Below are positions 1-64,000 of a stretch of DNA of 64,000 nucleotides, one piece after another. How positions within the stretch are numbered: the first letter of the stretch is position 1; every line of letters begins with the position of its first letter. The position numbers and the translations under genes are program-made. The notes under the pieces were generated by a model. That model was given only the letters and a program-made list of their open reading frames with translations. It was not told the origin of the DNA and did no database searches. Source of the stretch: Roseibium limicola (GTDB lineage: Bacteria; Pseudomonadota; Alphaproteobacteria; Rhizobiales; Stappiaceae); contig NZ_JAFLNF010000002.1 in the NCBI RefSeq assembly GCF_017313085.1, positions 558,001-622,000 on the forward strand, in the 5' to 3' direction.

Positions 1-61
1 TGTTTCACAACTCGCAGAATTGACGTTGCGGACGCGGGACGGCTCTGCTTATTTCGCATAG

Positions 62-79
62 CTCCTGCAAATGCAGGAG
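62..79. terminator. Perfect 8-bp stem-loop just downstream of the ydcF-like gene
   Basis: CTCCTGCA and TGCAGGAG pair around a two-base AA centre, right after the minus-strand stop at 82. There is no clear T-run on either side, so it may be a 3' end-protecting hairpin or weak terminator rather than a canonical intrinsic terminator. Confidence 0.3.
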
Positions 80-81
80 AT

Positions 82-885
82 CTAAGGCGCCGGAAACAAG
101 TCACTGCTGCGCCCCGTCAGCCAATAGATTGTCAGGCCCAGCCATTCGCGAAAAGCTGTATCGAACCGCAGAAGGCCGTTCGAAACACCTGAAAACAAAT
201 AGCTTTCTCCGCCTTCCGCAATCACCCGATAGTCGACGGGATAGGCGATGAGACGCTCGTGCCCTGCCTGTCGAAACACGCCCATGGCGCGCGGCATGTG
301 ATAGGCAGAGGTCACCAGCAGCCAGTTCCCATCTGAGCGCCCTCCAATCAATCTTTTGGTGAACACTGCGTTCTCATGGGTGTTGCGTGATGCGCCTTCC
401 AGAAGAACGCGTGCGTCGTCGATACCGAAATCCCTGAAGAGCCTCCGAGCGCCATCTGCTTCACTGACGTCCCCCGGCACCAGGTCCCCCTGACCTCCCG
501 AATGCACAATAACTGCCTGCGGAAACAGACGCGACAGATAGGGAACAATCGTCATGCGCTCCGCCGCCTCATTCAGCGCAACATCACGACGCCCCTCTGA
601 AGCGCTGGTGTCCATCGCTCCACCAAGAACGATGATCCCGGCGATGTTCTCGGGCAAAGCCGTCAACTCCGGCAACGGAAAACGTTGTTCCAGCGGCGCC
701 ATCAGCCAGTTTGCCGCGGGAGACAGGCCAATGAACAGAAGCAGCGCCAGTGCCAGCCCCGCCAGCCAACGCCCGGCCCTCGCCCAACGCGTCCAGGTCA
801 CCAACCAGCCGACCACGGCACTGGCGAGCAGAAAATTGCTCGGCTGAACAAAAAAGAAGCCGATTTTCGACACGATAAAAAACAT
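82..885 (-). CDS. YdcF/ElyC-type DUF218 membrane protein
   Basis: The 267-residue product has N-terminal membrane segments (about residues 5-60, hydrophobic with the run LAGLALALLLFIGLSPA) followed by a DUF218 domain. Family signatures visible are IIVLGGA near residue 83, the SGG motif in VIVHSGGQGD, the ASRNTHENA motif and TSAYHMPRAMGVF. DUF218 proteins (YdcF, SanA, ElyC) sit in the inner membrane and are linked to envelope integrity and peptidoglycan precursor metabolism; the enzymatic role is not settled. The open frame runs further upstream, into thiE, but that part shows no coding character and covers the divergent thiE gene, so I chose the ATG at 885, which gives a normal family length. 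Confidence 0.8.
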   Translation of the reverse strand: MFFIVSKIGFFFVQPSNFLLASAVVGWLVTWTRWARAGRWLAGLALALLLFIGLSPAANWLMAPLEQRFPLPELTALPENIAGIIVLGGAMDTSASEGRRDVALNEAAERMTIVPYLSRLFPQAVIVHSGGQGDLVPGDVSEADGARRLFRDFGIDDARVLLEGASRNTHENAVFTKRLIGGRSDGNWLLVTSAYHMPRAMGVFRQAGHERLIAYPVDYRVIAEGGESYLFSGVSNGLLRFDTAFREWLGLTIYWLTGRSSDLFPAP

Positions 886-951
886 CGCCCTTGCCAATCC
901 TATCGCGTTTGCGGGAGAGCTAGCCCACCTCCTGAATGGAAAGGCCAGCCC

Positions 952-1542
952 ATGCTTCACCCCTTCTACCTGATCGTGGATGACCCACAATGGATAAGCC
1001 GACTGGCACCAGCCGGACTGAAGCTTGTCCAGCTGCGGATCAAGAACAAAAGCGGCGATGCCTTGATGCAAAGCTTGCGGCAAGGCCTGACAGTGGCACG
1101 CAACGAAGGCATCACACTTGTGATCAACGATCACTGGCAGCTGGCTATCGACTTGAAGGCCGAATGGTTGCACCTGGGGCAGGAAGATCTGGAAGACGCA
1201 GACCTGAAAGCGCTGCGCCGCGCCGGCGTCCGCATCGGCATCTCGACTCACACCTTAGACGAGCTGGATCGGGCATTGTCCTTCGAGCCTGATTACATTG
1301 CCATCGGCCCGGTTTTCCCAGCACGGGGCAAACAGGTGGATTATCCTTCTCTCGGGGCTTCAGGCATTGCAAAGTGGCGACAGAAGGTAACCTGTCCGCT
1401 GGTTGCAATCGGCGGAATTCGCCTGGAACAGGCAACCGAGCTTCGGGCAGCCGGCGCCGACAGTCTCTGCGTAATCACCGACGTTCTGGCCGACGTTGAT
1501 CCGGCGGCCCGTTGCCGCGCCTGGATCAATGCCACCCTTTGA
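952..1542 (+). CDS. thiE: Thiamine phosphate synthase (ThiE/TenI family)
   Basis: The 196-residue TIM-barrel protein shows the ThiE/TenI signatures: QLRIKNK near the N-terminus, LVINDHWQLA, LHLGQEDL, GISTHTLDEL, the phosphate loop region GPVFPARGK and VAIGGI near the C-terminus. ThiE couples the hydroxymethylpyrimidine diphosphate and thiazole phosphate to give thiamine phosphate in the cytosol. The start at 952 has AAAGG ten bases upstream and begins the conserved barrel. It is divergent from the ydcF-like gene and stands alone, without thiC, thiO or thiG nearby and without a TPP riboswitch that I can see. A TenI-like or regulatory paralogue cannot be excluded. Confidence 0.75.
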   Translation: MLHPFYLIVDDPQWISRLAPAGLKLVQLRIKNKSGDALMQSLRQGLTVARNEGITLVINDHWQLAIDLKAEWLHLGQEDLEDADLKALRRAGVRIGISTHTLDELDRALSFEPDYIAIGPVFPARGKQVDYPSLGASGIAKWRQKVTCPLVAIGGIRLEQATELRAAGADSLCVITDVLADVDPAARCRAWINATL

Positions 1543-1660
1543 AATAACTAGACTTTCCGAGTGATCGCCCAGTTCGTGACACATATCACATGTCAAAATC
1601 ACCGACAGAGCAAGACTGCCTCGACAACCTGAAACTCGCTAAGCGAAGAGGGACATCGAC

Positions 1661-2083
1661 ATGACGCTATATCTCGACCTGGGCGGCCGACCGGCACTTC
1701 GCCATGCAACAACCCGCCTGTTGACCCGCCTGCAACTGGACCCACTGTTCGCCGAAACCACGCTGTCTCATCAGAATGACCTGCAGGAAGACCTGATCGA
1801 GTTCCTGTGTTTTATATTCGAAGGTGCGCCAGTTTATGAAGGCCGGACAGCGAACAAAATGCTCGGCCCCTATTGCGCCTGTGATCAAACTTTCGACCAT
1901 CTGGTCGACCACATCGTGACGGTTCTGATCGGCTCAACCGGAGCCTCTCCGCTGGAGACGACGATTCGCGCACGCTTTGACCGGCTCCGACCAATTCTCC
2001 TCAAGCCAGACAGCGATGACAGCGGCTCCCCCTCGCCACTTTTCTCGGCACACGTGCCTCATTCCGAGTGCGTTCCAGCCTGA
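1661..2083 (+). CDS. Group I truncated-globin-like protein lacking heme ligands
   Basis: The 140-residue protein follows the truncated hemoglobin pattern: LYLDLGGRPALR at the start (compare the family IYDKIGG), a middle QEDLIEFLCFIFEGAPVYEGR matching the E-helix and YTG block, and a C-terminal helix ending RFDRLRPIL. By hand alignment with mycobacterial trHbN, the proximal histidine F8 falls on Leu68 and the distal B10 tyrosine on Leu21, so the usual heme-binding residues are absent. The C-terminal 25 residues are polar and probably disordered. GAGGGA lies eight bases before the ATG. Role unknown; a heme-free sensory or scaffold globin is possible, but this is inference from an unaided alignment. 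Confidence 0.6.
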   Translation: MTLYLDLGGRPALRHATTRLLTRLQLDPLFAETTLSHQNDLQEDLIEFLCFIFEGAPVYEGRTANKMLGPYCACDQTFDHLVDHIVTVLIGSTGASPLETTIRARFDRLRPILLKPDSDDSGSPSPLFSAHVPHSECVPA

Positions 2084-2112
2084 GGACGCGCGGCTTAGGT
2101 CCACCTGGCAAA

Positions 2113-2142
2113 GAAAAACGGCGCGGAAATCTCCGCGCCGTT
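2113..2142 (-). terminator. Intrinsic terminator of the clpP-like gene
   Basis: The stem CGGCGCGGA/TCCGCGCCG (2119-2127 with 2132-2140) has an AATC loop. On the minus strand it is followed by TTTTTCTTT, so it terminates transcription leaving the clpP-like gene that ends at 2188. It could also slow transcripts from the globin-like gene on the other strand. Confidence 0.8.
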
Positions 2143-2187
2143 CGAATCATCTATCGGTGGCCTGAAGCCTGTGGCCAACCGCGCTTT

Positions 2188-2802
2188 TTAAGACAGCTCG
2201 CCTACATTCGTGATGACCTTGCCAACGAGACCGTATTCGATCCCCTCTTCCGGGCTCATCCAGTAGTCACGATCCGTATCCTTCTCGATGCGCTCGATCG
2301 GCTGACCGGTTGCATCGGCGAAGATCTGGTTCAGGCGATCACGCATCTTGATGATCTCCTTCGCCTGGATCTCGATGTCTGTCGCCATTCCGCCGGCACC
2401 ACCGGACGGTTGATGCAACAGGAAGCGAGTGTTCGGCGTGCAGTAGCGCATTTCCTTAGGTACGGAAACGTAGATCAGCGCTCCAGCGGAAGCGACCCAG
2501 CCCATGCCTAGAATACGGACTTCCGGTGCGATGAACTTGATCGCATCGTGGATCATGTCGCCGGACTCCACATGGCCACCCGGCGAAGAGACGATCACGG
2601 TGATCGGATCGCTGGAGACCTGCGCCAGCGCCAGAAGGCGCGCACAGACGTCCTTGGCCATCTCTTGAGAGACAGGACCGGTGATCAAGACAGTACGAGC
2701 GTCAAAAAGATGCTTGTCCACCTGGATCGACTGCTGGCTCTTGGCCTTGTCCTCGTCTTCGTCCTCAAGTCGGGCTGGCACGGCGGAAGAATAATTTTTC
2801 AT
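2188..2802 (-). CDS. ClpP-family serine peptidase (paralogue without clpX)
   Basis: The 204-residue protein carries the ClpP core: SSPGGHVESGDMIHD, the nucleophile serine in GWVASAGA (about residue 105), the histidine in LLHQPSGG (about 130), ATDIEIQAKEI and the aspartate in EKDTDRD (about 175), so the triad looks intact. It differs from housekeeping ClpP: the N-terminal axial-loop sequence is replaced by an acidic stretch EDEDEDK, the CMGQAASMG motif reads GMGWVASAG, and HTGQ reads DATGQ. No clpX, clpA or tig is adjacent. The frame is open to 2949, but the ATG at 2802 has GGAG eleven bases upstream and matches family length. Probably an accessory ClpP acting in a mixed or alternative complex. 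Confidence 0.8.
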   Translation of the reverse strand: MKNYSSAVPARLEDEDEDKAKSQQSIQVDKHLFDARTVLITGPVSQEMAKDVCARLLALAQVSSDPITVIVSSPGGHVESGDMIHDAIKFIAPEVRILGMGWVASAGALIYVSVPKEMRYCTPNTRFLLHQPSGGAGGMATDIEIQAKEIIKMRDRLNQIFADATGQPIERIEKDTDRDYWMSPEEGIEYGLVGKVITNVGELS

Positions 2803-3018
2803 GCGCAGGATAGGCTCCATTGAAGAAATGCCGGTGCGGATCACCGGCTGGTTCTTTCCCATATGTAGGATATCGGGAAGCTTGTCGCAAATTCCAAGCG
2901 CGTTGATAGCCTGAAAACAGTTATCAGTTTGGCAATATGGGAAGAACATGTGGACGGAAAGGATCCGTTACGACCCCTTCCCTCCCTTCCAAGGGCACTT
3001 TTCAGCAATCGAAGACGG

Positions 3019-4230
3019 TCAGGCGAGCCTGAGAAGACCCATTGGCGCGGCGCTCACGGGTTCCTTCTCAGACCGCTCACCGTTGTAAAAGCCAATCTCG
3101 ATCCGACCCCGGCCCTTTCGCTTTGCCTGGTACAGAGCTGAATCAGCCGCCCGGATGAACGGGTGCAGTTCCAGGTTCGGACAATTGGACAACACCAGCC
3201 CCCCACTGACACCTAGGCGGATTGTCTTGCCCTCAAACTCCAGCGGCTGTGTCGCCACCGTATCGCTCAATGACTGGACGATGCAGTCCGCCGTGGTGCG
3301 GTCGAGGTTTTGCATGATTACAGCGAACTCCTCTCCGCCGATCCTGCCAATCACCGCCGAAGGACCGAAATACTGAGTTGCAATGCGACCGAAGTGCATC
3401 AGAGCAGCATCGCCACCCTGATGGCCATATGTATCGTTGATCTGCTTGAAATAATCGAGATCGAGCACCATCACCCCGATGCTGTCCTCGCTCCGCTCGT
3501 TCAGAGTTTCTGTGCCGCGCTCAAAGAAACCACGACGCGTAAGCAGGCCCGTCAGGGGATCGCGTGAAACCTCTGCCTTCAGTTCTTGAATGTAGCCTTC
3601 CCAGTAAATGGCAGTGGCAATGATTGCCGCACCGAAACAGAAGAACAGCATCGCCACAAGCGTGATGTTCAGCAGCGCATCGCCTTCAAGAAGGAAACCA
3701 GCTGTCGGGTCGATCCAGGTGGTCCCGACCCTTGAAACATGGCTGATACCGCAAACAAAGAAACTACAGGAAATCACAGCCCTCAAAAGTTTCGAGGCCC
3801 CTTTGACCTGAAGGAACTCATAGCCGATGGCAAACAGAAAGAAGCCAGTCACCAGCGAGAAGACAACAACCCGGTTGGACTGACTGTCATAGAGACCGTC
3901 GAAGAACGAGAACACCAGCCAGATCACCATAGGCAGGGCCATGACAATTGGCTCATAATTCTTGCGGGCGCAGGCACGCGCCCCCCCCCAACTCAAACCA
4001 AGGGACGCCATCAACAGAAGGTGCGCGAGAAATTGCGACATGAAGGGCGCCAGATCAGCTCCCGACATCCACATGAACATGGCCGGTACCCGCAAGGTCA
4101 TGCTGGATGACCACAGCAGCAGCGCCATATTGGAGCGCTCACCGAGCCAGATCAGGAAGAGCCCGACGGCAATGACGGCGAATACTCCAGCCAGCACTAC
4201 CAGCAGTGTGTAATTGTCCAAGCCAGTCAT
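3019..4230 (-). CDS. Membrane-bound GGDEF diguanylate cyclase
   Basis: The product of 403 residues has about seven hydrophobic segments in residues 5-215 and a C-terminal GGDEF domain starting at DPLTGLLTRRGF. The active-site motif is GGEEF (about residues 298-302), the metal-binding aspartate lies in VLDLDYFKQIND, and the closing QAKRKGRGRI is typical. It should make cyclic di-GMP from GTP at the inner face of the membrane. I see no RxxD inhibitory site five residues before GGEEF. The frame can begin at a TTG at 4245, but the ATG at 4230 is preferred. The sensor part is an unnamed 7TM region; its signal is unknown. Confidence 0.85.
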   Translation of the reverse strand: MTGLDNYTLLVVLAGVFAVIAVGLFLIWLGERSNMALLLWSSSMTLRVPAMFMWMSGADLAPFMSQFLAHLLLMASLGLSWGGARACARKNYEPIVMALPMVIWLVFSFFDGLYDSQSNRVVVFSLVTGFFLFAIGYEFLQVKGASKLLRAVISCSFFVCGISHVSRVGTTWIDPTAGFLLEGDALLNITLVAMLFFCFGAAIIATAIYWEGYIQELKAEVSRDPLTGLLTRRGFFERGTETLNERSEDSIGVMVLDLDYFKQINDTYGHQGGDAALMHFGRIATQYFGPSAVIGRIGGEEFAVIMQNLDRTTADCIVQSLSDTVATQPLEFEGKTIRLGVSGGLVLSNCPNLELHPFIRAADSALYQAKRKGRGRIEIGFYNGERSEKEPVSAAPMGLLRLA

Positions 4231-4360
4231 GACCGTGTCCCACAAGCGTTAAAGTGTCAAATTGAATGTGAGCATTCGGGATAGGCAACAGACTTTGCGC
4301 AGGTCCTAAAAGCACCCCGCGCATTTGAACTAAATTGGACTTGAAAAATTCAGGATCTAT

Positions 4361-4765
4361 TTAGGATGACGACGCGATGCCCGTCAGAATTTCCATGGCT
4401 AAATCTGCCAGGTTTGCAGGTACCAGAATGTGGTCGTGATAGTATCCGGCGATCATGTTTGCCGGCACGCCACCTGTCGCAAGTGCAGCAGAGACAGCGG
4501 CCGTAAGTCCAACAGATTCAAGGGAAGAATGGACTTGGAGCGTTATCCGGCGCTGAGGGGAGGCAGTGTCAAAGCCTGCTTTTGAAGCGACCTCAACCGG
4601 CAGGATCAGCGTGAGACCCTCAGCTTCTCGAATTGTGGCGAAAGCCACCAGATCATCGCTTAAATCAGCTCCTTCCGGCGGACAAGAAACGTATACGTAC
4701 GATACCGGATCCAGTGCCGGTGAGAGGGTTTCCAGCATTTTGTTAAGGTCTATCTCGCCACTCAC
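4361..4765 (-). CDS. ACT-domain protein of the COG3602 type
   Basis: The 134-residue protein has two ACT-like halves: LETLSPALDPVSYVYVSC and EAEGLTLILPVEVA in the first, ITLQVHSSLESVGLTAAVSAALA and the conserved YYHDHILVP in the second. Such stand-alone ACT proteins are thought to bind small ligands, often amino acids; no enzyme domain is present. I chose the GTG at 4765 because GGAGTTTTGGATCAC precedes it and the family begins at this point; an ATG at 4738 would cut into the first strand. It is followed by the GGDEF gene on the same strand after 130 bases. Confidence 0.65.
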   Translation of the reverse strand: MSGEIDLNKMLETLSPALDPVSYVYVSCPPEGADLSDDLVAFATIREAEGLTLILPVEVASKAGFDTASPQRRITLQVHSSLESVGLTAAVSAALATGGVPANMIAGYYHDHILVPANLADLAMEILTGIASSS

Positions 4766-4900
4766 GTGATCCAAAACTCCGCATGATTGGGGGGCACTTC
4801 TCCAATTTTCGTCTGCAGGATCGCCCCGTTTATCGCCCGCCCGCAAGCGCAAAAGAGGGAATTGCACCGGTCAAGTCCCGCGTGCTCGATAGCGAAGAGC

Positions 4901-5617
4901 TCACTTGATCAAAAGATCACTCAGCTCACGCCTTGTTGCCAGCACGTTGAGGTCCACATCTCCCTCAATCCCGGAAATGCTTCCTCGTGCGTGATACTGC
5001 CAGAAGACCCAGTTGGGGGCATAGAACGGGGACTGCCAGAGCGACCTGACCCAGATCGGTCGATTGACCCCGGCGTCTTTCAGATAGCTGAGGTAAAAGT
5101 CCTCGGGCGCATACAGCACCAGCTTTGCCTGCAGTCTCAGTTCAACGTTCTGCACGAATGCAGCGATTTCGCGGCGCACGTCGGCGGCTTCCGGCGCCGG
5201 GCAATCCGAGCCCTCCGTCAGTTCCAGATCGAGGGCTGGTGGCAACATCGGCCCGTTATGCGGCAGATGTGCGAGAAAGTTCTCCGCCTGCTCCTCTCCC
5301 GACGAGCAGAATGAGAAATAATGATAGGCGCCCACCGCAAGACCCGAGGCATTCGCCCCCTGCCAATTGCGCAGGAAGGCAGGGTCGGAGAAGTCCTTCC
5401 CCTCTGTCGCCTTGATATAGACGAAAGCCACATCATCCGAGGCCACACGCGACCAGTTGATCGGTCCATTGTGATGAGAAACATCAATCCCGCGAAAGGC
5501 GAAGTCTGCCCGATCCGGTTCCCAGGTCATGAAGAATATCGCAGCTCCCACTATGATAAGCACCGCGCCAACAATGCAGTAAAACAGCACTCTCAAACCA
5601 GTAGATAAGAAACTCAT
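4901..5617 (-). CDS. Membrane-anchored GH25 lysozyme-like muramidase
   Basis: The product of 238 residues begins with a single membrane segment (about residues 8-32, LFYCIVGAVLIIVGAAIFF) and then a glycoside hydrolase family 25 barrel: GIDVSHHNGPINW, FVYIKATEGKDFSD, GAYHYFSF, the catalytic ALDLELTEG and WQYHARGSISGIEGDVDLN at the C-terminus. GH25 enzymes cut the MurNAc-GlcNAc bond of peptidoglycan. With the uncleaved anchor it should act in the periplasm on the cell's own wall. GGAG lies seven bases before the ATG. The gene follows the VOC gene on the same strand after 33 bases. Confidence 0.85.
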   Translation of the reverse strand: MSFLSTGLRVLFYCIVGAVLIIVGAAIFFMTWEPDRADFAFRGIDVSHHNGPINWSRVASDDVAFVYIKATEGKDFSDPAFLRNWQGANASGLAVGAYHYFSFCSSGEEQAENFLAHLPHNGPMLPPALDLELTEGSDCPAPEAADVRREIAAFVQNVELRLQAKLVLYAPEDFYLSYLKDAGVNRPIWVRSLWQSPFYAPNWVFWQYHARGSISGIEGDVDLNVLATRRELSDLLIK

Positions 5618-5650
5618 TAGCGCTCCGGCCCGCAGTTCGTCTCGGCTGCC

Positions 5651-6076
5651 TCAGGTAAAGTTCGACCACAGCGGCGGAGAGGCAAGTTCCAGGACATTGC
5701 CGTCGGTGTCATTGAAATAAAGACTTTTCCCGCCCTGCGGCCAGGTCACCTCACTGATGATCTCGATCCCTTGACTGCCAAGATAGTTCCGCCACGGCTC
5801 ATAGTCGGCGCCAACGATGTGAAAGGCAAAATGAGCCGGACCTTGCGCGTGATGCCCAGGCACCACCCCACCGGGCGTCGGTACATCCTCGGCAGTGGCA
5901 CCACGCAGAAACACCAGAAGGGTCTGCGCCGGCCCGGCGTCGTAGGCGCTGAGTCTGTCACCTCCGATCATGCGCTCGAGCCCCAAAACACCGGCATAAA
6001 ATCCATGGGCAGCTTCCATGTCGTCAACATAGACGGCGGTTTCCAGAATACCGGAAATGGCGGGGGCATGAGACAA
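5651..6076 (-). CDS. VOC-family (glyoxalase/dioxygenase-fold) protein
   Basis: About 141 residues with one VOC module pair: ILETAVYVDDMEAAHGFYAGVLGL at the start, then AHFAFHI, and SLYFNDTDGNVLELASPPLW at the end. The metal-ligand positions expected in this fold include a histidine in the second half (HFAFHI) and the glutamate of NVLELA. Substrate cannot be told. The TTG at 6076 is preferred because AAGG stands nine bases upstream and the encoded SHAPAISG start is usual in the family; the frame could also begin at a GTG at 6106 without a ribosome site. Confidence 0.7.
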   Translation of the reverse strand: MSHAPAISGILETAVYVDDMEAAHGFYAGVLGLERMIGGDRLSAYDAGPAQTLLVFLRGATAEDVPTPGGVVPGHHAQGPAHFAFHIVGADYEPWRNYLGSQGIEIISEVTWPQGGKSLYFNDTDGNVLELASPPLWSNFT

Positions 6077-6124
6077 GGCGAATGACCTTAAGCGTTGAGG
6101 AGCCACAGTTGCGAAATCGTAGAC

Positions 6125-6161
6125 GCAAAAAAGGCAGCCCGCAAAGGCCGCCTTCTTTTTA
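6125..6161 (-). terminator. Terminator downstream of ohr
   Basis: AAGGCAGCC and GGCCGCCTT form a stem with one mismatch and a CGCAAA loop, flanked by AAAAAA on one side and TTTTT on the other. It can work in both directions; on the minus strand it closes the ohr transcript that ends at 6260. Confidence 0.65.
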
Positions 6162-6259
6162 ACCGATCAACCGGCGCAGGCTGTTCTTTTCCCCTCCGCT
6201 CAAAAACATCTCGCGAGCGGGACAAGGTCGGACCACACCATCCGAACCTGGACCAAGGC

Positions 6260-6688
6260 TTAGACGACGACGGTCAGATCAACGTCGATGTTGTTGCGCG
6301 TGGCATTGGAATACGGGCAAACCTGATGCGCTTTTTCCACCAGGTCCTGCGCCTTGGCCTTGTCCATGCCCGGAAGCGAAACTTCAAGCGCAACGCTCAG
6401 GCCGAAACCACCTTCATCGCGCGGGCCGATACCGACTTCCGAGGTGATGCTTGCATCGGAGGGAAGCGAAGTCTTCTCCTGCCCGGCAACCACCTTCAGC
6501 GCGCCGAGGAAGCAGGCTGCATAACCGGAGGCAAACAGCTGCTCAGGATTATTGCCTTCCTTGCCGTCGCCACCAAGCTCCTTCGGTGTGGACAATTTGA
6601 CCTTGAAGCTTCCGTCCAGCGTCTGTGCCGTGCCGTCACGGCCACCAGTCGCCTTGGCTTTTGTCGTGTACATCACTTTAACACCCAT
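6260..6688 (-). CDS. ohr: Organic hydroperoxide resistance protein
   Basis: The 142-residue protein is a typical Ohr of the OsmC family: GNNPEQLFASGYAACFLGAL contains the peroxidatic Cys59, and HQVCPYSNATRNN the resolving Cys124. Ohr reduces organic and fatty-acid hydroperoxides with lipoyl-dependent recycling in the cytosol. GGAG is seven bases before the ATG. It is divergent from the MarR-type gene at 6865-7689, the standard ohr/ohrR arrangement, and should be derepressed when OhrR is oxidised. Confidence 0.93.
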   Translation of the reverse strand: MGVKVMYTTKAKATGGRDGTAQTLDGSFKVKLSTPKELGGDGKEGNNPEQLFASGYAACFLGALKVVAGQEKTSLPSDASITSEVGIGPRDEGGFGLSVALEVSLPGMDKAKAQDLVEKAHQVCPYSNATRNNIDVDLTVVV

Positions 6689-6778
6689 GGAATTTCTCCT
6701 TTGTTTCTTTGGTTTTAGTCCTTCGGGCAGCAGGTCTATGCCTCCAGGAATTTTAGATCGTGTACGATTTATTCTTCT

Positions 6779-6807
6779 GCGATATAATTTCTCGCGTCTT
6801 TTGTCAA
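6779..6807 (-). promoter_or_regulatory. Probable ohr promoter
   Basis: On the minus strand TTGACA (6802-6807) is separated by 17 bases from TATCGC (6779-6784), in an AT-rich stretch between ohr and ohrR. The surrounding AATTATAT and TACGATTTATTC sequences could form the OhrR operator, but no perfect dyad is visible. Confidence 0.5.
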
Positions 6808-6864
6808 TCTCTTGCGAACGGGCCAGCAGAGAGGTAAACCGGCTACATGGTAGAAAAGGATCAA

Positions 6865-7689
6865 ATGTCCCTGCTCGACGTCATGGGCACCATGGCTGAG
6901 AGCACGAAGGTCGCAGCGGAAACGCGCCCCAAGAGCAAGCAAGTCCGACGCGCTAAACTTGCACATCCCGCTCAGGCGGCTGATGTGCCTGAAGAAACGC
7001 CCCAGCAGGCGCCTGCAGAGAGAACGGACGAACACCAAGAGAGTTCCTCCACTGCGTCACCCACGGTAGACCCCACCCCCATTCTGCCAAAAGCAGAAGC
7101 AGCCGCCGCTGGACAGACGAAGAAGCCCAAACCAGGCAAGGCGCCTTCAGCTGCGAAAAAAGCTGAAGGCGGATCTCTAGAGACAGAAAAAGCGTCGAAG
7201 GCTTTCTCAGGACCCGACATGTCTGCGGCCGACGAGTTGATGGACGCCCTCTCCCTCGACCGCTTCCTCTGCTTCTCGCTGTATTCGGCAAACCATGCGA
7301 TGAACCGGGTCTATCGGCCCTTGCTTCAGCAGCTGGGCCTCACCTATCCACAGTATTTGGCGATGGTGGTTCTATGGGAAAAGAACGATCAGCTTGTCGG
7401 CGACATCGGGTCGCGGCTGCATCTGGAATCCAACACCATTACCCCCCTGCTGAAGCGTCTTGAAAGCCTCGGACTGATCAGCCGGGAGCGCAGCCTCAAG
7501 GATGAGCGCCAGGTGCGGGTGAAACTGACCCGCAAGGGCCATGCTCTGAAGCAGAAGACAAAGGGCTTCGCCGGCTGCATTCTGGATGCCAGCGGTATTT
7601 CGCTTGAGGACCTTAGTGCGCTTCAGGAGAAGATTTCCGTGCTACGCAACAACATGCTGAAAGCCCAGGAAAAAAGCGACACCGCCTGA
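6865..7689 (+). CDS. ohrR: OhrR-type MarR regulator with a long N-terminal extension
   Basis: The C-terminal 150 residues are a MarR/OhrR repressor: LDRFLCFSLYSANHAMNRVY with the peroxide-sensing cysteine (about residue 136), GLTYPQYLAMVVLWE, and the winged helix NTITPLLKRLESLGLISRERS with KDERQVRVKLT. OhrR binds between itself and ohr and lets go when this cysteine is oxidised. The first 118 residues are rich in Ala, Pro, Lys and Glu, look disordered, and are not usual for the family. The ATG at 6865 has AAGGA six bases upstream. Another ATG at 7219 with AGGA upstream would give a normal-length OhrR, so the extension needs proof. Confidence 0.8.
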   Translation: MSLLDVMGTMAESTKVAAETRPKSKQVRRAKLAHPAQAADVPEETPQQAPAERTDEHQESSSTASPTVDPTPILPKAEAAAAGQTKKPKPGKAPSAAKKAEGGSLETEKASKAFSGPDMSAADELMDALSLDRFLCFSLYSANHAMNRVYRPLLQQLGLTYPQYLAMVVLWEKNDQLVGDIGSRLHLESNTITPLLKRLESLGLISRERSLKDERQVRVKLTRKGHALKQKTKGFAGCILDASGISLEDLSALQEKISVLRNNMLKAQEKSDTA

Positions 7690-7703
7690 GGCGTGTCGCT
7701 TTA
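7673..7703 (+). terminator. Terminator overlapping the ohrR stop codon
   Basis: AAAGCGACAC-CGCC and GGCGTGTCGCTTT form a long stem with one bulged C; the TGA stop of ohrR is in the loop. T-residues follow on the plus strand and A-residues flank the left side, so it may serve both ohrR and the convergent mgtE gene. Confidence 0.65.
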
Positions 7704-7726
7704 GGCCCGAACTCGACGCAATACTT

Positions 7727-9142
7727 TTAAAACGGCAGGCCGAACCACAGCGCAGCGATGCTGAGGAACGCAAAGAAGCCGACAACATCTGTCACGGTCG
7801 TCACAAAGACGCTCGACGCAATCGCCGGGTCAACCTTCAGCCTGTCCAGCGCAACAGGAATGAGAAGGCCTGACAATCCGGCAAACAGCATGTTGATGAC
7901 GATCGCCCCACCAATGACCACACCTAACCCCAGATCCTGGAACCACAGCCACGCCGTCAATCCAATCAGGATGGCCAGAGCAACACCGTTCAACAGCCCT
8001 ACCAGAACTTCCCTGCGCAGAACCCGGATCATGTTTCGGGTACCCAGTTCCTGAGTGGCAATCCCGCGCACGGCAACCGTCATTGTCTGGGTTCCGGCAT
8101 TGCCGCCCATGGAAGCAACGATCGGCATCAACACCGCCAGCGCCACCATCGCCTCAATCGTCTGATCGAACAGGCCAATCACCGCAGAGGCCAGCACGGC
8201 CGTTCCCAGGTTGACCACAAGCCATGTCAGACGGGAGCGCGCCGTGGTCAGAACGCTATCGGAAATTTCTTCGTCCCCAACGCCCCCCAGAGCACGCATG
8301 TCCTCTTCGGCCTCTTCCTGGATGACATCAACAATGTCATCGACAGTCAGGATACCGACAAGACGGTCGGTTTCATCGACAACGGCAGAGGAAACCAGGT
8401 TGTAGCGCTCAAACCGGCGCGCAACCTCTTCCTGATCCTCGGTGGCCAGAACCGCATGACGGGTTTCGTCCATCACCGAGGTGACTTTCTGATCGCGTTT
8501 GGTGCGCAGGATCTTGTCCAGCGCCACAGCCCCCAGCAGCTTGAAGGCCGGATCCACGACGTAAATTTCATAAAAGCTGTCAGGCAGGTCCTGAGCTTCA
8601 CGCATGTAGTCAATCGTCTGGCCGACCGTCCAGAATTGCGCTACGGCGATAAACTCACTTTGCATACGACGGCCGGCGCTGGACTCCGGATAGTCCAGGG
8701 CCTTTTGCAACTGGGCACGGTCTGCATATGGCAGACCACCAAGGATCTCGGCCTGATCCTCTTCATCCAGATCTTCCAGGATGTAGACAGCATCATCGCT
8801 GTCAAGTTCACCCAGCGCCTCCGCAATCTCCGAATTCGGCAGGGCTTCCAGAAGCTTGATGCGGACGGCTTCGTCCGTCTCGGTCAGCGCCGTGTAATCG
8901 AACTCATCACCGAGAAGCCGAACAAAATCCGCCCGGGCATCTTCGGCCAGCGTTTCAATAAGATCGCCGGTATCTGCTTCGTGCAGGTTGGCAGCGAGAA
9001 GGATAAGCTCGGCGGAATCCTCTGCCTCGATGGCAGCTTCAATGGCCGCAATGAAGTCGGAGTCCAAGCGTCCGTCTTCATCCCGCACAGGCAGGGCGAT
9101 CGGCTCAATCGCATCTTCAGCGATCGGATCAAGATTTACCAT
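7727..9142 (-). CDS. mgtE: MgtE-family magnesium channel
   Basis: The 471-residue protein has an acidic helical MgtE N-domain (residues about 35-140, with LDSDDAVYILEDLDEEDQAEIL), two CBS domains (about 145-275, ending VGILTVDDIVDVIQEEA) and five membrane helices from about residue 305. The conserved pore motif reads PIVASMGGNAGTQTMTVAVRG, and the metal-site aspartate lies in VFVTTVTDVVGFF. MgtE lets Mg2+ in through the inner membrane and is gated by Mg2+ bound at the CBS and N domains. It is convergent with ohrR. A second MgtE is coded at 29349. Confidence 0.92.
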   Translation of the reverse strand: MVNLDPIAEDAIEPIALPVRDEDGRLDSDFIAAIEAAIEAEDSAELILLAANLHEADTGDLIETLAEDARADFVRLLGDEFDYTALTETDEAVRIKLLEALPNSEIAEALGELDSDDAVYILEDLDEEDQAEILGGLPYADRAQLQKALDYPESSAGRRMQSEFIAVAQFWTVGQTIDYMREAQDLPDSFYEIYVVDPAFKLLGAVALDKILRTKRDQKVTSVMDETRHAVLATEDQEEVARRFERYNLVSSAVVDETDRLVGILTVDDIVDVIQEEAEEDMRALGGVGDEEISDSVLTTARSRLTWLVVNLGTAVLASAVIGLFDQTIEAMVALAVLMPIVASMGGNAGTQTMTVAVRGIATQELGTRNMIRVLRREVLVGLLNGVALAILIGLTAWLWFQDLGLGVVIGGAIVINMLFAGLSGLLIPVALDRLKVDPAIASSVFVTTVTDVVGFFAFLSIAALWFGLPF

Positions 9143-9363
9143 TCAGCCCCCGCCCTCATTCATCGCAACGGACTTGCAAATCGCACCCGCTCGCACGCCC
9201 CAGCAGTATCCATACCCGAGACAATTTGCCATCATTTTGGCAGCCTGCATCCACAAGCTTCCCCAGGCCAACGGGTCTAGCCTACCCGAAGTTCCATAAA
9301 GACCCAGCTGTATTTTCACGTAACGTTCGGAAATAAAAGGCAGATGAGTTAAATGCGTCAAGC

Positions 9364-9690
9364 TCAACGCTGGCAGGATTTTACCCCGACCTGCTTTCGG
9401 ACATCCCCCAGATAACGCCGCGCAGCAGCAGGCAACACGCGCTCATCCTCAGACACACACCGAACCCGAATGCCCAGAACCAGCCGCGCCGGGCGCTGCT
9501 GCGATGCGCAGATACCGCCCGCCCTCAGAACCTTGCGCTCAAGGGCGAAAAGTTGCTGACACGTCAGGCCTCCAAGGCTCGAAGACGGCTTGCGCATGGC
9601 CAGCTGCAAGGCAACTGGGTCGGCCACAACCGGGCCGCACATCAGCAGCATGACCAAGCCAAGAACAACACCCTTGGTCACTTGCCGCAT
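9364..9690 (-). CDS. Small secreted protein, unknown
   Basis: The 108-residue product starts with a signal peptide (MRQVTKGVVLGLVMLLMCGPVVADP, cleavage likely after about residue 24) and has a mature part with SLGGLTCQQLFALERKVLRAGGICA, which loosely resembles the short YARHG-type helix motif, and four cysteines that could form disulfides. Periplasmic location is likely. It follows the SMR gene after four bases and is probably cotranscribed. The frame could begin at 9723, inside the SMR gene, but the ATG at 9690 begins the signal peptide directly. I do not recognise a function. Confidence 0.55.
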   Translation of the reverse strand: MRQVTKGVVLGLVMLLMCGPVVADPVALQLAMRKPSSSLGGLTCQQLFALERKVLRAGGICASQQRPARLVLGIRVRCVSEDERVLPAAARRYLGDVRKQVGVKSCQR

Positions 9691-9694
9691 GAGT

Positions 9695-10039
9695 TCAGTG
9701 CCCGGTGCTGCTTGAAAAGACATTCACCACAACAACACCTAGAATGATCAGTCCAAGCCCGATTAGAGCCGCCAGGTCCAGGCTTTGCCGAAACAGAAGC
9801 ACACCAACCAGACTGATCAGTACGATCCCCAGACCGCTCCAGACCGCATAGGCAATCCCCACGGGAAGCACCTTCAGGCTGATCGACAGGAGGTAGAATG
9901 ACACGCCGTAGCACAGTGTCATGGCCAGCACAGGGCCGGACTTTGTAAACTGCTGAGAGGCCTGCAGAAACGAAGTTCCTGCCACCTCAAGAGCGATCGC
10001 GATGGCCAAAGCACCGTAGCTGTAAAACAGCGGACTCAT
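9695..10039 (-). CDS. Small multidrug resistance (SMR) family transporter
   Basis: The product of 114 residues has four membrane helices and the SMR signatures: the essential glutamate in ALEVAGTSFLQAS (Glu18), FYLLSISLKVLPVGIAYAVWSGLG in the second and third helices, and a last helix IGLGLIILGVVVVNVF. SMR proteins work as antiparallel dimers that exchange protons for lipophilic cations or guanidinium-type compounds. GGGAG is six bases before the ATG. Substrate cannot be told; EmrE, QacE or Gdx subtypes are all possible. Confidence 0.85.
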   Translation of the reverse strand: MSPLFYSYGALAIAIALEVAGTSFLQASQQFTKSGPVLAMTLCYGVSFYLLSISLKVLPVGIAYAVWSGLGIVLISLVGVLLFRQSLDLAALIGLGLIILGVVVVNVFSSSTGH

Positions 10040-10745
10040 ACGTGTCTCCCTGACAGCGATTTTCCAGCCCCCGCCCTAGCTGGTCGCACCCAGAAGAGCA
10101 AGTCACACTCGTCCGAAGGGTCTCACAACCTGTCACAACAAGTCACTCAACGGATCCATGAGGAACGCCCCAGCTCCGCATCAGGACATCATAAAGGGAA
10201 TTGGATTGAGGCGAATTCACTATGGGATTTAAGTCGAGCCATCGCTCAGCGCTGCCGACCTATTCCACAAAGCTATTGGCTCCCAAAGAACGGCCCACGA
10301 CAACCATTTCGGTGGTTCGCACAGGTCTGCTAAAATTGCCATTATCCGGATGCTGTGCTCAGGGGACGGACGCAGTAGTCCGTTGCAAAAACCGTCATCG
10401 AGTTCCAGCGACCGGAAGGCTACACCGGCTCAACGGGCCGTCCGACGCGGCATCGTCTTGCTCACGCTGCAAACCTCCCTCCGCTTGCCAGCATATGGCC
10501 AGACCCCACGTGTTCCACGCGCAATCGATCAAACAACCAAGAGCCGCACCGACCACCTGCCGTTCTTCCTCCGGCTGGAAGGGAATCTACAAATCAGTTC
10601 ATCCTCTGTCGCGATTGACGAGACCGCTTGCGCACGAGATTAACGGATGGGTTTGGGGTGCAGCACAAAGCGGGGACGCATGGCACCTGTCAGCGAGTGC
10701 GTGCGGTTCTACGCTCGTCAAAGATGAACAAGTAAGCAGTGGGCC
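10040..10745. other. About 700 bp with no supported gene
   Basis: The open frames here (for example 10222-10791 on the plus strand) encode Ser/Arg/Pro-rich low-quality sequence, have no ribosome sites and overlap the PAS gene end. I see no RNA gene or repeat. It lies on the island side of tRNA-Leu, so it may be decayed accessory DNA. Confidence 0.5.
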
Positions 10746-11927
10746 TCAATTCGTAAGGTTCAAATCAAGCAGACGCGTAAAGAAATTCTGAGCCTTTTCG
10801 TTCGCTGGTTTGTCCTTTGCCTTCCGAACAGGCAGAAACTCCAGAACGATTTGCTGATTTGTCCGCTCGCCAATAAAACAGCTGCGAATTCGATAGTGAC
10901 GCTTGAGGCCGATGTGACTTTCGACCTGCCACACACGTCCTGCATCCCAGCCCACACTTTCGAGCACTTCTGTAAGATCACGCACATCGGCGGCGCTCAT
11001 CAACTTGTCAGACAGTCGCTCCGTCCCAATCTGAGTGGCCGACAGGCCAAGCTCACCCCGACCTGCCTTGTTGGCATATATGATCCGTCTTGAACCAAGA
11101 TCCGCGACCAGTATTGGCGTCGGAACGGCATCCAAGACATTGGTAGCGTCAATGCCTTCTGGCTGTCTGTTGGCCTCCCCAACAAAGATACAGCCGCCGT
11201 GCGGATGGCTCAGTTCCAGAGGATGAAGCCTGAATTGGAGCTCTTGTGCCTGACCAGCTGCTTGCGGCAGTTGCATGGAGCCTTGAATTTCCTTTTTGTT
11301 TTCCAATAGATCAGAAAAGGATACAACAAGCCTCTTTCCCAGGTGATTTGGAATTGTACGAACGTCACGCCCGATGATGTGCTTTGCATTCTTAATTGCA
11401 AAACTACGCAAGAAGGCCTGATTGGCAAATCGAATGACGCCCTTGCTGTCTGTCATCAAAACCGCTGTAGGGGACGAGACAAAAACGTGGGACAGGCCTT
11501 TCAAGAAGTTGGGCAACTCAAAAGCGCTAGGGCTATTAGCCCGACATTCTTTCATCAGCCCAACGACCAGGGGAGCCTTCTTGTCGGAGACCAGGGCAGC
11601 AACCAGCTCAAACGAAGCAGTGCCGGCTTCCGTCTTCATCGTGACCTGAATGGGCGATGAGAGGCCGTTCTGAACAGCGTCGGAGATCAGCTGCATAAAC
11701 CGTTTTCTGTCCGGTTGGGCGTAGAATTGCAAGGCTTGTTGGATCGTGAACTTGGCCACTCGATAGCCACGAACGCTGGTCACGTCAGTTCGCTGCCAGC
11801 AGAGTTCCTGGGCAATGGGATCATATGCCCAATAAGAGACGCCGAGCGTTGACAGAATCGCACTGGTTTCCGGATTGGGAACCAGCTGCCGCATGGAACG
11901 GAGCAGAATGTTGATATCGGAACTCAT
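10746..11927 (-). CDS. Multi-PAS protein without output domain
   Basis: The 393-residue cytosolic protein seems to hold three PAS-like units: residues about 20-130 (ILSTLGVSYWAYDPIAQELCW), about 145-255 (SSPTAVLMTDSKGVIRFANQAFL) and about 265-375 (AVPTPILVADLGSRRIIYANKAGR). No kinase, GGDEF, EAL or DNA-binding domain follows; the C-terminus ends soon after the third unit. It may bind a partner or be a remnant of a larger sensor protein. There is an AT-rich stretch upstream at 12000-12130, and the ribosome site is weak. It is flanked by about 700 bp without genes and by a broken integrase, which fits a horizontally acquired segment. Confidence 0.65.
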   Translation of the reverse strand: MSSDINILLRSMRQLVPNPETSAILSTLGVSYWAYDPIAQELCWQRTDVTSVRGYRVAKFTIQQALQFYAQPDRKRFMQLISDAVQNGLSSPIQVTMKTEAGTASFELVAALVSDKKAPLVVGLMKECRANSPSAFELPNFLKGLSHVFVSSPTAVLMTDSKGVIRFANQAFLRSFAIKNAKHIIGRDVRTIPNHLGKRLVVSFSDLLENKKEIQGSMQLPQAAGQAQELQFRLHPLELSHPHGGCIFVGEANRQPEGIDATNVLDAVPTPILVADLGSRRIIYANKAGRGELGLSATQIGTERLSDKLMSAADVRDLTEVLESVGWDAGRVWQVESHIGLKRHYRIRSCFIGERTNQQIVLEFLPVRKAKDKPANEKAQNFFTRLLDLNLTN

Positions 11928-12380
11928 ATTATCGGGCTCTTAATCGACGTGAAATCTCTTCAGGCCAATTGAGCATTCCAGACTTGAAGGAAGAGTGAAT
12001 TGGATCAACTAAACTTAAGAGTTACAATAAAATAATCAGATATTTTTTGGATTTTTTGAAGTAAAAACAAAAATAAGTATTTATACTTCCGAGTAAATGC
12101 ATACACTCCAGATAAGCTCTTCCGCAACTGAAATTCTAGACTAACAAGTAATCTTGCGGGCTTCACAGGAATGGCCATTGTATCGCAAGATCCAGACTGC
12201 TCGGGCGCCAGCACCCGGCTGCGTTTGGCTTGGTCGCGGGCCTATGAGCTTTTTCTGAGGTTTGCCGCTCAATGCCCCCCCCCCCGACCCGCCGAAGCCC
12301 GGGGTGGGCATGACCGGCCCGACACCTGCTAGCTGCTGAGGTCCAGGTCACACTGACGGCAAGTATTGAGCGGCAGCCGG
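11928..12380. other. AT-rich then C-rich gene-free stretch
   Basis: 12000-12130 is markedly AT-rich with the 14-base dyad AAGTATTTATACTT at 12075-12088 and may carry the promoter of the PAS gene. 12275-12285 is a run of eleven C. I see no coding sequence that can be defended; the end near 12380 may hold frame-shifted remains of the integrase. Confidence 0.45.
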
Positions 12381-12832
12381 TATCCCGGAACGCAGCAAGG
12401 TGACAAGTTCGGCACGTCCTGAAGGTTCGAGGGTGTAGAAATGCCATCGCTTTGACGACCGTTTCTGCCGTGTCCATCGCTTCCAAACAGGCCGGCAACT
12501 CCTCAACCGGCCCATGACCCAGCAGACCGCTGGCGGACTTCCATACGAACCCCAGCGCCAGCGCCCGTTATTAGGAAGCCTTGCAGCGGGCAGTCGCCGG
12601 ATCAACGCCCCCCTTCCCCGCCGCCCAGAAGAGACGCCCATTATAGCGTATCCGCTTCTTCCATGACATCCCGCCGCAGCCGGGCCACATCAAGCGATTT
12701 GGTTCTCAGGGATGTTTCTATGGATGTGCGTTTGTCCAATGACCGAACCCGCAACGCAACCCGTCGCCGGTAATACCAAGTACCGGAGGAATGGCACTTC
12801 AGGAAACGGTCCCGATCACGCAAACCCAACAT
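12380..12832 (-). pseudogene. Decayed tyrosine recombinase (phage-type integrase), N-terminal half
   Basis: From the ATG at 12832 the frame reads MLGLRDRDRFLKCHSSG then TWYYRRRVALRVRSL and TSLRTKSLDVARLRRD, the pattern of the SAM-like arm-binding start (DUF6538 type) of tyrosine recombinases. A TAA interrupts after EEADTL; the same frame continues WASLLGGGEGGVDPATARCKAS, meets TAA TAA, then RALALGFVWKSASGLLGHG and VEELPACLEAMDTAE, still with family character, before it dissolves. The catalytic R-H-R-Y domain is missing. It begins about 110 bases from the 3' end of tRNA-Leu, as integrases of tRNA-targeting elements do. A dead relic of an integrated element. Confidence 0.7.
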
Positions 12833-12842
12833 CAACACGCAC

Positions 12843-12865
12843 GTGGGGTAAATTGTGGGGTAAAA
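12843..12865 (+). repeat. Tandem GTGGGGTAAA copies before the integrase remnant
   Basis: GTGGGGTAAA occurs at 12843-12852 and again at 12855-12864, two bases apart. Extended to TGTGGGGTAAAA, the second copy is the exact reverse complement of 12975-12986 inside tRNA-Leu. They could be recombinase arm or core-like sites of the lost element, or chance matches. Confidence 0.4.
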
Positions 12866-12880
12866 ATCGCCATTTAGACA

Positions 12881-12912
12881 ATAAAAAAACCGGCTCAAAG
12901 CCGGTTTCTTTA
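12881..12912 (-). terminator. Terminator of tRNA-Leu
   Basis: AAACCGGCT and AGCCGGTTT form a perfect nine-base stem with a CAA loop, followed on the minus strand by a run of seven T. It lies about 30 bases after the CCA end of the tRNA. Confidence 0.85.
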
Positions 12913-12941
12913 TTAAGTCAAAGACTTACATCTCTCACTGA

Positions 12942-13028
12942 TGGTGCGGTCGAGAAGACTCGAACTTCCACGGGTTTTACCCCACAGCGACCTCAACGCT
13001 GCGCGTCTACCAATTCCGCCACGACCGC
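12942..13028 (-). tRNA. tRNA-Leu (anticodon GAG)
   Basis: The minus strand reads GCGGTCGTGGCGGAATTGG onward and ends with TTCGAGTC, CGACCGC and an encoded CCA. The acceptor stem GCGGTCG/CGACCGC pairs fully; the anticodon stem CAGCG/CGCTG holds loop TTGAGGT, giving anticodon GAG. The long variable arm (TGTGGGGTAAAACCCG) is that of a class II leucine tRNA. Its 3' end is the likely former integration site of the element whose integrase remnant lies next to it. Confidence 0.95.
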
Positions 13029-13200
13029 CTGGATCAGTGAAGAGAAGCGCCGCTTGCTCGCGGCGTGGGGCTCCATTTAGCAAAGGGGGTACTACTGCGC
13101 AAGAGCGCAATTTCGAATAATTCACAGGGCCAACAAAAAGACACGAAGAAAACCGTAAAACCCTAGGAATACCGTCACTTCCCCGCCCGTGGATAACTTT

Positions 13201-13467
13201 TCAAAGAGGCCCTTCCGTGCGCATTGGCCGAACATCCGGACTGCGAAGCATCACTTCGGTAATCGAGATACCGATGCGCTCGCCCAGAAGCACGACCTGT
13301 CCGCGCGCCACAAGCGTTTTATTGGCATAAACCAGCACATCATCATCCTCGGAGACATCCAGGTCGATCACAGCCCCACGCCCCATACGCAGGAGCTGAT
13401 GCACCGGCATTTCCGAGGCGCCGAGCACAACGGAAATATCGACATTGATTTCATCAAAGGTGGCCAT
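13201..13467 (-). CDS. fliN: FliN-type SpoA-domain protein (orphan)
   Basis: The 88-residue product is almost only the SpoA/FliN domain: VVLGASEMPVHQLLRMGRGAVIDLD followed by VYANKTLVARGQVVLLGERIGISITEV. FliN forms the base of the flagellar C-ring switch with FliM and FliG. Normal FliN proteins are somewhat longer, and in alphaproteobacteria the gene sits among flagellar genes; here it is alone beside lipB. A GGAA stands five bases before the ATG. It may be the only FliN or a second copy; sequence here cannot decide. Type III secretion SctQ fragments share the domain but no such genes are near. Confidence 0.75.
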   Translation of the reverse strand: MATFDEINVDISVVLGASEMPVHQLLRMGRGAVIDLDVSEDDDVLVYANKTLVARGQVVLLGERIGISITEVMLRSPDVRPMRTEGPL

Positions 13468-13567
13468 CGGTTCCGCTCACTAGTATGACTGCCGCAAGGC
13501 CCTGCCTGATCGCTTCCCGCAAAGAAGGAATCGACCGGCGGACGGCTTCTTAACCATAAGCCTTACC

Positions 13568-14311
13568 ATGGCCGACGAGCCAAAGAAATCGCCAGCGACC
13601 TTAAGCCCTATGAGCGTTCCACAAAGAGACGACCTGCTTCCAGACTTTCTGCCCCGGGAAAGCTCCCCCCCTGTCGAATGGGTCATTTCAGACGATCTGG
13701 TGCCATACGAAACGGCGATTGCCGAAATGGACCGCATCGTTGCCGGCATTGCTGCGGGCGAGCTGAACGAGCGCGTCTGGCTGCTGGAGCACCCGCCCCT
13801 TTACACCGCCGGCACCAGTGCACAGGACAGCGACCTGGTCGCGCCTGACCGGTTCCCCGTCCACAAGACCGGGCGTGGTGGCCAGCACACCTACCATGGC
13901 CCCGGCCAGCGGGTTGCCTATGTCATGCTGAACCTGAAGCGCCGGGAACCAGACGTGCGCGCCTTTGTAGCTGCGCTGGAAGCCTGGATCATCAACAGCC
14001 TGTGGTCCTATCACATTCGCGGTGAGCGCCGGGAAGACAGGGTTGGCGTGTGGGTGCGTCGTCCGGACCGGGGAGCAACCGTGGAAGACAAGGTCGCCGC
14101 CATCGGCATTCGCCTGCGCAAATGGGTGACGTTCCATGGTATCAGCTTCAACGTTGAGCCGGAACTGGAGCATTTTTCCGGCATCGTGCCCTGCGGCATC
14201 TCCGAGCATGGCGTCACCAGCCTGGTCGATCTGGGCATTCCAGTATCCATGGCCGAGAACGACAGTGTTCTGCGGGCCGAATTCGAAAAGATCTTCGGCC
14301 CGACAGTGTGA
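13568..14311 (+). CDS. lipB: Octanoyl-[ACP]:protein N-octanoyltransferase
   Basis: The protein of 247 residues carries the LipB active-site features: [11 protein letters not shown], the glycine-rich [17 protein letters not shown] (residues 102-117), the lysine in [19 protein letters not shown] (Lys175) and the acyl-carrying cysteine in [13 protein letters not shown] (Cys209). LipB moves octanoate from acyl carrier protein to lipoyl domains of the 2-oxoacid dehydrogenases and the glycine cleavage H protein. The ATG at 13568 gives about 30 extra residues; an ATG at 13610 is also possible, and neither has a clear ribosome site. No lipA is adjacent. Confidence 0.93.
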
Positions 14312-14347
14312 TCAGCCGATAACCGGTTCACGCAGCGGCTTGAGGTA

Positions 14348-15538
14348 TCATCGCCGACGATCGGTGAGGAAATACAGGATCGCCATGCAAGGCAAGGCCA
14401 CACCCAGCGTGGCCGCCCCCTGCCACCCATGCGCCTCGTAAAGCCAAACACCAAGCGATGACCCGATGGCGCCACCAATAAAGAAGGTCGCCATGTAGAT
14501 GCCGTTCATCCGGGCACGACGCGCCGGATCAAGTCCGAAAATCGCCCGCTGTCCGACGACCATGGTCGTGGTGACACCAAAATCCAGAACAATCGCCCCA
14601 ATCGTCAACAGGCTCAACTGCAGCGCGCCGCCGCTCTCGCCAAGCCAGGACATGAGAAAACCGGATGCAACCGCCATCATTCCGAAGACGGTCGCCGGTC
14701 CGCCAAGATCCCGGTCTGCCAGTCGTCCAGCAATCGGCGAAGCAATCGCACCGGCAACACCAGCCAGCGCAAACAGACCGATCGCCCCCTGCCCCAGGCC
14801 GAACGCCGGACCGGCAAGAACCAGTGGCACAACTGTCCAGAAAACGGTGAATGCTGAAAACTGACACGCCTGATACAGAGCTCTGCGACGCACCACCGGT
14901 TCGCTTTTGAAGAGCATCAGCATCGAGCCGATAAGTTGGCCGTAGCTTTCGCGCGATTGGGGGCGCCGCAATGGCAGCCGTGCGTGCAGGACGAAAGCCA
15001 GAACCAACATGATTGCGGCGGAGAGAAAATAGACCACATGCCAGGACGACACGCGGGTGATGAAACTGGCGACCGGCCGCGCCATCATGATGCCGACCAT
15101 CAAGCCAGACATGACATTGCCCACGACCTGTCCACGTTTTGCATCGCTCGCCAACCCCGCCGCGAACGGTACGATGAGCTGAACCGAGGTCGAGGCAATG
15201 CCGACCGCAAAGGCGGCCCCGAGAAAAAGATGAGGCGTTTGCGAAAGCCCCGCAACAACCAGCGCGACGATGACCATCGCAACAAGGGTTACAATGAGAC
15301 GCCGGTTTTCCAGCAGATCGCCGAGCGGCACGATGAACAACAGACCGAGCACGTAGCCGATCTGGGTCAGCGTCACGATTAGCCCCGCAGCTTTATCCGG
15401 AAGGCCGATGTCAGCAGCAATCGGGCCTGCAAGCGGTTGGCCAAAGTAAAGATTTGCGGCAACCAGACCGCAAGACGCGGCCATAAGAAAGGTCAGCCCC
15501 GGCGTCATCGCCGGAGTGGAAGTAGTATCAGACGACAT
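14348..15538 (-). CDS. MFS transporter (YbcL/NepI-like exporter type)
   Basis: The 396-residue protein has twelve hydrophobic segments and an MFS layout, with LIVTLTQIGYVLGLLFIVPLGD and the loop motif DLLENRR between helices 2 and 3, VGNVMSGLMVGIMMARPVASF in helix 5 and GRLADRDLGG between helices 8 and 9. Such drug:H+ antiporter-like carriers export small compounds; substrate unknown. GGAG is eight bases before the ATG. It lies 123 bases after tetR on the same strand, so the operator at 16313 probably controls both. Confidence 0.85.
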   Translation of the reverse strand: MSSDTTSTPAMTPGLTFLMAASCGLVAANLYFGQPLAGPIAADIGLPDKAAGLIVTLTQIGYVLGLLFIVPLGDLLENRRLIVTLVAMVIVALVVAGLSQTPHLFLGAAFAVGIASTSVQLIVPFAAGLASDAKRGQVVGNVMSGLMVGIMMARPVASFITRVSSWHVVYFLSAAIMLVLAFVLHARLPLRRPQSRESYGQLIGSMLMLFKSEPVVRRRALYQACQFSAFTVFWTVVPLVLAGPAFGLGQGAIGLFALAGVAGAIASPIAGRLADRDLGGPATVFGMMAVASGFLMSWLGESGGALQLSLLTIGAIVLDFGVTTTMVVGQRAIFGLDPARRARMNGIYMATFFIGGAIGSSLGVWLYEAHGWQGAATLGVALPCMAILYFLTDRRR

Positions 15539-15661
15539 TTCAAAAGCTCCGGGGTGAAGAACACCCGAAAGAGGAAGAACGGCAGACCGGGAGGCAGTCG
15601 GCCAGTCCAGATTGCAGGAGGTGCAAGGAGGCAGGAATTAAGAGGGAAGGGCCTGGCCGGA

Positions 15662-16300
15662 TCAGGTCACCAGCCGGAGAGCCTGTTGAACCACCGACGA
15701 CACGGCCTTGCGGTCGATGCCGGTCTTGCCCACAAGACGAAGTCCCAGCAGCATGCACCACAAAAGACTAGCCGTCGCAGGCGGGTCGAGGTCGGCACGC
15801 ATGGATCCGTCTCTGGACCCTTCAACGATGGTCGCCTCAAGAGCCGCTTCGACCTCAGCCAACGCTGACAACACAAGGCCGCGCGATACCTCGTCGAGAC
15901 CCGACAGCTCAGCCGTGCTCAGAACAACAAGACACCCCCGTTTACCGGCATCGCCACTGCATTTCTCGCCATAAGCCTCCAGAAGCAGGGTCAGCTTGTC
16001 GACGCCCCTGCCCTGATGAGCCGCCACATCAGCCAGAAGTGCCTTGCGGTGCTGTCCGTAGTGCTCCAGCGCCTGGCGGAAGATGTCATTCTTGTCGGTA
16101 AAGCACTTGTAGAGGCTTCCTGCCGTCAATCCGGTGGCTGGCTTGAGATCGGAAATTGCCGTTCCGTTCAACCCGCGTTCGGAAAACACAGGGATTGCCC
16201 GATCAAGCACTTGATCCAGATCGAAGCTGCGGGGGCGTCCCGCAGTTTTGCGGCTCGGCGGCTCAAGCGACATAAGATCATCCGATGCTGAGACATTCAT
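15662..16300 (-). CDS. TetR/AcrR-family repressor
   Basis: The 212-residue protein has an N-terminal helix-turn-helix (about residues 24-68: VLDRAIPVFSERGLNGTAISDL, then LTAGSLYKCFTDKNDIF) and a C-terminal helical ligand domain with CLVVLSTAELSG. TetR proteins bind palindromes near their own promoter and release when a small ligand binds. An almost perfect 28-base palindrome begins 13 bases upstream of the start codon. An ATG at 16273 is an alternative start. It likely represses itself and the MFS gene behind it, whose substrate may be the ligand. Confidence 0.88.
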   Translation of the reverse strand: MNVSASDDLMSLEPPSRKTAGRPRSFDLDQVLDRAIPVFSERGLNGTAISDLKPATGLTAGSLYKCFTDKNDIFRQALEHYGQHRKALLADVAAHQGRGVDKLTLLLEAYGEKCSGDAGKRGCLVVLSTAELSGLDEVSRGLVLSALAEVEAALEATIVEGSRDGSMRADLDPPATASLLWCMLLGLRLVGKTGIDRKAVSSVVQQALRLVT

Positions 16301-16312
16301 TTTCGAACGCCG

Positions 16313-16340
16313 ATATTAGGAAATGATCATTCCCTAATAT
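16313..16340. promoter_or_regulatory. 28-bp palindromic operator of the TetR gene
   Basis: ATATTAGGAAATGA and TCATTCCCTAATAT face each other around a TGATCA centre, with only one non-pairing position out of 14. TGATCAT is repeated just after (16341-16347). Position directly in front of tetR and the symmetry make it a strong autoregulatory operator candidate. Confidence 0.8.
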
Positions 16341-16379
16341 GATCATCGTAGCCGTTTGGCAAGAGATACAGGCGCAAGA

Positions 16380-16676
16380 TCAGACCGTCGGCTTGCGCTC
16401 AAAGGTTTCATGCTCTTCTGGCTCAAGAACGGGCGAGGTCTGAATGTCGTCGACATTTGCCCAGCGCGGACCGCTTCTGGCTTGCTCCAACATCTCTTCC
16501 ACGGCATCTTGCGATCCGCAGAACAACGCCTCCACCAGGCCATCCTTTCGGTTGCGGACCCACCCGGTCAGACCGTGTTTCCGCGCTTCGTCAGCGCACC
16601 AGTCACGATAACCGACGCCCTGAACCCGTCCGGAAATGCGCGCCAGAACGCTGAGACGTCCCATTTCGTCACTCAT
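16380..16676 (-). CDS. acyP: Acylphosphatase
   Basis: The 98-residue protein shows the acylphosphatase core: ARISGRVQGVGYRDWCADEA, with the phosphate-loop arginine, and GLTGWVRNRKDGLVEALFCG, with the catalytic asparagine. The enzyme hydrolyses carboxyl-phosphate bonds such as acetyl or carbamoyl phosphate. The ATG at 16676 has AAGGA nine bases upstream. It follows the ribN gene after 43 bases on the same strand and may be expressed from the FMN-riboswitch transcript. The C-terminal 15 residues are acidic and variable. Confidence 0.88.
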   Translation of the reverse strand: MSDEMGRLSVLARISGRVQGVGYRDWCADEARKHGLTGWVRNRKDGLVEALFCGSQDAVEEMLEQARSGPRWANVDDIQTSPVLEPEEHETFERKPTV

Positions 16677-16719
16677 GGACAAGTTCCTTTCATCTGCATC
16701 AACGCAGAACACCCAGGCT

Positions 16720-17688
16720 TCAGGATTCTGTAAGAAGCAGCCCTTTCGCCTGACGCTTGCGCTCATCGTGCATGACATAAAGCGACGCTGCAACGATCAG
16801 CAAGGCTCCGGGCCAGAAAGCCCCGGTGGGAGCAAAACCAAAGGCCAGAAAGCCAAAAGCCACATTCAGCGGCAGCTTCAGATGATCAAACGGCTGAACG
16901 TACGCCGCATCCGCCTTGGAATAGGCCAGTGTCAGGAAATAATTGGCACAGACAGTGAAAAGCCCCGCCGCCGCGATGGCAACATATCCTGTCGGAGAAG
17001 AGGGAAACGCCAGCCCCTCCGTCATGGCAAAGGCCAGGTTGACCGGTGTCAGCAGCAACAAAAGATAAGCAGTGACCGTCTCAGGCTTCTCACGGATCGA
17101 CAGCTTCTTGGTGATCAGCGACGCAGCGCCCCAGAAAGCTGCTGCGCCCAGCGGCAGGAGAACGGCAGGCTGCCAACCTTGCGCCCAGGGCTCCAGAATG
17201 ACGGCAACTCCGCCAAAACCGACGAGCGTCGCCCCCAGCCGTGCAACACCGACCTCTTCCTTCAAGAACACCCGCGCACCCAGGATGACAAAGAATGGTG
17301 AGCTCATCACCAGGGCAATGGCTTGCCAGATTTCAACCTGGGCCAAACCCGCTCCCCACAACTGGACCCCCACCACGGCAAAGACGATGCGAAGCAAATG
17401 CAGCCCCATCTGGGAGGTCGCCATACTGCTGAGCCCATGACGAAGAAGCCAGGGCACTCCGCACAGCAATGCAGCACCATATTGCCAGAACACGACGGAG
17501 GACGACGGCATGCCGAGTTTCATCGTCGCCGTCTGCAAGGCCACGTTGACGGCCGCAAAGGACGCTCCGGCCAAAACCATGAGAACGGCAGCCAGAACCG
17601 GGAAGGTGGAAGAAGGTGTATGCGTCGCCAAGATCAGTGTTCCATTTGCAACTGATCGGGGCACAGGCACAGCCTCAAGCGGATACAC
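16720..17688 (-). CDS. ribN: EamA/DMT permease, probable riboflavin importer
   Basis: The 322-residue protein has ten hydrophobic segments in two EamA repeats (about residues 28-160 and 170-305), for example PVLAAVLMVLAGASFAAVNVA, and QPFDHLKLPLNVAFGFLAFG in the second repeat. It stands behind a complete FMN riboswitch with only 31 bases between. In rhizobia and relatives an EamA permease with an FMN riboswitch is RibN, a riboflavin transporter, so that identity is likely from context. The GTG at 17688 gives a longer start; a TTG about 20 codons later is possible. Uptake should be shut off when FMN is plentiful. Confidence 0.78.
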   Translation of the reverse strand: MYPLEAVPVPRSVANGTLILATHTPSSTFPVLAAVLMVLAGASFAAVNVALQTATMKLGMPSSSVVFWQYGAALLCGVPWLLRHGLSSMATSQMGLHLLRIVFAVVGVQLWGAGLAQVEIWQAIALVMSSPFFVILGARVFLKEEVGVARLGATLVGFGGVAVILEPWAQGWQPAVLLPLGAAAFWGAASLITKKLSIREKPETVTAYLLLLLTPVNLAFAMTEGLAFPSSPTGYVAIAAAGLFTVCANYFLTLAYSKADAAYVQPFDHLKLPLNVAFGFLAFGFAPTGAFWPGALLIVAASLYVMHDERKRQAKGLLLTES

Positions 17689-17719
17689 CGATGTAACGGG
17701 TGTCCTGCAAGGCTGCAGA

Positions 17720-17875
17720 CTTCTCTCATATCCGGACTATCACCGTCGGCTCTGGCATCTCACCAGATCTGCTGACCCGTCGACAGGCCTCCACCAGAAG
17801 GCCCTTCAAACGGCGCTCGCGGGCTCCGGGTTGCCCCGATACCGCCGGTGGGGAATTGCACCCCGCCCCGAGAAG
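17720..17875 (-). ncRNA. FMN riboswitch (RFN element)
   Basis: Read on the minus strand it has all conserved blocks in order: CTTCTCGGGGCGGGGTG, AATTCCCCACCGGCGGTA, AGCCCGCGAGCG, CAGATCTGGTGAGATGCCAG, GCCGACGGTGATAGTCCGGA and the closing GAGAGAAG that pairs with CTTCTC. It binds FMN and lowers expression of the gene behind it, here the EamA permease. Only 31 bases separate it from the start codon, which fits control of translation start. Confidence 0.96.
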
Positions 17876-17877
17876 TT

Positions 17878-17892
17878 TTCAGTATTACTGAA
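17878..17892. promoter_or_regulatory. Short dyad upstream of the FMN riboswitch
   Basis: TTCAGTA-T-TACTGAA is a perfect 15-base dyad just 5' of the riboswitch. Nearby on the minus strand TTGCCT and TTACAT lie 16 bases apart and might be the promoter. Function is a guess. Confidence 0.3.
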
Positions 17893-17948
17893 TTTCATGT
17901 AACTGCTTCTGCCGCCCCAGGCAAGTCCCAAGCAAATTTCTGGCAAAC

Positions 17949-19241
17949 CTAGTCGCCACAAACCCTGTTGCGACCGCTGTCTTTGGCGATATAGAGCGCC
18001 TTGTCGGCCCTGCGAATGGTCTCGCTGACAGGCTCGTCCGCACGGTGCTCCGCAAGGCCGATGCTGACGGTCATTGGCACGAGCTTGCCCTCGTAAATGA
18101 ACTCATGTTCATCAACAAGCCGGCGAATATACTCCCCGCATTTCAGGGATTGCTCGAGATCTTGACCATGGATGAGGCAATAGAATTCCTCGCCCCCGGC
18201 CCGAGCCACGATATCGCCTGTCTTGGCCCCTGCCCGCAAAAAATCAGAGAGCTGACACAAGACCTCATCGCCACAGGCATGACCGTGGGAATCATTGACC
18301 TGCTTGAAGTGGTCCACATCCAGAACAAGAGTACAGAAAGGAATGCCGCTGGTAACGTGTTGCCTTTCCGCATGATGTGCCAGTTCGAAAAACTTGCGGC
18401 GGTTAAAGGCGCCAGTCAAAGGATCACACTCGGCTGCCGTCTTCAGCTTCTTTTCCAGCTCCGATCGATCTGTGACATCCAGCATGGCGCCAGCCAGCCC
18501 AACCACACGGCGGGACTGGGTATCAACCGTCGCCGCCTTGTGGAAGGTCACCTTGCGGCGCCCGGTGGTGGCGCAATTCACCTCAGCATCATAGATCTGC
18601 GTGCCCCCCTCCTGCATCAGCGCCTCATCCGCGTCATGATAGACACGCGCCAGCTCCGGCGGGGAAATCTCGAACACCGATTTCCCGATGATCGCCTGTG
18701 CGGACAAACCAAGAAACGCCTCAAACGCCTTGTTACACCAGGTGTAGATGCCTTCCCGGTTCTTGAAGAAGATCGGGGTCGGAAGATTGTCCAGCGCCAA
18801 CTGGCCGGCAGCGCGCGTCAATTCCGCCTCACGCACTCGCATCTCCAACCGGTCCAATTTGGCGGCGAACCGCTCCCCCTTCAAAAGCGCCGTGGAAATG
18901 GCTCCTTCATCGGGATGCAGCAGAGCATCATCAGCGCCCGCATCAAGAGCCTCAACGACGCGACCGGCATCGCCATCTCCAAAGATCAGCGCAATCAGGT
19001 GACAATCGTCGCCAAGCAGAAGCCGTGCATCGCGGACCCGGTTGCCGATCTCATGGGCATGCGCCTCCACCAAGCAAAGTCGCCAAGGCATGAAGTCGGA
19101 GAGCAATGACGGATCAACCCGGCGAAACTGATAGCTGGAAATACCCTCAAAGCTGGGCCGGGAGACATGGCTGAAGAAGCCAACGACACGATCGAAAATG
19201 CCAGACTGAACACCGGCGTCTACTGCAACAGCTCTGACCAA
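17949..19241 (-). CDS. PAS-GGDEF diguanylate cyclase with receiver-like N-terminus
   Basis: About 430 residues. The first 120 resemble a degenerate receiver-like fold (LCLVEAHAHEIGNRV, HLIALIFGDGDAGRVVEALDAGADDALL) with no clear phosphoacceptor aspartate. A PAS domain follows (about 145-260; LDNLPTPIFFKNREGIYTWCN), then GGDEF from CDPLTGAFNRRKFF, with the active site GGEEF and FKQVNDSHGHACGD. It should make cyclic di-GMP in the cytosol. The frame starts with a TTG at 19271, but the TTG at 19241 has GGGAG just upstream and is preferred. No adjacent partner kinase. Confidence 0.85.
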   Translation of the reverse strand: MVRAVAVDAGVQSGIFDRVVGFFSHVSRPSFEGISSYQFRRVDPSLLSDFMPWRLCLVEAHAHEIGNRVRDARLLLGDDCHLIALIFGDGDAGRVVEALDAGADDALLHPDEGAISTALLKGERFAAKLDRLEMRVREAELTRAAGQLALDNLPTPIFFKNREGIYTWCNKAFEAFLGLSAQAIIGKSVFEISPPELARVYHDADEALMQEGGTQIYDAEVNCATTGRRKVTFHKAATVDTQSRRVVGLAGAMLDVTDRSELEKKLKTAAECDPLTGAFNRRKFFELAHHAERQHVTSGIPFCTLVLDVDHFKQVNDSHGHACGDEVLCQLSDFLRAGAKTGDIVARAGGEEFYCLIHGQDLEQSLKCGEYIRRLVDEHEFIYEGKLVPMTVSIGLAEHRADEPVSETIRRADKALYIAKDSGRNRVCGD

Positions 19242-19361
19242 AGCAGGTCTCCCAAAATCAGGATAAATCAATAAATCAACGTATGCGGCAAATACTGCGT
19301 TGCCGTTGACTACCCGGAAAAGTGCTAAGGGATCTGAAAGATTTCATAGTAGGAAGGCGGT

Positions 19362-20021
19362 TTAGTCGCCCCAGGTGCGCAAATAGCTGCCGAGATCCGC
19401 CGGCCTGTCGAAAATACCGGCTGGGTTCTCCGCTGCCAGCTCCGCACGCGAGCCATATCCCCACATGACGCCCAGCGCTTCCACGTGGTTCGCATTCGCG
19501 CCAATCAGATCATGCTTCCGGTCGCCAATCATCACGCAGCTTTCCGCAGACAGCCCCTCCTGCTCCAATACGTAGGCGATGAGTTCGGTCTTGGCCGAGC
19601 GGGTTCCGTCGAGCTCGGATCCATGGACATGATTGAAAAACGGCAGTAGCCCAAAATGCTCGACGATGGTGCCGGCATAGGCATGCGGCTTTGATGTCGC
19701 CACATACAGCTTCACTCCGGCGCCATGCAGATCGCGCACGACCGTGTCGATCCCTTCAATCAGCACGTTTTCAAACAGCCCGGTCTTGCGATAGCGCTCC
19801 CGGTAAAAGGCAACCGCCTGATCCTGCACAAACCGGTCCGTCGTCCCCAACAGCTTCTCAAAGCTCTCCCACAGCGGCGGCCCGATGCACCAGCGCAGCT
19901 CTTCAGCCGCAGGAACGTGTACCTGCATCTTCTCAAGTGCGTATTGGATCGACCGGGTAATGCCCTCGAAAGGATCGGTCAGGGTACCGTCCAGATCGAA
20001 CAGCGCAGCAGACAGGCTCAT
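19362..20021 (-). CDS. HAD-family phosphatase (Gph-like)
   Basis: The 219-residue protein has the HAD motifs: LFDLDGTLTD at residues 7-16 with the nucleophile aspartate, the threonine-serine motif VATSKPHA, the lysine in SAKTELIAYV and the metal-binding IGDRKHDLIGA. A helical cap sits between. It is closest in pattern to phosphoglycolate phosphatase-like and 5'-nucleotidase-like hydrolases; substrate unknown. It lies 78 bases downstream of pccA on the same strand. A second such enzyme is coded at 31584. Confidence 0.82.
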   Translation of the reverse strand: MSLSAALFDLDGTLTDPFEGITRSIQYALEKMQVHVPAAEELRWCIGPPLWESFEKLLGTTDRFVQDQAVAFYRERYRKTGLFENVLIEGIDTVVRDLHGAGVKLYVATSKPHAYAGTIVEHFGLLPFFNHVHGSELDGTRSAKTELIAYVLEQEGLSAESCVMIGDRKHDLIGANANHVEALGVMWGYGSRAELAAENPAGIFDRPADLGSYLRTWGD

Positions 20022-20098
20022 GAAAATACCAACTTGGGCAGGGCCGCAATGAGACGGATATGAACGGGCTCAACAAGTGCCGAAGAACGGGAATCCGC

Positions 20099-22111
20099 TC
20101 AATCGAACTCCATGATGATCGCATCCACGGCAAGACTGTCACCCGGTGTAGCCTTGATGGCTGTCACCGTGCAATCCCGCTCCGCCCGTAAGACGTTCTC
20201 CATCTTCATGGCCTCAACGACAGCGAGCTGCTCGCCGGCCTTGACCTCTTGGCCTTCTTCAACCGCGATTGACACCACCAGTCCCGGCATCGGGCACAGC
20301 AGCATTTTCGAGGTGTCCGGCGGCAGCTTCTCCGGCATCAGGGCATCCAGTTCGGCAATGCGTGGCGTCATGACACGGGCCCGAACCGAGTAGCCCTGCC
20401 AGTCGAGACGAAGCCCACCCTCTGCCGGGCGAACCTGCACCACAACGCTACGCTTGCCGACAGTCCCTTGCCACAACGCGTCCCCCGGACGCCAGTCGGA
20501 GCGCAGCGTGATCGGTGTCTTGTCGTCGACTGCAATGTCGATCTCGATCGGGGATCCCGGATAGCCCTCCAGCAGCGCGACAGGCACATAGGACTTGTCC
20601 AGTTTGACCACCCACTTTTCACGCACCGCCCCAGAATGCGCCCGCAGCCGCCCCGGCAAGTGATCGAGACGTTCGCGTTGAATAGCGCCGATCGACAGAG
20701 CAACAGCAGCCAGAACGGCGCGCGCTTCATCGTCGGGAACCGGCGGCTGAAAGCCATCAGGATATTCATCGGCAATAAAGTTTGTGGTCAGCGTGCCGGC
20801 CTGCCACCGCGGATGGCCCATCAGGGCCGTCAGGAACGGCACATTGTGCTGGATGCCATCGACATAAAACGCGTCCAGCGCCTGGCTCATCGCCGCAATG
20901 GCACTGGCCCTGTCAGGGCCATGGGTCACCAGCTTTGCCACCATCGGGTCGTAGAACATCGAGATCTCGTCTCCCTCCACGACACCGGTGTCATTGCGAA
21001 CCGTGATCCCGTCGACCGAGCTTTCCTGCGGCGGACGATAGCGCACCAGACGACCGATCGAAGGGAGGAAGTTGCGGTATGGATCCTCGGCATAGATACG
21101 GCTTTCCACTGCCCAGCCCGTCAGCGTCACATCGGCCTGGGCCATCGCCAGCTTTTCGCCGTAAGCCACCCGGATCATCTGCTCGACCAGATCAACGCCC
21201 GTGATCAGCTCCGTCACAGGGTGTTCCACCTGCAAACGGGTGTTCATTTCGAGAAAATAGAATTGCTTGTCCTGACCAACGACAAACTCGACCGTTCCGG
21301 CACTATCGTAATCCACGGCCTTGGCCAGAGCCACCGCCTGCTCGCCCATTGCCTTGCGGGTCGCCTCATCCAGCAAGGGAGACGGCGCCTCCTCGATGAC
21401 TTTCTGGTTGCGCCGCTGGATGGAGCACTCCCGCTCGCCCAGATAAATCGCGTTTCCGTGCTTGTCGCCCAGCACCTGGATCTCAATGTGACGTGGGCTC
21501 TCGATGAATTTCTCGATAAAAACCCGGTCATCCCCGAACGATGAGGCTGCCTCGGATTTGGACCGGTCAAAGCCATCCCGCGTTTCATCGGCATTCCAGG
21601 CAATGCGCATGCCCTTGCCCCCGCCGCCGGCAGAGGCCTTGATCATCACCGGATAGCCAATTTCCTCGGCGATCTGCACAGCATGATCCGTCGTTTCGAT
21701 AACCCCGATATAGCCCGGAACCGTGCTGACATTGGCCCGGTTGGCGAATTTCTTCGATTCGATCTTGTCGCCCATCGCTTCGATGGCGTGCGGGTTCGGG
21801 CCGATAAAAACGATCCCCGCCTTGTCCAGTGCTTCGGCAAAACTGGCCCGCTCCGACAAAAAGCCATAGCCGGGATGGACAGCCTCGGCCCCAGTGGCCT
21901 TGCAGGCTTCAATGATCTTGTCTGCCACCAAATAGGATTGCGCCGCAGCCGCCGGCCCGATGGCGACGGCCTCGTCGGCAAGCTCGACATGGAGCGCCTG
22001 ACGATCAGCCTCGGAATAGACGGCCACCGTCTTGATTCCCATCTGACGGGCCGTCTTGATGACCCGGCAGGCGATTTCGCCACGGTTTGCAATCAATATC
22101 TTGGAAAACAT
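20099..22111 (-). CDS. pccA: Propionyl-CoA carboxylase alpha subunit
   Basis: The 670-residue protein starts FSKILIANRGEIACRVI and contains the biotin carboxylase fold (N-lobe 1-110, ATP-grasp about 115-320 with ASAGGGGKGMRIAW, C-lobe to about 445 with EMNTRLQVEHPVTE), a biotin-transfer linker domain (about 450-590) and a C-terminal biotinyl domain with EAMKMEN, whose lysine takes biotin. The length and linker match propionyl-CoA rather than the shorter acetyl-CoA carboxylase AccC. Together with PccB it makes methylmalonyl-CoA. The frame extends upstream, but GGAG six bases before 22111 fixes the start. Confidence 0.92.
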   Translation of the reverse strand: MFSKILIANRGEIACRVIKTARQMGIKTVAVYSEADRQALHVELADEAVAIGPAAAAQSYLVADKIIEACKATGAEAVHPGYGFLSERASFAEALDKAGIVFIGPNPHAIEAMGDKIESKKFANRANVSTVPGYIGVIETTDHAVQIAEEIGYPVMIKASAGGGGKGMRIAWNADETRDGFDRSKSEAASSFGDDRVFIEKFIESPRHIEIQVLGDKHGNAIYLGERECSIQRRNQKVIEEAPSPLLDEATRKAMGEQAVALAKAVDYDSAGTVEFVVGQDKQFYFLEMNTRLQVEHPVTELITGVDLVEQMIRVAYGEKLAMAQADVTLTGWAVESRIYAEDPYRNFLPSIGRLVRYRPPQESSVDGITVRNDTGVVEGDEISMFYDPMVAKLVTHGPDRASAIAAMSQALDAFYVDGIQHNVPFLTALMGHPRWQAGTLTTNFIADEYPDGFQPPVPDDEARAVLAAVALSIGAIQRERLDHLPGRLRAHSGAVREKWVVKLDKSYVPVALLEGYPGSPIEIDIAVDDKTPITLRSDWRPGDALWQGTVGKRSVVVQVRPAEGGLRLDWQGYSVRARVMTPRIAELDALMPEKLPPDTSKMLLCPMPGLVVSIAVEEGQEVKAGEQLAVVEAMKMENVLRAERDCTVTAIKATPGDSLAVDAIIMEFD

Positions 22112-22405
22112 CGGCGCTCCGCCCTGAGTTACTTTTGCTTGATCTGATTTTGTAGGCGTGTGCACACGCCGGTGCAATAAGGCCAAAGAACGATGCGCTA
22201 AGCTTTTCGACAAACTTGGCATTTTCAAATGCCCATCTTGCGCTCGAAAGCACTCCGGCATGGCCTCCCGCCCCGCCAGGCTTCGGCGCGAAAAGGTCGG
22301 AACTGGCAAGATCGGTCTGGATTTTACCAGCAAGCCTCTCTAAACCCCCAGCCAGGTTCTCCCGCCATTGTTCGTGGCACCCTCAGCCTGCGAGTTTTCA
22401 CACCC

Positions 22406-22777
22406 ATGGACGCAATCCATCTCAACGACCTGGCGTTTTTCGCATACCACGGCGTCTTCGATGAAGAAGCACGGCTGGGCCAGCGTTTTCTCGTCGACCT
22501 GACCTGCTGGCTCGATTTGTCCCTGCCCGGCCAGACGGACGCCTATGAAGACACGGTCTGCTACGCCAGTCTGGTCAAGGCGGCGGAAGCGGCCGTGACC
22601 GGAAACCGCGTCCAATTGCTCGAAAAGCTTGCACAGATCATCGCCGACGCGATCTTCGATGCTGATGAACGCATTGCACGCGTCAGCATCAAAGTGCGTA
22701 AGCCCGGCGCGCCGCTGCCCATTGCCGTTGGCACTGTCAGCGTTGAAATCACCCGAGACCGACCCGCCATTTCCTGA
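22406..22777 (+). CDS. folB: Dihydroneopterin aldolase
   Basis: The 123-residue protein carries the FolB motifs: LNDLAFFAYHGVFDEEARLGQRF with the catalytic glutamate, CYASLVKAAEAAV, NRVQLLEKLAQIIADAIF, and VSIKVRKPGAPLP with the active-site lysine. It converts dihydroneopterin to 6-hydroxymethyl-dihydropterin in folate synthesis. It is read on the strand opposite to pccA and pccB and lies between them; no other folate gene is near. The upstream part of the frame is non-coding. Confidence 0.92.
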   Translation: MDAIHLNDLAFFAYHGVFDEEARLGQRFLVDLTCWLDLSLPGQTDAYEDTVCYASLVKAAEAAVTGNRVQLLEKLAQIIADAIFDADERIARVSIKVRKPGAPLPIAVGTVSVEITRDRPAIS

Positions 22778-22880
22778 TGCGACGCAACCTGCCGTACGTC
22801 CTGCCGTTAGCCTTGTAACATCCTCAAACGGTCCCAAATGTTCCTTTGAGGATTGCAGATGCAGCCAGGAGATGAAGACG

Positions 22881-23243
22881 ATGACAGCAACAGACTTCAC
22901 CCGATCGTTTGAGCGCCGCCCGTCCCCCAACACCTTGAGTCGCAAAGCCATGGGTCTGGCGCTGGCCAGCTGCGCCCTGCTTGTCGGTACCGGCAGCGCC
23001 TACGCCCGCCCGGACCTGCGGCAATTGACCTGCGCTCAAGCGCAAAACATGGTGCGGGACAATGGTCAGGTCGTCTTCACCACCAGCAACACGACCTACT
23101 CGATGTTTGTATCCAACCGCCGTTATTGTGACGCCAGGCAGTCGGTCCGCACGCAGTTCGGCCCGACTGCAGACAATCCGCGTTGTCCGGTCGCTTATGA
23201 GTGCTTTGAACCGCTGTTCCGGCGCGGCGATATTTTCGACTGA
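22881..23243 (+). CDS. Small secreted cysteine-containing protein
   Basis: The product of 120 residues has a basic start, a hydrophobic segment (AMGLALASCALLVGTGSAYA, cleavage near ARP) and a mature region with LTCAQAQNMVRDNGQVVF, FVSNRRYCDARQSVRTQFG and CPVAYECFEP. The four cysteines probably make two disulfides in the periplasm. Similar short exported proteins are common in rhizobial relatives, without known role as far as I recall. AGGAG overlaps a first ATG at 22872, so the second ATG at 22881, eight bases behind the site, is preferred. Confidence 0.7.
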   Translation: MTATDFTRSFERRPSPNTLSRKAMGLALASCALLVGTGSAYARPDLRQLTCAQAQNMVRDNGQVVFTTSNTTYSMFVSNRRYCDARQSVRTQFGPTADNPRCPVAYECFEPLFRRGDIFD

Positions 23244-23280
23244 CAAGCTGACCGCCAGTCAGACGAAGGCATACCCCACT

Positions 23281-24813
23281 TTAAAGGGGGATATTATCGT
23301 GCTTTTTCCATGGGTTTATCTGCGTTTTTGAACGCAACATGTTAAGCGCACGTGATACCCGGCGGCGGGTGGAATGTGGACGAATGACTTCGTCGATATA
23401 GCCACGCTCCGCCGCAACGAAGGGATTGGCGAAGCGGTCCTCATAATCCTTGGTGCGCTGGGCGATCTTGTCCTTGTCCGCCAGTTCCGAGCGATACAGA
23501 ATTTCAACAGCCCCCTTGGCTCCCATCACCGCAATTTCAGCTGACGGCCAAGCGTAATTGATATCACCGCGAATGTGCTTGGAACTCATCACGTCATAAG
23601 CCCCGCCATAGGCCTTGCGGGTGATGACGGTGACCTTCGGAACGGTTGCTTCGGCATAGGCGAACAGCAACTTCGCCCCATGCTTGATCAGCCCGCCGTA
23701 TTCCTGCGCTGTTCCCGGTAGAAAGCCCGGAACGTCGACGAAGGTCACAAGCGGAATTCCAAAACAATCGCAGAAGCGGACGAAGCGCGCTGCCTTCCGG
23801 CTGGCGTCACTGTCCAGAACCCCGGCCAGCACCATGGGCTGATTGGCGACAACCCCCACCGTGCGACCTTCGATACGGCCCAGTCCGATCACGATGTTGC
23901 CGGCAAAATTCGGCTGGATCTCGAAGAAGTCGGCCTCATCCACCGTCTTCAGGATCAGTTCCTTGATGTCGTAAGGCTTGTTCGGATTGTCGGGAATGAG
24001 GCTGTCGAGGCTGTTATCGATGCGCGTCGGATCATCATAGTTGGCGATTTCCGGCAGGTCTGCCTGATTGTTCATCGGCAGGAAATCGATCAGCCGGCGC
24101 ACCTCCTGCAAAGCCAGCACGTCGTTGTCGAAGGCCTTGTCCGCGATCGAGGACTTGGTGGTGTGGATTGAGGCCCCGCCCAGCTCCTCCGCCGTCACCG
24201 TTTCGTTGGTTACGGTCTTCACCACATCCGGACCGGTGACGAACATGTAGGAGGTGTCGCGCACCATGAAGATGAAGTCGGTCATGGCCGGCGAATACAC
24301 ATCCCCGCCGGCACAGGGGCCCATGATGACGGAAATCTGCGGGATGACCCCCGAGGCCAGAACATTCCGCTGGAACACCTCACCATATCCGCCCAGCGCC
24401 GCGACGCCTTCCTGGATACGCGCACCGCCCGCATCGAACAGCCCGATGATCGGCGCCCGGTTTTGCAGAGCCATGTCCTGGATCTTGATGATCTTTTGCG
24501 CATGGGTTTCGGACAGCGATCCGCCGAAGACGGTGAAGTCCTTGGAAAACACATAAACCGTTCGGCCGTTGACCGTGCCCCAGCCCGTCACCACGCCGTC
24601 GCCCGGAATGTGGTTTTCATCCATCCCGAAGTCGGTGCAGCGATGTGACTTGAACATGTCGAATTCTTCGAAGGACCCCTCATCCAGAAGCAGCTCGATC
24701 CGCTCACGCGCTGTCAGCTTGCCCTTGGCATGCTGTGAATCGATGCGCCGCTGACCACCGCCCAGGTAAGCGATCTCGCGACGAGCTTCCAATTCGGCAA
24801 GGACTTCCTTCAT
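23281..24813 (-). CDS. pccB: Propionyl-CoA carboxylase beta subunit
   Basis: The 510-residue carboxyltransferase has two crotonase-type lobes: [33 protein letters not shown] and [18 protein letters not shown] with [15 protein letters not shown] in the first, and [19 protein letters not shown] with [15 protein letters not shown] and [17 protein letters not shown] in the second. It transfers carboxybiotin carbon to propionyl-CoA. The C-terminus [17 protein letters not shown] is typical. AAAGGG stands before the ATG at 24813. It is upstream of pccA on the same strand but split from it by folB and a small gene read the other way. Confidence 0.93.
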
Positions 24814-24903
24814 TGCGTTTCCCTTTAGACTTCATCTCTTGGAGAATTTCCTAGCATGGCCGCCCGAACTCGCAAAGTGGACAAAAGAGGGGGCGTTACT
24901 TCC

Positions 24904-24982
24904 ATGCTAAAATGAGCTTCATCATTGAAACGAAAGAATAAAAAAATGGAACCCTTACGGAACGTGCTCATTTATTTAGCAT
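24904..24982. repeat. Long-range inverted repeat before the Anbu cluster
   Basis: ATGCTAAAATGAGC (24904-24917) pairs with GCTCATTTATTTAGCAT (24966-24982), a 14-bp stem with a three-base bulge and a 48-base AT-rich spacer. It lies in the 250-bp gap between divergent pccB and the ATP-grasp gene. It may be a divided operator or a leader hairpin. Confidence 0.4.
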
Positions 24983-25065
24983 AGTAGCCTCCAGATTACG
25001 CTTGGAGGGACTGATTAAATTTGCCATGCTTGCCTAACAAGATGGCAACGATCAAAGGGGAGGCA

Positions 25066-26490
25066 ATGTCCGAAGAACGGTCATTTTTCAACGAGATGCT
25101 GGACGAAGAGGGCAACCCTCGTGCGCCCTATGCCATGATGGCGGACTGGCTTGACTCCAAGCCGCCGAACTATCTGAAGCGTAAATCACGTGAAGCTGAA
25201 ACGATTTTTCGGCGGCTCGGCATCACATTCGCGGTGTATGGCGCTCAGAAGGCAACCGAGCGCTTGATCCCGTTTGATCCAATCCCCCGGGTGATCTCCG
25301 CCGCCGAATGGCGCCGTCTTTCCGCCGGCATCGATCAGCGTGTCCGCGCGCTCAACGCCTTCCTCCACGACATCTACCATCGCCAGGAAATCATTCGGGC
25401 GGGACGCATCCCTGCCGAATTGATCCTCCAGAACGAGGCCTTCCTGCCCGAAATGGTCGGCTTCACTCCGGCCCGCAAAGTCTATGCACACATAATCGGC
25501 ACTGATCTTGTGCGCGTCTCGGAAGATGAGTTTTACGTTCTCGAAGACAACACCCGCACCCCCTCTGGCGTCTCCTACATGCTGGAAAATCGGGAAACCA
25601 TGATGCGGCTGTTCCCGGACCTCTTCCAGAGGCACCGTGTCGCCGACGTCGAGCAATATCCTGAGCACTTGCGCGCCACGTTGGAAAGCGTCGGTCCCGA
25701 TCAGTCCAAGTCGGATCAGACAATTGTTGTGCTGACACCCGGGATCTACAACTCTGCCTATTTTGAACACGCCTTCCTTGCCGACAGCATGGGCGTGGAG
25801 CTGGTGGAAGGACGCGATCTCTTCGTCGACAATGGCCGTGTTTACATGCGTACAACGCGTGCTCCGCGTCCGGTGGACGTCATTTATCGTCGTATCGATG
25901 ACGCATTCCTCGATCCCCTCACCTTCAATCCCGACAGCTTCCTCGGCGTACCGGGTCTGTTCGATGCATATCGCGCCGGCAACGTCACGATCTGCAACGC
26001 GCCGGGCACCGGGATTGCCGATGACAAGGCAATCTACGCCTACGTCCCTGAGATCATCGAGTTCTACACAGGCCAAAAGCCGATCCTCAACAATGTCCCG
26101 ACATGGCATTGCTCGCGCTCGGATGATCTGGCCTATGTTCTCGACAACCTCCAGGACATCGTCGTCAAGGAAGTTCATGGTTCCGGCGGCTACGGCATGT
26201 TGATCGGCCCCACAGCCTCGAAGCGCGAGATCTCGGAGTTCCGAAAGATCCTGATATCCAACCCCTCCAACTACATCGCCCAGCCGACCTTGGCTCTCTC
26301 CGCCTGCCCAACCCATGTATCGTCCGGAGTTGCGCCCCGTCATGTTGACTTGCGTCCCTATGTTCTCATCGGGGATCAGGTTCGTATCACCCCCGGCGGA
26401 TTGACACGCGTGGCCCTCAAGAAGGGCTCACTGGTGGTCAATTCCAGTCAGGGCGGCGGGACAAAAGACACTTGGGTGCTGGAGGATTAA
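25066..26490 (+). CDS. Circularly permuted ATP-grasp protein (DUF404/DUF407 type)
   Basis: The 474-residue protein belongs to the circularly permuted ATP-grasp type 2 family: LRLG-like start RRLGITFAVYG, VISAAEWRRLSAGIDQRVRAL, FLHDIYHRQEIIRAG, YVLEDNTRTPSGVSYMLENR, LTPGIYNSAYFEH, VKEVHGSGGYGMLIGP and the end VNSSQGGGTKDTWVLED. Such proteins are predicted amidoligases that join amino acids or peptides using ATP. AAGGGGAGG stands six bases before the ATG at 25066. The alpha-E gene starts four bases behind the stop, so the two are translated from one transcript. Confidence 0.9.
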   Translation: MSEERSFFNEMLDEEGNPRAPYAMMADWLDSKPPNYLKRKSREAETIFRRLGITFAVYGAQKATERLIPFDPIPRVISAAEWRRLSAGIDQRVRALNAFLHDIYHRQEIIRAGRIPAELILQNEAFLPEMVGFTPARKVYAHIIGTDLVRVSEDEFYVLEDNTRTPSGVSYMLENRETMMRLFPDLFQRHRVADVEQYPEHLRATLESVGPDQSKSDQTIVVLTPGIYNSAYFEHAFLADSMGVELVEGRDLFVDNGRVYMRTTRAPRPVDVIYRRIDDAFLDPLTFNPDSFLGVPGLFDAYRAGNVTICNAPGTGIADDKAIYAYVPEIIEFYTGQKPILNNVPTWHCSRSDDLAYVLDNLQDIVVKEVHGSGGYGMLIGPTASKREISEFRKILISNPSNYIAQPTLALSACPTHVSSGVAPRHVDLRPYVLIGDQVRITPGGLTRVALKKGSLVVNSSQGGGTKDTWVLED

Positions 26491-26493
26491 GCC

Positions 26494-27444
26494 ATGCTAG
26501 GACGGACTGCAGCATCACTTTTCTGGATGTCCCGCTTTCAGGAGCGCGCGCAAAATTCCGCGAAGCTTCTGGAGGTGGCCTACCGCACCGACATGATGCC
26601 CTCGAATCGCTCGAAAGATGCCGGCGACTGGCGCTTTGCCCTGATCGCCTCCGGTTCTGAATTCGGCTATTCGGAAAAGATCGGCGAGCTCACACCGCGC
26701 GGCGTGATCAACTACATGGTCTTCGACCGGGACAACCCGTCATCGGTACGCGTGTGCCTGGAGAATGCCCGCAACAACGGGCGAGCGGTGCGCACGGGGA
26801 TCACTGCCGAACTCTGGGAAAGCCTCAACACGACGTATCTCGAGTTCTCGGATGTGAACCCGCTGTCGATCACTCAGGACAAACTCCCAGAATTCCTTTC
26901 GTGGATCAGCCAGCGCTCACACCTGTTCCGCGGAGCGCTTCTCAATACGCTGTTGCGCGACGACGGCTATTACTTTTCCCAGCTTGGCAATTTCGTGGAG
27001 CGGGCAGACAACACGGCGCGTATTCTCGATACCCAGTATTGGGTGCTGCTGCCGGACAATGACGTCATCGGTGACGGCTCTCTGGAACGCCAGCAATGGT
27101 CAGGCATTCTGCGGGCCCTGTCCGGACTGCGCAGCTATCGCTTCGCCTATCCGGATGCCAAGCTGAAAGCGACGAATATCGCGGAGTTTCTGATCCTCCG
27201 GAAGGAAATGCCCCGGTCCCTCGCCTATTGCTGCGACTGGATTGACGACACGGCCGATGACCTCGCCCAGTTCTATGGCGAACGATTGCCAAGTCTCGAT
27301 ATGGCTGCTGCCAACTGGACGGCAATGCGCGCCACCACGATAGAGGATGTCTATCGTCGCGGTCTGCACGATTTCCTGCTCGACTTCATCTCGAAGAACA
27401 ACAGCTTCGCGATGCAATTGTCAGAAGATTACAACTTCGCCTGA
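26494..27444 (+). CDS. Alpha-E domain protein (DUF403)
   Basis: The 316-residue all-helical protein shows the alpha-E signatures: LGRTAASLFWMSRFQERAQN, the conserved FFSRAD-like block YYFSQLGNFVERADNTARILDTQYW, GILRALSGLRSYRFAYP and the closing FISKNNSFAMQLSEDYNF. Alpha-E proteins nearly always occur with a permuted ATP-grasp protein and a transglutaminase; they are thought to be partner subunits or peptide-binding scaffolds. GGAGGATTAAGCC lies before the ATG, inside the preceding gene's end. Biochemical role unknown. Confidence 0.88.
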   Translation: MLGRTAASLFWMSRFQERAQNSAKLLEVAYRTDMMPSNRSKDAGDWRFALIASGSEFGYSEKIGELTPRGVINYMVFDRDNPSSVRVCLENARNNGRAVRTGITAELWESLNTTYLEFSDVNPLSITQDKLPEFLSWISQRSHLFRGALLNTLLRDDGYYFSQLGNFVERADNTARILDTQYWVLLPDNDVIGDGSLERQQWSGILRALSGLRSYRFAYPDAKLKATNIAEFLILRKEMPRSLAYCCDWIDDTADDLAQFYGERLPSLDMAAANWTAMRATTIEDVYRRGLHDFLLDFISKNNSFAMQLSEDYNFA

Positions 27445-27525
27445 GCCGAACGCGAAACGACCTGACGGCAGTCGATTTTCGGCTCTCGTCAGGGCCCAAC
27501 AAACAAAAACGCCGGATGGAAACCA

Positions 27526-28341
27526 ATGTTGCTGACTGTCAAACACACCACCTTCTACCGATATGACAGCCCGCTGGCCAACGCCATGCAGCAACTCCGT
27601 CTGACGCCCAGTGACGGGCCGACCCAGAAAGTCATCGACTGGCGAGTCGATGCCACAGGCATCGACCGGGCGACCTGCTACACGGATGCCTTCGGCAACT
27701 GGGTTCAGATGGTTTCTTCCTCCGATGTGATCGAAGAGGTCCAGATCACTGCGACTGGCACTGTCGAAACCGTCGACAAGGCCGGCGTTCTGGGAATGGA
27801 AGAAAGTACGACACCTGAGCGGGTTTTCACCCGCATAACGCCACAGACGCAATCCAACCAGGCGATCCAGCGCCTCGCGGCACAGGCTTCCGGTGAGGAT
27901 CAGGTTGCAGGCTTTCACGCCCTGATGCACGCGATCCACGACAAGGTGGAGTACAAGGTCGGCGTCACCGAGACCCACGCGACGGCAGCGTCGGCCCTGT
28001 CGGCTGGCGAAGGCGTTTGTCAGGACCACGCCCACATCTTCATCGCCTGCGCACGCTCTCTCGGCGTCCCTGCACGCTATGTTTCCGGCTACCTGCTGCT
28101 GGAAGACGATGACACCTCCGAGGCCCACCACGCTTGGGCAGAAGTGTACCTGACCGGCATTGGGTGGGTCGGTTTTGATGTTTCCAACGAAATATGTCCC
28201 ACAGACCGCTATATCCGCTTGACCACGGGCCTGGATTCGCGTTCCGCTGCTCCGATACGAGGGATCCGTTTCGGCGGACTGGAGGAAAACCTGAGGGTCG
28301 AGGTCGAGGTTGCCCAAGGCGCGAGCCAGCAGCAGCAGTAA
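27526..28341 (+). CDS. Bacterial transglutaminase-like protease/amidase
   Basis: The protein of 271 residues has the N-terminal beta domain typical of this family (LTVKHTTFYRYDSPLANAMQQLRLTP) and a transglutaminase core with the catalytic cysteine in AGEGVCQDHAHIFIACARSLG, the histidine in EAHHAWAEVYLTGIGWVGFD and the aspartate in DVSNE. Members cleave or form amide bonds. The gene follows alpha-E after 81 bases and precedes Anbu. The C-terminus is short and glutamine-rich (SQQQQ). Together with the ATP-grasp protein it suggests making and trimming of a peptide-like product. Confidence 0.88.
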   Translation: MLLTVKHTTFYRYDSPLANAMQQLRLTPSDGPTQKVIDWRVDATGIDRATCYTDAFGNWVQMVSSSDVIEEVQITATGTVETVDKAGVLGMEESTTPERVFTRITPQTQSNQAIQRLAAQASGEDQVAGFHALMHAIHDKVEYKVGVTETHATAASALSAGEGVCQDHAHIFIACARSLGVPARYVSGYLLLEDDDTSEAHHAWAEVYLTGIGWVGFDVSNEICPTDRYIRLTTGLDSRSAAPIRGIRFGGLEENLRVEVEVAQGASQQQQ

Positions 28342-28384
28342 ATCGCTCCTCAGCAGCCAAATTTCCAGTCGCAACCGTTAAAGT

Positions 28385-28416
28385 GATTGCCAGGTTTTCT
28401 GTATATCGTGGCAATC
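28385..28416. repeat. Inverted repeat in the transglutaminase-Anbu gap
   Basis: GATTGCCA and TGGCAATC pair over a 16-base spacer in the 218-bp gap before anbu. There is no T-run, so it is more likely an operator or RNA-processing hairpin than a terminator; it could set anbu apart from the genes before it. Confidence 0.35.
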
Positions 28417-28559
28417 TACATGTAACGCATTCCCGCTATGATATGTCCTGGTAAAACAGGTACCGTTGGCATTCTCGCACGTCGCTGATCCGGATTTCCC
28501 GGCCAGCCGGTTGCGAGGCAGGAAAGCGCCGCTGTCCGGCGATCGATGGAACACAGACA

Positions 28560-29291
28560 ATGACCTATTGCGTTGGCCTCAAACTGGACCGCGGGCTTGT
28601 TTTGGCTGCCGACACCCGAACGAATGCCGGACTGGACAATATTGCAACTTTCAAGAAGCTGCATGTCTGGGAAAAGGCAGAAGATCGGATGATCACGCTG
28701 CTGTCAGCCGGCAATCTCGCCGTGACTCAGGCGGTTGTTTCATTGCTGAGCGAGCACATCAACTCCGCCCCTGAAGGGCGTCCGACGTTGATGAGCGTCG
28801 ACACCATGTTCCAGGCCGCCCGCCTGATCGGCAGCGCCGTACGGGAAGTCCAGGCCATCGACGGCGAGTCCTTGAACGCTTCGGCGGAAAACTTCTTCGT
28901 CACCTTCATTCTGGGGGGCCAGATCAAGGGCGAAGAGCCACGGCTTTTCCAGATCTATTCCGCCGGCAACTTCATCGAAGTCGGCAACGACACCCCTTAC
29001 GTCCAGATTGGCGAGCACAAATACGGCAAGCCGATCCTCGACCGGGTGGCGCAATCCGACATGCGCCTTGGTGAAGGCGCCAAGATGGTCCTCCTGTCGT
29101 TCGACAGCACCCTGCGTTCCAACCTCTCCGTTGGCATGCCGATCGATCTGCTCGTCTACAACAAGGACAGCTTCAGCTCCGAGCGCCAGGTCCGCATCGA
29201 GCAGGATGACCCCTATTTCCAGAAAATGTCTCAGACCTGGTCCAACAGCTTGCGCGATGCCTTTACGGATGTGGAACCATTCGACATCTGA
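28560..29291 (+). CDS. Anbu proteasome-type peptidase
   Basis: The 243-residue Ntn-fold protein begins MTYCVGLKLDRGLVLAADTR, so loss of Met would leave Thr as the N-terminal nucleophile without a propeptide, as in Anbu (COG3484). Other marks are the aspartate in AADTRTNAG, the lysine in TFKKLHVWEK, LLSAGNLAVTQAVVSLL and VAQSDMRLGEGAKMVLLSFDS. Anbu is a bacterial relative of HslV and proteasome beta subunits that forms ring or spiral assemblies; its substrate is unknown. It shares this cluster with the ATP-grasp, alpha-E and transglutaminase genes, the usual company of Anbu. No unfoldase ATPase is nearby. Confidence 0.92.
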   Translation: MTYCVGLKLDRGLVLAADTRTNAGLDNIATFKKLHVWEKAEDRMITLLSAGNLAVTQAVVSLLSEHINSAPEGRPTLMSVDTMFQAARLIGSAVREVQAIDGESLNASAENFFVTFILGGQIKGEEPRLFQIYSAGNFIEVGNDTPYVQIGEHKYGKPILDRVAQSDMRLGEGAKMVLLSFDSTLRSNLSVGMPIDLLVYNKDSFSSERQVRIEQDDPYFQKMSQTWSNSLRDAFTDVEPFDI

Positions 29292-29348
29292 GTGCAGTTG
29301 GCGTCTTGTCAGAAAACTGTGACGGCTGACGATTAGAAACGCAGGACC

Positions 29349-30818
29349 ATGAGCCTGCCGGAAAGATCCACGATGAGTTCTGCGTCTTCTTCAGCCGCCC
29401 CTGCCGACAGTCAGGGACCGGTTCCCCTTGCCTGGCACCGTGAACCCGACAATGAGCCGCTCGCCGAAAATGAAGCTGTTCTGCGCGCCATCCGGCAAAT
29501 GGTGAAGGAAGGTCAGCATCGCTCCGAACTCGTCGAGCTGCTCAAGCTCTGGGATCCGATCGACGTCATGCAGATGCTGGTTCGGCTGCGCCTGAAGCAA
29601 GCGCGCAAGTTGTTCCAATGGCTGCCGGCCAACCCTTCCATCAAGGTGATTGCCGCCCTGCGCCCGGAATTCCGCTCGCTGTTGATGGAAGAATCCACGC
29701 TGGAGCAATTTCGCGACATTCTCGCCGCCCTCGATCCCGAAGACGCGACCGAGATGCTCAACGGCTTTCCCGACGATATCGCCGAAGAACTGGCGCAGCG
29801 CCTGCCCGACATCGAAGACATCGCCTACCGCGCTGCTTTTGCCGATGATAGCGCCGGTCGGATCATGGCGCGAAAGTTCGTCGCCTTGCCGCAGAGCTGC
29901 ACCGTGGATGACGCTGTCGCCCAGATCCGGGCCGAGGCCGAGCGCATCCGCAAGGTCTTCACCCTCTATGTGCTCGACGACGAAGGACGCCTTGTCGGCT
30001 CCGTCGAACTGGGCCGACTGCTGTTGGCACCTGAAGGGGCGACACTCCAGAACGTCATGAGCAGCGACTTCATTGCTGTCACACCGGAAACCGATCAGGA
30101 AGACGTGCTGCGTCTCGCCCGCAAGCGGGACATGCGCACCGTGCCGGTGATGGACGCAGCAGGTCACCTCGTCGGCCGCGTAACACCAAAACAGCTGACG
30201 CGGATCGCCGCCGAGGAGGCCAGCGAAGATCTGCTTTTGATGAGCGGTGTGTCCGGCGAATCGAAAACCAATGATTCAGTCTGGCGGATCGTGAGAGGTC
30301 GCCTGCCCTGGCTGCTGGCCGGACTGATCGGTGCAACTGTGGCTGCCAGCGTCGTCGGTTCCTTCGAAGATCAGCTGGCGCGGGCAGCCATTCTGGCGGC
30401 CTTCATCCCCGTCACCATGTCGATGGCGGGCAATGCAGGGCTTCAAGCCTCCGCCGTCGCGGTTCAGGGCATTGCCAGCGGCACACTCTGGTCAGGCGAC
30501 ATCGGCTTCCGGCTGTTGCGGGAACTAGGCGCTGCGTTGATCAACGGCCTGATTGCAGCCGTGATCCTGGCATGTCTGACGATTGCCGCCTCTCTCGTCA
30601 TTCCGATCCACGCGCCCTACAATCTTGCGCTGGCGACTTCCATGTCGCTGCTCTGCGTCACGACAATTGCTGCCATGGTCGGCGCGACCATTCCAATCGC
30701 GCTCGACAAGCTGGGGGTTGATCCCGCCATGGCCACAGGCGTCTTCATCACCTCGTCAAACGACGTGCTTGGCGTTCTGGTGTTTTTCGGGATGGCGACA
30801 GCGTTTTATCTCGGCTGA
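29349..30818 (+). CDS. Second MgtE-family transporter, diverged pore
   Basis: The protein of 489 residues repeats the MgtE plan: helical N-domain (VIAALRPEFRSLLMEE and LDPEDATEMLNGFPDDIAEEL), two CBS domains (about 170-290) and five membrane helices. The pore motif reads PVTMSMAGNAGLQASAVAVQG, so G, T and R of the first MgtE's GGNAGTQ...VRG are replaced by A, L and Q; the aspartate near the last helix is kept (SSNDVLGVLVFF). Metal preference may thus differ. It begins 57 bases behind anbu. An ATG at 29373 with GGAAAG upstream is an alternative start. Confidence 0.85.
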   Translation: MSLPERSTMSSASSSAAPADSQGPVPLAWHREPDNEPLAENEAVLRAIRQMVKEGQHRSELVELLKLWDPIDVMQMLVRLRLKQARKLFQWLPANPSIKVIAALRPEFRSLLMEESTLEQFRDILAALDPEDATEMLNGFPDDIAEELAQRLPDIEDIAYRAAFADDSAGRIMARKFVALPQSCTVDDAVAQIRAEAERIRKVFTLYVLDDEGRLVGSVELGRLLLAPEGATLQNVMSSDFIAVTPETDQEDVLRLARKRDMRTVPVMDAAGHLVGRVTPKQLTRIAAEEASEDLLLMSGVSGESKTNDSVWRIVRGRLPWLLAGLIGATVAASVVGSFEDQLARAAILAAFIPVTMSMAGNAGLQASAVAVQGIASGTLWSGDIGFRLLRELGAALINGLIAAVILACLTIAASLVIPIHAPYNLALATSMSLLCVTTIAAMVGATIPIALDKLGVDPAMATGVFITSSNDVLGVLVFFGMATAFYLG

Positions 30819-30822
30819 CGGA

Positions 30823-31584
30823 TCAGGCCGTCAGCACCAGGATTGCAGCGTCGAATTCGGATTTCTTGTAGGCCCGCAATTCAGCGGCATCGGCATCCTG
30901 TCCCCAAAGCTCGATGTTGAAATCTTCATCTACATGAGCCGCTTTCCAAGCCTGATCCGGTTGCAGTTGACCTTCTGCAACGGCCAGCGCCAATAGCGCA
31001 GAACCGGTCAGAGTGACCGCCGTATGGAAGGCCGCCAGCTGGATCGGGGTAAACTTGTCCAGACAGGCACGATAGGCACGTAGCAAGTCCTGCGGCTGTT
31101 CCCGGTGGATCAGACCGGCGACAAGCGTGAACTTGCCACCCAGCAGGTCTTCCGCCCAGGCAACGACCGGGTCCCACTCGGCCATTTGGCGATCAACCAG
31201 CTTTTGCGGCGTGTCGGCGCGGTAGCACACCAGATCCGTGCCGCAATATTTGGCTGCATCATCCGCGACTTCTGCAAACCGGGGCGTCACTGCATCCAGA
31301 GCCGAATTGACAATACGTGTCAGCGGCATCTTGCCCGGATCGATCACCTTGACCTGCGCATGCCATTCTGCGGCGAGCGCCTTGGCGAGGCTTTCCTGGG
31401 CAAGCACCAGCGGAACACGACCCGGCGTTTTAACCGCGCGGCCATCCAGATGAATGGCAAAGCCGCCCTCAACAGACGCATAGGTTGCCTCCTTGTAGAA
31501 GCGCTTCGGCAACTCCCGCTTGGAAAGTTTGCGCGCCAGATCCTCGGGGGTGGTCTTGTCAAAAGGTGTCAGTTCATCCCGCAT
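30823..31584 (-). CDS. ATP12-family F1-ATPase assembly chaperone
   Basis: The 253-residue protein shows the ATP12 pattern: RFYKEATYASVEGGFAIHLDGR followed by VKTPGRVPLVLA, LAAEWHAQVKVIDPGKMPLTRI, the conserved tract YCGTDLVCYRA, and the closing DEDFNIELWGQDADAAELRAYK. In mitochondria Atp12 holds the F1 alpha subunit for assembly; homologues are mainly in alphaproteobacteria. The ATG overlaps the stop of the preceding HAD gene by one base, so translation is coupled. It converges with mgtE, ending four bases from it. Confidence 0.92.
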   Translation of the reverse strand: MRDELTPFDKTTPEDLARKLSKRELPKRFYKEATYASVEGGFAIHLDGRAVKTPGRVPLVLAQESLAKALAAEWHAQVKVIDPGKMPLTRIVNSALDAVTPRFAEVADDAAKYCGTDLVCYRADTPQKLVDRQMAEWDPVVAWAEDLLGGKFTLVAGLIHREQPQDLLRAYRACLDKFTPIQLAAFHTAVTLTGSALLALAVAEGQLQPDQAWKAAHVDEDFNIELWGQDADAAELRAYKKSEFDAAILVLTA

Positions 31585-32273
31585 CAGGCAGGTTCCTTGT
31601 CGAAGTCGAGAAGGCGATTCAGGCCTTCATAAAGGTCATTGAAGTGGCCGGCCACCCAGTCGGCACCTGCAGCCTCCAGCCGCTCGCGGCTGTGATATCC
31701 CCAGGTCACACCAAGCGCATGCACGCCCGCGGATTTGGCCATCTCCATATCGAAACTTGTGTCGCCGATCATTACCGTCGCTTTCGCAGAGGATCCGGTT
31801 TCGGCCATCGCCCGCAGCACCATATCCGGATGCGGCTTGGACGGCGATGTGTCTGCCGTTTGCACCGTGACGAAAAGATCATGCATCTCGTGCACCTTCA
31901 CCATGTGATCCACCCCGCGCCGCGCCTTGCCGGTCGCGACGCCAAGCAGCACATCGTCACGTGCCTTCAGGCGATCCAGAAGCTCGCGTGCTCCGGGATA
32001 GAGCGGGTCGAAATCCAGGCCTTCTTTTCTACGGGCCACTTTTGACGCCCGATAGGCATTCGACATCAGCTCTACATGGTGAGCATTTTCCGGACCCACC
32101 AGCGTCAGGAAGGCGCGCTCCAGCGACAATCCGACAATCGACAGGGCTTCCGAGCGGGTCGGCATCGGCAAGTCAGCGGCCTGAAACCCCACCTGAAGCC
32201 CATGCAGGATCGTGTCCTGACTGTCGACCAACGTGCCATCGCAATCGAAAATAACCAGATAGGGAGCGCTCAA
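31584..32273 (-). CDS. HAD-family phosphatase (Gph-like), upstream of ATP12
   Basis: The 229-residue protein shows HAD motifs IFDCDGTLVDSQ (nucleophile at about residue 9), GVATGKARRGVD, SKPHPDMVLRA and MIGDTSFDMEMAKSAG, with a helical cap between. The class includes phosphoglycolate phosphatase; the exact substrate is not readable. The start is a TTG with GAGAGG five bases upstream. Pairing of this HAD gene with ATP12 on one transcript is seen in related bacteria as I recall, but any functional link is unknown. Confidence 0.83.
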   Translation of the reverse strand: MSAPYLVIFDCDGTLVDSQDTILHGLQVGFQAADLPMPTRSEALSIVGLSLERAFLTLVGPENAHHVELMSNAYRASKVARRKEGLDFDPLYPGARELLDRLKARDDVLLGVATGKARRGVDHMVKVHEMHDLFVTVQTADTSPSKPHPDMVLRAMAETGSSAKATVMIGDTSFDMEMAKSAGVHALGVTWGYHSRERLEAAGADWVAGHFNDLYEGLNRLLDFDKEPA

Positions 32274-32460
32274 CGGGGCCTCTCAAAGGTTCGGGAGTTC
32301 AAGCCCCCGCATGTGCCGCCTTTTTGCCGAGCGGTCAAGACCGACAAACCCGGCAAGCCACTCCGGAGCTGGCGGGCGGCCTCATGCAATCTCTGCACTC
32401 GACAAGCCTGTCAGGACTATCTATTCAAGCGTGACCTGTTGCCCCTTGCCGGAGACCGAT

Positions 32461-32625
32461 TTGTCCAAGGCCATCCTGCTTATATTGCTCGCCCTCTCAG
32501 CCATTCAGCTGATCAGACCTCTGGGCTGGCCTGGCCTTAAAAAGCGATCCGACTTCTGGAAGCTTGCCCTTGGCGGCCTGATCTTACTGGTCTTTTCCAT
32601 CAGCCTGATTGCTCTGTTCGACTAA
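32461..32625 (+). CDS. Small two-helix membrane protein
   Basis: A 54-residue frame beginning at a TTG with GGAG seven bases upstream encodes two hydrophobic segments (ILLILLALSAIQLIRPLGW and ALGGLILLVFSISLIALF) joined by GLKKRSDFW. The layout, with the RPLG-turn-DFWK linker, recurs in small uncharacterised membrane proteins of rhizobia. A terminator follows directly after the stop. Function unknown. Confidence 0.6.
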   Translation: MSKAILLILLALSAIQLIRPLGWPGLKKRSDFWKLALGGLILLVFSISLIALFD

Positions 32626-32656
32626 AGGCCGGTTTCCGACGCACAGTCAGACACAG

Positions 32657-32694
32657 AAAAGCAGCGCCAACGAAGGCCCTGCTTTTCTTTTTTA
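32657..32694 (+). terminator. Terminator after the small membrane protein
   Basis: AAAAGCAGCGCC and GGCCCTGCTTTT form a stem with one mismatch and an AACGAA loop, followed by CTTTTTTTA. It ends the short plus-strand transcript; the opposite gene at 32722 ends nearby. Confidence 0.75.
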
Positions 32695-32721
32695 TCGCAC
32701 TCGGCATTTCAGAAGCGCAAA

Positions 32722-33747
32722 TCAACGCTTGCGGGGCGGACCTTCGTCCTGCGGATCGTCGTTTTCCGGATCATAGTCCGACGCATTAAAGCCGAGCAGG
32801 TTCCAGGTCTGCTGCATGTGCGGCGGCAGCGGCGCTGAAACATCGATGACGCCATGGCCTGACGGGTGCGGAATGACAATCCGCCGCGCCAGCAAATGCA
32901 GACGGTTCTGGATGCCGCCTGGCAACTCCCAGTTCTCAATGTTGAAATACTTGTCGTCGCCGATGATCGGATGACCGATATGAGCAGTGTGCGCGCGCAG
33001 CTGGTGCGTACGGCCGGTCACCGGCTTCAGCGTTACCCAGGACAGCTTCTGGGCCGACTGCTCAAACACATTGTAGAGCGACACGGCATGCTGAGCATCA
33101 TCGCCGCCCTGACGCACGACCTGCATCGCCTCCAGCTCTTCCGAACGTGCCAGGAAGGTCGAAATACGGCCCTGACGCGGCTTCGGCACGCCGGCAACCA
33201 TGGCCCAGTAGACCTTCTGGGTGTTGCGATGGCGGAAGGCCTTGGTCAGCTCCTGGGCCGCCTTGCGGGTCCGTGCCACAAGAATGATCCCGGAGGTTTC
33301 GCGGTCAAGCCGATGCACGAGGCGCGGCTTGTCACCCTTCTGGTCGGTGAAGGCTTCCAGCATGCCATCCAGATGACGCTTGAGACCCGAACCGCCCTGC
33401 ACCGCCAGCCCGGCCGGCTTGTTGAGCACCATCACGTGAGCGTCTTCAAACAGCATCATTTCCTCGATGGCCTGACGGTCATCGTCGATCAGCTTGGTCG
33501 AGCGTGGTTTGGCATTGCGCTGGTCATTGGCCTGCAATTCGACGCCCAAAGGCGGAATACGCACAACTTGACCCTTGGCAACGCGGGTGCTGCTTTCCGC
33601 CCGTTTGCCGTCGAGGCGCACCTGACCGGTGCGCAGCAGCTTCTGCAGCCGGCCAAAGCCAAGCCCCGGGTAGTGAGCCTTGAACCAACGGTCGAGGCGC
33701 ATGCCCGCTTCGTCGGCGGTCACTGTCTTTTGTTCAATTGCGGACAT
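32722..33747 (-). CDS. RluC/RluD-family 23S rRNA pseudouridine synthase
   Basis: The protein of 341 residues starts with an S4 domain (about 15-75: MRLDRWFKAHYPGLGFGRLQKLL), then the synthase core with VLNKPAGLAVQGGSG, the catalytic aspartate in RLVHRLDRETSGIILVA, and LKPVTGRTHQLRAHTAHIGHPIIGD. It turns uridine into pseudouridine in rRNA; the pattern resembles RluC. The end is an acidic, proline-rich tail. The start at 33747 is chosen because the conserved N-terminus begins there. It follows crcB on the same strand. Confidence 0.88.
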   Translation of the reverse strand: MSAIEQKTVTADEAGMRLDRWFKAHYPGLGFGRLQKLLRTGQVRLDGKRAESSTRVAKGQVVRIPPLGVELQANDQRNAKPRSTKLIDDDRQAIEEMMLFEDAHVMVLNKPAGLAVQGGSGLKRHLDGMLEAFTDQKGDKPRLVHRLDRETSGIILVARTRKAAQELTKAFRHRNTQKVYWAMVAGVPKPRQGRISTFLARSEELEAMQVVRQGGDDAQHAVSLYNVFEQSAQKLSWVTLKPVTGRTHQLRAHTAHIGHPIIGDDKYFNIENWELPGGIQNRLHLLARRIVIPHPSGHGVIDVSAPLPPHMQQTWNLLGFNASDYDPENDDPQDEGPPRKR

Positions 33748-33940
33748 ATCTGTTTCTTTGCACAAGGCACCGCGCGGCTGTGGAGCGCGCAGGCAGGCGG
33801 AGCATCTGGCTGCCACCGTGAAAATTCGTGGCCCCGCGTATAGGCTTTATACGGCGAATTTGAAAGCCCCCCGCCCTCAAATCGCAAAGAATAAAGCCAA
33901 CTCGCCTCAAGACCGTCCGACCCGCTCCCGCAGCGGCATC

Positions 33941-34324
33941 TTAGCTGAGGATCTGTCGCATCAGCATCAGCCCGGCAAACACCGCTGCGATCGACAGCGC
34001 CACGGACAGCGCCACATAGGCCAGCGCGAGCACCGTGTCACCGCGTTCCCACAGGAAGACCGTGTCGAGAGAGAACGACGAGAACGTTGTGAACCCGCCC
34101 AGCAAACCAGTGGCAAAGAAATACCTCAGATCTTGCAGGCCGCCCATATCCGTCTTGGCCATCCACCCGATGAACAGCCCCATCACCAGAGATCCAACGA
34201 CGTTGACCCCCAGGGTTCCAAATGGAAATCCGCCGCCGAGAAGCCGCAGAGCGACAAGCCCGAAGAGATGACGCCCACCGGCCCCAATGCCGCCGCCGAG
34301 CATGACAAGAAGAAGATGTTTCAT
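33941..34324 (-). CDS. crcB: CrcB/Fluc fluoride channel
   Basis: The product of 127 residues has four membrane segments and the Fluc signatures LGGGIGAGGRHLFGL, FPFGTLGVNVVGSLVMG with the conserved asparagine, and ATGLLGGFTTFSSFSLDT with the phenylalanine box. Such proteins form dual-topology dimers that let fluoride out of the cell. The ATG at 34324 fits family length. I looked for a fluoride riboswitch in front and found none. The gene precedes the RluC-type gene by about 190 bases. Confidence 0.92.
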   Translation of the reverse strand: MKHLLLVMLGGGIGAGGRHLFGLVALRLLGGGFPFGTLGVNVVGSLVMGLFIGWMAKTDMGGLQDLRYFFATGLLGGFTTFSSFSLDTVFLWERGDTVLALAYVALSVALSIAAVFAGLMLMRQILS

Positions 34325-34389
34325 GGTTTTGGGTCGTCGCCGGTGGGTTGATTGCGGATCAAGATTTAAAAGCACATGGCCGGAAAGGC

Positions 34390-35178
34390 TTACTCGCCCG
34401 GTTGCACGGCCTGGTCCTTGCTTTCCGTGCCCATAGCCTCGAACCGCTTCACTTCCGCGTCGTAGTTCGGAGCGATGGTCCCGCAGACCCGGTCCCAGAA
34501 CGAGAAGAAGTTGGCGTAGTTATAACGGAACTTCGAATGATGCTGATCGTGGAATGTCACGCAGACCATCGGCGACGGGATGCGCGACAACGGCGATGCG
34601 TAGAACTCGAAGCCTGAATGACCAATTGTGCCATTGAAATGATCCCAGAGCCGATGTGCCACCAGAACCACTGCCGGGATGGGCAGGAAGATCACCGCAA
34701 ACAGATAGTAGCTCTGCATGACGAAAGCATCGAGCAGGTCATCCGAGTATGTGCTCCAGACCGTCGGTGCGACGGACTTGTGATGCTCGGCATGGAACCT
34801 GTAGAGCCACTTGGTGTGCATCAGCCTGTGCCCCCAGTAGAACCAGGTATCGAAGGCGAAGACAGACACCACAAACATCAGGATGACCGACCACCAGCTC
34901 AGCTCCAGCGGATCCACAAGGGTCCAGCCCTTCAGCGACAGGAACACACCGCCGGCCAGACAGCCTGCCGTCACCGTCAGCGAATAGACACTCTGACGGA
35001 TTTCCTTCCACATGCGCTTTTCGCCCCGACGCTTCGGTTGAATCCGCCGGTCCGGATGGCGATTCTGGATCTGAACCAGCACCCAGCCCGTGGCGAAATA
35101 CAGGAAGACGTTGACGCCATAGCAGATCGCGTAGATCGGCAGAAACTCAAGCACAACTTCAAGAATTTGATTCAACAT
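34390..35178 (-). CDS. Sterol desaturase/fatty acid hydroxylase family protein A
   Basis: The 262-residue membrane protein has the di-iron histidine clusters of the family: WGHRLMHTKWLYRFHAEHHKS (HxxxH and HxxHH) and, later, CVTFHDQHHSKF. Several membrane helices come first (IYAICYGVNVFLYFATG and following). Such enzymes put hydroxyl groups or double bonds on lipids. The frame opens at 35190, but GGGA before the ATG at 35178 and alignment with its neighbour favour the inner start. It stands directly behind a paralogue, so the two arose by duplication. Substrate not known. Confidence 0.85.
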   Translation of the reverse strand: MLNQILEVVLEFLPIYAICYGVNVFLYFATGWVLVQIQNRHPDRRIQPKRRGEKRMWKEIRQSVYSLTVTAGCLAGGVFLSLKGWTLVDPLELSWWSVILMFVVSVFAFDTWFYWGHRLMHTKWLYRFHAEHHKSVAPTVWSTYSDDLLDAFVMQSYYLFAVIFLPIPAVVLVAHRLWDHFNGTIGHSGFEFYASPLSRIPSPMVCVTFHDQHHSKFRYNYANFFSFWDRVCGTIAPNYDAEVKRFEAMGTESKDQAVQPGE

Positions 35179-35222
35179 ATTGAATCCCATCGGTGTTCAA
35201 ATCTGATTTCATGGCGCCTTGT

Positions 35223-36017
35223 TCACGCTGCCGGGCGTTGTACCCGTGTCTCGCGGGCTGTCGGGATCTCACCAGTCGTCTCGATCGTCTCAACAATACC
35301 ATCATATCGCGGATGCACCGTCCCCATCAGCCGGTCCCAAAGCGACAGGAAGTTTCCAAAGTTATAGTGGAACTGGGAATGATGCAGATCATGATAGGTC
35401 GTGCAAAGCAGCGGGAACGGCGCCCGCGACGAACGTCCAGCGAAATACTCAAACCCCGAATGCCCGACCATGCCGGAAATCTGGTCGAACAGCCGCAAGG
35501 CAAAGATCGAAAGCGCGGGCACTGGCAGCACCAACCAGACGACAAGATAGAAGCCATGCTCGATCAGCGTGTCGACGGTGGTCGCACTGTCGTTGCTCCA
35601 CACGGTCGGAGCCACAGACGCATGGTGTGGCTGGTGAAACTTGTAAAACGCCGGATGGTGCAGCAGGCGATGGCCCCAGTAGAACCAGGCATCGAACACC
35701 ACAAAGCAGACGGCGAACATCAGCGGGAATGACCACCAGCTGAGTTCCAGCGGCGCAAACAGAACCCAGCCCTGAGTCTGGGCAAAATAGCCGGCCGAGA
35801 GCAAAAACGAAGAGGTCGCCAGCGCATGCAGCGAGGCAAGGATTTCCGCCCGCGCCCGCTTCATCCCGTCGCGTTCCTTCTGGATCCGCCGGTCCGGATT
35901 GCGCGCATTGATTTCGTTCATCACCAGTCCGGTGGCAAAATACACCACCAGCGATGCGGCATAGACCACCACAAAGACAATTAGGAACTCACCAAGGAGA
36001 TCAAAAAACGCTGACAT
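35223..36017 (-). CDS. Sterol desaturase/fatty acid hydroxylase family protein B
   Basis: The 264-residue paralogue has the same plan: N-terminal helices (LIVFVVVYAASLVVYFATG), the shared ARNPDRRIQKERDGMKRA loop, WGHRLLHHPAFYKFHQPHHAS and the later CTTYHDLHHSQFHYNFGNF. The WSxDSAT/SYSDDL region and the closing PRYD and NYDAEV blocks align with protein A. Start set at 36017 by that alignment; the frame is open to 36065. The 44-base gap to A suggests one transcript. The pair may work on different chain lengths or form a mixed complex, which is inference. Confidence 0.85.
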   Translation of the reverse strand: MSAFFDLLGEFLIVFVVVYAASLVVYFATGLVMNEINARNPDRRIQKERDGMKRARAEILASLHALATSSFLLSAGYFAQTQGWVLFAPLELSWWSFPLMFAVCFVVFDAWFYWGHRLLHHPAFYKFHQPHHASVAPTVWSNDSATTVDTLIEHGFYLVVWLVLPVPALSIFALRLFDQISGMVGHSGFEYFAGRSSRAPFPLLCTTYHDLHHSQFHYNFGNFLSLWDRLMGTVHPRYDGIVETIETTGEIPTARETRVQRPAA

Positions 36018-36309
36018 GAGGTGTCCGAACCTTACCTGTTCCATGGCGCCGTCCAGCTCAAACACTGGCTCACACGTGGAATCGCTCGTCCCCTCCCTCC
36101 AGGATCATAATGGCGTGGCCGGTATTGACACAAGCGGCGTTGCCTATCCGATATCGGAGCAACCTATTCTTGGGATCTAGTGGGTGACGACTTGCTGTTC
36201 GCGTTTCAAGCACAAATTGCCCAAAATGCCCAGTGCGATCATGACATTTGACAAGAGAACGAGGCAATAAGCCGCGGCAGAGCCTTTGCCCCTTCCGACA
36301 AGCGGGCCC

Positions 36310-38715
36310 CTAGCTGCCGATTTTCAGGCCCTGGCGGATCCGGGCGGTCAGCAGCGGGTCGGCGGACAGCACCGGTTCCTCTTCCTCCAGGATGGCCAGA
36401 AACAGATTTTCCAGATGCTGGGCAAGCACGGGATCCTCTGAAACGGAAGGTTGCCCAGCCGCCGACACAACGATCTTCACCAGTCGCTCGGCTGCATTCA
36501 GCCGCCCCCAGAGATAATCATGCTCGCGCCACTCCCGGTTGAAGAAAGCGCCGAAGCTGTTGAGCGACGCCCCCTTGAGCTGCACCTCCTCATCGTTAAA
36601 GGTCTGACAATCCCGCGGCGAGATCCGGTCCACGAGGATCTCGCTGACTTCGGAAAAGTCATTGCTTTGCAGAACAGGAAAGATCGTCAGATCGTAAAAG
36701 GCAAAGCCGATATATGCCCGCAACAGCTCACGCCACAGGGACGTGGGCAGAAGGCCAGCAGCTGTCTCAGCAAACAGAAGATCAACCCGGCGGTCATTCT
36801 CACGCAGCGCCTGCACAGTCTCCACCCGCTTGAGCACCTCGCGAACCTTGTCGCGCCGGGCATCTCCCGCCGCTTCAGGCATCTTCTGCGCCTGGCGCAG
36901 CAGCTCCGCAATGCTGTCGCCAGAGCCGCCAGAGTCGCCAGTGCTGCTGATGCCGCTTGTAAAAGTTTCCAGCTCCCAGGCGCCCAGCATGCGGTCAATT
37001 TCCTCGTAAAGCAGCCGCTTCAGATGGTCCAGGTGCTCCGTCAATCCGGCAACGGAACGAACATCCTCGCGGTCGTAGAAGCTGTTCAACCGCCGGATGG
37101 CAAAGCGCAAGCGTCGGATCCGATAGTCCACATCATGAGCAATCAGAAAGTTGGCCGGCATCGCGGATCCACGTGCCGAAGCTGCCTCCCCGGAGTTCGC
37201 CTCCCGCTCCACCAGATGCCCAAGCTCTTGCACCAGCCAGTCAGGCGTGGCGGTCTCCGCCGACTGTCCCAGAAACCCTGACATAAGGGTTTCCAACCGG
37301 TCACTCACCGCGTGAAGTTTCAGCGCCTGATACGTCAGATAAGCATAGCCCGCCTGCTCGTGAGCCGCAGCATTGGCTTGCGTCCGATAACGGGTTAGCC
37401 GGTCGGCGCGCACCTTCCCCCACCCCGGCAGGATCTTGCGCACGGTACGTTCCACCACCGGGTCTGCAGCAACGATGGTTTGCGCCAGCCAGCGGCCACG
37501 TCTGTTGTGACCTTCGATTTCCTTCAAATCGTCCCCCACCGGCTCATTGCGCGGAATATGCGCCAGAGAAGCCAGAATCACCTTGAAGAAACCCGGCATC
37601 TGGGAGGACGCATTCGGGTCTTCATCGGGCGCGGCCTTGGGAACAGGGTCAACATAAACCAGCCGCCGCGCCACCTCTCGCGCCGCTGGGCGGGAGCGGA
37701 TCTGCTCAATCACCGGCGCCAGCGGCTTGTTCATGACCACGCTGCCGTCAACGAAGTAGCGACGCTTGGCGCCATCGCCAGAAAGCCCCATTGCGTTGTT
37801 CAGAAACAGGTCGCGTTTGGGCCAGCCTTCCTTGCGGCCGGCCAGAACCCGGTCCATTTCCCCCACAGAAGCAGGCGGAAAAGCCCCCGGAAAAGACGAC
37901 GTCGCACGCGCGGAAAACACCAGCTCAGGCACATTGTCAGGCGCCAACTGGCTTTGCAGAACCTTCGGAGTGCGATGACGGGTTCGGAACTTCAACACCC
38001 TGCGATGGTCCCATTCTTCCACAAAAGCAGGGTCATCGGTGCGGATCCGGCGGATCTGCCCGGCGTAATCGGTCAGCGTAACAAAAAGGTCCAGGCTTTG
38101 GCCGACCGGTATCAGGCTCGCGCCGTCACAATAGGCCTTGTCCATCTCCTCGCAGGCATCCAGCATCCAGCCGATATAACGTGAGCCGGAGAACGGCGGC
38201 TGAAACCAACGCGACTGCATCAGGATGCGCAATTTTTCTTGGGTTTCCGGCTCCTGGATACCCTTCTTCAAACGGGCAGAGATCAACCGGTCCAAAACCG
38301 GTGACAGGCTGGACTTGAGATAGCGGCTGATGCCTGCCTGGGGACGGGCGAGTTCGGTTACATCGGCATATTTCAGCCACAGGTCGCGATGCCCTTCCAG
38401 CGGCAGGTCATGCGCCAGCGCCCGCGCCAACATGATGCCATTGACCCCGCCTGCAGACGCGCCGGCGATTACATCGGTGACCACCCGCACATTCACGTTC
38501 CGTCCGAGATGCCCCAGTAGCGCGCCCCAGGCTTGCTCCGGTCCGGAAACGGCACGTGCAGTGCTGCCGGCCGTGTCGTTTAGCAGACCACGTTCATCCC
38601 GTCGCGCCGACGCGCGCACCAGATTGAGAACCTCGCGACTGACCCCGTGCATATAGATGGCCAGCGAAACGCCGCCATAAAACACCAGGGCCAATCGAAG
38701 CTCGATTTCTTTCAT
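36310..38715 (-). CDS. Large patatin-like phospholipase (DUF3376 type)
   Basis: The 801-residue protein starts RLALVFYGGVSLAIYMHGVS, whose glycine-rich turn forms the oxyanion hole, then has the nucleophile in DVIAGASAGGVNGIMLARAL (GxSxG) and the partner aspartate in RYFVDGSVVMNKPL (DGS). The first 400 residues are the patatin lipase; the rest is helical and typical of the patatin-related family with DUF3376. It lacks a signal peptide and should act on membrane lipids from inside the cell. GGAG stands ten bases before the ATG. No partner gene is evident. Some relatives are antiphage or toxin lipases, but nothing here proves that. Confidence 0.87.
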   Translation of the reverse strand: MKEIELRLALVFYGGVSLAIYMHGVSREVLNLVRASARRDERGLLNDTAGSTARAVSGPEQAWGALLGHLGRNVNVRVVTDVIAGASAGGVNGIMLARALAHDLPLEGHRDLWLKYADVTELARPQAGISRYLKSSLSPVLDRLISARLKKGIQEPETQEKLRILMQSRWFQPPFSGSRYIGWMLDACEEMDKAYCDGASLIPVGQSLDLFVTLTDYAGQIRRIRTDDPAFVEEWDHRRVLKFRTRHRTPKVLQSQLAPDNVPELVFSARATSSFPGAFPPASVGEMDRVLAGRKEGWPKRDLFLNNAMGLSGDGAKRRYFVDGSVVMNKPLAPVIEQIRSRPAAREVARRLVYVDPVPKAAPDEDPNASSQMPGFFKVILASLAHIPRNEPVGDDLKEIEGHNRRGRWLAQTIVAADPVVERTVRKILPGWGKVRADRLTRYRTQANAAAHEQAGYAYLTYQALKLHAVSDRLETLMSGFLGQSAETATPDWLVQELGHLVEREANSGEAASARGSAMPANFLIAHDVDYRIRRLRFAIRRLNSFYDREDVRSVAGLTEHLDHLKRLLYEEIDRMLGAWELETFTSGISSTGDSGGSGDSIAELLRQAQKMPEAAGDARRDKVREVLKRVETVQALRENDRRVDLLFAETAAGLLPTSLWRELLRAYIGFAFYDLTIFPVLQSNDFSEVSEILVDRISPRDCQTFNDEEVQLKGASLNSFGAFFNREWREHDYLWGRLNAAERLVKIVVSAAGQPSVSEDPVLAQHLENLFLAILEEEEPVLSADPLLTARIRQGLKIGS

Positions 38716-38866
38716 GAAGGATCAACTCCCCACCTGGCAGGCTCAGGTCAAGAACACCTGCCCTGCACCCGACACGATCTCTCCATGTCGCAGCCTATTC
38801 TGCAGGACTTAACGGAAAGCGAGGCCAGAACGTTGCGGCGCAGCAGTGCTCGAGAGGGCAGAAAGA

Positions 38867-40174
38867 TCAGCCGTTCCGTTCTTTCCGCAACTTTGCAAAA
38901 TACTCAAGCCGCTTGCGCAGATCGCGCTCAAAGCCCCGCTCTGGCGGATCGTAGTAAACCTGACGCCCCATGGCATCGGGAAAATAGTCCTGGCCGGAAA
39001 AACCGTCGGGGGCATCGTGATCATACTGATAGCCATCGCCGTAGCCTTCCGACTTCATCAGCTTGGTCGGGGCATTGAGAATATGCTTCGGCGGCAACAG
39101 CGAACCATGCTGTTTGGCTGCCCGCAAGGCCGCCTTATAGGCCACATAAACGCCGTTTGATTTGGGCGCCGTCGCCAGATAGACCACGGTCTGCGCCAGT
39201 GCCAACTCGCCCTCCGGCGAGCCCAGCATCTGATAGGCATCGCGTGAGGCATTGGCCTGCACCAACGCATGAGGATCGGCCAGACCGATGTCTTCCACCG
39301 CCATGCGGATCAGCCGGCGGGCGAGATAAAGCGGATCTTCTCCGCCATCCAGCATACGACAGAACCAGTAGAGGGCAGCATCCGCATCGGACCCGCGCAC
39401 CGACTTGTGCAAGGCCGAGATCAGATTGTAATGGCCGTCCTGCCCTTTGTCGTAAACCGGAGCGCGCCGCTGAACGATTTGTTGCAATCGCTCCGCATCG
39501 AACTCCTCGCCCGCGTCAGCGGCCCTCCAGACGTCTTCTGCAAGGGTCAGCGCTGCACGACCATCGCCATCGGCCATGCGGATCAGCACGGCACGCGCCT
39601 CGTCGGTCAACGGCAAAGGCTTGTCTTCTTCCTCCTCGGCGCGGGCAAGCAGCTTGCCAAGCGACCCGAGCGAGTGAGAATGAAACGTCATGACATGGGA
39701 GCGGGACAAAAGCGCGGCATTCAGCTCAAACGAGGGGTTTTCCGTCGTCGCTCCGACCAGTGTGATCGTGCCGTTTTCCATCACCGGCAGAAAACCATCC
39801 TGCTGAGCCCGATTGAAACGGTGGATCTCGTCAACGAACAGCAGCGTGCCCCGGCCCGACATCCGTCGCGCCCGAGCCGCCTCGAAAACCTTCTTCAGAT
39901 CCGCAACACCGGTAAAGATCGCCGAGACCTGCTCAAACGCCAGATCCGTCTCATGCGCCAGCAATCGCGCAACTGTGGTCTTGCCGGTTCCCGGCGGTCC
40001 CCAGAAAATCAGGGAGCCAAGGCTGCGGGTGCGCAGCATGCGGGTCAACGTGCCTTCCGGCCCGATCAGGTGATCTTGACCAACCACATCCGTGAGAGTT
40101 GACGGCCGCAACCGGTCCGCAAGAGGGCGCGGACCGGAATTGGCTAGTCCGGAAGCTTCAAACAAATCGCTCAT
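38867..40174 (-). CDS. rarA: Replication-associated recombination protein A (AAA+ ATPase)
   Basis: The 435-residue AAA+ protein shows LADRLRPSTLTDVVGQDHL, Walker A WGPPGTGKTTVARLLA (about 58-72), Walker B LLFVDEIHRFNRAQQDG, sensor motif ATTENPSFELNAALLSRS, and the C-terminal tetramer part with RRLIRMAVEDIGLADPHAL and PKHILNAPTKLMK. RarA (MgsA) acts at stalled replication forks and is related to clamp-loader subunits. It stands 17 bases behind degP on the same strand and is likely cotranscribed. Confidence 0.95.
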   Translation of the reverse strand: MSDLFEASGLANSGPRPLADRLRPSTLTDVVGQDHLIGPEGTLTRMLRTRSLGSLIFWGPPGTGKTTVARLLAHETDLAFEQVSAIFTGVADLKKVFEAARARRMSGRGTLLFVDEIHRFNRAQQDGFLPVMENGTITLVGATTENPSFELNAALLSRSHVMTFHSHSLGSLGKLLARAEEEEDKPLPLTDEARAVLIRMADGDGRAALTLAEDVWRAADAGEEFDAERLQQIVQRRAPVYDKGQDGHYNLISALHKSVRGSDADAALYWFCRMLDGGEDPLYLARRLIRMAVEDIGLADPHALVQANASRDAYQMLGSPEGELALAQTVVYLATAPKSNGVYVAYKAALRAAKQHGSLLPPKHILNAPTKLMKSEGYGDGYQYDHDAPDGFSGQDYFPDAMGRQVYYDPPERGFERDLRKRLEYFAKLRKERNG

Positions 40175-40191
40175 GCTGTGTTTATAGGCCC

Positions 40192-41661
40192 TCAGCCCCT
40201 CAGCACGATACGGTTTATCTTGCCACCACGCTCGATATCCAGCGCCCAGAGACGCTGAGAACGGTTGGAGATATTCTCAAGATCGCGCGTGCTCTCAACG
40301 CCGACTTCATTGACTGCCCGGATGATATCGCCAACCTTCAAGCCGACACGGGCTGCCGTGCTGCCACGTTCCACCTTGCTGATCACGACACCCTCGAAGG
40401 TTTCGGTCAGCCGCAACTCCTCAGAAACCGCGGGCGACAGGTTCATCACCGTTGTTCCGGCGAAGGGCGAGTAGCCCTTGATCACCCGCATGTCGCGCGC
40501 CGTGGTTTCCGGCGCTGCCTCCATGCTGATTTCCAGATGACGCTCCTTGCTGCCACGCACGATGGTGAAATCGGTTGTGCCGCCCATCGGACGTGTGGCG
40601 AAACGATAGCCAAAGCTGTTGGGATCCGTCACTTCCTTTCCGTCAACGGCCACCACCAGATCGGAAACTTCCAGACCTGACCGGTCTGCCGGTGAGCCCG
40701 GATAAACTTTCGTCACCAGAACCCCCTTCGGCCGATCGAGACTCAGGGCTTCTGCGATTTCCGCGTTCACCAGCTGAACGGATGCGCCAAGCCACGGACG
40801 CTTGACGCGGTCGCCATGACCAGCTGCCGACGCCACGAACTGCGCCATCTGCGCTGGAATGGCAAAGCCGATGCCATTCGAACCGCCAGAGCGCGAATAA
40901 ATGGCGGAGTTGATCCCCACCAGACGGCCCTGCATGTCGACCAGAGCGCCGCCTGAATTGCCTGGATTGATCGCAGCGTCCGTCTGGATGAAAAACTGGT
41001 AGTCGGTCACGCCAACCTGGGTCCGCGCCAACGCAGAGACAATACCCTGTGTAACTGTCTGCCCAACACCAAATGGATTGCCAAGCGCCAGAACGATATC
41101 ACCGACCTCAAGACTGTCCGCTGGCGCAAATGGCACCGACTCGAATGGCCCGTCATTGACGATTTTCAGCACCGCCAAATCAGTGCGTTCGTCTTTCAGC
41201 ACGATCTCCGCGTCAAACTCGCGCCGATCCGCCAGCGCAACTCGGACCTCATCAGCATTTTCAATCACGTGGTAGTTGGTAATGACCGTACCGTCTTCGG
41301 AAATGATGACGCCGGAACCAAGCGAAGATTCAACCCGTTCCTGTGGCTGCCCCATGCCCTGCCCCAGCTCACCGAAGAATCGCTTGAAGAAGGGGTCGTT
41401 GAACAAGGGCGAGACACGGCGCTGCCGCACAACCTTGCGGTTGGCGTAAACGTTGACGACCGCAGGTGAGACCGACTTCACGACCGGCGCAAACGACAGC
41501 TGAACCTCTGCTGCAGAGCTTGGTATCTGCCGTGGCTCCTGAGCCTTGGCCTCCGTAAGCCCTCCGGCACTGCCGAGGGCGCCAAACACGCATCCCGCGA
41601 TCAGGGCGAAGACCGCACCTTTACGACGCCACAGAGGCTCCACACGCCTTGTCACTTCCAT
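40192..41661 (-). CDS. degP: Periplasmic serine protease DegP/DegQ (Do family)
   Basis: The 489-residue protein has an N-terminal signal (about 14-40, cleavage after AKA), a trypsin-like domain with His131 in ITNYHVIE, Asp161 in DERTDLAVLK and Ser236 in NPGNSGGALV, and two PDZ domains (about 270-370 and 390-480; GVLVTKVYPGSPADRSGLEV and GVVISKVERGSTAARVGLKVGD). It degrades and refolds misfolded envelope proteins. The loop NDPFFKRFFGELGQ is the usual LA-loop region. It precedes rarA with a 17-base gap; related bacteria show the same pair. Confidence 0.94.
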   Translation of the reverse strand: MEVTRRVEPLWRRKGAVFALIAGCVFGALGSAGGLTEAKAQEPRQIPSSAAEVQLSFAPVVKSVSPAVVNVYANRKVVRQRRVSPLFNDPFFKRFFGELGQGMGQPQERVESSLGSGVIISEDGTVITNYHVIENADEVRVALADRREFDAEIVLKDERTDLAVLKIVNDGPFESVPFAPADSLEVGDIVLALGNPFGVGQTVTQGIVSALARTQVGVTDYQFFIQTDAAINPGNSGGALVDMQGRLVGINSAIYSRSGGSNGIGFAIPAQMAQFVASAAGHGDRVKRPWLGASVQLVNAEIAEALSLDRPKGVLVTKVYPGSPADRSGLEVSDLVVAVDGKEVTDPNSFGYRFATRPMGGTTDFTIVRGSKERHLEISMEAAPETTARDMRVIKGYSPFAGTTVMNLSPAVSEELRLTETFEGVVISKVERGSTAARVGLKVGDIIRAVNEVGVESTRDLENISNRSQRLWALDIERGGKINRIVLRG

Positions 41662-41787
41662 TGAAACCAGTTCCTCTTTGCAGCCCGCCCCATCGCGGAT
41701 GACCTTGGTTAGGCCTGAGATAGGGTGAGATCATGGCAAACCCAAGTGCATCGCATCCAAATGAAAGATCGTTAATCCTTCTGCCGC

Positions 41788-41827
41788 AAAAGAAAATGGC
41801 CGCCGGCTGAGAACAACCGGCGGCCAT
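41788..41827 (-). terminator. Terminator of the chemoreceptor gene
   Basis: ATGGCCGCCGG (41796-41806) and CCGGCGGCCAT (41817-41827) make a perfect 11-base stem; on the minus strand TTTTCTTTTG follows. It closes the transcript of the chemoreceptor ending at 41852. Confidence 0.85.
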
Positions 41828-41851
41828 GGAATGCGATTGTTGGTTCTGTCC

Positions 41852-44035
41852 TTAAGCCGAACGGACCTGACCCAGGAAGGTGCGAACCTGCTGATCGAGA
41901 TTGTTGGTCTGCTCTGTCAGGTCTTCCACCGAGATCGAGAAGCTGTTGGCAGCTTCGCGTGTCTGCGCAGAAATCTGACTGACGTTGGAAATGTCTTCCG
42001 ACACATTGGACGTTCCAACGGCGGCACGCTGGGTGTTTTCGGCAATCCCGCGCGTCGCATAACTCTGCTCCGTCACAGCGGCCGACACATCGGTGACCGA
42101 CTGGGAGATTTCGCCAATAGTCTGCTGAATGTCACCAATGGCGCCGACAGCCTCATCCGTCGCATTGCGGATCGCCGAGATCTGCAGCTGGATTTCTTCC
42201 GTCGCCTTGCCTGTCTGGGAGGCAAGCTCCTTGACCTCGGAGGCAACGACCGCAAACCCACGCCCAGCTTCTCCGGCTCGCGCCGCCTCGATGGTCGCAT
42301 TCAAGGCCAGAAGGTTGGTCTGGTCTGCAATATCGGAGATCAAGGTGATGACCTCACCAATACGGTTGGCAGCCTCAGCCAGCGATTTCACCGTTTCATT
42401 GGTCGATTCGGCACGGATCGTAGCCGTTTTCGCCACGCTTGCAGACCGCTCGATCAGCGAGGAGATTTCCTCGATTGAACTGGACAGTTGATCAGAGGCA
42501 GAGGCAATCGACTGCACTTCCGTCATGGCCTCGGCCGAGACCTTGGCAGCACGGCTAGAAGTCTCGCCCGAGTCTTCCATCATCTGTCGCATCTCGCCGG
42601 CAGATTCCCGCAGAGAGGCAGCAGAGCGCGCAACATTCTCGACGACCTGACCGACCGTTGCTTCAAAGTCCCCGGCAAGTGAGGCCAGCATCTTCTGACG
42701 CTGTTCAGCAGAAGACCGCGCAGCAAGCGCTTCTTCTTCAGCCCGCTGCTCCTGCTCTTCCTCAGCGTTCTGCCGAATTTTCAAAACCGCGCGGCCAATG
42801 TCGCCAATTTCATCGCGGCGCTTTGCCGACTTGATCTCGGTCGTACGCGTACCGGAAGCGATCGCTTCAAGCGCATTGACCAGACCGGCCAGAGGCACCG
42901 TGATGGAGCGTGAGAAGACCAAGGCGATCACGGCGGCAATCGCCACGGTGATCAAAGTAGTGATGATCATGGCGTCACGCATTTCAGTCACGCTGGCCAT
43001 CGCCTCATTCACAGAGCGCTCGGCCACCACAGCCCAGGTTCTATCGCCGACTTTCATCGGCACTGCGGACGTCAGACGATCGATGCCGTCAGCTCCAGTT
43101 ACGCTACCCTGTGTGAAGGCGCCGGCCAAAGCCCCCTGCACCGCTGCACCGGAGGCCATCTTGTTCAATGCTGTCGGTTCGCTGGCAAGTGGTTGATTGG
43201 TGATCATCCGACCGGCATCATCGACGATGTAGGCCTGACCCGTCTCGCCAAGGCCCTTGCGGTCATTGGTGACACTTTCGAGGAAGGCACTGTTGATTCG
43301 AACAACAATGACACCGCCAAGCTCTTCACCGGAAAAACTCGTCACATAGGCCGGAGCAGCAATGAACATGGATGGCTCGCCGCCGGCAGGTGCATAGGCC
43401 TCGAAGGAGGACTGGAACTGCGCACCCTTTTCAGCCACGATCGCTTTGGCGAAAACTTCGCCCAGACCGGTGCCTTTCAGCGTGTCCGAGTTGGCGTTGT
43501 CCAGAAAATCTGCGGACTTGGTAACGCTGTAAATCACCAGGCCATCTGTGTTGATAGCGAAAATATCGGCGTAATGGTTGTTCTTCCAGGACGAATAGAA
43601 GCTGTTGTGCATGTCGGTGTGCCGCCATGCATACATCGTCTTGCTGTCCTTGCCGGTCAGTTCGGCGCGCGCACTGGCGTCGGCACCTTCTGGACGGAAG
43701 TAACTGTCAAGCGCTTCCCTGTCCTTGTCCAGACTGCCCAGGGACGAGTTCAGATCCGTGAACGCCAAATTGGCAGCGGCCCCGGAAGAGGTCGTCGCAA
43801 GGTCGCCTGAAAGGCTGTTCATACGAAGATCCAGCAAGCCTTCCCGGGCGCCGGCGATCATTGCCAACTCGCTGTTCGCCGCCTTTTCGAGGCCAGAGCG
43901 CGCGTTCATGTAGCCACCGATTCCAACTGCAACGCAGGCCGTGAAGGCAACAGCAACAGTCAGAGCCGGAACAATGACCGACAACTTCGTGAATTTATGG
44001 ATGATCCCGGTCTTGGTTGAAGCAACCTTCGACAT
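41852..44035 (-). CDS. Methyl-accepting chemotaxis protein with periplasmic Cache sensor
   Basis: The 727-residue receptor has a first membrane helix (about 16-40), a large periplasmic dCache-like sensor (about 40-350, with YIVDDAGRMITNQPL and GVIVVRINSAFLES), a second helix (about 353-375, TLITVAIAAVIALVFS), a HAMP domain (SITVPLAGLVNALEAI) and a long signalling coiled coil with the hairpin tip IADQTNLLALNATIEAARAGEAGRGFAVV. It passes ligand signals to CheA/CheW. There is no C-terminal CheR-binding pentapeptide. No chemotaxis genes are near, and the ligand is unknown. Confidence 0.93.
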   Translation of the reverse strand: MSKVASTKTGIIHKFTKLSVIVPALTVAVAFTACVAVGIGGYMNARSGLEKAANSELAMIAGAREGLLDLRMNSLSGDLATTSSGAAANLAFTDLNSSLGSLDKDREALDSYFRPEGADASARAELTGKDSKTMYAWRHTDMHNSFYSSWKNNHYADIFAINTDGLVIYSVTKSADFLDNANSDTLKGTGLGEVFAKAIVAEKGAQFQSSFEAYAPAGGEPSMFIAAPAYVTSFSGEELGGVIVVRINSAFLESVTNDRKGLGETGQAYIVDDAGRMITNQPLASEPTALNKMASGAAVQGALAGAFTQGSVTGADGIDRLTSAVPMKVGDRTWAVVAERSVNEAMASVTEMRDAMIITTLITVAIAAVIALVFSRSITVPLAGLVNALEAIASGTRTTEIKSAKRRDEIGDIGRAVLKIRQNAEEEQEQRAEEEALAARSSAEQRQKMLASLAGDFEATVGQVVENVARSAASLRESAGEMRQMMEDSGETSSRAAKVSAEAMTEVQSIASASDQLSSSIEEISSLIERSASVAKTATIRAESTNETVKSLAEAANRIGEVITLISDIADQTNLLALNATIEAARAGEAGRGFAVVASEVKELASQTGKATEEIQLQISAIRNATDEAVGAIGDIQQTIGEISQSVTDVSAAVTEQSYATRGIAENTQRAAVGTSNVSEDISNVSQISAQTREAANSFSISVEDLTEQTNNLDQQVRTFLGQVRSA

Positions 44036-44284
44036 TATTCCCCCCAGAGGCAGCCGATAATATTTTTCTACCTATGAGGGAGGGAAGTTAAGAATGGGAT
44101 AATCAGGATAAATACGGAGGGACCGGACATTGATTTTCCTTACAGCCACTCTCGGAAGACCTCAGTGCTCTGACCTTCCGTTAGATCCGAAACAGGCACT
44201 CAGCCCCCTCCGAACTGGCATCAATTAAGGCCGACCATATCGGTTTCTGTAGCCCTGCGCCGAGCCTCACGGAGCCCGGCAAAA
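44036..44284. other. Spacer between chemoreceptor and ribosomal operon
   Basis: I see no gene. The part next to 44036 should hold the chemoreceptor promoter, but no convincing sigma-70 or sigma-28 pair could be picked by eye. Confidence 0.4.
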
Positions 44285-44317
44285 ACGAAAAAAGGCAGGC
44301 CCATGGGCCTGCCTCTT
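44285..44317 (-). terminator. Terminator closing the ribosomal super-operon
   Basis: AGGCAGGCCC-ATGGGCCTGCCT is a perfect palindromic stem (44293-44314), followed on the minus strand by TTTTTTCG. It lies about 25 bases after the rplQ stop codon. Confidence 0.88.
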
Positions 44318-44340
44318 CTCAATAGTCAATCGTCGGAAGA

Positions 44341-44766
44341 TTAAGCTGCGTTTTCAGCAGCTTCTTCAGCTTCAACGCGGGCACGATCTTCCGCACCACG
44401 TGCTGCCGGGTCGCGATCAACGAGTTCGATCACAGCCAGAGGAGCATTGTCGCCGTAGCGGTAGCCAGCCTTCAGAACGCGGCTGTAGCCACCCTGACGA
44501 TCCTGATAACGGTCGCCGAGAGTTTCAAACAGCTTGCGTACCATGGCAACGTCGCGGATCTGCGAAATTGCCTGACGACGAGCGTGCAGGTCGCCGCGCT
44601 TGCCAAGCGTAATCAGCTTGTCAATGATCGGCTTCATTTCTTTAGCTTTAGGCAGCGTAGTCACGATCTGCTCGTGCTTGATCAGCGACGCTGCCATGTT
44701 AGCGAACATAGCCTTACGGTGGCTAGAGGTCCGGTTGAGCTTGCGGCCGGAATTACCGTGGCGCAT
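44341..44766 (-). CDS. rplQ: 50S ribosomal protein L17
   Basis: The 141-residue protein starts [17 protein letters not shown], the L17 hallmark, and includes [23 protein letters not shown]17 binds 23S rRNA domain III near the tunnel exit. The alanine/glutamate-rich tail is common in alphaproteobacteria. AAGGAG before the ATG at 44766 sets the start, seven codons inside the longest frame. Last gene of the super-operon, directly behind rpoA. Confidence 0.96.
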
Positions 44767-44852
44767 GGCCCTCTCCTTTTTCAAATCGGCGCGGAAGGTT
44801 TCCTTGAGGGACCCGTCCGCCCGGTTGCTCTCTAAAAGGGACTAAAAGCCCC

Positions 44853-45875
44853 TTAATACTGATGGTCTTCGTACCGCTTGGCGAGGTCTTCGATGTTCTC
44901 AGGCGGCCAGTTGGCGACTTCCATGCCAAGATGGAGACCCATCTGGGCGAGAACTTCTTTGATCTCGTTCAGCGACTTGCGGCCGAAATTCGGCGTGCGC
45001 AGCATTTCCGCTTCGGTCTTCTGGATCAGATCGCCAATATACACGATATTGTCGTTCTTCAGGCAGTTGGCGGAGCGGACGGACAGTTCCAGTTCGTCGA
45101 CCTTCTTAAGAAGCGCCGGGTTGAAGGCCAGTTCCGGGACAGTGTCCTCGGGGACTTCGCGCTGAGGCTCTTCGAAGTTGACGAAGATGGAAAGCTGATC
45201 CTGAAGGATGCGCGCAGCGAATGCGACTGCGTCATCCGGCTTCACAGAACCGTCAGTTTCAACGGTCAGTGTCAGTTTGTCATAGTCAAGAACCTGACCT
45301 TCACGGGTGTTTTCCACCTTGTAGGACACTTTCTTGACCGGAGAGTAAAGGCTGTCTACCGGAATGAGACCGATAGGAGCATCTTCCGGCCGGTTACGGT
45401 CAGCGGCGACGTAGCCTTTGCCCGTGTTGACCGTAAACTCCATACGGATTTCCGCGCCCTCATCGAGCGTGCAGAGAACCAGTTCCGGGTTTAGCACTTC
45501 GACATCGCCAACAGTCTGGATATCACCAGCGGTAACGAGGCCAGGGCCCTGCTTGCGCACGACCATGCGCTTCGGACCTTCGCCTTCCATGCGCAGAGCG
45601 ATCTCTTTGACGTTCAGGATGATGTCAGTGACATCTTCGCGAACACCAGGGATAGAAGAGAACTCATGAAGCACACCGTCGATTTGCACAGCAGTCACTG
45701 CAGCGCCCTGGAGGGACGACAACAGAATGCGGCGCAGCGCGTTGCCGAGCGTCAGACCATAACCGCGCTCAAGCGGCTCGGCGACAACAGTCGCCAGGAA
45801 GCGCGAGTCATCACCCGGCTTCACTTCGAGCTTGGTCGGCTTGATCAGTTCTTGCCAGTTCTTTTGAATGGTCAC
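44853..45875 (-). CDS. rpoA: RNA polymerase alpha subunit
   Basis: The 340-residue protein starts with a GTG ([18 protein letters not shown]) behind AAGGGG. The N-terminal assembly domain includes [21 protein letters not shown], and the C-terminal domain, which touches upstream DNA and activators, has [21 protein letters not shown] with [17 protein letters not shown]. It sits between rpsK and rplQ as in other alphaproteobacteria. Confidence 0.97.
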
Positions 45876-45963
45876 TTTTTGCCCCTTCGGCGATCCCGCT
45901 CAGCACAGCTAGCACCGAGCCATTCTTTGCCATTGGAGAAACAGAAGCCTAAGACACGAAGTC

Positions 45964-46353
45964 TTAGACGCGGCGACGCTTACGCGGACGGCAACCGTTG
46001 TGCGGAATCGTCGTCACGTCACGGATGGACGTGATCAGGAAACCCGCAGCCTGCAGTGCGCGCAGAGCAGATTCACGCCCTGAACCTGGACCACGAACTT
46101 CAACTTCAAGAGTCCGCATACCGTGATCAGCAGCCTTTTTAGCCGCATCTTCAGCAGCGACCTGAGCCGCGTACGGAGTGGACTTACGGGACCCCTTGAA
46201 ACCAAGAGCACCAGCGGAAGACCAGGAAATCGTATTTCCCTGAGCATCAGTAATGGTGATCATGGTGTTGTTGAAGGTCGAGTTTACATGTGCCACGCCG
46301 GAAGAGATGTTCTTCCGTTCGCGACGACGCACTCGCGTCGTTTCTTTAGCCAT
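45964..46353 (-). CDS. rpsK: 30S ribosomal protein S11
   Basis: The 129-residue protein has the S11 features: [40 protein letters not shown], and the closing [19 protein letters not shown]11 lies on the platform by the E site. It stands between rpsM and rpoA. Confidence 0.97.
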
Positions 46354-46419
46354 TCTTAATCCTTACATTGATCTCGTCACTGCCGTAATACCGGCAGCTC
46401 CACCGACAATCGTCAGGGC

Positions 46420-46788
46420 TTACTTCTTCTTGCCTGCGATCGCCTTAGCCGGCCCCTTACGAGTACGGGCGTTCGTATGCGTACGCTGACCACGAACCGG
46501 CAGGCCACGACGGTGACGCAGGCCACGGTAGCAACCAAGGTCCATCAGACGCTTGATGTTCATTGCAGTCTCACGACGCAGGTCACCTTCAACGATGTAA
46601 TCAGCGTCGATGGCTTCACGAATCTGCAGGACTTCAGCGTCCGAAAGTTCGTTGACCCGGCGTTCCGGCGCGATGTTCGCCTTTGCGACGATTTCCTGCG
46701 CGAACTTGGAACCGATGCCGTGAATATACTGAAGCGCGATAACAACGCGCTTGTTAGTCGGAATGTTAACGCCAGCAATACGTGCCAC
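46420..46788 (-). CDS. rpsM: 30S ribosomal protein S13
   Basis: The 122-residue protein begins at a GTG ([20 protein letters not shown]) behind GGAGATGAAAC, and ends with [20 protein letters not shown] and a lysine-rich tail that contacts P-site tRNA. It follows a 267-base gap after adk, the largest break in the operon, so a promoter may lie in front. Confidence 0.97.
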
Positions 46789-47055
46789 GTTTCATCTCCA
46801 TTTTGGCATAGTCATAAAGACCATGCGGGTGCTTGTTATAATCCTCGCGTCCGGTGGAGCCCGGCCCTTGCGAGGTACTTTTTATTGTGCCGGCGCAACT
46901 ATTGCACCGAGCAGTCGCACAACACAGACCGGATATCCGCCTGCCCTGCACCCAATACCAAGAATCAGCAACCGACCCTCAGCACAGAAGGAGCCGTACC
47001 GGTAAAACCGGAACGGCGCCAAACTTTTTAAGCTAGAGCGCGCTCTTTAACGGCT
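46789..47055 (-). other. 267-bp gap between adk and rpsM with hairpins
   Basis: On the minus strand after the adk stop there is the perfect dyad AGAGCGCGCTCT (47035-47046) and an 11-base stem with one mismatch at 46993-47003 with 47007-47017. Neither has a T-run. It may hold processing sites or a promoter for rpsM-rpsK-rpoA-rplQ; TATAAC occurs about 46830 but I found no good partner box. Confidence 0.4.
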
Positions 47056-47652
47056 CTAAACATTCTCGTCAAGGTTAGCCAGAACAGATTCAACATCCGA
47101 GCTGACTTGATCAATTGACTGCATGCCATCGACGACAGCAAGAAGACCGGCTTTCTCGTAATAAGGAATTACGACAGCCGTATCCTGATTGTAGGCCTCA
47201 AGACGACCTTTGAAGACTTCCGGATCATCATCCTTGCGGACCGGTTGACCCGCAGAAGCCGCATCGGCGGCCCGTTTCATGATTCGATCCACGAGCTTGG
47301 TCTGATCAACCCGCAGTTCAATCACGGTATCGAGCGCCAGGCCCTTGTTCTTCAACATGTCGGCAAGTGCATCGGCCTGACCGACCGTCCGCGGAAAGCC
47401 ATCCAGGATGAAACCCTTCTGAGCGTCCGCTTCGTCGATCCGCTCGCGGATGATCCCAACAACCACGTCGTCAGGCACCAGCTTGCCGTTGTCTACCAAC
47501 TCCTTGGCGGCCAATCCCACCGGCGTCCCAGCAGCCATGGCTGCACGCAACATGTCACCGGTAGAAAGCTGGGGGATGCCATATTTGGCTACCAGGCGTC
47601 CAGCCTGTGTCCCCTTCCCCGCCCCAGGCGGACCCACCAAAATCAGTCTCAT
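47056..47652 (-). CDS. adk: Adenylate kinase, short form
   Basis: The 198-residue enzyme has the P-loop [14 protein letters not shown] (about 7-20), [26 protein letters not shown] and [16 protein letters not shown]. The LID is short ([21 protein letters not shown]), without the zinc-binding cysteines of long forms. It balances AMP, ADP and ATP. Its ATG overlaps the secY stop by four bases. Confidence 0.96.
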
Positions 47653-48983
47653 CGCCGTTTCCCCCTCAGCTTTGATTTTTTCACCAGTCCCTCATACTGG
47701 TGAGCGAGCAGATGACCCTGGATCTGCGAAACAGTATCCATGGTTACACTGACGACGATCAACAGCGAGGTCCCCCCGAAATAAAACGGAACGCCGGTGG
47801 CCGAAATGAGGAATTCGGGTAATAGACAAACGAGCGTTATGTAGATCGCACCCACAACGGTGATGCGCGTCAACACGTAATCGATGTACTGCGCCGTCCG
47901 TTCACCTGGACGAATTCCCGGAATAAACCCACCGTGACGCTTCAGATTATCTGCAGTCTCCGTCGGATTGAAAACAATCGCGGTATAGAAGAAGCAGAAG
48001 AAAATGATCATCGCCGCATAGGCCAGCATATAGAGCGGCTGCCCATGGCCCAGAAGCGCGGTGATGGTCGAGACCCACTCATTCGTGGCCGCATCAGCCG
48101 AAAAGCCCGCGATGGTAGCCGGAACCAGCAACAGCGACGACGCAAAGATCGGCGGAATGACACCAGCGGTGTTGAGCTTCAGCGGCAAGAAGGACGTATT
48201 GCCTTCAAACATCCGGTTGCCCTGCTGACGCTTCGGATACTGGATCAAAAGCCGGCGTTGAGCCCGTTCCATGAAGACAATCAACGCGATCGTCAGAACA
48301 GCCAGAATAATCACCGCCAGGATGATCCAGGTGGCAAGCGCGCCCTGACGACCAAGTTCCAGCGTGGAAACGATCGCACTCGGGAGGCCCGCTACAATGC
48401 CGGCAAAAATGATCAGCGAAATACCGTTGCCGATGCCGCGTGAAGTGATCTGCTCACCCAGCCACATCAGGAACATGGTACCGCCCACCAGGGTCAGAAC
48501 CGTCGAGGCACGGAAGAACCAGCCCGGATCGGACACCACATTAGAGGCGCCTTCAAGCCCGACAGCAATTCCGTAGGCCTGGAAGGCCCCGAGAATCACA
48601 GTCCCGTATCGGGTGTATTGGTTGATAACCTTACGACCCTGCTCTCCGTCTTTCTTCAACTGCTCCAGCGACGGAACAACCGTCGTCATGAGCTGCATGA
48701 TGATCGAGGCGGAGATATACGGCATGATGCCGAGTGCGAAGATAGCCATCCGCTGCACCGCGCCACCGGAGAACATGTTGAACATGCCAATGATACCGGA
48801 CTGAGCCTGATTAAAGGCCTGCGCGAACGCTTCCGGATTAATACCCGGCAGCGGGATGTAAGTCCCCAGTCGATAAACCAAAAGCGCCCCTAGTGTGAAC
48901 CAGATGCGCTTCTTGAGTTCGTCAGCTTTGGCGAAAGCTGAAAAATTGAGATTAGACGCCAGTTGCTCGGCGGCCGATGCCAT
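47649..48983 (-). CDS. secY: Preprotein translocase subunit SecY
   Basis: The product of 444 residues has ten membrane helices, with [15 protein letters not shown] near the first, [21 protein letters not shown] in the second, and the cytosolic loop [19 protein letters not shown] between helices 8 and 9. It is the channel core of the Sec translocon with SecE and SecG. It is placed between rplO and adk as usual, overlapping adk. Confidence 0.97.
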
Positions 48984-49030
48984 GCCCTACTCCGACGGAA
49001 TAAACCGAATAAATGGGAAAGCCCAGGCCG

Positions 49031-49498
49031 TTAGGCCTGAGCTCCCTTAACAACAACTTTGCCGCCGGCCTTTTCAACTGCTGCAGCAGCAGTCTTGGAG
49101 GCACCGGCAACTTCGAAGGTGACTGCGACTTTGAGTTCGCCGTCAGCGACCAGACGGACGCCATCCTTCACGCGCTTGACAATACCAGCAGCCTTTAGCG
49201 CCTCGACCGAAACGGTCTCGGAAGCGTTCAGCTTGCCTGCATCGATTGCGGTCTGAACACGACCCAGGGAGACAGTGTTGTACTCCTTGGCAAAGATGTT
49301 CGTGAAACCGCGCTTCGGAAGACGGCGATGCAGAGGCATCTGGCCACCTTCGAAGCCCTTGATAGCGACGCCGGAGCGGGACTTCTGACCTTTGACACCA
49401 CGGCCACCGGTCTTGCCCTTGCCAGAACCGATACCACGGCCAACGCGGGTGCGGTTCTTGACGGCACCTTCGTTGTCATGAAGTTCGTTGAGCTTCAT
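49031..49498 (-). CDS. rplO: 50S ribosomal protein L15
   Basis: The protein of 155 residues begins [22 protein letters not shown], with the glycine-rich [20 protein letters not shown] and [17 protein letters not shown] of L15. Two ATG codons are in tandem; GGAG spacing favours the second at 49498. The alanine-rich tail is normal for the group. Confidence 0.96.
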
Positions 49499-49518
49499 CA
49501 TACTTCTCCCGCCTCGCC

Positions 49519-49713
49519 TTATGCGTCTTCGACGACACGGACGAGATGCTGGACCTTATTGATCATGCCGCGCACTTCAGGTGTGTCCTTCAGTGTGGAG
49601 CGACGGTGCATCTTGTTCAGGCCGAGACCGATAAGCGTCGCGCGCTGGTCCTGAGGACGGCGCAGCGGGCTTGCGATCTGTTCGACCGTAACAGTCTTTT
49701 CGGTGTTCGCCAT
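49519..49713 (-). CDS. rpmD: 50S ribosomal protein L30
   Basis: The 64-residue protein has [42 protein letters not shown] and a closing [14 protein letters not shown], typical of bacterial L30. ATG at 49713 follows GAGGG; the open frame has five more codons upstream without support. Confidence 0.95.
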
Positions 49714-49754
49714 GGAACTAACCCTCATTCAACTGGGCACGGAGGCCGCCGAGT

Positions 49755-50321
49755 TCAAGCCTCGGCGGCTGCCGGAGCCGCTTCTTCGTTGTTATCACGA
49801 CGTCGCGACTGCAGCACAGAGACCTTGAGGCCTCGGCGTGCCGCGACCGAACGCGGGCTGTCTTCACGGGCCAGTGCATCGAAAGTGGCACGAACCATGT
49901 TATACGGGTTCGAGGAACCAAGAGACTTGGCAACCACGTCCTGTACACCCAGGGTTTCGAAAACCGCACGCATCGGACCACCAGCAATGATACCTGTACC
50001 GGCCGGAGCCGCACGCAGGATCACCTTGCCAGCACCGTGACGGCCTTCCACATCATGATGCAGAGTACGGCCTTCACGCAGTGGCACGCGGATCATTGTC
50101 CGTTTAGCGGCTTCAGTTGCCTTGCGGATGGCTTCTGGCACTTCACGTGCCTTGCCATGACCGAAGCCAACGCGGCCTTTCTGATCGCCCACAACCACCA
50201 ACGCAGCGAAGCCGAAGCGACGGCCACCCTTGACCACCTTGGCAACGCGGTTGATGTGAACGAGCTTGTCGACGAATTCGCTGTCGCGGTCATCGCGATC
50301 GCGATTATCTTGTCTCGCCAT
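49755..50321 (-). CDS. rpsE: 30S ribosomal protein S5
   Basis: The 188-residue protein has the S5 double-stranded RNA-binding part ([20 protein letters not shown]) and the decoding-fidelity region with [20 protein letters not shown] and [15 protein letters not shown]. The acidic/alanine tail is longer than in enterobacteria. S5 lines the mRNA entry channel. Confidence 0.96.
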
Positions 50322-50359
50322 TTTATTCTTCCGTTCTTAAGAGCGCCAACGGGCGCTGG

Positions 50360-50722
50360 TCAGAATTCAAGCCCACCGTCGCGGGCAGCATCGGCAAGCG
50401 CTTTGACGCGCCCATGATACTGATACCCACCACGGTCGAACACGACCTGCTTGATGCCAGCGGCCAAAGCGCGCTCAGCCACAAGCTTACCGACAGCAAC
50501 TGCAGCAGCAGTGTCGGCGCCCGTCTTCAGGCCGCCCTTGGTATCCTGCTCGATCGTCGAGGCGGAAACGAGGGTGAAACCCTTCGCATCGTCAATGATC
50601 TGGGCATAGATCTGCTTGGACGAGCGGAATACAGAAAGGCGCGGACGTCCGTTCGCGACTTTCTTGAGAGAACGGCGCACGCGATCGCGGCGGCGTTCGA
50701 AAGCAATTTTGCTATTCGCCAT
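50360..50722 (-). CDS. rplR: 50S ribosomal protein L18
   Basis: The 120-residue protein has the L18 core: [41 protein letters not shown] and the closing [19 protein letters not shown]. It holds 5S rRNA to the large subunit together with L5. Placed between rplF and rpsE. Confidence 0.96.
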
Positions 50723-50734
50723 GATCCAGGTCCG

Positions 50735-51268
50735 TTATTTCTTCTTGCCTTCTTTACGGACGATAAACTCGCCCGCATAACGAACGCCTTTGCCCTTATA
50801 GGGCTCCGGCGGGCGGAAATCGCGGATTTCTGCCGCAACCTGACCGACTGACTGCTTGTCAATCCCGGAGATCGTGATCTCCGTCGGCTTCGGACACTTG
50901 ATGTCAATGCCTTCCGGAATCGGAAAGAGAACATCGTGGGAGAAACCCAACGCAAGCTGAAGATTTTGACCCTGAATCTGGGCACGGTAACCAACACCTG
51001 TGATTTCCAGCTTCTTTTCGAAGCCGGCATGCACACCAGTGATGATGTTTTCCACCATCGTCCGGCTCATGCCCCACATGGAGCGAGCGGTCTTGGTAGT
51101 ACCACGGGGATCGATCTTTATCCCCTCTTCAGTCATTTCGGCCAAAACAAACTCGTTAAGGACGAAGGAGAGTTCACCCTTCGGACCCTTAACGGAGACT
51201 GTCTGACCGTTGATCGTTGCCGTTACCCCGCTAGGCACGGGGACTGGCTTTTTGCCAATACGAGACAT
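50735..51268 (-). CDS. rplF: 50S ribosomal protein L6
   Basis: The 177-residue protein has two L6 repeats, [21 protein letters not shown] at the start and [15 protein letters not shown] with [20 protein letters not shown] and a lysine tail at the end. L6 supports the factor-binding region near the sarcin-ricin loop. Confidence 0.97.
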
Positions 51269-51315
51269 CTGACCAACCTTAGTCGATATGAATTAAAGTG
51301 AAATCTGATGCCGCA

Positions 51316-51714
51316 TCAGAAGACGCGGCACAGAACCTCACCACCTACGTTTTCTTCCCGCGCCTGATGATCACACATGACGCCACGCGGAGTCGAAAGA
51401 ATCGACACGCCCAGGCCATTGGACACATGCGGGATGTTCTTCACCGACGAATACACCCGACGGCCAGGCTTGGAAACCCGCTCAATCGTGCGGATCACCG
51501 GCTCACCGTCAAAGTACTTCAACTCGATCTCCAACTCGGACTTGCCGCCCTCGTATTCGACCGTGGTGAAGCCACGGATGTACCCTTCCTTGGCGAGCAC
51601 TTCAAGTACGTGCGCGCGCAATTTGGAATTTGGTGAAGATACTTTGCCCTTACGCCGCATTTGTGCGTTACGAATACGGGTGAGCATATCCCCCAACGGA
51701 TCAGAAATTGCCAT
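51316..51714 (-). CDS. rpsH: 30S ribosomal protein S8
   Basis: The 132-residue protein starts [20 protein letters not shown] and ends with [21 protein letters not shown] and [11 protein letters not shown], as in S8. It binds the central domain of 16S rRNA and, in many bacteria, represses translation of the spc genes by binding their mRNA. Confidence 0.97.
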
Positions 51715-51726
51715 CGGAGTTTCTCC

Positions 51727-52032
51727 TTACCAGCTGGACTTGACCAGGCCCGGGATCTTACCCAGCGAGCCAAGTTCACGAAGCGCAATACGCGACATCT
51801 TCAGCTTGCGGTAAAAACCGCGCGGGCGACCCGTTACTTCGCACCGGTTACGAACCCGGTTCGGAGCAGAGTTCCGCGGCAGTTTGGCCAGCTCAAGGCG
51901 TGCATTGAACTGCTCTTCCGGGCTCACCGAAGAATCCTTCGCTTTTGCCTTTAGGGCAGCGCGCTTTTCAGCGTACTTTTTAACAAGCTTCTTACGACGC
52001 TCGTTTTTTTCGACCGCGCTCTTCTTCGCCAT
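51727..52032 (-). CDS. rpsN: 30S ribosomal protein S14 (zinc-free form)
   Basis: The 101-residue protein has the long form of S14, ending with [19 protein letters not shown] and [18 protein letters not shown]. The CxxC...CxxC zinc site of the short form is absent. It assembles late in the head of the small subunit. Confidence 0.97.
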
Positions 52033-52064
52033 CGTGGTTCCTCGTTCCTTTCCCGTATCTCGGC

Positions 52065-52622
52065 TTATTTACCGAACGGGAAGTTGAACGCGCGCAGCAG
52101 TTCGCGCGCCTCGTCATCGGTCGTAGCAGTGGTACAGACGATCACGTCCATACCCCAGATCTGATCGACCTTATCGTATTCGATTTCCGGGAACACGATA
52201 TGTTCCTTGATACCCATGGCATAGTTGCCGCGGCCATCAAAGGACTTCGCGTTCAGACCGCGGAAATCACGTACGCGCGGCAGCGCGATTGTGATCAGAC
52301 GGTCCAGGAATTCGTACATCTGCTGGCGACGCAGGGTAACCTTTGCACCAAGCGGCATCCCTTCACGGACCTTGAAGGTCGCGATGGACTTCTTGGCCTT
52401 GGTGATTACTGGCTTTTGGCCGGCAATCGCCATCAGGTCATCAGCAGCAATGCGCGCTTTTTTGGAATCGGCAACTGCTTCGCCAATCCCAATGTTCAGA
52501 ACGACCTTTTCCAGACCAGGAACCTGCATTGGGTTCGAGTACTGGAACTTCTCCTGAAGCTGCTTGCGCACAACGTCATCGTAGTGCGTCTTCAGACGCG
52601 GAACATAGCTGGTATCAGCCAT
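52065..52622 (-). CDS. rplE: 50S ribosomal protein L5
   Basis: The protein of 185 residues has [44 protein letters not shown] and [22 protein letters not shown], the L5 signatures. It binds 5S rRNA and touches P-site tRNA. Its ATG overlaps the end of rplX by eight bases. Confidence 0.97.
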
Positions 52623-52932
52623 CGATCAGGTCTCCCGAACGCTTGGCCACGCGGACCTTTGTACCATCTTCCTGCACTTTAAAGCCGACGCGTGTTGCCT
52701 TGCCGTCCTTAGGATCGGCCAGAGCAAGGTTGGAGAGCTGGATCGGTGCTTCTTTAGCAACGATGCCGGCTTCCTGGGTCTGCGTCTGCTTCTGGTGACG
52801 ACGAACGACATTAACGCCGCGCACAAGCGCTTTGTTATCCGTTGGCATTACCTGCAGGATCTCACCGGTCTTGCCCTTGTCACGACCGGTCAATACGACG
52901 ACTGTGTCGCCTTTTTTAATCTTCGCAGCCAT
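52615..52932 (-). CDS. rplX: 50S ribosomal protein L24
   Basis: The 105-residue protein has the KOW motif [21 protein letters not shown] near the start and [22 protein letters not shown] after it. L24 starts large-subunit assembly at the 5' end of 23S rRNA. ATG overlaps the rplN stop by one base. Confidence 0.96.
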
Positions 52933-53300
52933 CAGAGCACCTCCGGCGCGAGAGAAATGATTTTCATATGGTTCTTTGCGCGAAGTTCGCGCGGGACCGG
53001 ACCGAAAATACGGGTTCCGACCGGTTCCTTGTTGTTGTTGATCAGGACCGCCGCATTGCGGTCGAACCGGATCACGCTGCCGTCGGCACGTCGAATATCC
53101 TTCGCCGTACGCACAACGACTGCCTTCATCACGTCGCCCTTTTTAACGCGACCCCGCGGAATAGCTTCCTTGATGCTGACGACAATGATGTCTCCAACAG
53201 AAGCATATTTACGCTTGGAGCCGCCGAGCACTTTGATGCACATGACACGACGGGCGCCGGAATTATCCGCCACGTCGAGGTTTGTTTGCATCTGAATCAT
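52932..53300 (-). CDS. rplN: 50S ribosomal protein L14
   Basis: The 122-residue protein begins [21 protein letters not shown] and contains [21 protein letters not shown] and [19 protein letters not shown], as in L14. It forms an intersubunit bridge with S12 region. Directly overlaps rplX. Confidence 0.97.
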
Positions 53301-53373
53301 GACTGGCTGCCTTATTCTCTTATCGGCGCACCGGTCACGGGCGCCTGATGATGCTCTTTAACGGAGAGCGTGG

Positions 53374-53604
53374 TCACTCAGCGACCACGGTCCAACGCTT
53401 GTTCTTGGAGATCGGAGCACATTCCTCAATTGAGACAATGTCGCCAACCTGGCACTTGTTGTCTGAATCGTGTGCGCGGTACTTTTTGGTCCGGCGCACA
53501 GTCTTCTTCAGCAGCGGGTGTGTGAAACGACGCTCCACATTAACCGTCACCGTCTTGTCATTCGCGCTGCTGACCACGGTGCCCTGCAGGATACGCTTCG
53601 GCAT
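53374..53604 (-). CDS. rpsQ: 30S ribosomal protein S17
   Basis: The 76-residue protein begins [21 protein letters not shown] with [20 protein letters not shown] and the OB-fold end [20 protein letters not shown] at 53604 follows AGGAGAG and begins the conserved part; the longer frame has no support. Confidence 0.96.
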
Positions 53605-53614
53605 GGGTCTCTCC

Positions 53615-53812
53615 TTACGCGCTTGCCACGCGCTTGTCGCGCATGATCGTCTGGATACGGGCAATGTCACGGCGAATTTGCCGAACGCGCCCAGTGTTTT
53701 CGAGCTGACCCGTTGCCCTCTGGAAGCGCAGATTGAACTGCTCCTTCTTGAGGGTTTCGAGCTCCGTGCGGAGCTCGTCGAGGGTCTTTGCTCTTACGTC
53801 AGTAGCCTTCAT
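53615..53812 (-). CDS. rpmC: 50S ribosomal protein L29
   Basis: The 65-residue helical-hairpin protein has [21 protein letters not shown] and [20 protein letters not shown]. It sits at the tunnel exit and helps dock trigger factor and SRP. The ATG at 53812 is chosen; upstream codons overlap rplP. Confidence 0.96.
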
Positions 53813-53832
53813 GGCTTTTCTCCTCGACTGCC

Positions 53833-54246
53833 TTATTCCGCAATTCGCTGAACGAACCGGCACTTGATCGGCAGTTTGGCTGCTGCCAGACGCATTGCTT
53901 CACGAGCAACATCCTCTGACACGCCATCGATTTCGAACATCACCCGGCCTGGCTTGACGCGGCAAGCCCAGTAGTCGGGAGAACCCTTACCTTTACCCAT
54001 TCGGACTTCGGCCGGCTTCGAGGAAACCGGGAGGTCCGGGAAGATGCGGATCCAGACACGACCCGCACGCTTCATGTGGCGGGTCATGGCACGACGGGCT
54101 GCTTCGATCTGACGAGCGGTTACCCGCTCCGGCTCAATCGCCTTCAGACCGTAGGCTCCGAAGTTGAGGTCTGTCCCCCCCTTCGCGAGCCCATGGATGC
54201 GGCCCTTGTGCTGCTTGCGGAACTTAGTTCGCTTCGGTTGCAGCAT
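53833..54246 (-). CDS. rplP: 50S ribosomal protein L16
   Basis: The 137-residue protein begins [21 protein letters not shown] and has [21 protein letters not shown] and [20 protein letters not shown], the L16 signatures with the usual arginine before the hydroxylated site. It helps position A-site tRNA. Confidence 0.97.
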
Positions 54247-54291
54247 CTTTCTCTCTCGTCCTTCGTGTTACGCGAGCAGCAGGCAGCCTAA

Positions 54292-55020
54292 TCAGGCTGC
54301 GCGCTCACGGCCCCGATCCCGGCGTCCGCCGCGATCACCCTGGTTAGAATCCGAACCCGCTGTTGCGCGGCGTTCAGACGCCATCGGGTCGTGCTCGAGG
54401 ATTTCACCCTTGAAGATCCAGACCTTCACGCCACACACGCCGTAAGCGGTGTGAGCAGAAGCGACGCCGTAGTCGATGTCTGCACGCAGGGTGTGCAGCG
54501 GCACGCGACCTTCGCGGTACCATTCAACGCGGGCAATTTCTGCCCCGCCCAGACGGCCACCGCAGTTGATGCGGATGCCCTGAGCGCCCAATCGCATTGC
54601 CGACTGAACGGAACGCTTCATGGCGCGACGGAAAGCCACACGGCGTTCCAGCTGCTGTGCGATAGATGCGGCCACAAGGCTCGCATCGATTTCCGGCTTG
54701 CGCACTTCAACAATGTTGAGGTGAACTTCCGAAGAGGTGATCTCACTGATCTTCTTGCGAAGACGCTCGATGTCTGCACCCTTCTTGCCGATAACCACAC
54801 CCGGACGACCCGAATGAATGGACACACGACACTTACGGTGCGGACGCTCAATCACGACCTTAGAAACAGCTGCCTGCTTCAATTCCTTCAGAAGGAATTC
54901 CCGGATGCGGAAATCTTCATGAAGAAGATCGCCATATTCGCCTTTGCTGGCGAACCAGCGGGAATCCCACGTCCGGTTGATCCCGAGGCGCATGCCGATC
55001 GGATTTACTTTATGTCCCAT
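54292..55020 (-). CDS. rpsC: 30S ribosomal protein S3
   Basis: The 242-residue protein has [21 protein letters not shown] at its start, a KH domain with [21 protein letters not shown], and [18 protein letters not shown] [20 protein letters not shown]. The C-terminal tail is rich in Asp, Arg and Gly. S3 lines the mRNA entry and has helicase-like action. ATG overlaps rplV stop by one base. Confidence 0.97.
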
Positions 55021-55400
55021 CAGGCAGTCTCCTCGACTTCACGCACTACGATGGTCAAGTTCGAGAACGGCTTTTCAATGCGGCCGACCCGACCGCGAGC
55101 CCGCGGCTGGAACCGCTTGATCACGAAAGCTTTACCGACATGAGCTTCGGCAACCACCAGGTTGTCGATGTCCATATCATGGTTGTTTTCCGCATTTGCA
55201 ATCGCAGACATCAGAGTCTTCTTGACGTCTTGTGCGATACGCTTGCGGGAGAAAGTCAGGTCCGCCAGTGCGGCTCCGACTTTCTTGCCGCGGATAGCAG
55301 CCGCAACGAGATTCAGCTTGCGCGGCGATACGCGCAGCATGCGGGTCAATGCCCGGGCCTCGTTGTCAGCGAGCGTCCGCTCACGCTTCGGCTTGCCCAT
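55020..55400 (-). CDS. rplV: 50S ribosomal protein L22
   Basis: The 126-residue protein has [42 protein letters not shown] and the tunnel hairpin [20 protein letters not shown]. The hairpin lines the exit tunnel and is a site of macrolide effects. Confidence 0.97.
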
Positions 55401-55402
55401 CG

Positions 55403-55681
55403 TTACTTCCTCTTCGCCTTCTTGTCGGCGCCGTGTCCGTAGTAGGTCCGTGTCGGCGAGAACTCGCCGAACTTATGACCAATCATCTCTTCAGACACCT
55501 GCACCGGAACGTGCTTTTGACCGTTGTAGATGCCGAAGGTGAGGCCGACAAACTGCGGCAGGATCGTCGAACGGCGGCTCCAGGTCTTGATGACCTCGTT
55601 GCGGCCGGATTCACGAACCTTTTCCGCTTTAGTCAGCAGATACCCGTCGACAAACGGACCTTTCCAGATCGAACGTGCCAC
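55403..55681 (-). CDS. rpsS: 30S ribosomal protein S19
   Basis: The 92-residue protein starts with a GTG ([15 protein letters not shown]) and has [21 protein letters not shown] and [21 protein letters not shown]. It forms a head complex with S13 and an intersubunit bridge. Placed between rplB and rplV. Confidence 0.97.
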
Positions 55682-55693
55682 GATCCTTGCCCT

Positions 55694-56527
55694 TTACTTT
55701 TTGCGCGCGTGGCGGCTGCGGACGATATACTTATCAGTCTGCTTGTTGCTGCGCGTGCGCTTACCTTTGGTCGGCTTGCCCCAAGGGGTAACCGGATGAC
55801 GACCGCCTGAGGTCCGACCTTCACCACCACCGTGCGGGTGATCGACCGGGTTCATGGCCACACCACGGGTGTGCGGGCGAATGCCCAGCCAACGAGAACG
55901 GCCGGCCTTACCGAGGTTTGTGTTGCCGTGGTCCGGGTTCGACACGGCACCGATAGAGGCCATGCAGGTTCCCAGAACCTTACGCTGTTCACCGGACATA
56001 AGACGCAGAACTGTGTAGCCCTGGTCACGACCGACGATCTGAACGAAAGCTCCAGCAGAACGAGCAACCTGCGCGCCCTTACCCGGCTTAAGTTCAATGT
56101 TGTGTACGATGGTGCCGACCGGAATGGAAGACAGTGGCATCGCATTTCCTGGTTTCACGTCAACAGACTGACCAGCGATGACTTTGTCACCAACTGATAG
56201 ACGCTGCGGTGCCAGGATGTAGCTCAATTCACCATCTTCATAGCGGATCAGAGCGATGAATGCGGTCCGATTCGGATCGTATTCAAGACGTTCGACCGTA
56301 GCCGAAACATCGAACTTGCGGCGCTTGAAGTCCACCAGGCGATAGGAGCGCTTGTGACCACCCCCACGGTTCGGGGACGTCAGGCGACCAGTGTTGTTAC
56401 GACCGCCAGACTTCGAAAGGCCTTCTGTCAAAGTCTTGACAGGCTTACCCTTGTACAGGCTGGAACGATCGACCTGAACGAGCTGGCGACGGCCAGGAGA
56501 CGTCGGGTTAAAAGTCTTAAGTGCCAT
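55694..56527 (-). CDS. rplB: 50S ribosomal protein L2
   Basis: The 277-residue protein has the L2 features: [42 protein letters not shown], and near the end [20 protein letters not shown] with the histidine placed close to the peptidyl-transferase region, then [20 protein letters not shown]. It is needed for subunit joining. Confidence 0.97.
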
Positions 56528-56544
56528 TTATCTGTCCCCGTCCC

Positions 56545-56838
56545 TTAGAGCCCGGTGGTCACATCAATCGAGTGACCTTCTTCGAGCGTGATGACGGCCT
56601 TCTTGAAATCAGACTGGCGACCAATACGACCCTTGAACCGCTTAACCTTGCCCTTGCGGACCAGGGTGTTTACGGCCGTAACCTTCACACCGAAAAGCGC
56701 CTCGATGGCGGCCTTGATTTCAGGCTTGGTAGCGTCGTTGGCCACCTTGAAGACAACCTTGTTCTGTTCGGAAGCAAGGGTAGCCTTCTCGGTGATCACC
56801 GGGCCGACGATTTTGTCGTAATGAGGAAGGTTGCTCAT
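56545..56838 (-). CDS. rplW: 50S ribosomal protein L23
   Basis: The 97-residue protein has [21 protein letters not shown] and [21 protein letters not shown] with [20 protein letters not shown]. It is the tunnel-exit docking site for trigger factor and SRP. ATG overlaps rplD stop by four bases. Confidence 0.96.
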
Positions 56839-57455
56839 TTGAAGCGCTCCTCAAGTGCAGACACCGCAGCCTTGGTCAACACAAGGGTGTGAGCCCGCAT
56901 GATGTCGTAGACGTTGATGCCCTGTACCGGCAGAATATCCACATTCGGGATATTGCGAGTTGCCAGAGCGAAGTTCTGGTCAAGCTCGGCGCCGTCGATG
57001 ATCAAGGCACTGTTCAGACCCAAAGACACGAACTGTGCCTTCAGAGCCTTTGTCTTGGCTTCGGCTGCCTTGGCATCTTCAACGATGACGATGCTGTTGG
57101 CTTTCGCCTTGGCGGACAGAACGTGCTTCAGTCCGAGGACACGCACCTTCTTCGGCAATTCATGAGCGTGGTCGCGAACGACTGGCCCGAATGCCTTACC
57201 ACCACCGCGAAACTGCGGAGCCTTGCGGTTACCGTGACGCGCGCCGCCTGAACCTTTCTGGCGGACAAATTTCTTCGTCGTGCCAGAAACTTCAGAGCGT
57301 CCCAGGGACTTGTGAGTCCCTGCCTGACGCTTGGCGAGCTGCCAGCGTACAACGCGGTGGATCAGATCGGTGCGCGGATCGAGACCAAAGATCTCATCAG
57401 ACACCGTGATCGAACCGGCCGCCCCACCTTCGAGGGTCTTGACCTGGAGTTCCAT
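56835..57455 (-). CDS. rplD: 50S ribosomal protein L4
   Basis: The 206-residue protein has [21 protein letters not shown] and [21 protein letters not shown], the extended tunnel loop of L4. In E. coli L4 also represses its own S10 operon. The ATG at 57455 overlaps the TGA of rplC as TGATG; a GTG one codon earlier is less likely. Confidence 0.96.
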
Positions 57456-58168
57456 CACTCACTCTCCTTCCCAGCGGCCGCAGTCGCTGCTTCCGAAGCG
57501 CGGAATGCACCCGGAACCGGAGCACCCTCCGGCAGCGCCTTCTTGATCGCGTCGCGGACCTGGATCCAACCGCCCTTGGCGCCTGGTACAGAACCCTCGA
57601 CCATGATCAGGCCGCGTTCAACATCGGTACGCACAACCTTGAGGTTCTGCGTGGTCACACGGACATCGCCCATGTGGCCGGCCATCTTCTTGCCCTTGAA
57701 CACACGGCCCGGATCCTGGCACTGACCAGTAGAACCGTGCGCACGGTGGGACACCGAGTTACCATGAGAAGCACGACCACCACCGAAGTTGTGGCGCTTC
57801 ATGGCACCCGCGAAACCTTTACCGATGGAAGACCCGGTGACATCAACGAACTGACCGTCGATGAAATGGTCAGCAGTGATTTCTGCACCCACTTCGATCA
57901 GGTTGTCGGACGACACACGGAACTCAACCAGCTGACGCTTCGGTTCCACCTTGGCTATCGCGAAATGTCCGCGTTCAGCCTTGGGCGTGTTTTTGACTTT
58001 AGCTAGACCAGCGCCGAGTTGCAGCGCAGTGTAGCCGTTCTTTTCTTCAGTACGGTGGGCAACCACCTGACACTTTTCCAGTCGCAGTACAGTGACCGGT
58101 ACATGTTCGCCCGCATCATTGTAGATACGAGTCATGCCCACTTTCTGAGCGATCACTCCAGAACGCAT
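57455..58168 (-). CDS. rplC: 50S ribosomal protein L3
   Basis: The 237-residue protein has [21 protein letters not shown] and the conserved [21 protein letters not shown] with [21 protein letters not shown], the finger reaching the peptidyl-transferase region, including the glutamine (GQ) that is methylated in many bacteria. Alanine-rich tail. Confidence 0.97.
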
Positions 58169-58191
58169 AGACGTGTTCCCTTCGATCCGCC

Positions 58192-58500
58192 TCAGAGCTT
58201 AATCTCGACGTCAACACCAGCGGCGAGGTCGAGCTTCATGAGCGCGTCCACGGTCTGGGGCGTCGGATCAACGATGTCGAGGAGGCGCTTATGCGTACGC
58301 ATCTCGAACTGATCGCGGCTTTTCTTATCGATATGCGGTCCGCGAAGCACTGTGTACTTCTCGATCCGCGTCGGCAGCGGTACGGGTCCCCGTACCTGTG
58401 CACCGGTCCGCTTCGCCGTGTTCACGATCTCCTTAGTGGAGGCATCGAGAATACGGTGGTCGAATGCCTTGAGGCGAATCCGGATATTCTGACCGTTCAT
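58192..58500 (-). CDS. rpsJ: 30S ribosomal protein S10
   Basis: The 102-residue protein has [42 protein letters not shown] and the end [21 protein letters not shown]. Besides its place in the head of the small subunit, S10 (NusE) takes part in NusB-linked antitermination. First gene of the S10 block, 66 bases after tuf. Confidence 0.97.
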
Positions 58501-58566
58501 TTTCGAGTTCCCGTTAAGACAGGTGGGCCTGCGTGTTAAACGCTAACTGCAGGCCCTACCGTCAAC

Positions 58567-59757
58567 TTAAGCGATGATGGAAGCGACGACGCCGGCACCG
58601 ACGGTGCGGCCACCTTCGCGAATAGCGAAGCGCAGGCCATCTTCCATAGCGATCGGCACGATCAGTTCCACTTCGACCGACACGTTGTCGCCCGGCATCA
58701 CCATCTCAGTACCTTCAGGCAGAGACACCACACCGGTCACATCCGTTGTACGGAAGTAGAACTGCGGGCGGTAGTTGGTGAAGAACGGAGTATGACGGCC
58801 GCCTTCTTCCTTGGTGAGGATATAAGCCTCAGCCTTGAACTTCGTGTGCGGGGTAACTGAACCCGGCTTGCAAAGAACCTGACCACGCTCAACGTCTTCA
58901 CGGGCAACGCCGCGAATAAGAGCGCCGATGTTGTCGCCCGCCTGGCCGCTGTCGAGCAGCTTGCGGAACATTTCAACACCCGTAACTGTTGTCTTGGTGG
59001 TGTCCTTGATGCCGATGATTTCGACTTCTTCACCAACCTTGACGATCCCGCGCTCAACGCGGCCCGTAACAACCGTACCACGACCGGAGATCGAGAACAC
59101 GTCCTCGATTGGCATCAGGAACGGCATGTCAACCGGACGATCAGGCGTCGGGATGTAAGCATCAACTTCGTTCATCAGCTGACGGATCGCGTCACGGCCG
59201 ATGGCCGCATCGCGGTTTTCAACCGCAGCAAGAGCAGAGCCCTTGACGATCGGAATGTCGTCGCCCGGATACTCATAGGAGGACAGAAGTTCGCGAACTT
59301 CCATTTCCACCAGCTCGAGAAGCTCTTCGTCGTCTACCTGGTCGACCTTGTTCAGGAACACCACCAGAGCCGGAACGCCAACCTGGCGAGCAAGCAGGAT
59401 GTGTTCGCGGGTCTGCGGCATCGGGCCGTCAGCTGCGGAACACACCAGGATCGCGCCATCCATCTGGGCAGCACCGGTGATCATGTTCTTGACGTAATCG
59501 GCGTGACCCGGGCAGTCAACGTGCGCATAGTGACGCGCTTCGGTTTCATATTCCACGTGAGCCGTGGAAATCGTGATGCCGCGAGCACGCTCTTCAGGAG
59601 CGCCGTCAATGTCAGCATAAGCTTTTGCCGTAGCGCCACCGGTTTCGGCAAGCGTCATGGTGATTGCAGCTGTCAGAGTCGTCTTGCCGTGGTCAACGTG
59701 GCCAATCGTGCCAATGTTGACGTGCGGCTTGTTACGCTCAAATTTTTCTTTCGCCAT
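58567..59757 (-). CDS. tuf: Translation elongation factor Tu
   Basis: The 396-residue GTPase has [17 protein letters not shown] (G1), the switch region [23 protein letters not shown] (G3) and NKVDQVDD (G4), then domains 2 and 3 ending [19 protein letters not shown]. It carries aminoacyl-tRNA to the ribosome. It lies between fusA and rpsJ; many relatives have a second tuf elsewhere. Confidence 0.97.
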
Positions 59758-59804
59758 CGGATTACTCCGCTTTCTCTAAATTCTTTTCACTTAAGAGGTG
59801 GGGT

Positions 59805-61880
59805 TCAGGCAAACTTTGCCTGAACCTCTTCAGCGACAGCCTGAGGCACCTGCTCGTAGTGATCGAACACCATCGAGTACTGTGCGCGGCCCTGGGACAT
59901 GGAACGCAGATTGTTCACGTAACCAAACATGTTGGCCAGCGGAACCATTGCAGTGATCACGGTAACAATTCCGCGGTTCTCGGTGCCAGCAATCTGGCCA
60001 CGACGGGAATTCAGATCACCAATCACGTCACCCATGTAGTCTTCCGGGGTAACGACTTCGACCTTCATGATCGGCTCAAGCAGCTTCGGACCAGCCTTCT
60101 GGATACCTTCACGGAAGCCGGCACGACCGGCGATCTCGAAGGCGAGGACCGAGGAGTCGACATCATGGTAGGCACCATCCGTCAAGGTGACCTTGACGTC
60201 GAGGATCGGGAAGCCAGCCAGCGGACCGGACGACATCACGCTCTCGATACCCTTGGTAACACCAGGAATGTATTCCTTAGGAATGTTACCGCCGACAATC
60301 TTACTCTCGAAGACATAACCTGCGTTAGGTTCTGACGGCTCAAGAGTAAACTTGATGCGCGCAAACTGACCCGAACCACCGGACTGCTTCTTGTGGGTAT
60401 AATCCACATCGGCAGACTTGGTAATCGTTTCACGGTAGGCCACCTGAGGCGCACCGATGTTCGCTTCGACCTTGAATTCACGCTTCATGCGATCAACAAG
60501 GATGTCGAGGTGAAGTTCGCCCATGCCAGCAATGATGGTCTGACCGGATTCTTCGTCCGACTTGACGCGGAATGAAGGATCTTCAGCTGCCAGCTTGTTC
60601 AAAGCCTGGCCCATCTTTTCCTGATCAGCCTTGGTTTTAGGCTCAACAGCAATTTCGATAACCGGCTCAGGGAATTCCATACGCTCCAGAATAACCGGCT
60701 TCAGCGGATCACAGAGAGTGTCCCCTGTCGTGGTATCCTTGAGACCTGCGATCGCAACGATATCGCCTGCATAGGCAACGTCGATGTCTTCACGGCTGTT
60801 GGAATGCATCTGCAACAGACGACCGACGCGCTCACGCTTGTCTTTGACTGTGTTGAGAACCGAAGTTCCCTTATGCAGAACACCTGAATAGAGGCGACAG
60901 AAGGTCAGCGAACCGACGAACGGATCGTTGGCGATCTTGAAGGCAAGCATGCCAAGCGGCTCTTCATCAGAAGCATGACGCTCGATTTCAGCTTCAGTCT
61001 TTGCATCGATACCCTTGATCGCCGGAACGTCCAGCGGGCTCGGAAGGTAGTCGACAACCGCATCAAGAAGTGGCTGAACGCCCTTGTTCTTGAAAGCAGA
61101 ACCACAAAGAACCGGAACAAAATCGTTGTTGATCGTACCCTTACGGATCAGCTTCATCAGCTGCTCGGTGTCAGGCATTTCGCCTTCCAGGTAAGCTTCC
61201 GTAGCAGCCTCATCGACTTCAACGGCAGTTTCGATCATCAGTTCACGGAATTCATTGGCCTTGTCGACCAATTCAGCCGGAATTTCGACTTCGTCCCACT
61301 GAGCGCCGAGACTTTCGTCGCGCCAGATGAGAGCCTTCATCTTGATCAGATCGACCAGGCCGACGAATTCGCTTTCAGCACCAACCGGGATCTGGAGAAC
61401 GATCGAATTGCCGCCGAGGCGGGTCTTGATCATTTCCACACAACGGAAGAAGTCAGCGCCGAGCTTGTCCATCTTGTTGACGAAGATCATCCGCGGGACG
61501 TGATACTTGTCGGCCTGACGCCAAACAGTTTCAGTCTGCGGCTCCACACCGGCGTTGGCATCAAGAAGAGCGACCGCACCATCGAGAACACGCAGGGAAC
61601 GTTCAACTTCAATCGTGAAGTCAACGTGACCTGGAGTATCAATGATGTTCAGGCGCTTCTCGTTCCAGAATGCAGTGGTTGCAGCGGACGTGATCGTAAT
61701 ACCACGCTCCTGCTCCTGCTCCATCCAATCCATGGTGGCTGCGCCATCATGGACTTCGCCAATCTTGTGGCTCTTGCCAGTATAGTAAAGAATCCGCTCG
61801 GTCGTGGTCGTCTTGCCAGCATCAATGTGAGCCATGATGCCGAAGTTACGGTAGTCCTCGATTTTATGCGTGCGCGACAT
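59805..61880 (-). CDS. fusA: Translation elongation factor G
   Basis: The 691-residue GTPase has [20 protein letters not shown] (G1), [34 protein letters not shown] (G3), [10 protein letters not shown] (G4), and domains II-V ending with [21 protein letters not shown]. It moves tRNAs and mRNA after peptide-bond formation. Standard place between rpsG and tuf. Confidence 0.97.
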
Positions 61881-61904
61881 AGCGTCAGCCCTTCGAAGTC
61901 TAAA

Positions 61905-62375
<471 letters not shown>

Positions 62376-62387
62376 CTATCGTACCTC

Positions 62388-62759
62388 TTATTTCGGACGC
62401 TTGGCGCCGTACTTGGAGCGGCGCTGCTTGCGGTCCTTGACCCCCTGGGTATCGAGCACACCACGAATGATGTGATAACGAACACCAGGCAAATCCTTTA
62501 CGCGGCCGCCACGGATCATAACAACCGAGTGTTCCTGAAGGTTGTGACCTTCACCCGGAATGTAACCAATCACTTCGTAACCGTTCGTCAGGCGGATCTT
62601 AGCCACCTTACGCAAAGCCGAGTTCGGCTTTTTCGGCGTCGTCGTGTAGACGCGGGTGCAAACACCACGCTTCTGAGGGCAGGCCTCCATGGCCGGCACC
62701 TTGTTCCGCTTAGGCGGATCTTTCCGCGGCTTGCGGATCAGCTGGTTGATGGTCGGCAT
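62388..62759 (-). CDS. rpsL: 30S ribosomal protein S12
   Basis: The 123-residue protein begins [21 protein letters not shown] and has the decoding-site motifs [21 protein letters not shown] and [21 protein letters not shown]. The lysines in PKKPNS and RVKDLPG, changed in streptomycin-resistant mutants, are wild type. ATG at 62759 is set by the family; the long upstream open frame is not coding. First gene of the super-operon. Confidence 0.97.
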
Positions 62760-63454
62760 ATTGTGCCCTTTACCTCTTCCATCCAAAAAAATCGTAACGA
62801 TTGTGTTTGCTGATTCTGCACATGCAGAATCGCGCCCGCACGCTCTTTGAAGAGCGGCCGGCGCTGCGAACCCAGAGGACCACGGTGTATCCGCGGTCAT
62901 GCAATCGACGCTATATTCGCCTATTTGAACCCGGCAGCGTTTAAGGGCTATTTGTCTTGCGCTTGGATGCGCTGAGACGGTAGCGGACCTTACCGCCTGC
63001 CTTCGGGATGGCCGGAAACTACTCACATGCCCTGCTTCCGTCAAGCCCTTAATTCCGATTTTGCAAAAAGCCGCAAAACGGCGGAATCCCAAGAGCCGGC
63101 TTATGTTTCCTTCATTATTTTTGAAAGAAAATTGCGTATCCGCGGGGGTTTTATCTTTGTTCATTCAACAGCGCAACACCAGGCGCCTGCTGAAAGTGAA
63201 TCGGTGGTTAAGGAGATGATTCAGACCGGCGCAGAATCGACACCTCCGTCCCGTCCCTGACTGCAACGCTGCCATGCAACGTCGCTGATTCCGTTCGCAC
63301 CCCTCACGGATTCGCAATGGCCCTGGCGGATTCGCCAAGGCCAACCAAAACCTGGCGTTTGTCCCCTCACCTGCCACCCGCGGCTGACTCACAAGCAAGG
63401 CCAAGCCTCGGCCCATAGACTTAGCTTCGGACCGGACCAGACAGAATAGCAAAA
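62760..63454 (-). other. Long leader/promoter region of the ribosomal super-operon
   Basis: Nearly 700 bp between the small acidic gene's terminator and rpsL has no coding sequence I can support. It contains the promoter candidate at 63016-63044 and then a leader of about 250 bases, where control by Nus-type antitermination or a ribosomal protein could take place. Confidence 0.5.
63016..63044 (-). promoter_or_regulatory. Probable promoter of the str-S10-spc-alpha operon
   Basis: On the minus strand CTTGACG (TTGACG at 63039-63044) and TAGTTT (63016-63021) lie 17 bases apart, about 250 bases upstream of rpsL. CTTGAC is the usual -35 form of strong alphaproteobacterial housekeeping promoters. 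Confidence 0.6.
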
Positions 63455-63486
63455 CACAAAAAAAGCCGGGCAGTGCCGCCCGGCTT
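63455..63486 (-). terminator. Terminator of the small acidic gene
   Basis: AAGCCGGGC (63463-63471) and GCCCGGCTT (63478-63486) pair perfectly around an AGTGCC loop; the minus strand continues TTTTTTTGTG. It separates the small gene from the ribosomal operon promoter. Confidence 0.88.
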
Positions 63487-63518
63487 GCTGATTATCCTGC
63501 CTGAAACCGCAACCGACC

Positions 63519-63812
63519 TCAGCCGAAGCGGATCACCGACACATTGCCAGCAAGGGCGTCGGCATAGGCTGCTTCATAGATGTCTTCATCCGGCTCCCCG
63601 TCCATCACGCCGATCTGGTCCAACTCTGCCTCGGCAAACCCTTGCTCCGACAAGGCGTTCAGCGTCTTGCGAACCGCATCATCATCATCTGCGGCCCGCA
63701 GAAGGATATGTACCGGAATGGAGTCGTCCGGCTGTCCATCCTCACCTTCCCACACACGACCGACAAGTACATAGACCGTCGGCTGAATTGTGTCGTCGTT
63801 GTCGTTTACCAT
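63519..63812 (-). CDS. Small acidic protein between rpoC and rpsL, unknown
   Basis: The 97-residue soluble protein is strongly acidic (NDNDDTIQP, WEGEDGQPDDSIP, AADDDDAVRKTLNALSEQG, DGEPDEDIYEAAYADALAG). The pattern VYVLVGRVWE...PVHILLRAADDDDAVRKTL suggests an alpha-beta fold. AGGAG nine bases before the ATG at 63812 sets the start; a GTG at 63818 also opens the frame. It has its own terminator, and another terminator lies upstream, so it is a separate transcript inside an otherwise conserved neighbourhood. I do not recognise the family. Confidence 0.65.
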   Translation of the reverse strand: MVNDNDDTIQPTVYVLVGRVWEGEDGQPDDSIPVHILLRAADDDDAVRKTLNALSEQGFAEAELDQIGVMDGEPDEDIYEAAYADALAGNVSVIRFG

Positions 63813-63860
63813 CTTCACCTGCTCCTTCGCACTGAAGCCCGTCTCTTGCGGTTTGTTCCT

Positions 63861-63893
63861 ATAAGAAAGGCCGCCCGATTGGGGCGGCCTTTC
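63861..63893 (-). terminator. Terminator after the partial gene (probable rpoC)
   Basis: AAAGGCCGCCC (63866-63876) and GGGCGGCCTTT (63882-63892) form a perfect 11-base stem with a GATTG loop; CTTAT follows on the minus strand. It lies 26 bases after the stop of the gene that enters from the right edge. Confidence 0.8.
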
Positions 63894-63918
63894 ATGATGT
63901 CTTTCGCAAACGCGGAGA

Positions 63919-64000
63919 TTATTCCGCTGCGCCGCTCAGATCTTCCAGAAGACCTTCTGCCGCACTGGCGGAAGAAGTCTGCCGCTGCGCATCCTGGATC
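63919..64000 (-). CDS. 3' end of a gene, probably rpoC
   Basis: Only the last 26 codons are in the window; they read a polar, alanine-rich tail ending AAEGLLEDLSGAAE before TAA. In alphaproteobacteria rpoC lies directly before the rpsL operon on the same strand, and RpoC has such variable, acidic ends, so this is likely the beta-prime subunit of RNA polymerase. The fragment itself holds no diagnostic motif. Confidence 0.5.
   Translation of the reverse strand, partial: IQDAQRQTSSASAAEGLLEDLSGAAE

Follow-up and report, generated by a model that had tools for sequence, protein, structure and literature searches.

The Anbu Operon and Its Nearest Counterparts

The Anbu operon is said to have been described by Iyer in 2009. 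Anbu itself is related to the proteasome but has no known substrate; functions have been proposed for its operon, none of which was found proven in the literature searched. The 2009 description is cited by later papers (PMC6376114 and PMC5666114). According to published work, the operon carries no gene for an AAA+ unfoldase, proteasome peptides were not cleaved by purified Anbu of Y. bercovieri, Hyphomicrobium, or P. aeruginosa, and pull-downs with the Y. bercovieri operon proteins gave no specific interaction among them. Another paper describes the genes of the operon as dispensable and for the most part steady across a wide range of conditions. In several hosts the gene set has been reported to be switched on under nitrogen limitation. 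A related arrangement, the DUF2126 cluster, consists of a transglutaminase-DUF2126 protein, a fusion of ATP-grasp and alpha-E, and a transglutaminase-like protein. Its ATP-grasp, alpha-E, and transglutaminase-like parts are paralogous to those of the Anbu operon.

A Member of the Operon in Roseibium limicola

The window, the whole stretch of 64,000 nucleotides analysed here from Roseibium limicola, holds four genes on the plus strand, each of which matches its own family by Pfam profile:

24814..25065, no strand: region upstream of the ATP-grasp gene, G+C 44% against 58% in the genes, without a sigma-54-like site
25066..26490, plus strand: type 2 circularly permuted ATP-grasp of 474 aa, a putatively active amide ligase (PF14403, E 1.3e-170)
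26494..27444, plus strand: alpha-E protein, 316 aa (PF04168, E 1.1e-77)
27526..28341, plus strand: transglutaminase-like protein, 271 aa, on sequence a probable cysteine hydrolase (PF08379, E 1.9e-20; PF01841, E 8.4e-24)
28560..29291, plus strand: Anbu, N-terminal-threonine proteasome relative, 243 aa (PF00227, E 1.6e-10)

These coordinates and matches bear out an earlier note made from the DNA alone, which had read four same-strand genes of these families, and they correct one detail of it, since the gap between ATP-grasp and alpha-E is 3 bases and not 4; the gaps that follow are of 81 and 218 bases. With the four families together in the order ATP-grasp, alpha-E, transglutaminase-like, Anbu, the window has the composition of the Anbu operon and, judged by sequence, is one member of that conserved, widespread, and already described operon (here a putative operon). 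It shares with other members the families, their order and strand, and the N-terminal Thr, the Asp, and the Lys of Anbu; it differs in that the host has no sigma-54-like site upstream, and nothing further was found that sets the window apart. Given that later papers cite a description from 2009, to call the locus the best candidate in the window for a function not yet described, as the earlier note did, was an overstatement.

The Ligase and Its Helical Partner

The match of the ATP-grasp protein to PF14403 (567.8 bits, above the curated cut-off) spans profile positions 1-374 of 374, and the protein aligns to PDB 3n6x with E 2.6e-198. Seven putative active-site residues are present (E160, N162, K321, K368, G377, D428, and N459), their roles being read from conservation and G377 lying in a Gly-rich loop, and all seven are intact in 91/91 stand-alone ATP-grasps, the window counted. 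The AlphaFold model matches the folds of glutathione synthetase, glutathionylspermidine synthetase, and the E-64 ligases, Cp1B being the E-64 ligase among its fold kin. Several loops are weakly modelled. A ligase-like nature, as first proposed for this protein, is supported by an intact ligase-type putative active site and a modelled fold like that of peptide and amine ligases.

With glutathionylspermidine synthetase the window protein would share the fold of the synthetase domain, if the model is right. In sequence, a profile of 25 ATP-grasp orthologues searched against PDB chains at E 10 returned only 3n6x and one chance-level match, and so no match to E. coli GspS. The window further differs from GspS and from the YgiC/YjfC peptide-spermidine ligases in having an extra obligate partner, alpha-E, and from GspS in that its hydrolase is a separate transglutaminase-like protein.

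Alpha-E is all-helical (AlphaFold pLDDT 94.6) and is a tandem duplication, the halves of which align with an hhalign probability of 98.7 (E 1.6e-16), each half carrying an ER motif (E17-R18 and E169-R170). A supposed kinship with HEPN was set aside, as the DUF403 match in PMC3710099 is a mere prefix match to DUF4037.

Both ER motifs are also kept in the ATP-grasp/alpha-E fusions, while 0-1 of the 7 putative active-site residues is left in the ATP-grasp part of all of them (52/52). DUF2126, whose Pfam name marks it as a putative amidoligase, accompanies 49/52 of these fusions. Relative to the Anbu operon, the DUF2126 cluster has lost the putative active site in the ATP-grasp half of its fusion and has added DUF2126. 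The host genome carries one such fusion, in a DUF2126 cluster (L004) located elsewhere than the window and without Anbu beside it. This degenerate paralogue cluster lay beyond the view of the earlier note. The two clusters might be the two engines of one system, devoted to an as yet undescribed amide conjugate that is synthesised and cleaved during nitrogen stress. One engine would use the live ATP-grasp, with Anbu and the transglutaminase-like protein as hydrolases on the product; the other, a duplicate, would use a dead ATP-grasp scaffold fused to alpha-E, with DUF2126 as the live ligase. On this view catalysis or the holding of the substrate would truly fall to alpha-E, a duplicated helical domain that retains its ER motifs in both engines, and it would not be an accessory. 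This extended reading seems somewhat unlikely.

The Two Hydrolases

In the transglutaminase-like protein the putative triad, Cys165, His202, and Asp218, falls in conserved columns, in agreement with the earlier reading of a Cys-His-Asp enzyme; among relatives encoded near alpha-E, a comparison that leaves aside transglutaminase-like ORFs away from alpha-E or a fusion, the Cys is found in 50/54, the His in 53/54, and the Asp in 53/54. Such a protein may hydrolyse, which on sequence is at least as likely as the attachment of something. Anbu aligns over its full length (1-243) with the solved Anbu 5nyj at E 2.6e-98. It begins Met-Thr-Tyr-Cys, so that Thr does stand directly after Met as had been noticed, and Thr2, Asp18, and Lys33 (Met counted) recur in 66/67, 67/67, and 67/67 relatives, respectively.

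Linkage and Co-occurrence Across Genomes

Among 200 genomes of the host phylum, tabulated one genome per row as raw counts that ignore shared ancestry and add up to the overall tallies, ATP-grasp is present in 112/112 alpha-E genomes, the pair thus occurring in 112/200, and the transglutaminase-like family (PF08379) in 108/112. Alpha-E is present in 67/68 Anbu genomes. Anbu, in turn, was not found in 45/112 alpha-E genomes with the window Anbu as query at E 1e-10, a search that could miss a very divergent Anbu. The constant core is ATP-grasp with alpha-E, usually with the transglutaminase-like gene, and Anbu is an optional add-on. The stretch fetched includes an ATP-grasp gene at 58/67 Anbu loci from other genomes and lacks one at 9/67; it also includes one in 60/80 named loci, these being the best-scoring 80 of 594 confirmed, with contig ends truncating some stretches. 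The order ATP-grasp, alpha-E, transglutaminase-like, Anbu occurs in 88/148 loci, the window counted and the 67-locus and 80-locus sets partly overlapping. Linkage and co-occurrence of the four families are far beyond chance. Co-occurrence, as the earlier note stated it, stands, and fusions, which it had proposed to look for, exist (the 52 of ATP-grasp with alpha-E); strict co-occurrence and strict linkage of all four families do not, in view of the alpha-E genomes without a found Anbu and the Anbu loci without ATP-grasp on the stretch.

Several further candidates for membership or substitution fell away. MgtE and propionyl-CoA carboxylase were rejected as operon partners, since within the fetched loci MgtE recurs in the window and one other (L069) and PccB in the window alone. 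Peptidase_Mx is present in 3/4 alpha-E genomes without PF08379 (G082, G102, and G196) and inside the cluster in G102 and G186; as a stand-in for the transglutaminase-like gene it was rejected because the cases are too few and 25/108 genomes with PF08379 have both.

Nitrogen and Regulation

A sigma-54-like site stands upstream of the ATP-grasp gene in 44/127 non-redundant upstreams against 1.9 expected, by a consensus and weights of our own (from 149 ATP-grasp upstreams, 20 near-duplicates were left out, as were 2 with unsuitable length or unknown bases). Sixty-six of the 127, the window included, score <20, and with the same consensus no -24/-12 site was found upstream of 25066; RpoN is present in the host genome. 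In a single study of P. putida, nitrogen limitation raised PP_2686-2688 by 11-15-fold in the wild type and by 14-20-fold even when rpoN was mutated; PP_2685 (Anbu) showed no increase in the wild type (1.12). Simple sigma-54 control of the operon is spoken against, because induction of PP_2686-2688 persists in the rpoN mutant. The published nitrogen link was missing from the earlier note.

Gene neighbourhood was rejected as evidence for a nitrogen pathway. No such pathway recurs among the neighbours: a ureidoglycolate lyase gene lies beside a single ATP-grasp/alpha-E locus (L083), the host Peptidase_Mx gene follows an amidohydrolase, by eye of the 8-oxoguanine-deaminase type, one more deaminase-like neighbour was met (L255), and beyond these cases no theme recurs among the Peptidase_Mx neighbours of the 20 loci fetched.

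A Proposed Function and Its Rivals

Taken as a whole, the locus may encode a cycle, tied to nitrogen limitation, in which an ATP-grasp/alpha-E ligase makes an amide and hydrolases break it, a reading held tentatively and as possible rather than probable. The ATP-grasp protein, with alpha-E as its obligate partner, would use ATP to join an amine (an amino acid, a polyamine, or similar) to the carboxylate of a small peptide-like acid, by analogy with the glutathione, glutathionylspermidine, and E-64 ligases. The transglutaminase-like protein, through its Cys, and Anbu where present, through its Thr, would hydrolyse or trim the product or the target to which it is attached. Because nitrogen limitation turns these genes on in several hosts, the cycle would probably help to salvage or buffer nitrogen; a role of this kind in the present host, which has no sigma-54-like site, is more speculative.

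The same genes have been proposed in published work to act in tagging of the Pup-proteasome kind, with ATP-grasp/alpha-E building or attaching a short tag, the transglutaminase-like protein processing it, and Anbu degrading or de-tagging. Strong linkage of the genes, the kinship of Anbu with the proteasome, and the survival of its catalytic residues would suit such a scheme; the 45/112 alpha-E genomes in which Anbu was not found, the operon's want of an unfoldase gene, and the published inactivity of purified Anbu on proteasome peptides do not. Nor is a gene-encoded tag or precursor beside the operon indicated, because no small peptide gene that recurs across lineages was seen, by eye, <=600 bases away. 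A survey covered 2487 small ORFs lying <=600 bases from the core genes; by eye, the recurring families listed look like shadow ORFs over conserved genes, low-complexity sequence, or families confined to one lineage (such as a small AsnC/Lrp-like protein of Mesorhizobium-type loci), and a ribosomal precursor or tag gene beside the operon was set aside as not indicated. Of the earlier suggestion that ATP-grasp/alpha-E builds a peptide or tag, the ligase part is supported by an intact putative site and a modelled fold, and a tag encoded beside the operon is not indicated. A tag might instead be assembled from free amino acids or have its gene elsewhere; tagging overall appears unlikely.

General proteolysis in nitrogen starvation, an idea already published, would assign the breakdown of proteins or peptides as a nitrogen source to Anbu and the transglutaminase-like protein, with the ATP-grasp pair as a side function. 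Induction of the P. putida genes fits, but the constant core is the ligase pair rather than Anbu, Anbu was inactive on the peptides tested and did not rise in wild-type P. putida in the one study at hand, which together leave this account quite unlikely. A natural-product-like pathway to a small peptide or amide, exported or used as a signal and with the hydrolases as maturation enzymes, would draw on the modelled fold kinship with Cp1B, yet the pair's presence in more than half of the phylum genomes is wide for a natural product, and no tailoring or resistance gene, with families read largely by eye, recurs beside the operon. The commonest neighbour family within <=6 kb, a broad ABC-ATPase class (38/201 loci, median distance 4.1 kb), is neutral on export. 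Such a pathway is likewise quite unlikely.

Implications

For a proteasome relative still in search of its substrate, comparison of this operon with its relatives sharpens the picture of the ligase, its helical partner, and their regulation. The search is narrowed to a core made of the ligase pair, with Anbu an optional addition, to a ligase that resembles those joining peptides to amines, and to nitrogen limitation as the condition of interest. Further, the degenerate paralogue points to alpha-E mattering on its own.

Gene Layout and Neighborhood

The four same-strand genes that the earlier note assigned to named families are real, each being an open reading frame with a family match, and the set is ordinary in kind and was described previously as an operon. 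With the gene that follows, they read:

25066-26490, + strand, circularly permuted ATP-grasp (ORF and family match)
26494-27444, + strand, alpha-E (ORF and family match)
27526-28341, + strand, transglutaminase-like (ORF and family match)
28560-29291, + strand, Anbu (ORF and family match)
29349-30818, + strand, MgtE-type magnesium transporter gene, 57 bases 3′ of Anbu

The spacers between the four are, in order, 3, 81, and 218 bases. The ORF list starts the ATP-grasp gene at a TTG (25021), and the ATG at 25066 sits after the ribosome-binding-like AGGGGAGG. An MgtE gene near alpha-E recurs in one further locus (L069) and nowhere else in the locus set searched. On the 5′ side of the ATP-grasp gene lies a divergent carboxyltransferase gene, read as propionyl-CoA carboxylase beta. 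By eye, an ORF at 22229-22777, flanked by two propionyl-CoA carboxylase-type genes, resembles dihydroneopterin aldolase (folB), and two adjacent sterol-desaturase/fatty-acid-hydroxylase-like genes on the minus strand (34390-36065) are likely a duplication.

ATP-Grasp and Alpha-E as the Core

Co-occurrence was assessed across 200 genomes from the host's phylum, the host genome among them. CP-ATP-grasp was present in 116 (113 above cut-off), alpha-E in 112, the PF08379 transglutaminase-like family in 110, DUF2126 in 63, and Peptidase_Mx in 29; Anbu was detected in 68 with the window protein as query at E 1e-10, a search that divergent Anbu could escape. Every alpha-E genome had ATP-grasp (112/112), and alpha-E in turn accompanied Anbu in 67/68 genomes, DUF2126 in 63/63, PF08379 in 108/110, and Peptidase_Mx in 28/29, while 17 alpha-E genomes lacked both Anbu and DUF2126. 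The four ATP-grasp genomes without alpha-E held weak matches only (best E 1.2e-7). These counts thus identify ATP-grasp and alpha-E as the core, with a PF08379 protein nearly always in the same genome; Anbu depends on this core and the core is independent of Anbu, subject to the possible escape of divergent copies. The proposal that the four families are linked beyond chance therefore stands as regards co-occurrence (Fisher p for family pairs between 2.5e-7 and 3.3e-52, without correction for shared ancestry) and shared loci, but not as strict linkage, since the core is found without Anbu. The sole exception in the other direction, an Anbu without detected ATP-grasp or alpha-E (G094:C88, locus L068), may be a true orphan or may reflect a gap in the assembly.

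Physically, an ATP-grasp gene is present at 58 of the 67 fetched Anbu loci other than the window and at 60 of the 80 named loci (the best 80 of 594 confirmed), and the order ATP-grasp, alpha-E, transglutaminase-like, Anbu holds in 88/148. The closest named Anbu relatives, at 60-64% identity, come from MAGs labelled Hyphomicrobiales, Rhizobiales, Hyphomicrobium, and, once, Rhodospirillales. Stand-alone Anbu genes adjoining mutS and/or an alpha/beta hydrolase gene were seen by eye in L052, L067, L082, L186, L204, and similar loci, several of them in Comamonadaceae-type genomes and apart from the ATP-grasp/alpha-E pair.

A Degenerate Paralogue

The host genome carries a second cluster (L004 5702-12340, G000:C1) of transglutaminase-DUF2126, an ATP-grasp/alpha-E fusion, and a transglutaminase-like gene, and this fusion has lost its ATP-grasp active-site residues. 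In an alignment of every copy from the window and 121 fetched stretches (91 stand-alone, 52 fused), the E160, N162, R164, K321, K368, Gly-rich loop, D428, and N459 columns are invariant among stand-alone ATP-grasps and kept in only 0-17% of fusions; conservation, rather than a ligand structure, suggests their putative catalytic roles. Scored over seven residues (E160, N162, K321, K368, G377, D428, N459), 91/91 stand-alone copies reach 7/7 and 52/52 fusions 0 or 1. DUF2126, whose Pfam name is putative amidoligase, lies on 49/52 fusion stretches; across 51 sequences its transglutaminase portion retains Cys-His-Asp, and numerous polar residues of the protein are invariant. Among the other three, G191 has it on another contig and G024 and G126 are without it; these two, and apparently G194 and G197, which also lack DUF2126 and whose fusions are judged by open-frame length, are exceptions to the idea of replacement by DUF2126. 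Anbu lies between fusion and DUF2126 in 10 loci (nine, and a tenth whose DUF2126 gene is split), so that in some loci the two clusters are merged.

Alpha-E and the Hydrolases

Sequence search found no solved relative of alpha-E. Its model is confident (pLDDT 94.6) and all helical. The protein consists of two homologous halves: hhalign aligns them with probability 98.7 (E 1.6e-16) and a score of 100.5, whereas none of 30 column-shuffled controls exceeds 17.8. Given that at least 88/90 stand-alone and at least 48/52 fused copies retain W11, R14, E17, R18, R100, G165, E169, R170, and R241, alpha-E is constrained even beside a degenerate ATP-grasp.

Anbu retains Asp18 and Lys33 in 67/67 relatives and Thr2 in 66/67, with Ser in L053. 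The transglutaminase-like protein adjoining alpha-E keeps Cys in 50/54, His in 53/54, and Asp in 53/54 copies; the Cys-less ones are a contig-edge fragment and copies in G163, G191, and G167 (L094, L095, L111), Anbu being undetected in G163 and G191. Adjoining fusions, the triad is intact in 47/47. In L069 and L080, a Peptidase_Mx gene stands within the Anbu cluster and no transglutaminase-like gene was seen there, so that it is perhaps a substitute. The host's own Peptidase_Mx zinc peptidase gene (L236/L237, G000:C16, near 229000) directly follows an amidohydrolase gene, 8-oxoguanine-deaminase-like by eye, and Peptidase_Mx adjoins a biotin-carboxylase-type gene, pccA-like by eye, in G035, G111, and G159 (L238, L240, L241), which all belong to a single genus.

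Nitrogen and Sigma-54

A link between the operon family and nitrogen limitation is likely. In Pseudomonas putida, PP_2686-2688 rise 11-15-fold in wild type under nitrogen limitation, in a table where PP_2685 is flat (1.12), and the paper places the operon under NtrB/NtrC (PMC7801951); elsewhere PP2685-2687 rise 6.6-11.1-fold when nitrogen is limiting, and 2.6-4.6 under double limitation (PMC3325844), and nitrate versus ammonium raises PP_2685 (log2 4.44) and PP_2688 (log2 3.99) (PMC8050072). Further papers place the B. cenocepacia DUF404/407, DUF403, and two transglutaminase-like genes as a cluster within the NtrC and sigma-54 regulons (PMC5491218), list COG3484 in a sigma-54 survey (PMC12316311), and, from marine metagenomes, associate the families with urea genes (PMC3597751).

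With a consensus and weights set for this analysis and a threshold of at least 22 of 26, sigma-54-like sites lie 5′ of the ATP-grasp gene in 50/149 loci versus 1.8% of random stretches, and before 0/52 fusions, 4/54 DUF2126 genes, and 1/148 Anbu genes. After removal of near-duplicates, 44/127 remain, where shuffled sequences give 1.92 and the antisense strand gives 2. The upstream scan of the window found no such site 5′ of its ATP-grasp gene; RpoN is present in the host genome. Sigma-54 dependence is thus supported by the sites and by B. cenocepacia, but contradicted by one P. putida rpoN mutant, in which PP_2686-2688 still rise 14-20-fold (PMC7801951).

Implications

ATP-grasp and alpha-E would most likely form an amide, which the Cys- and Thr-hydrolases would then break or trim, and at least some hosts raise the operon's level under nitrogen shortage. 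In the way it would work, the system comes closest to glutathionylspermidine synthetase/amidase, whose ligase and amidase share one conjugate. The likeness is one of working and not of membership, because the profile of the Anbu-operon ATP-grasp found no glutathionylspermidine synthetase by sequence among PDB chains at E 10. Four points deserve to be carried forward: the asymmetric co-occurrence, the degenerate paralogue, the duplication within alpha-E, and the breadth of the sigma-54-like sites.
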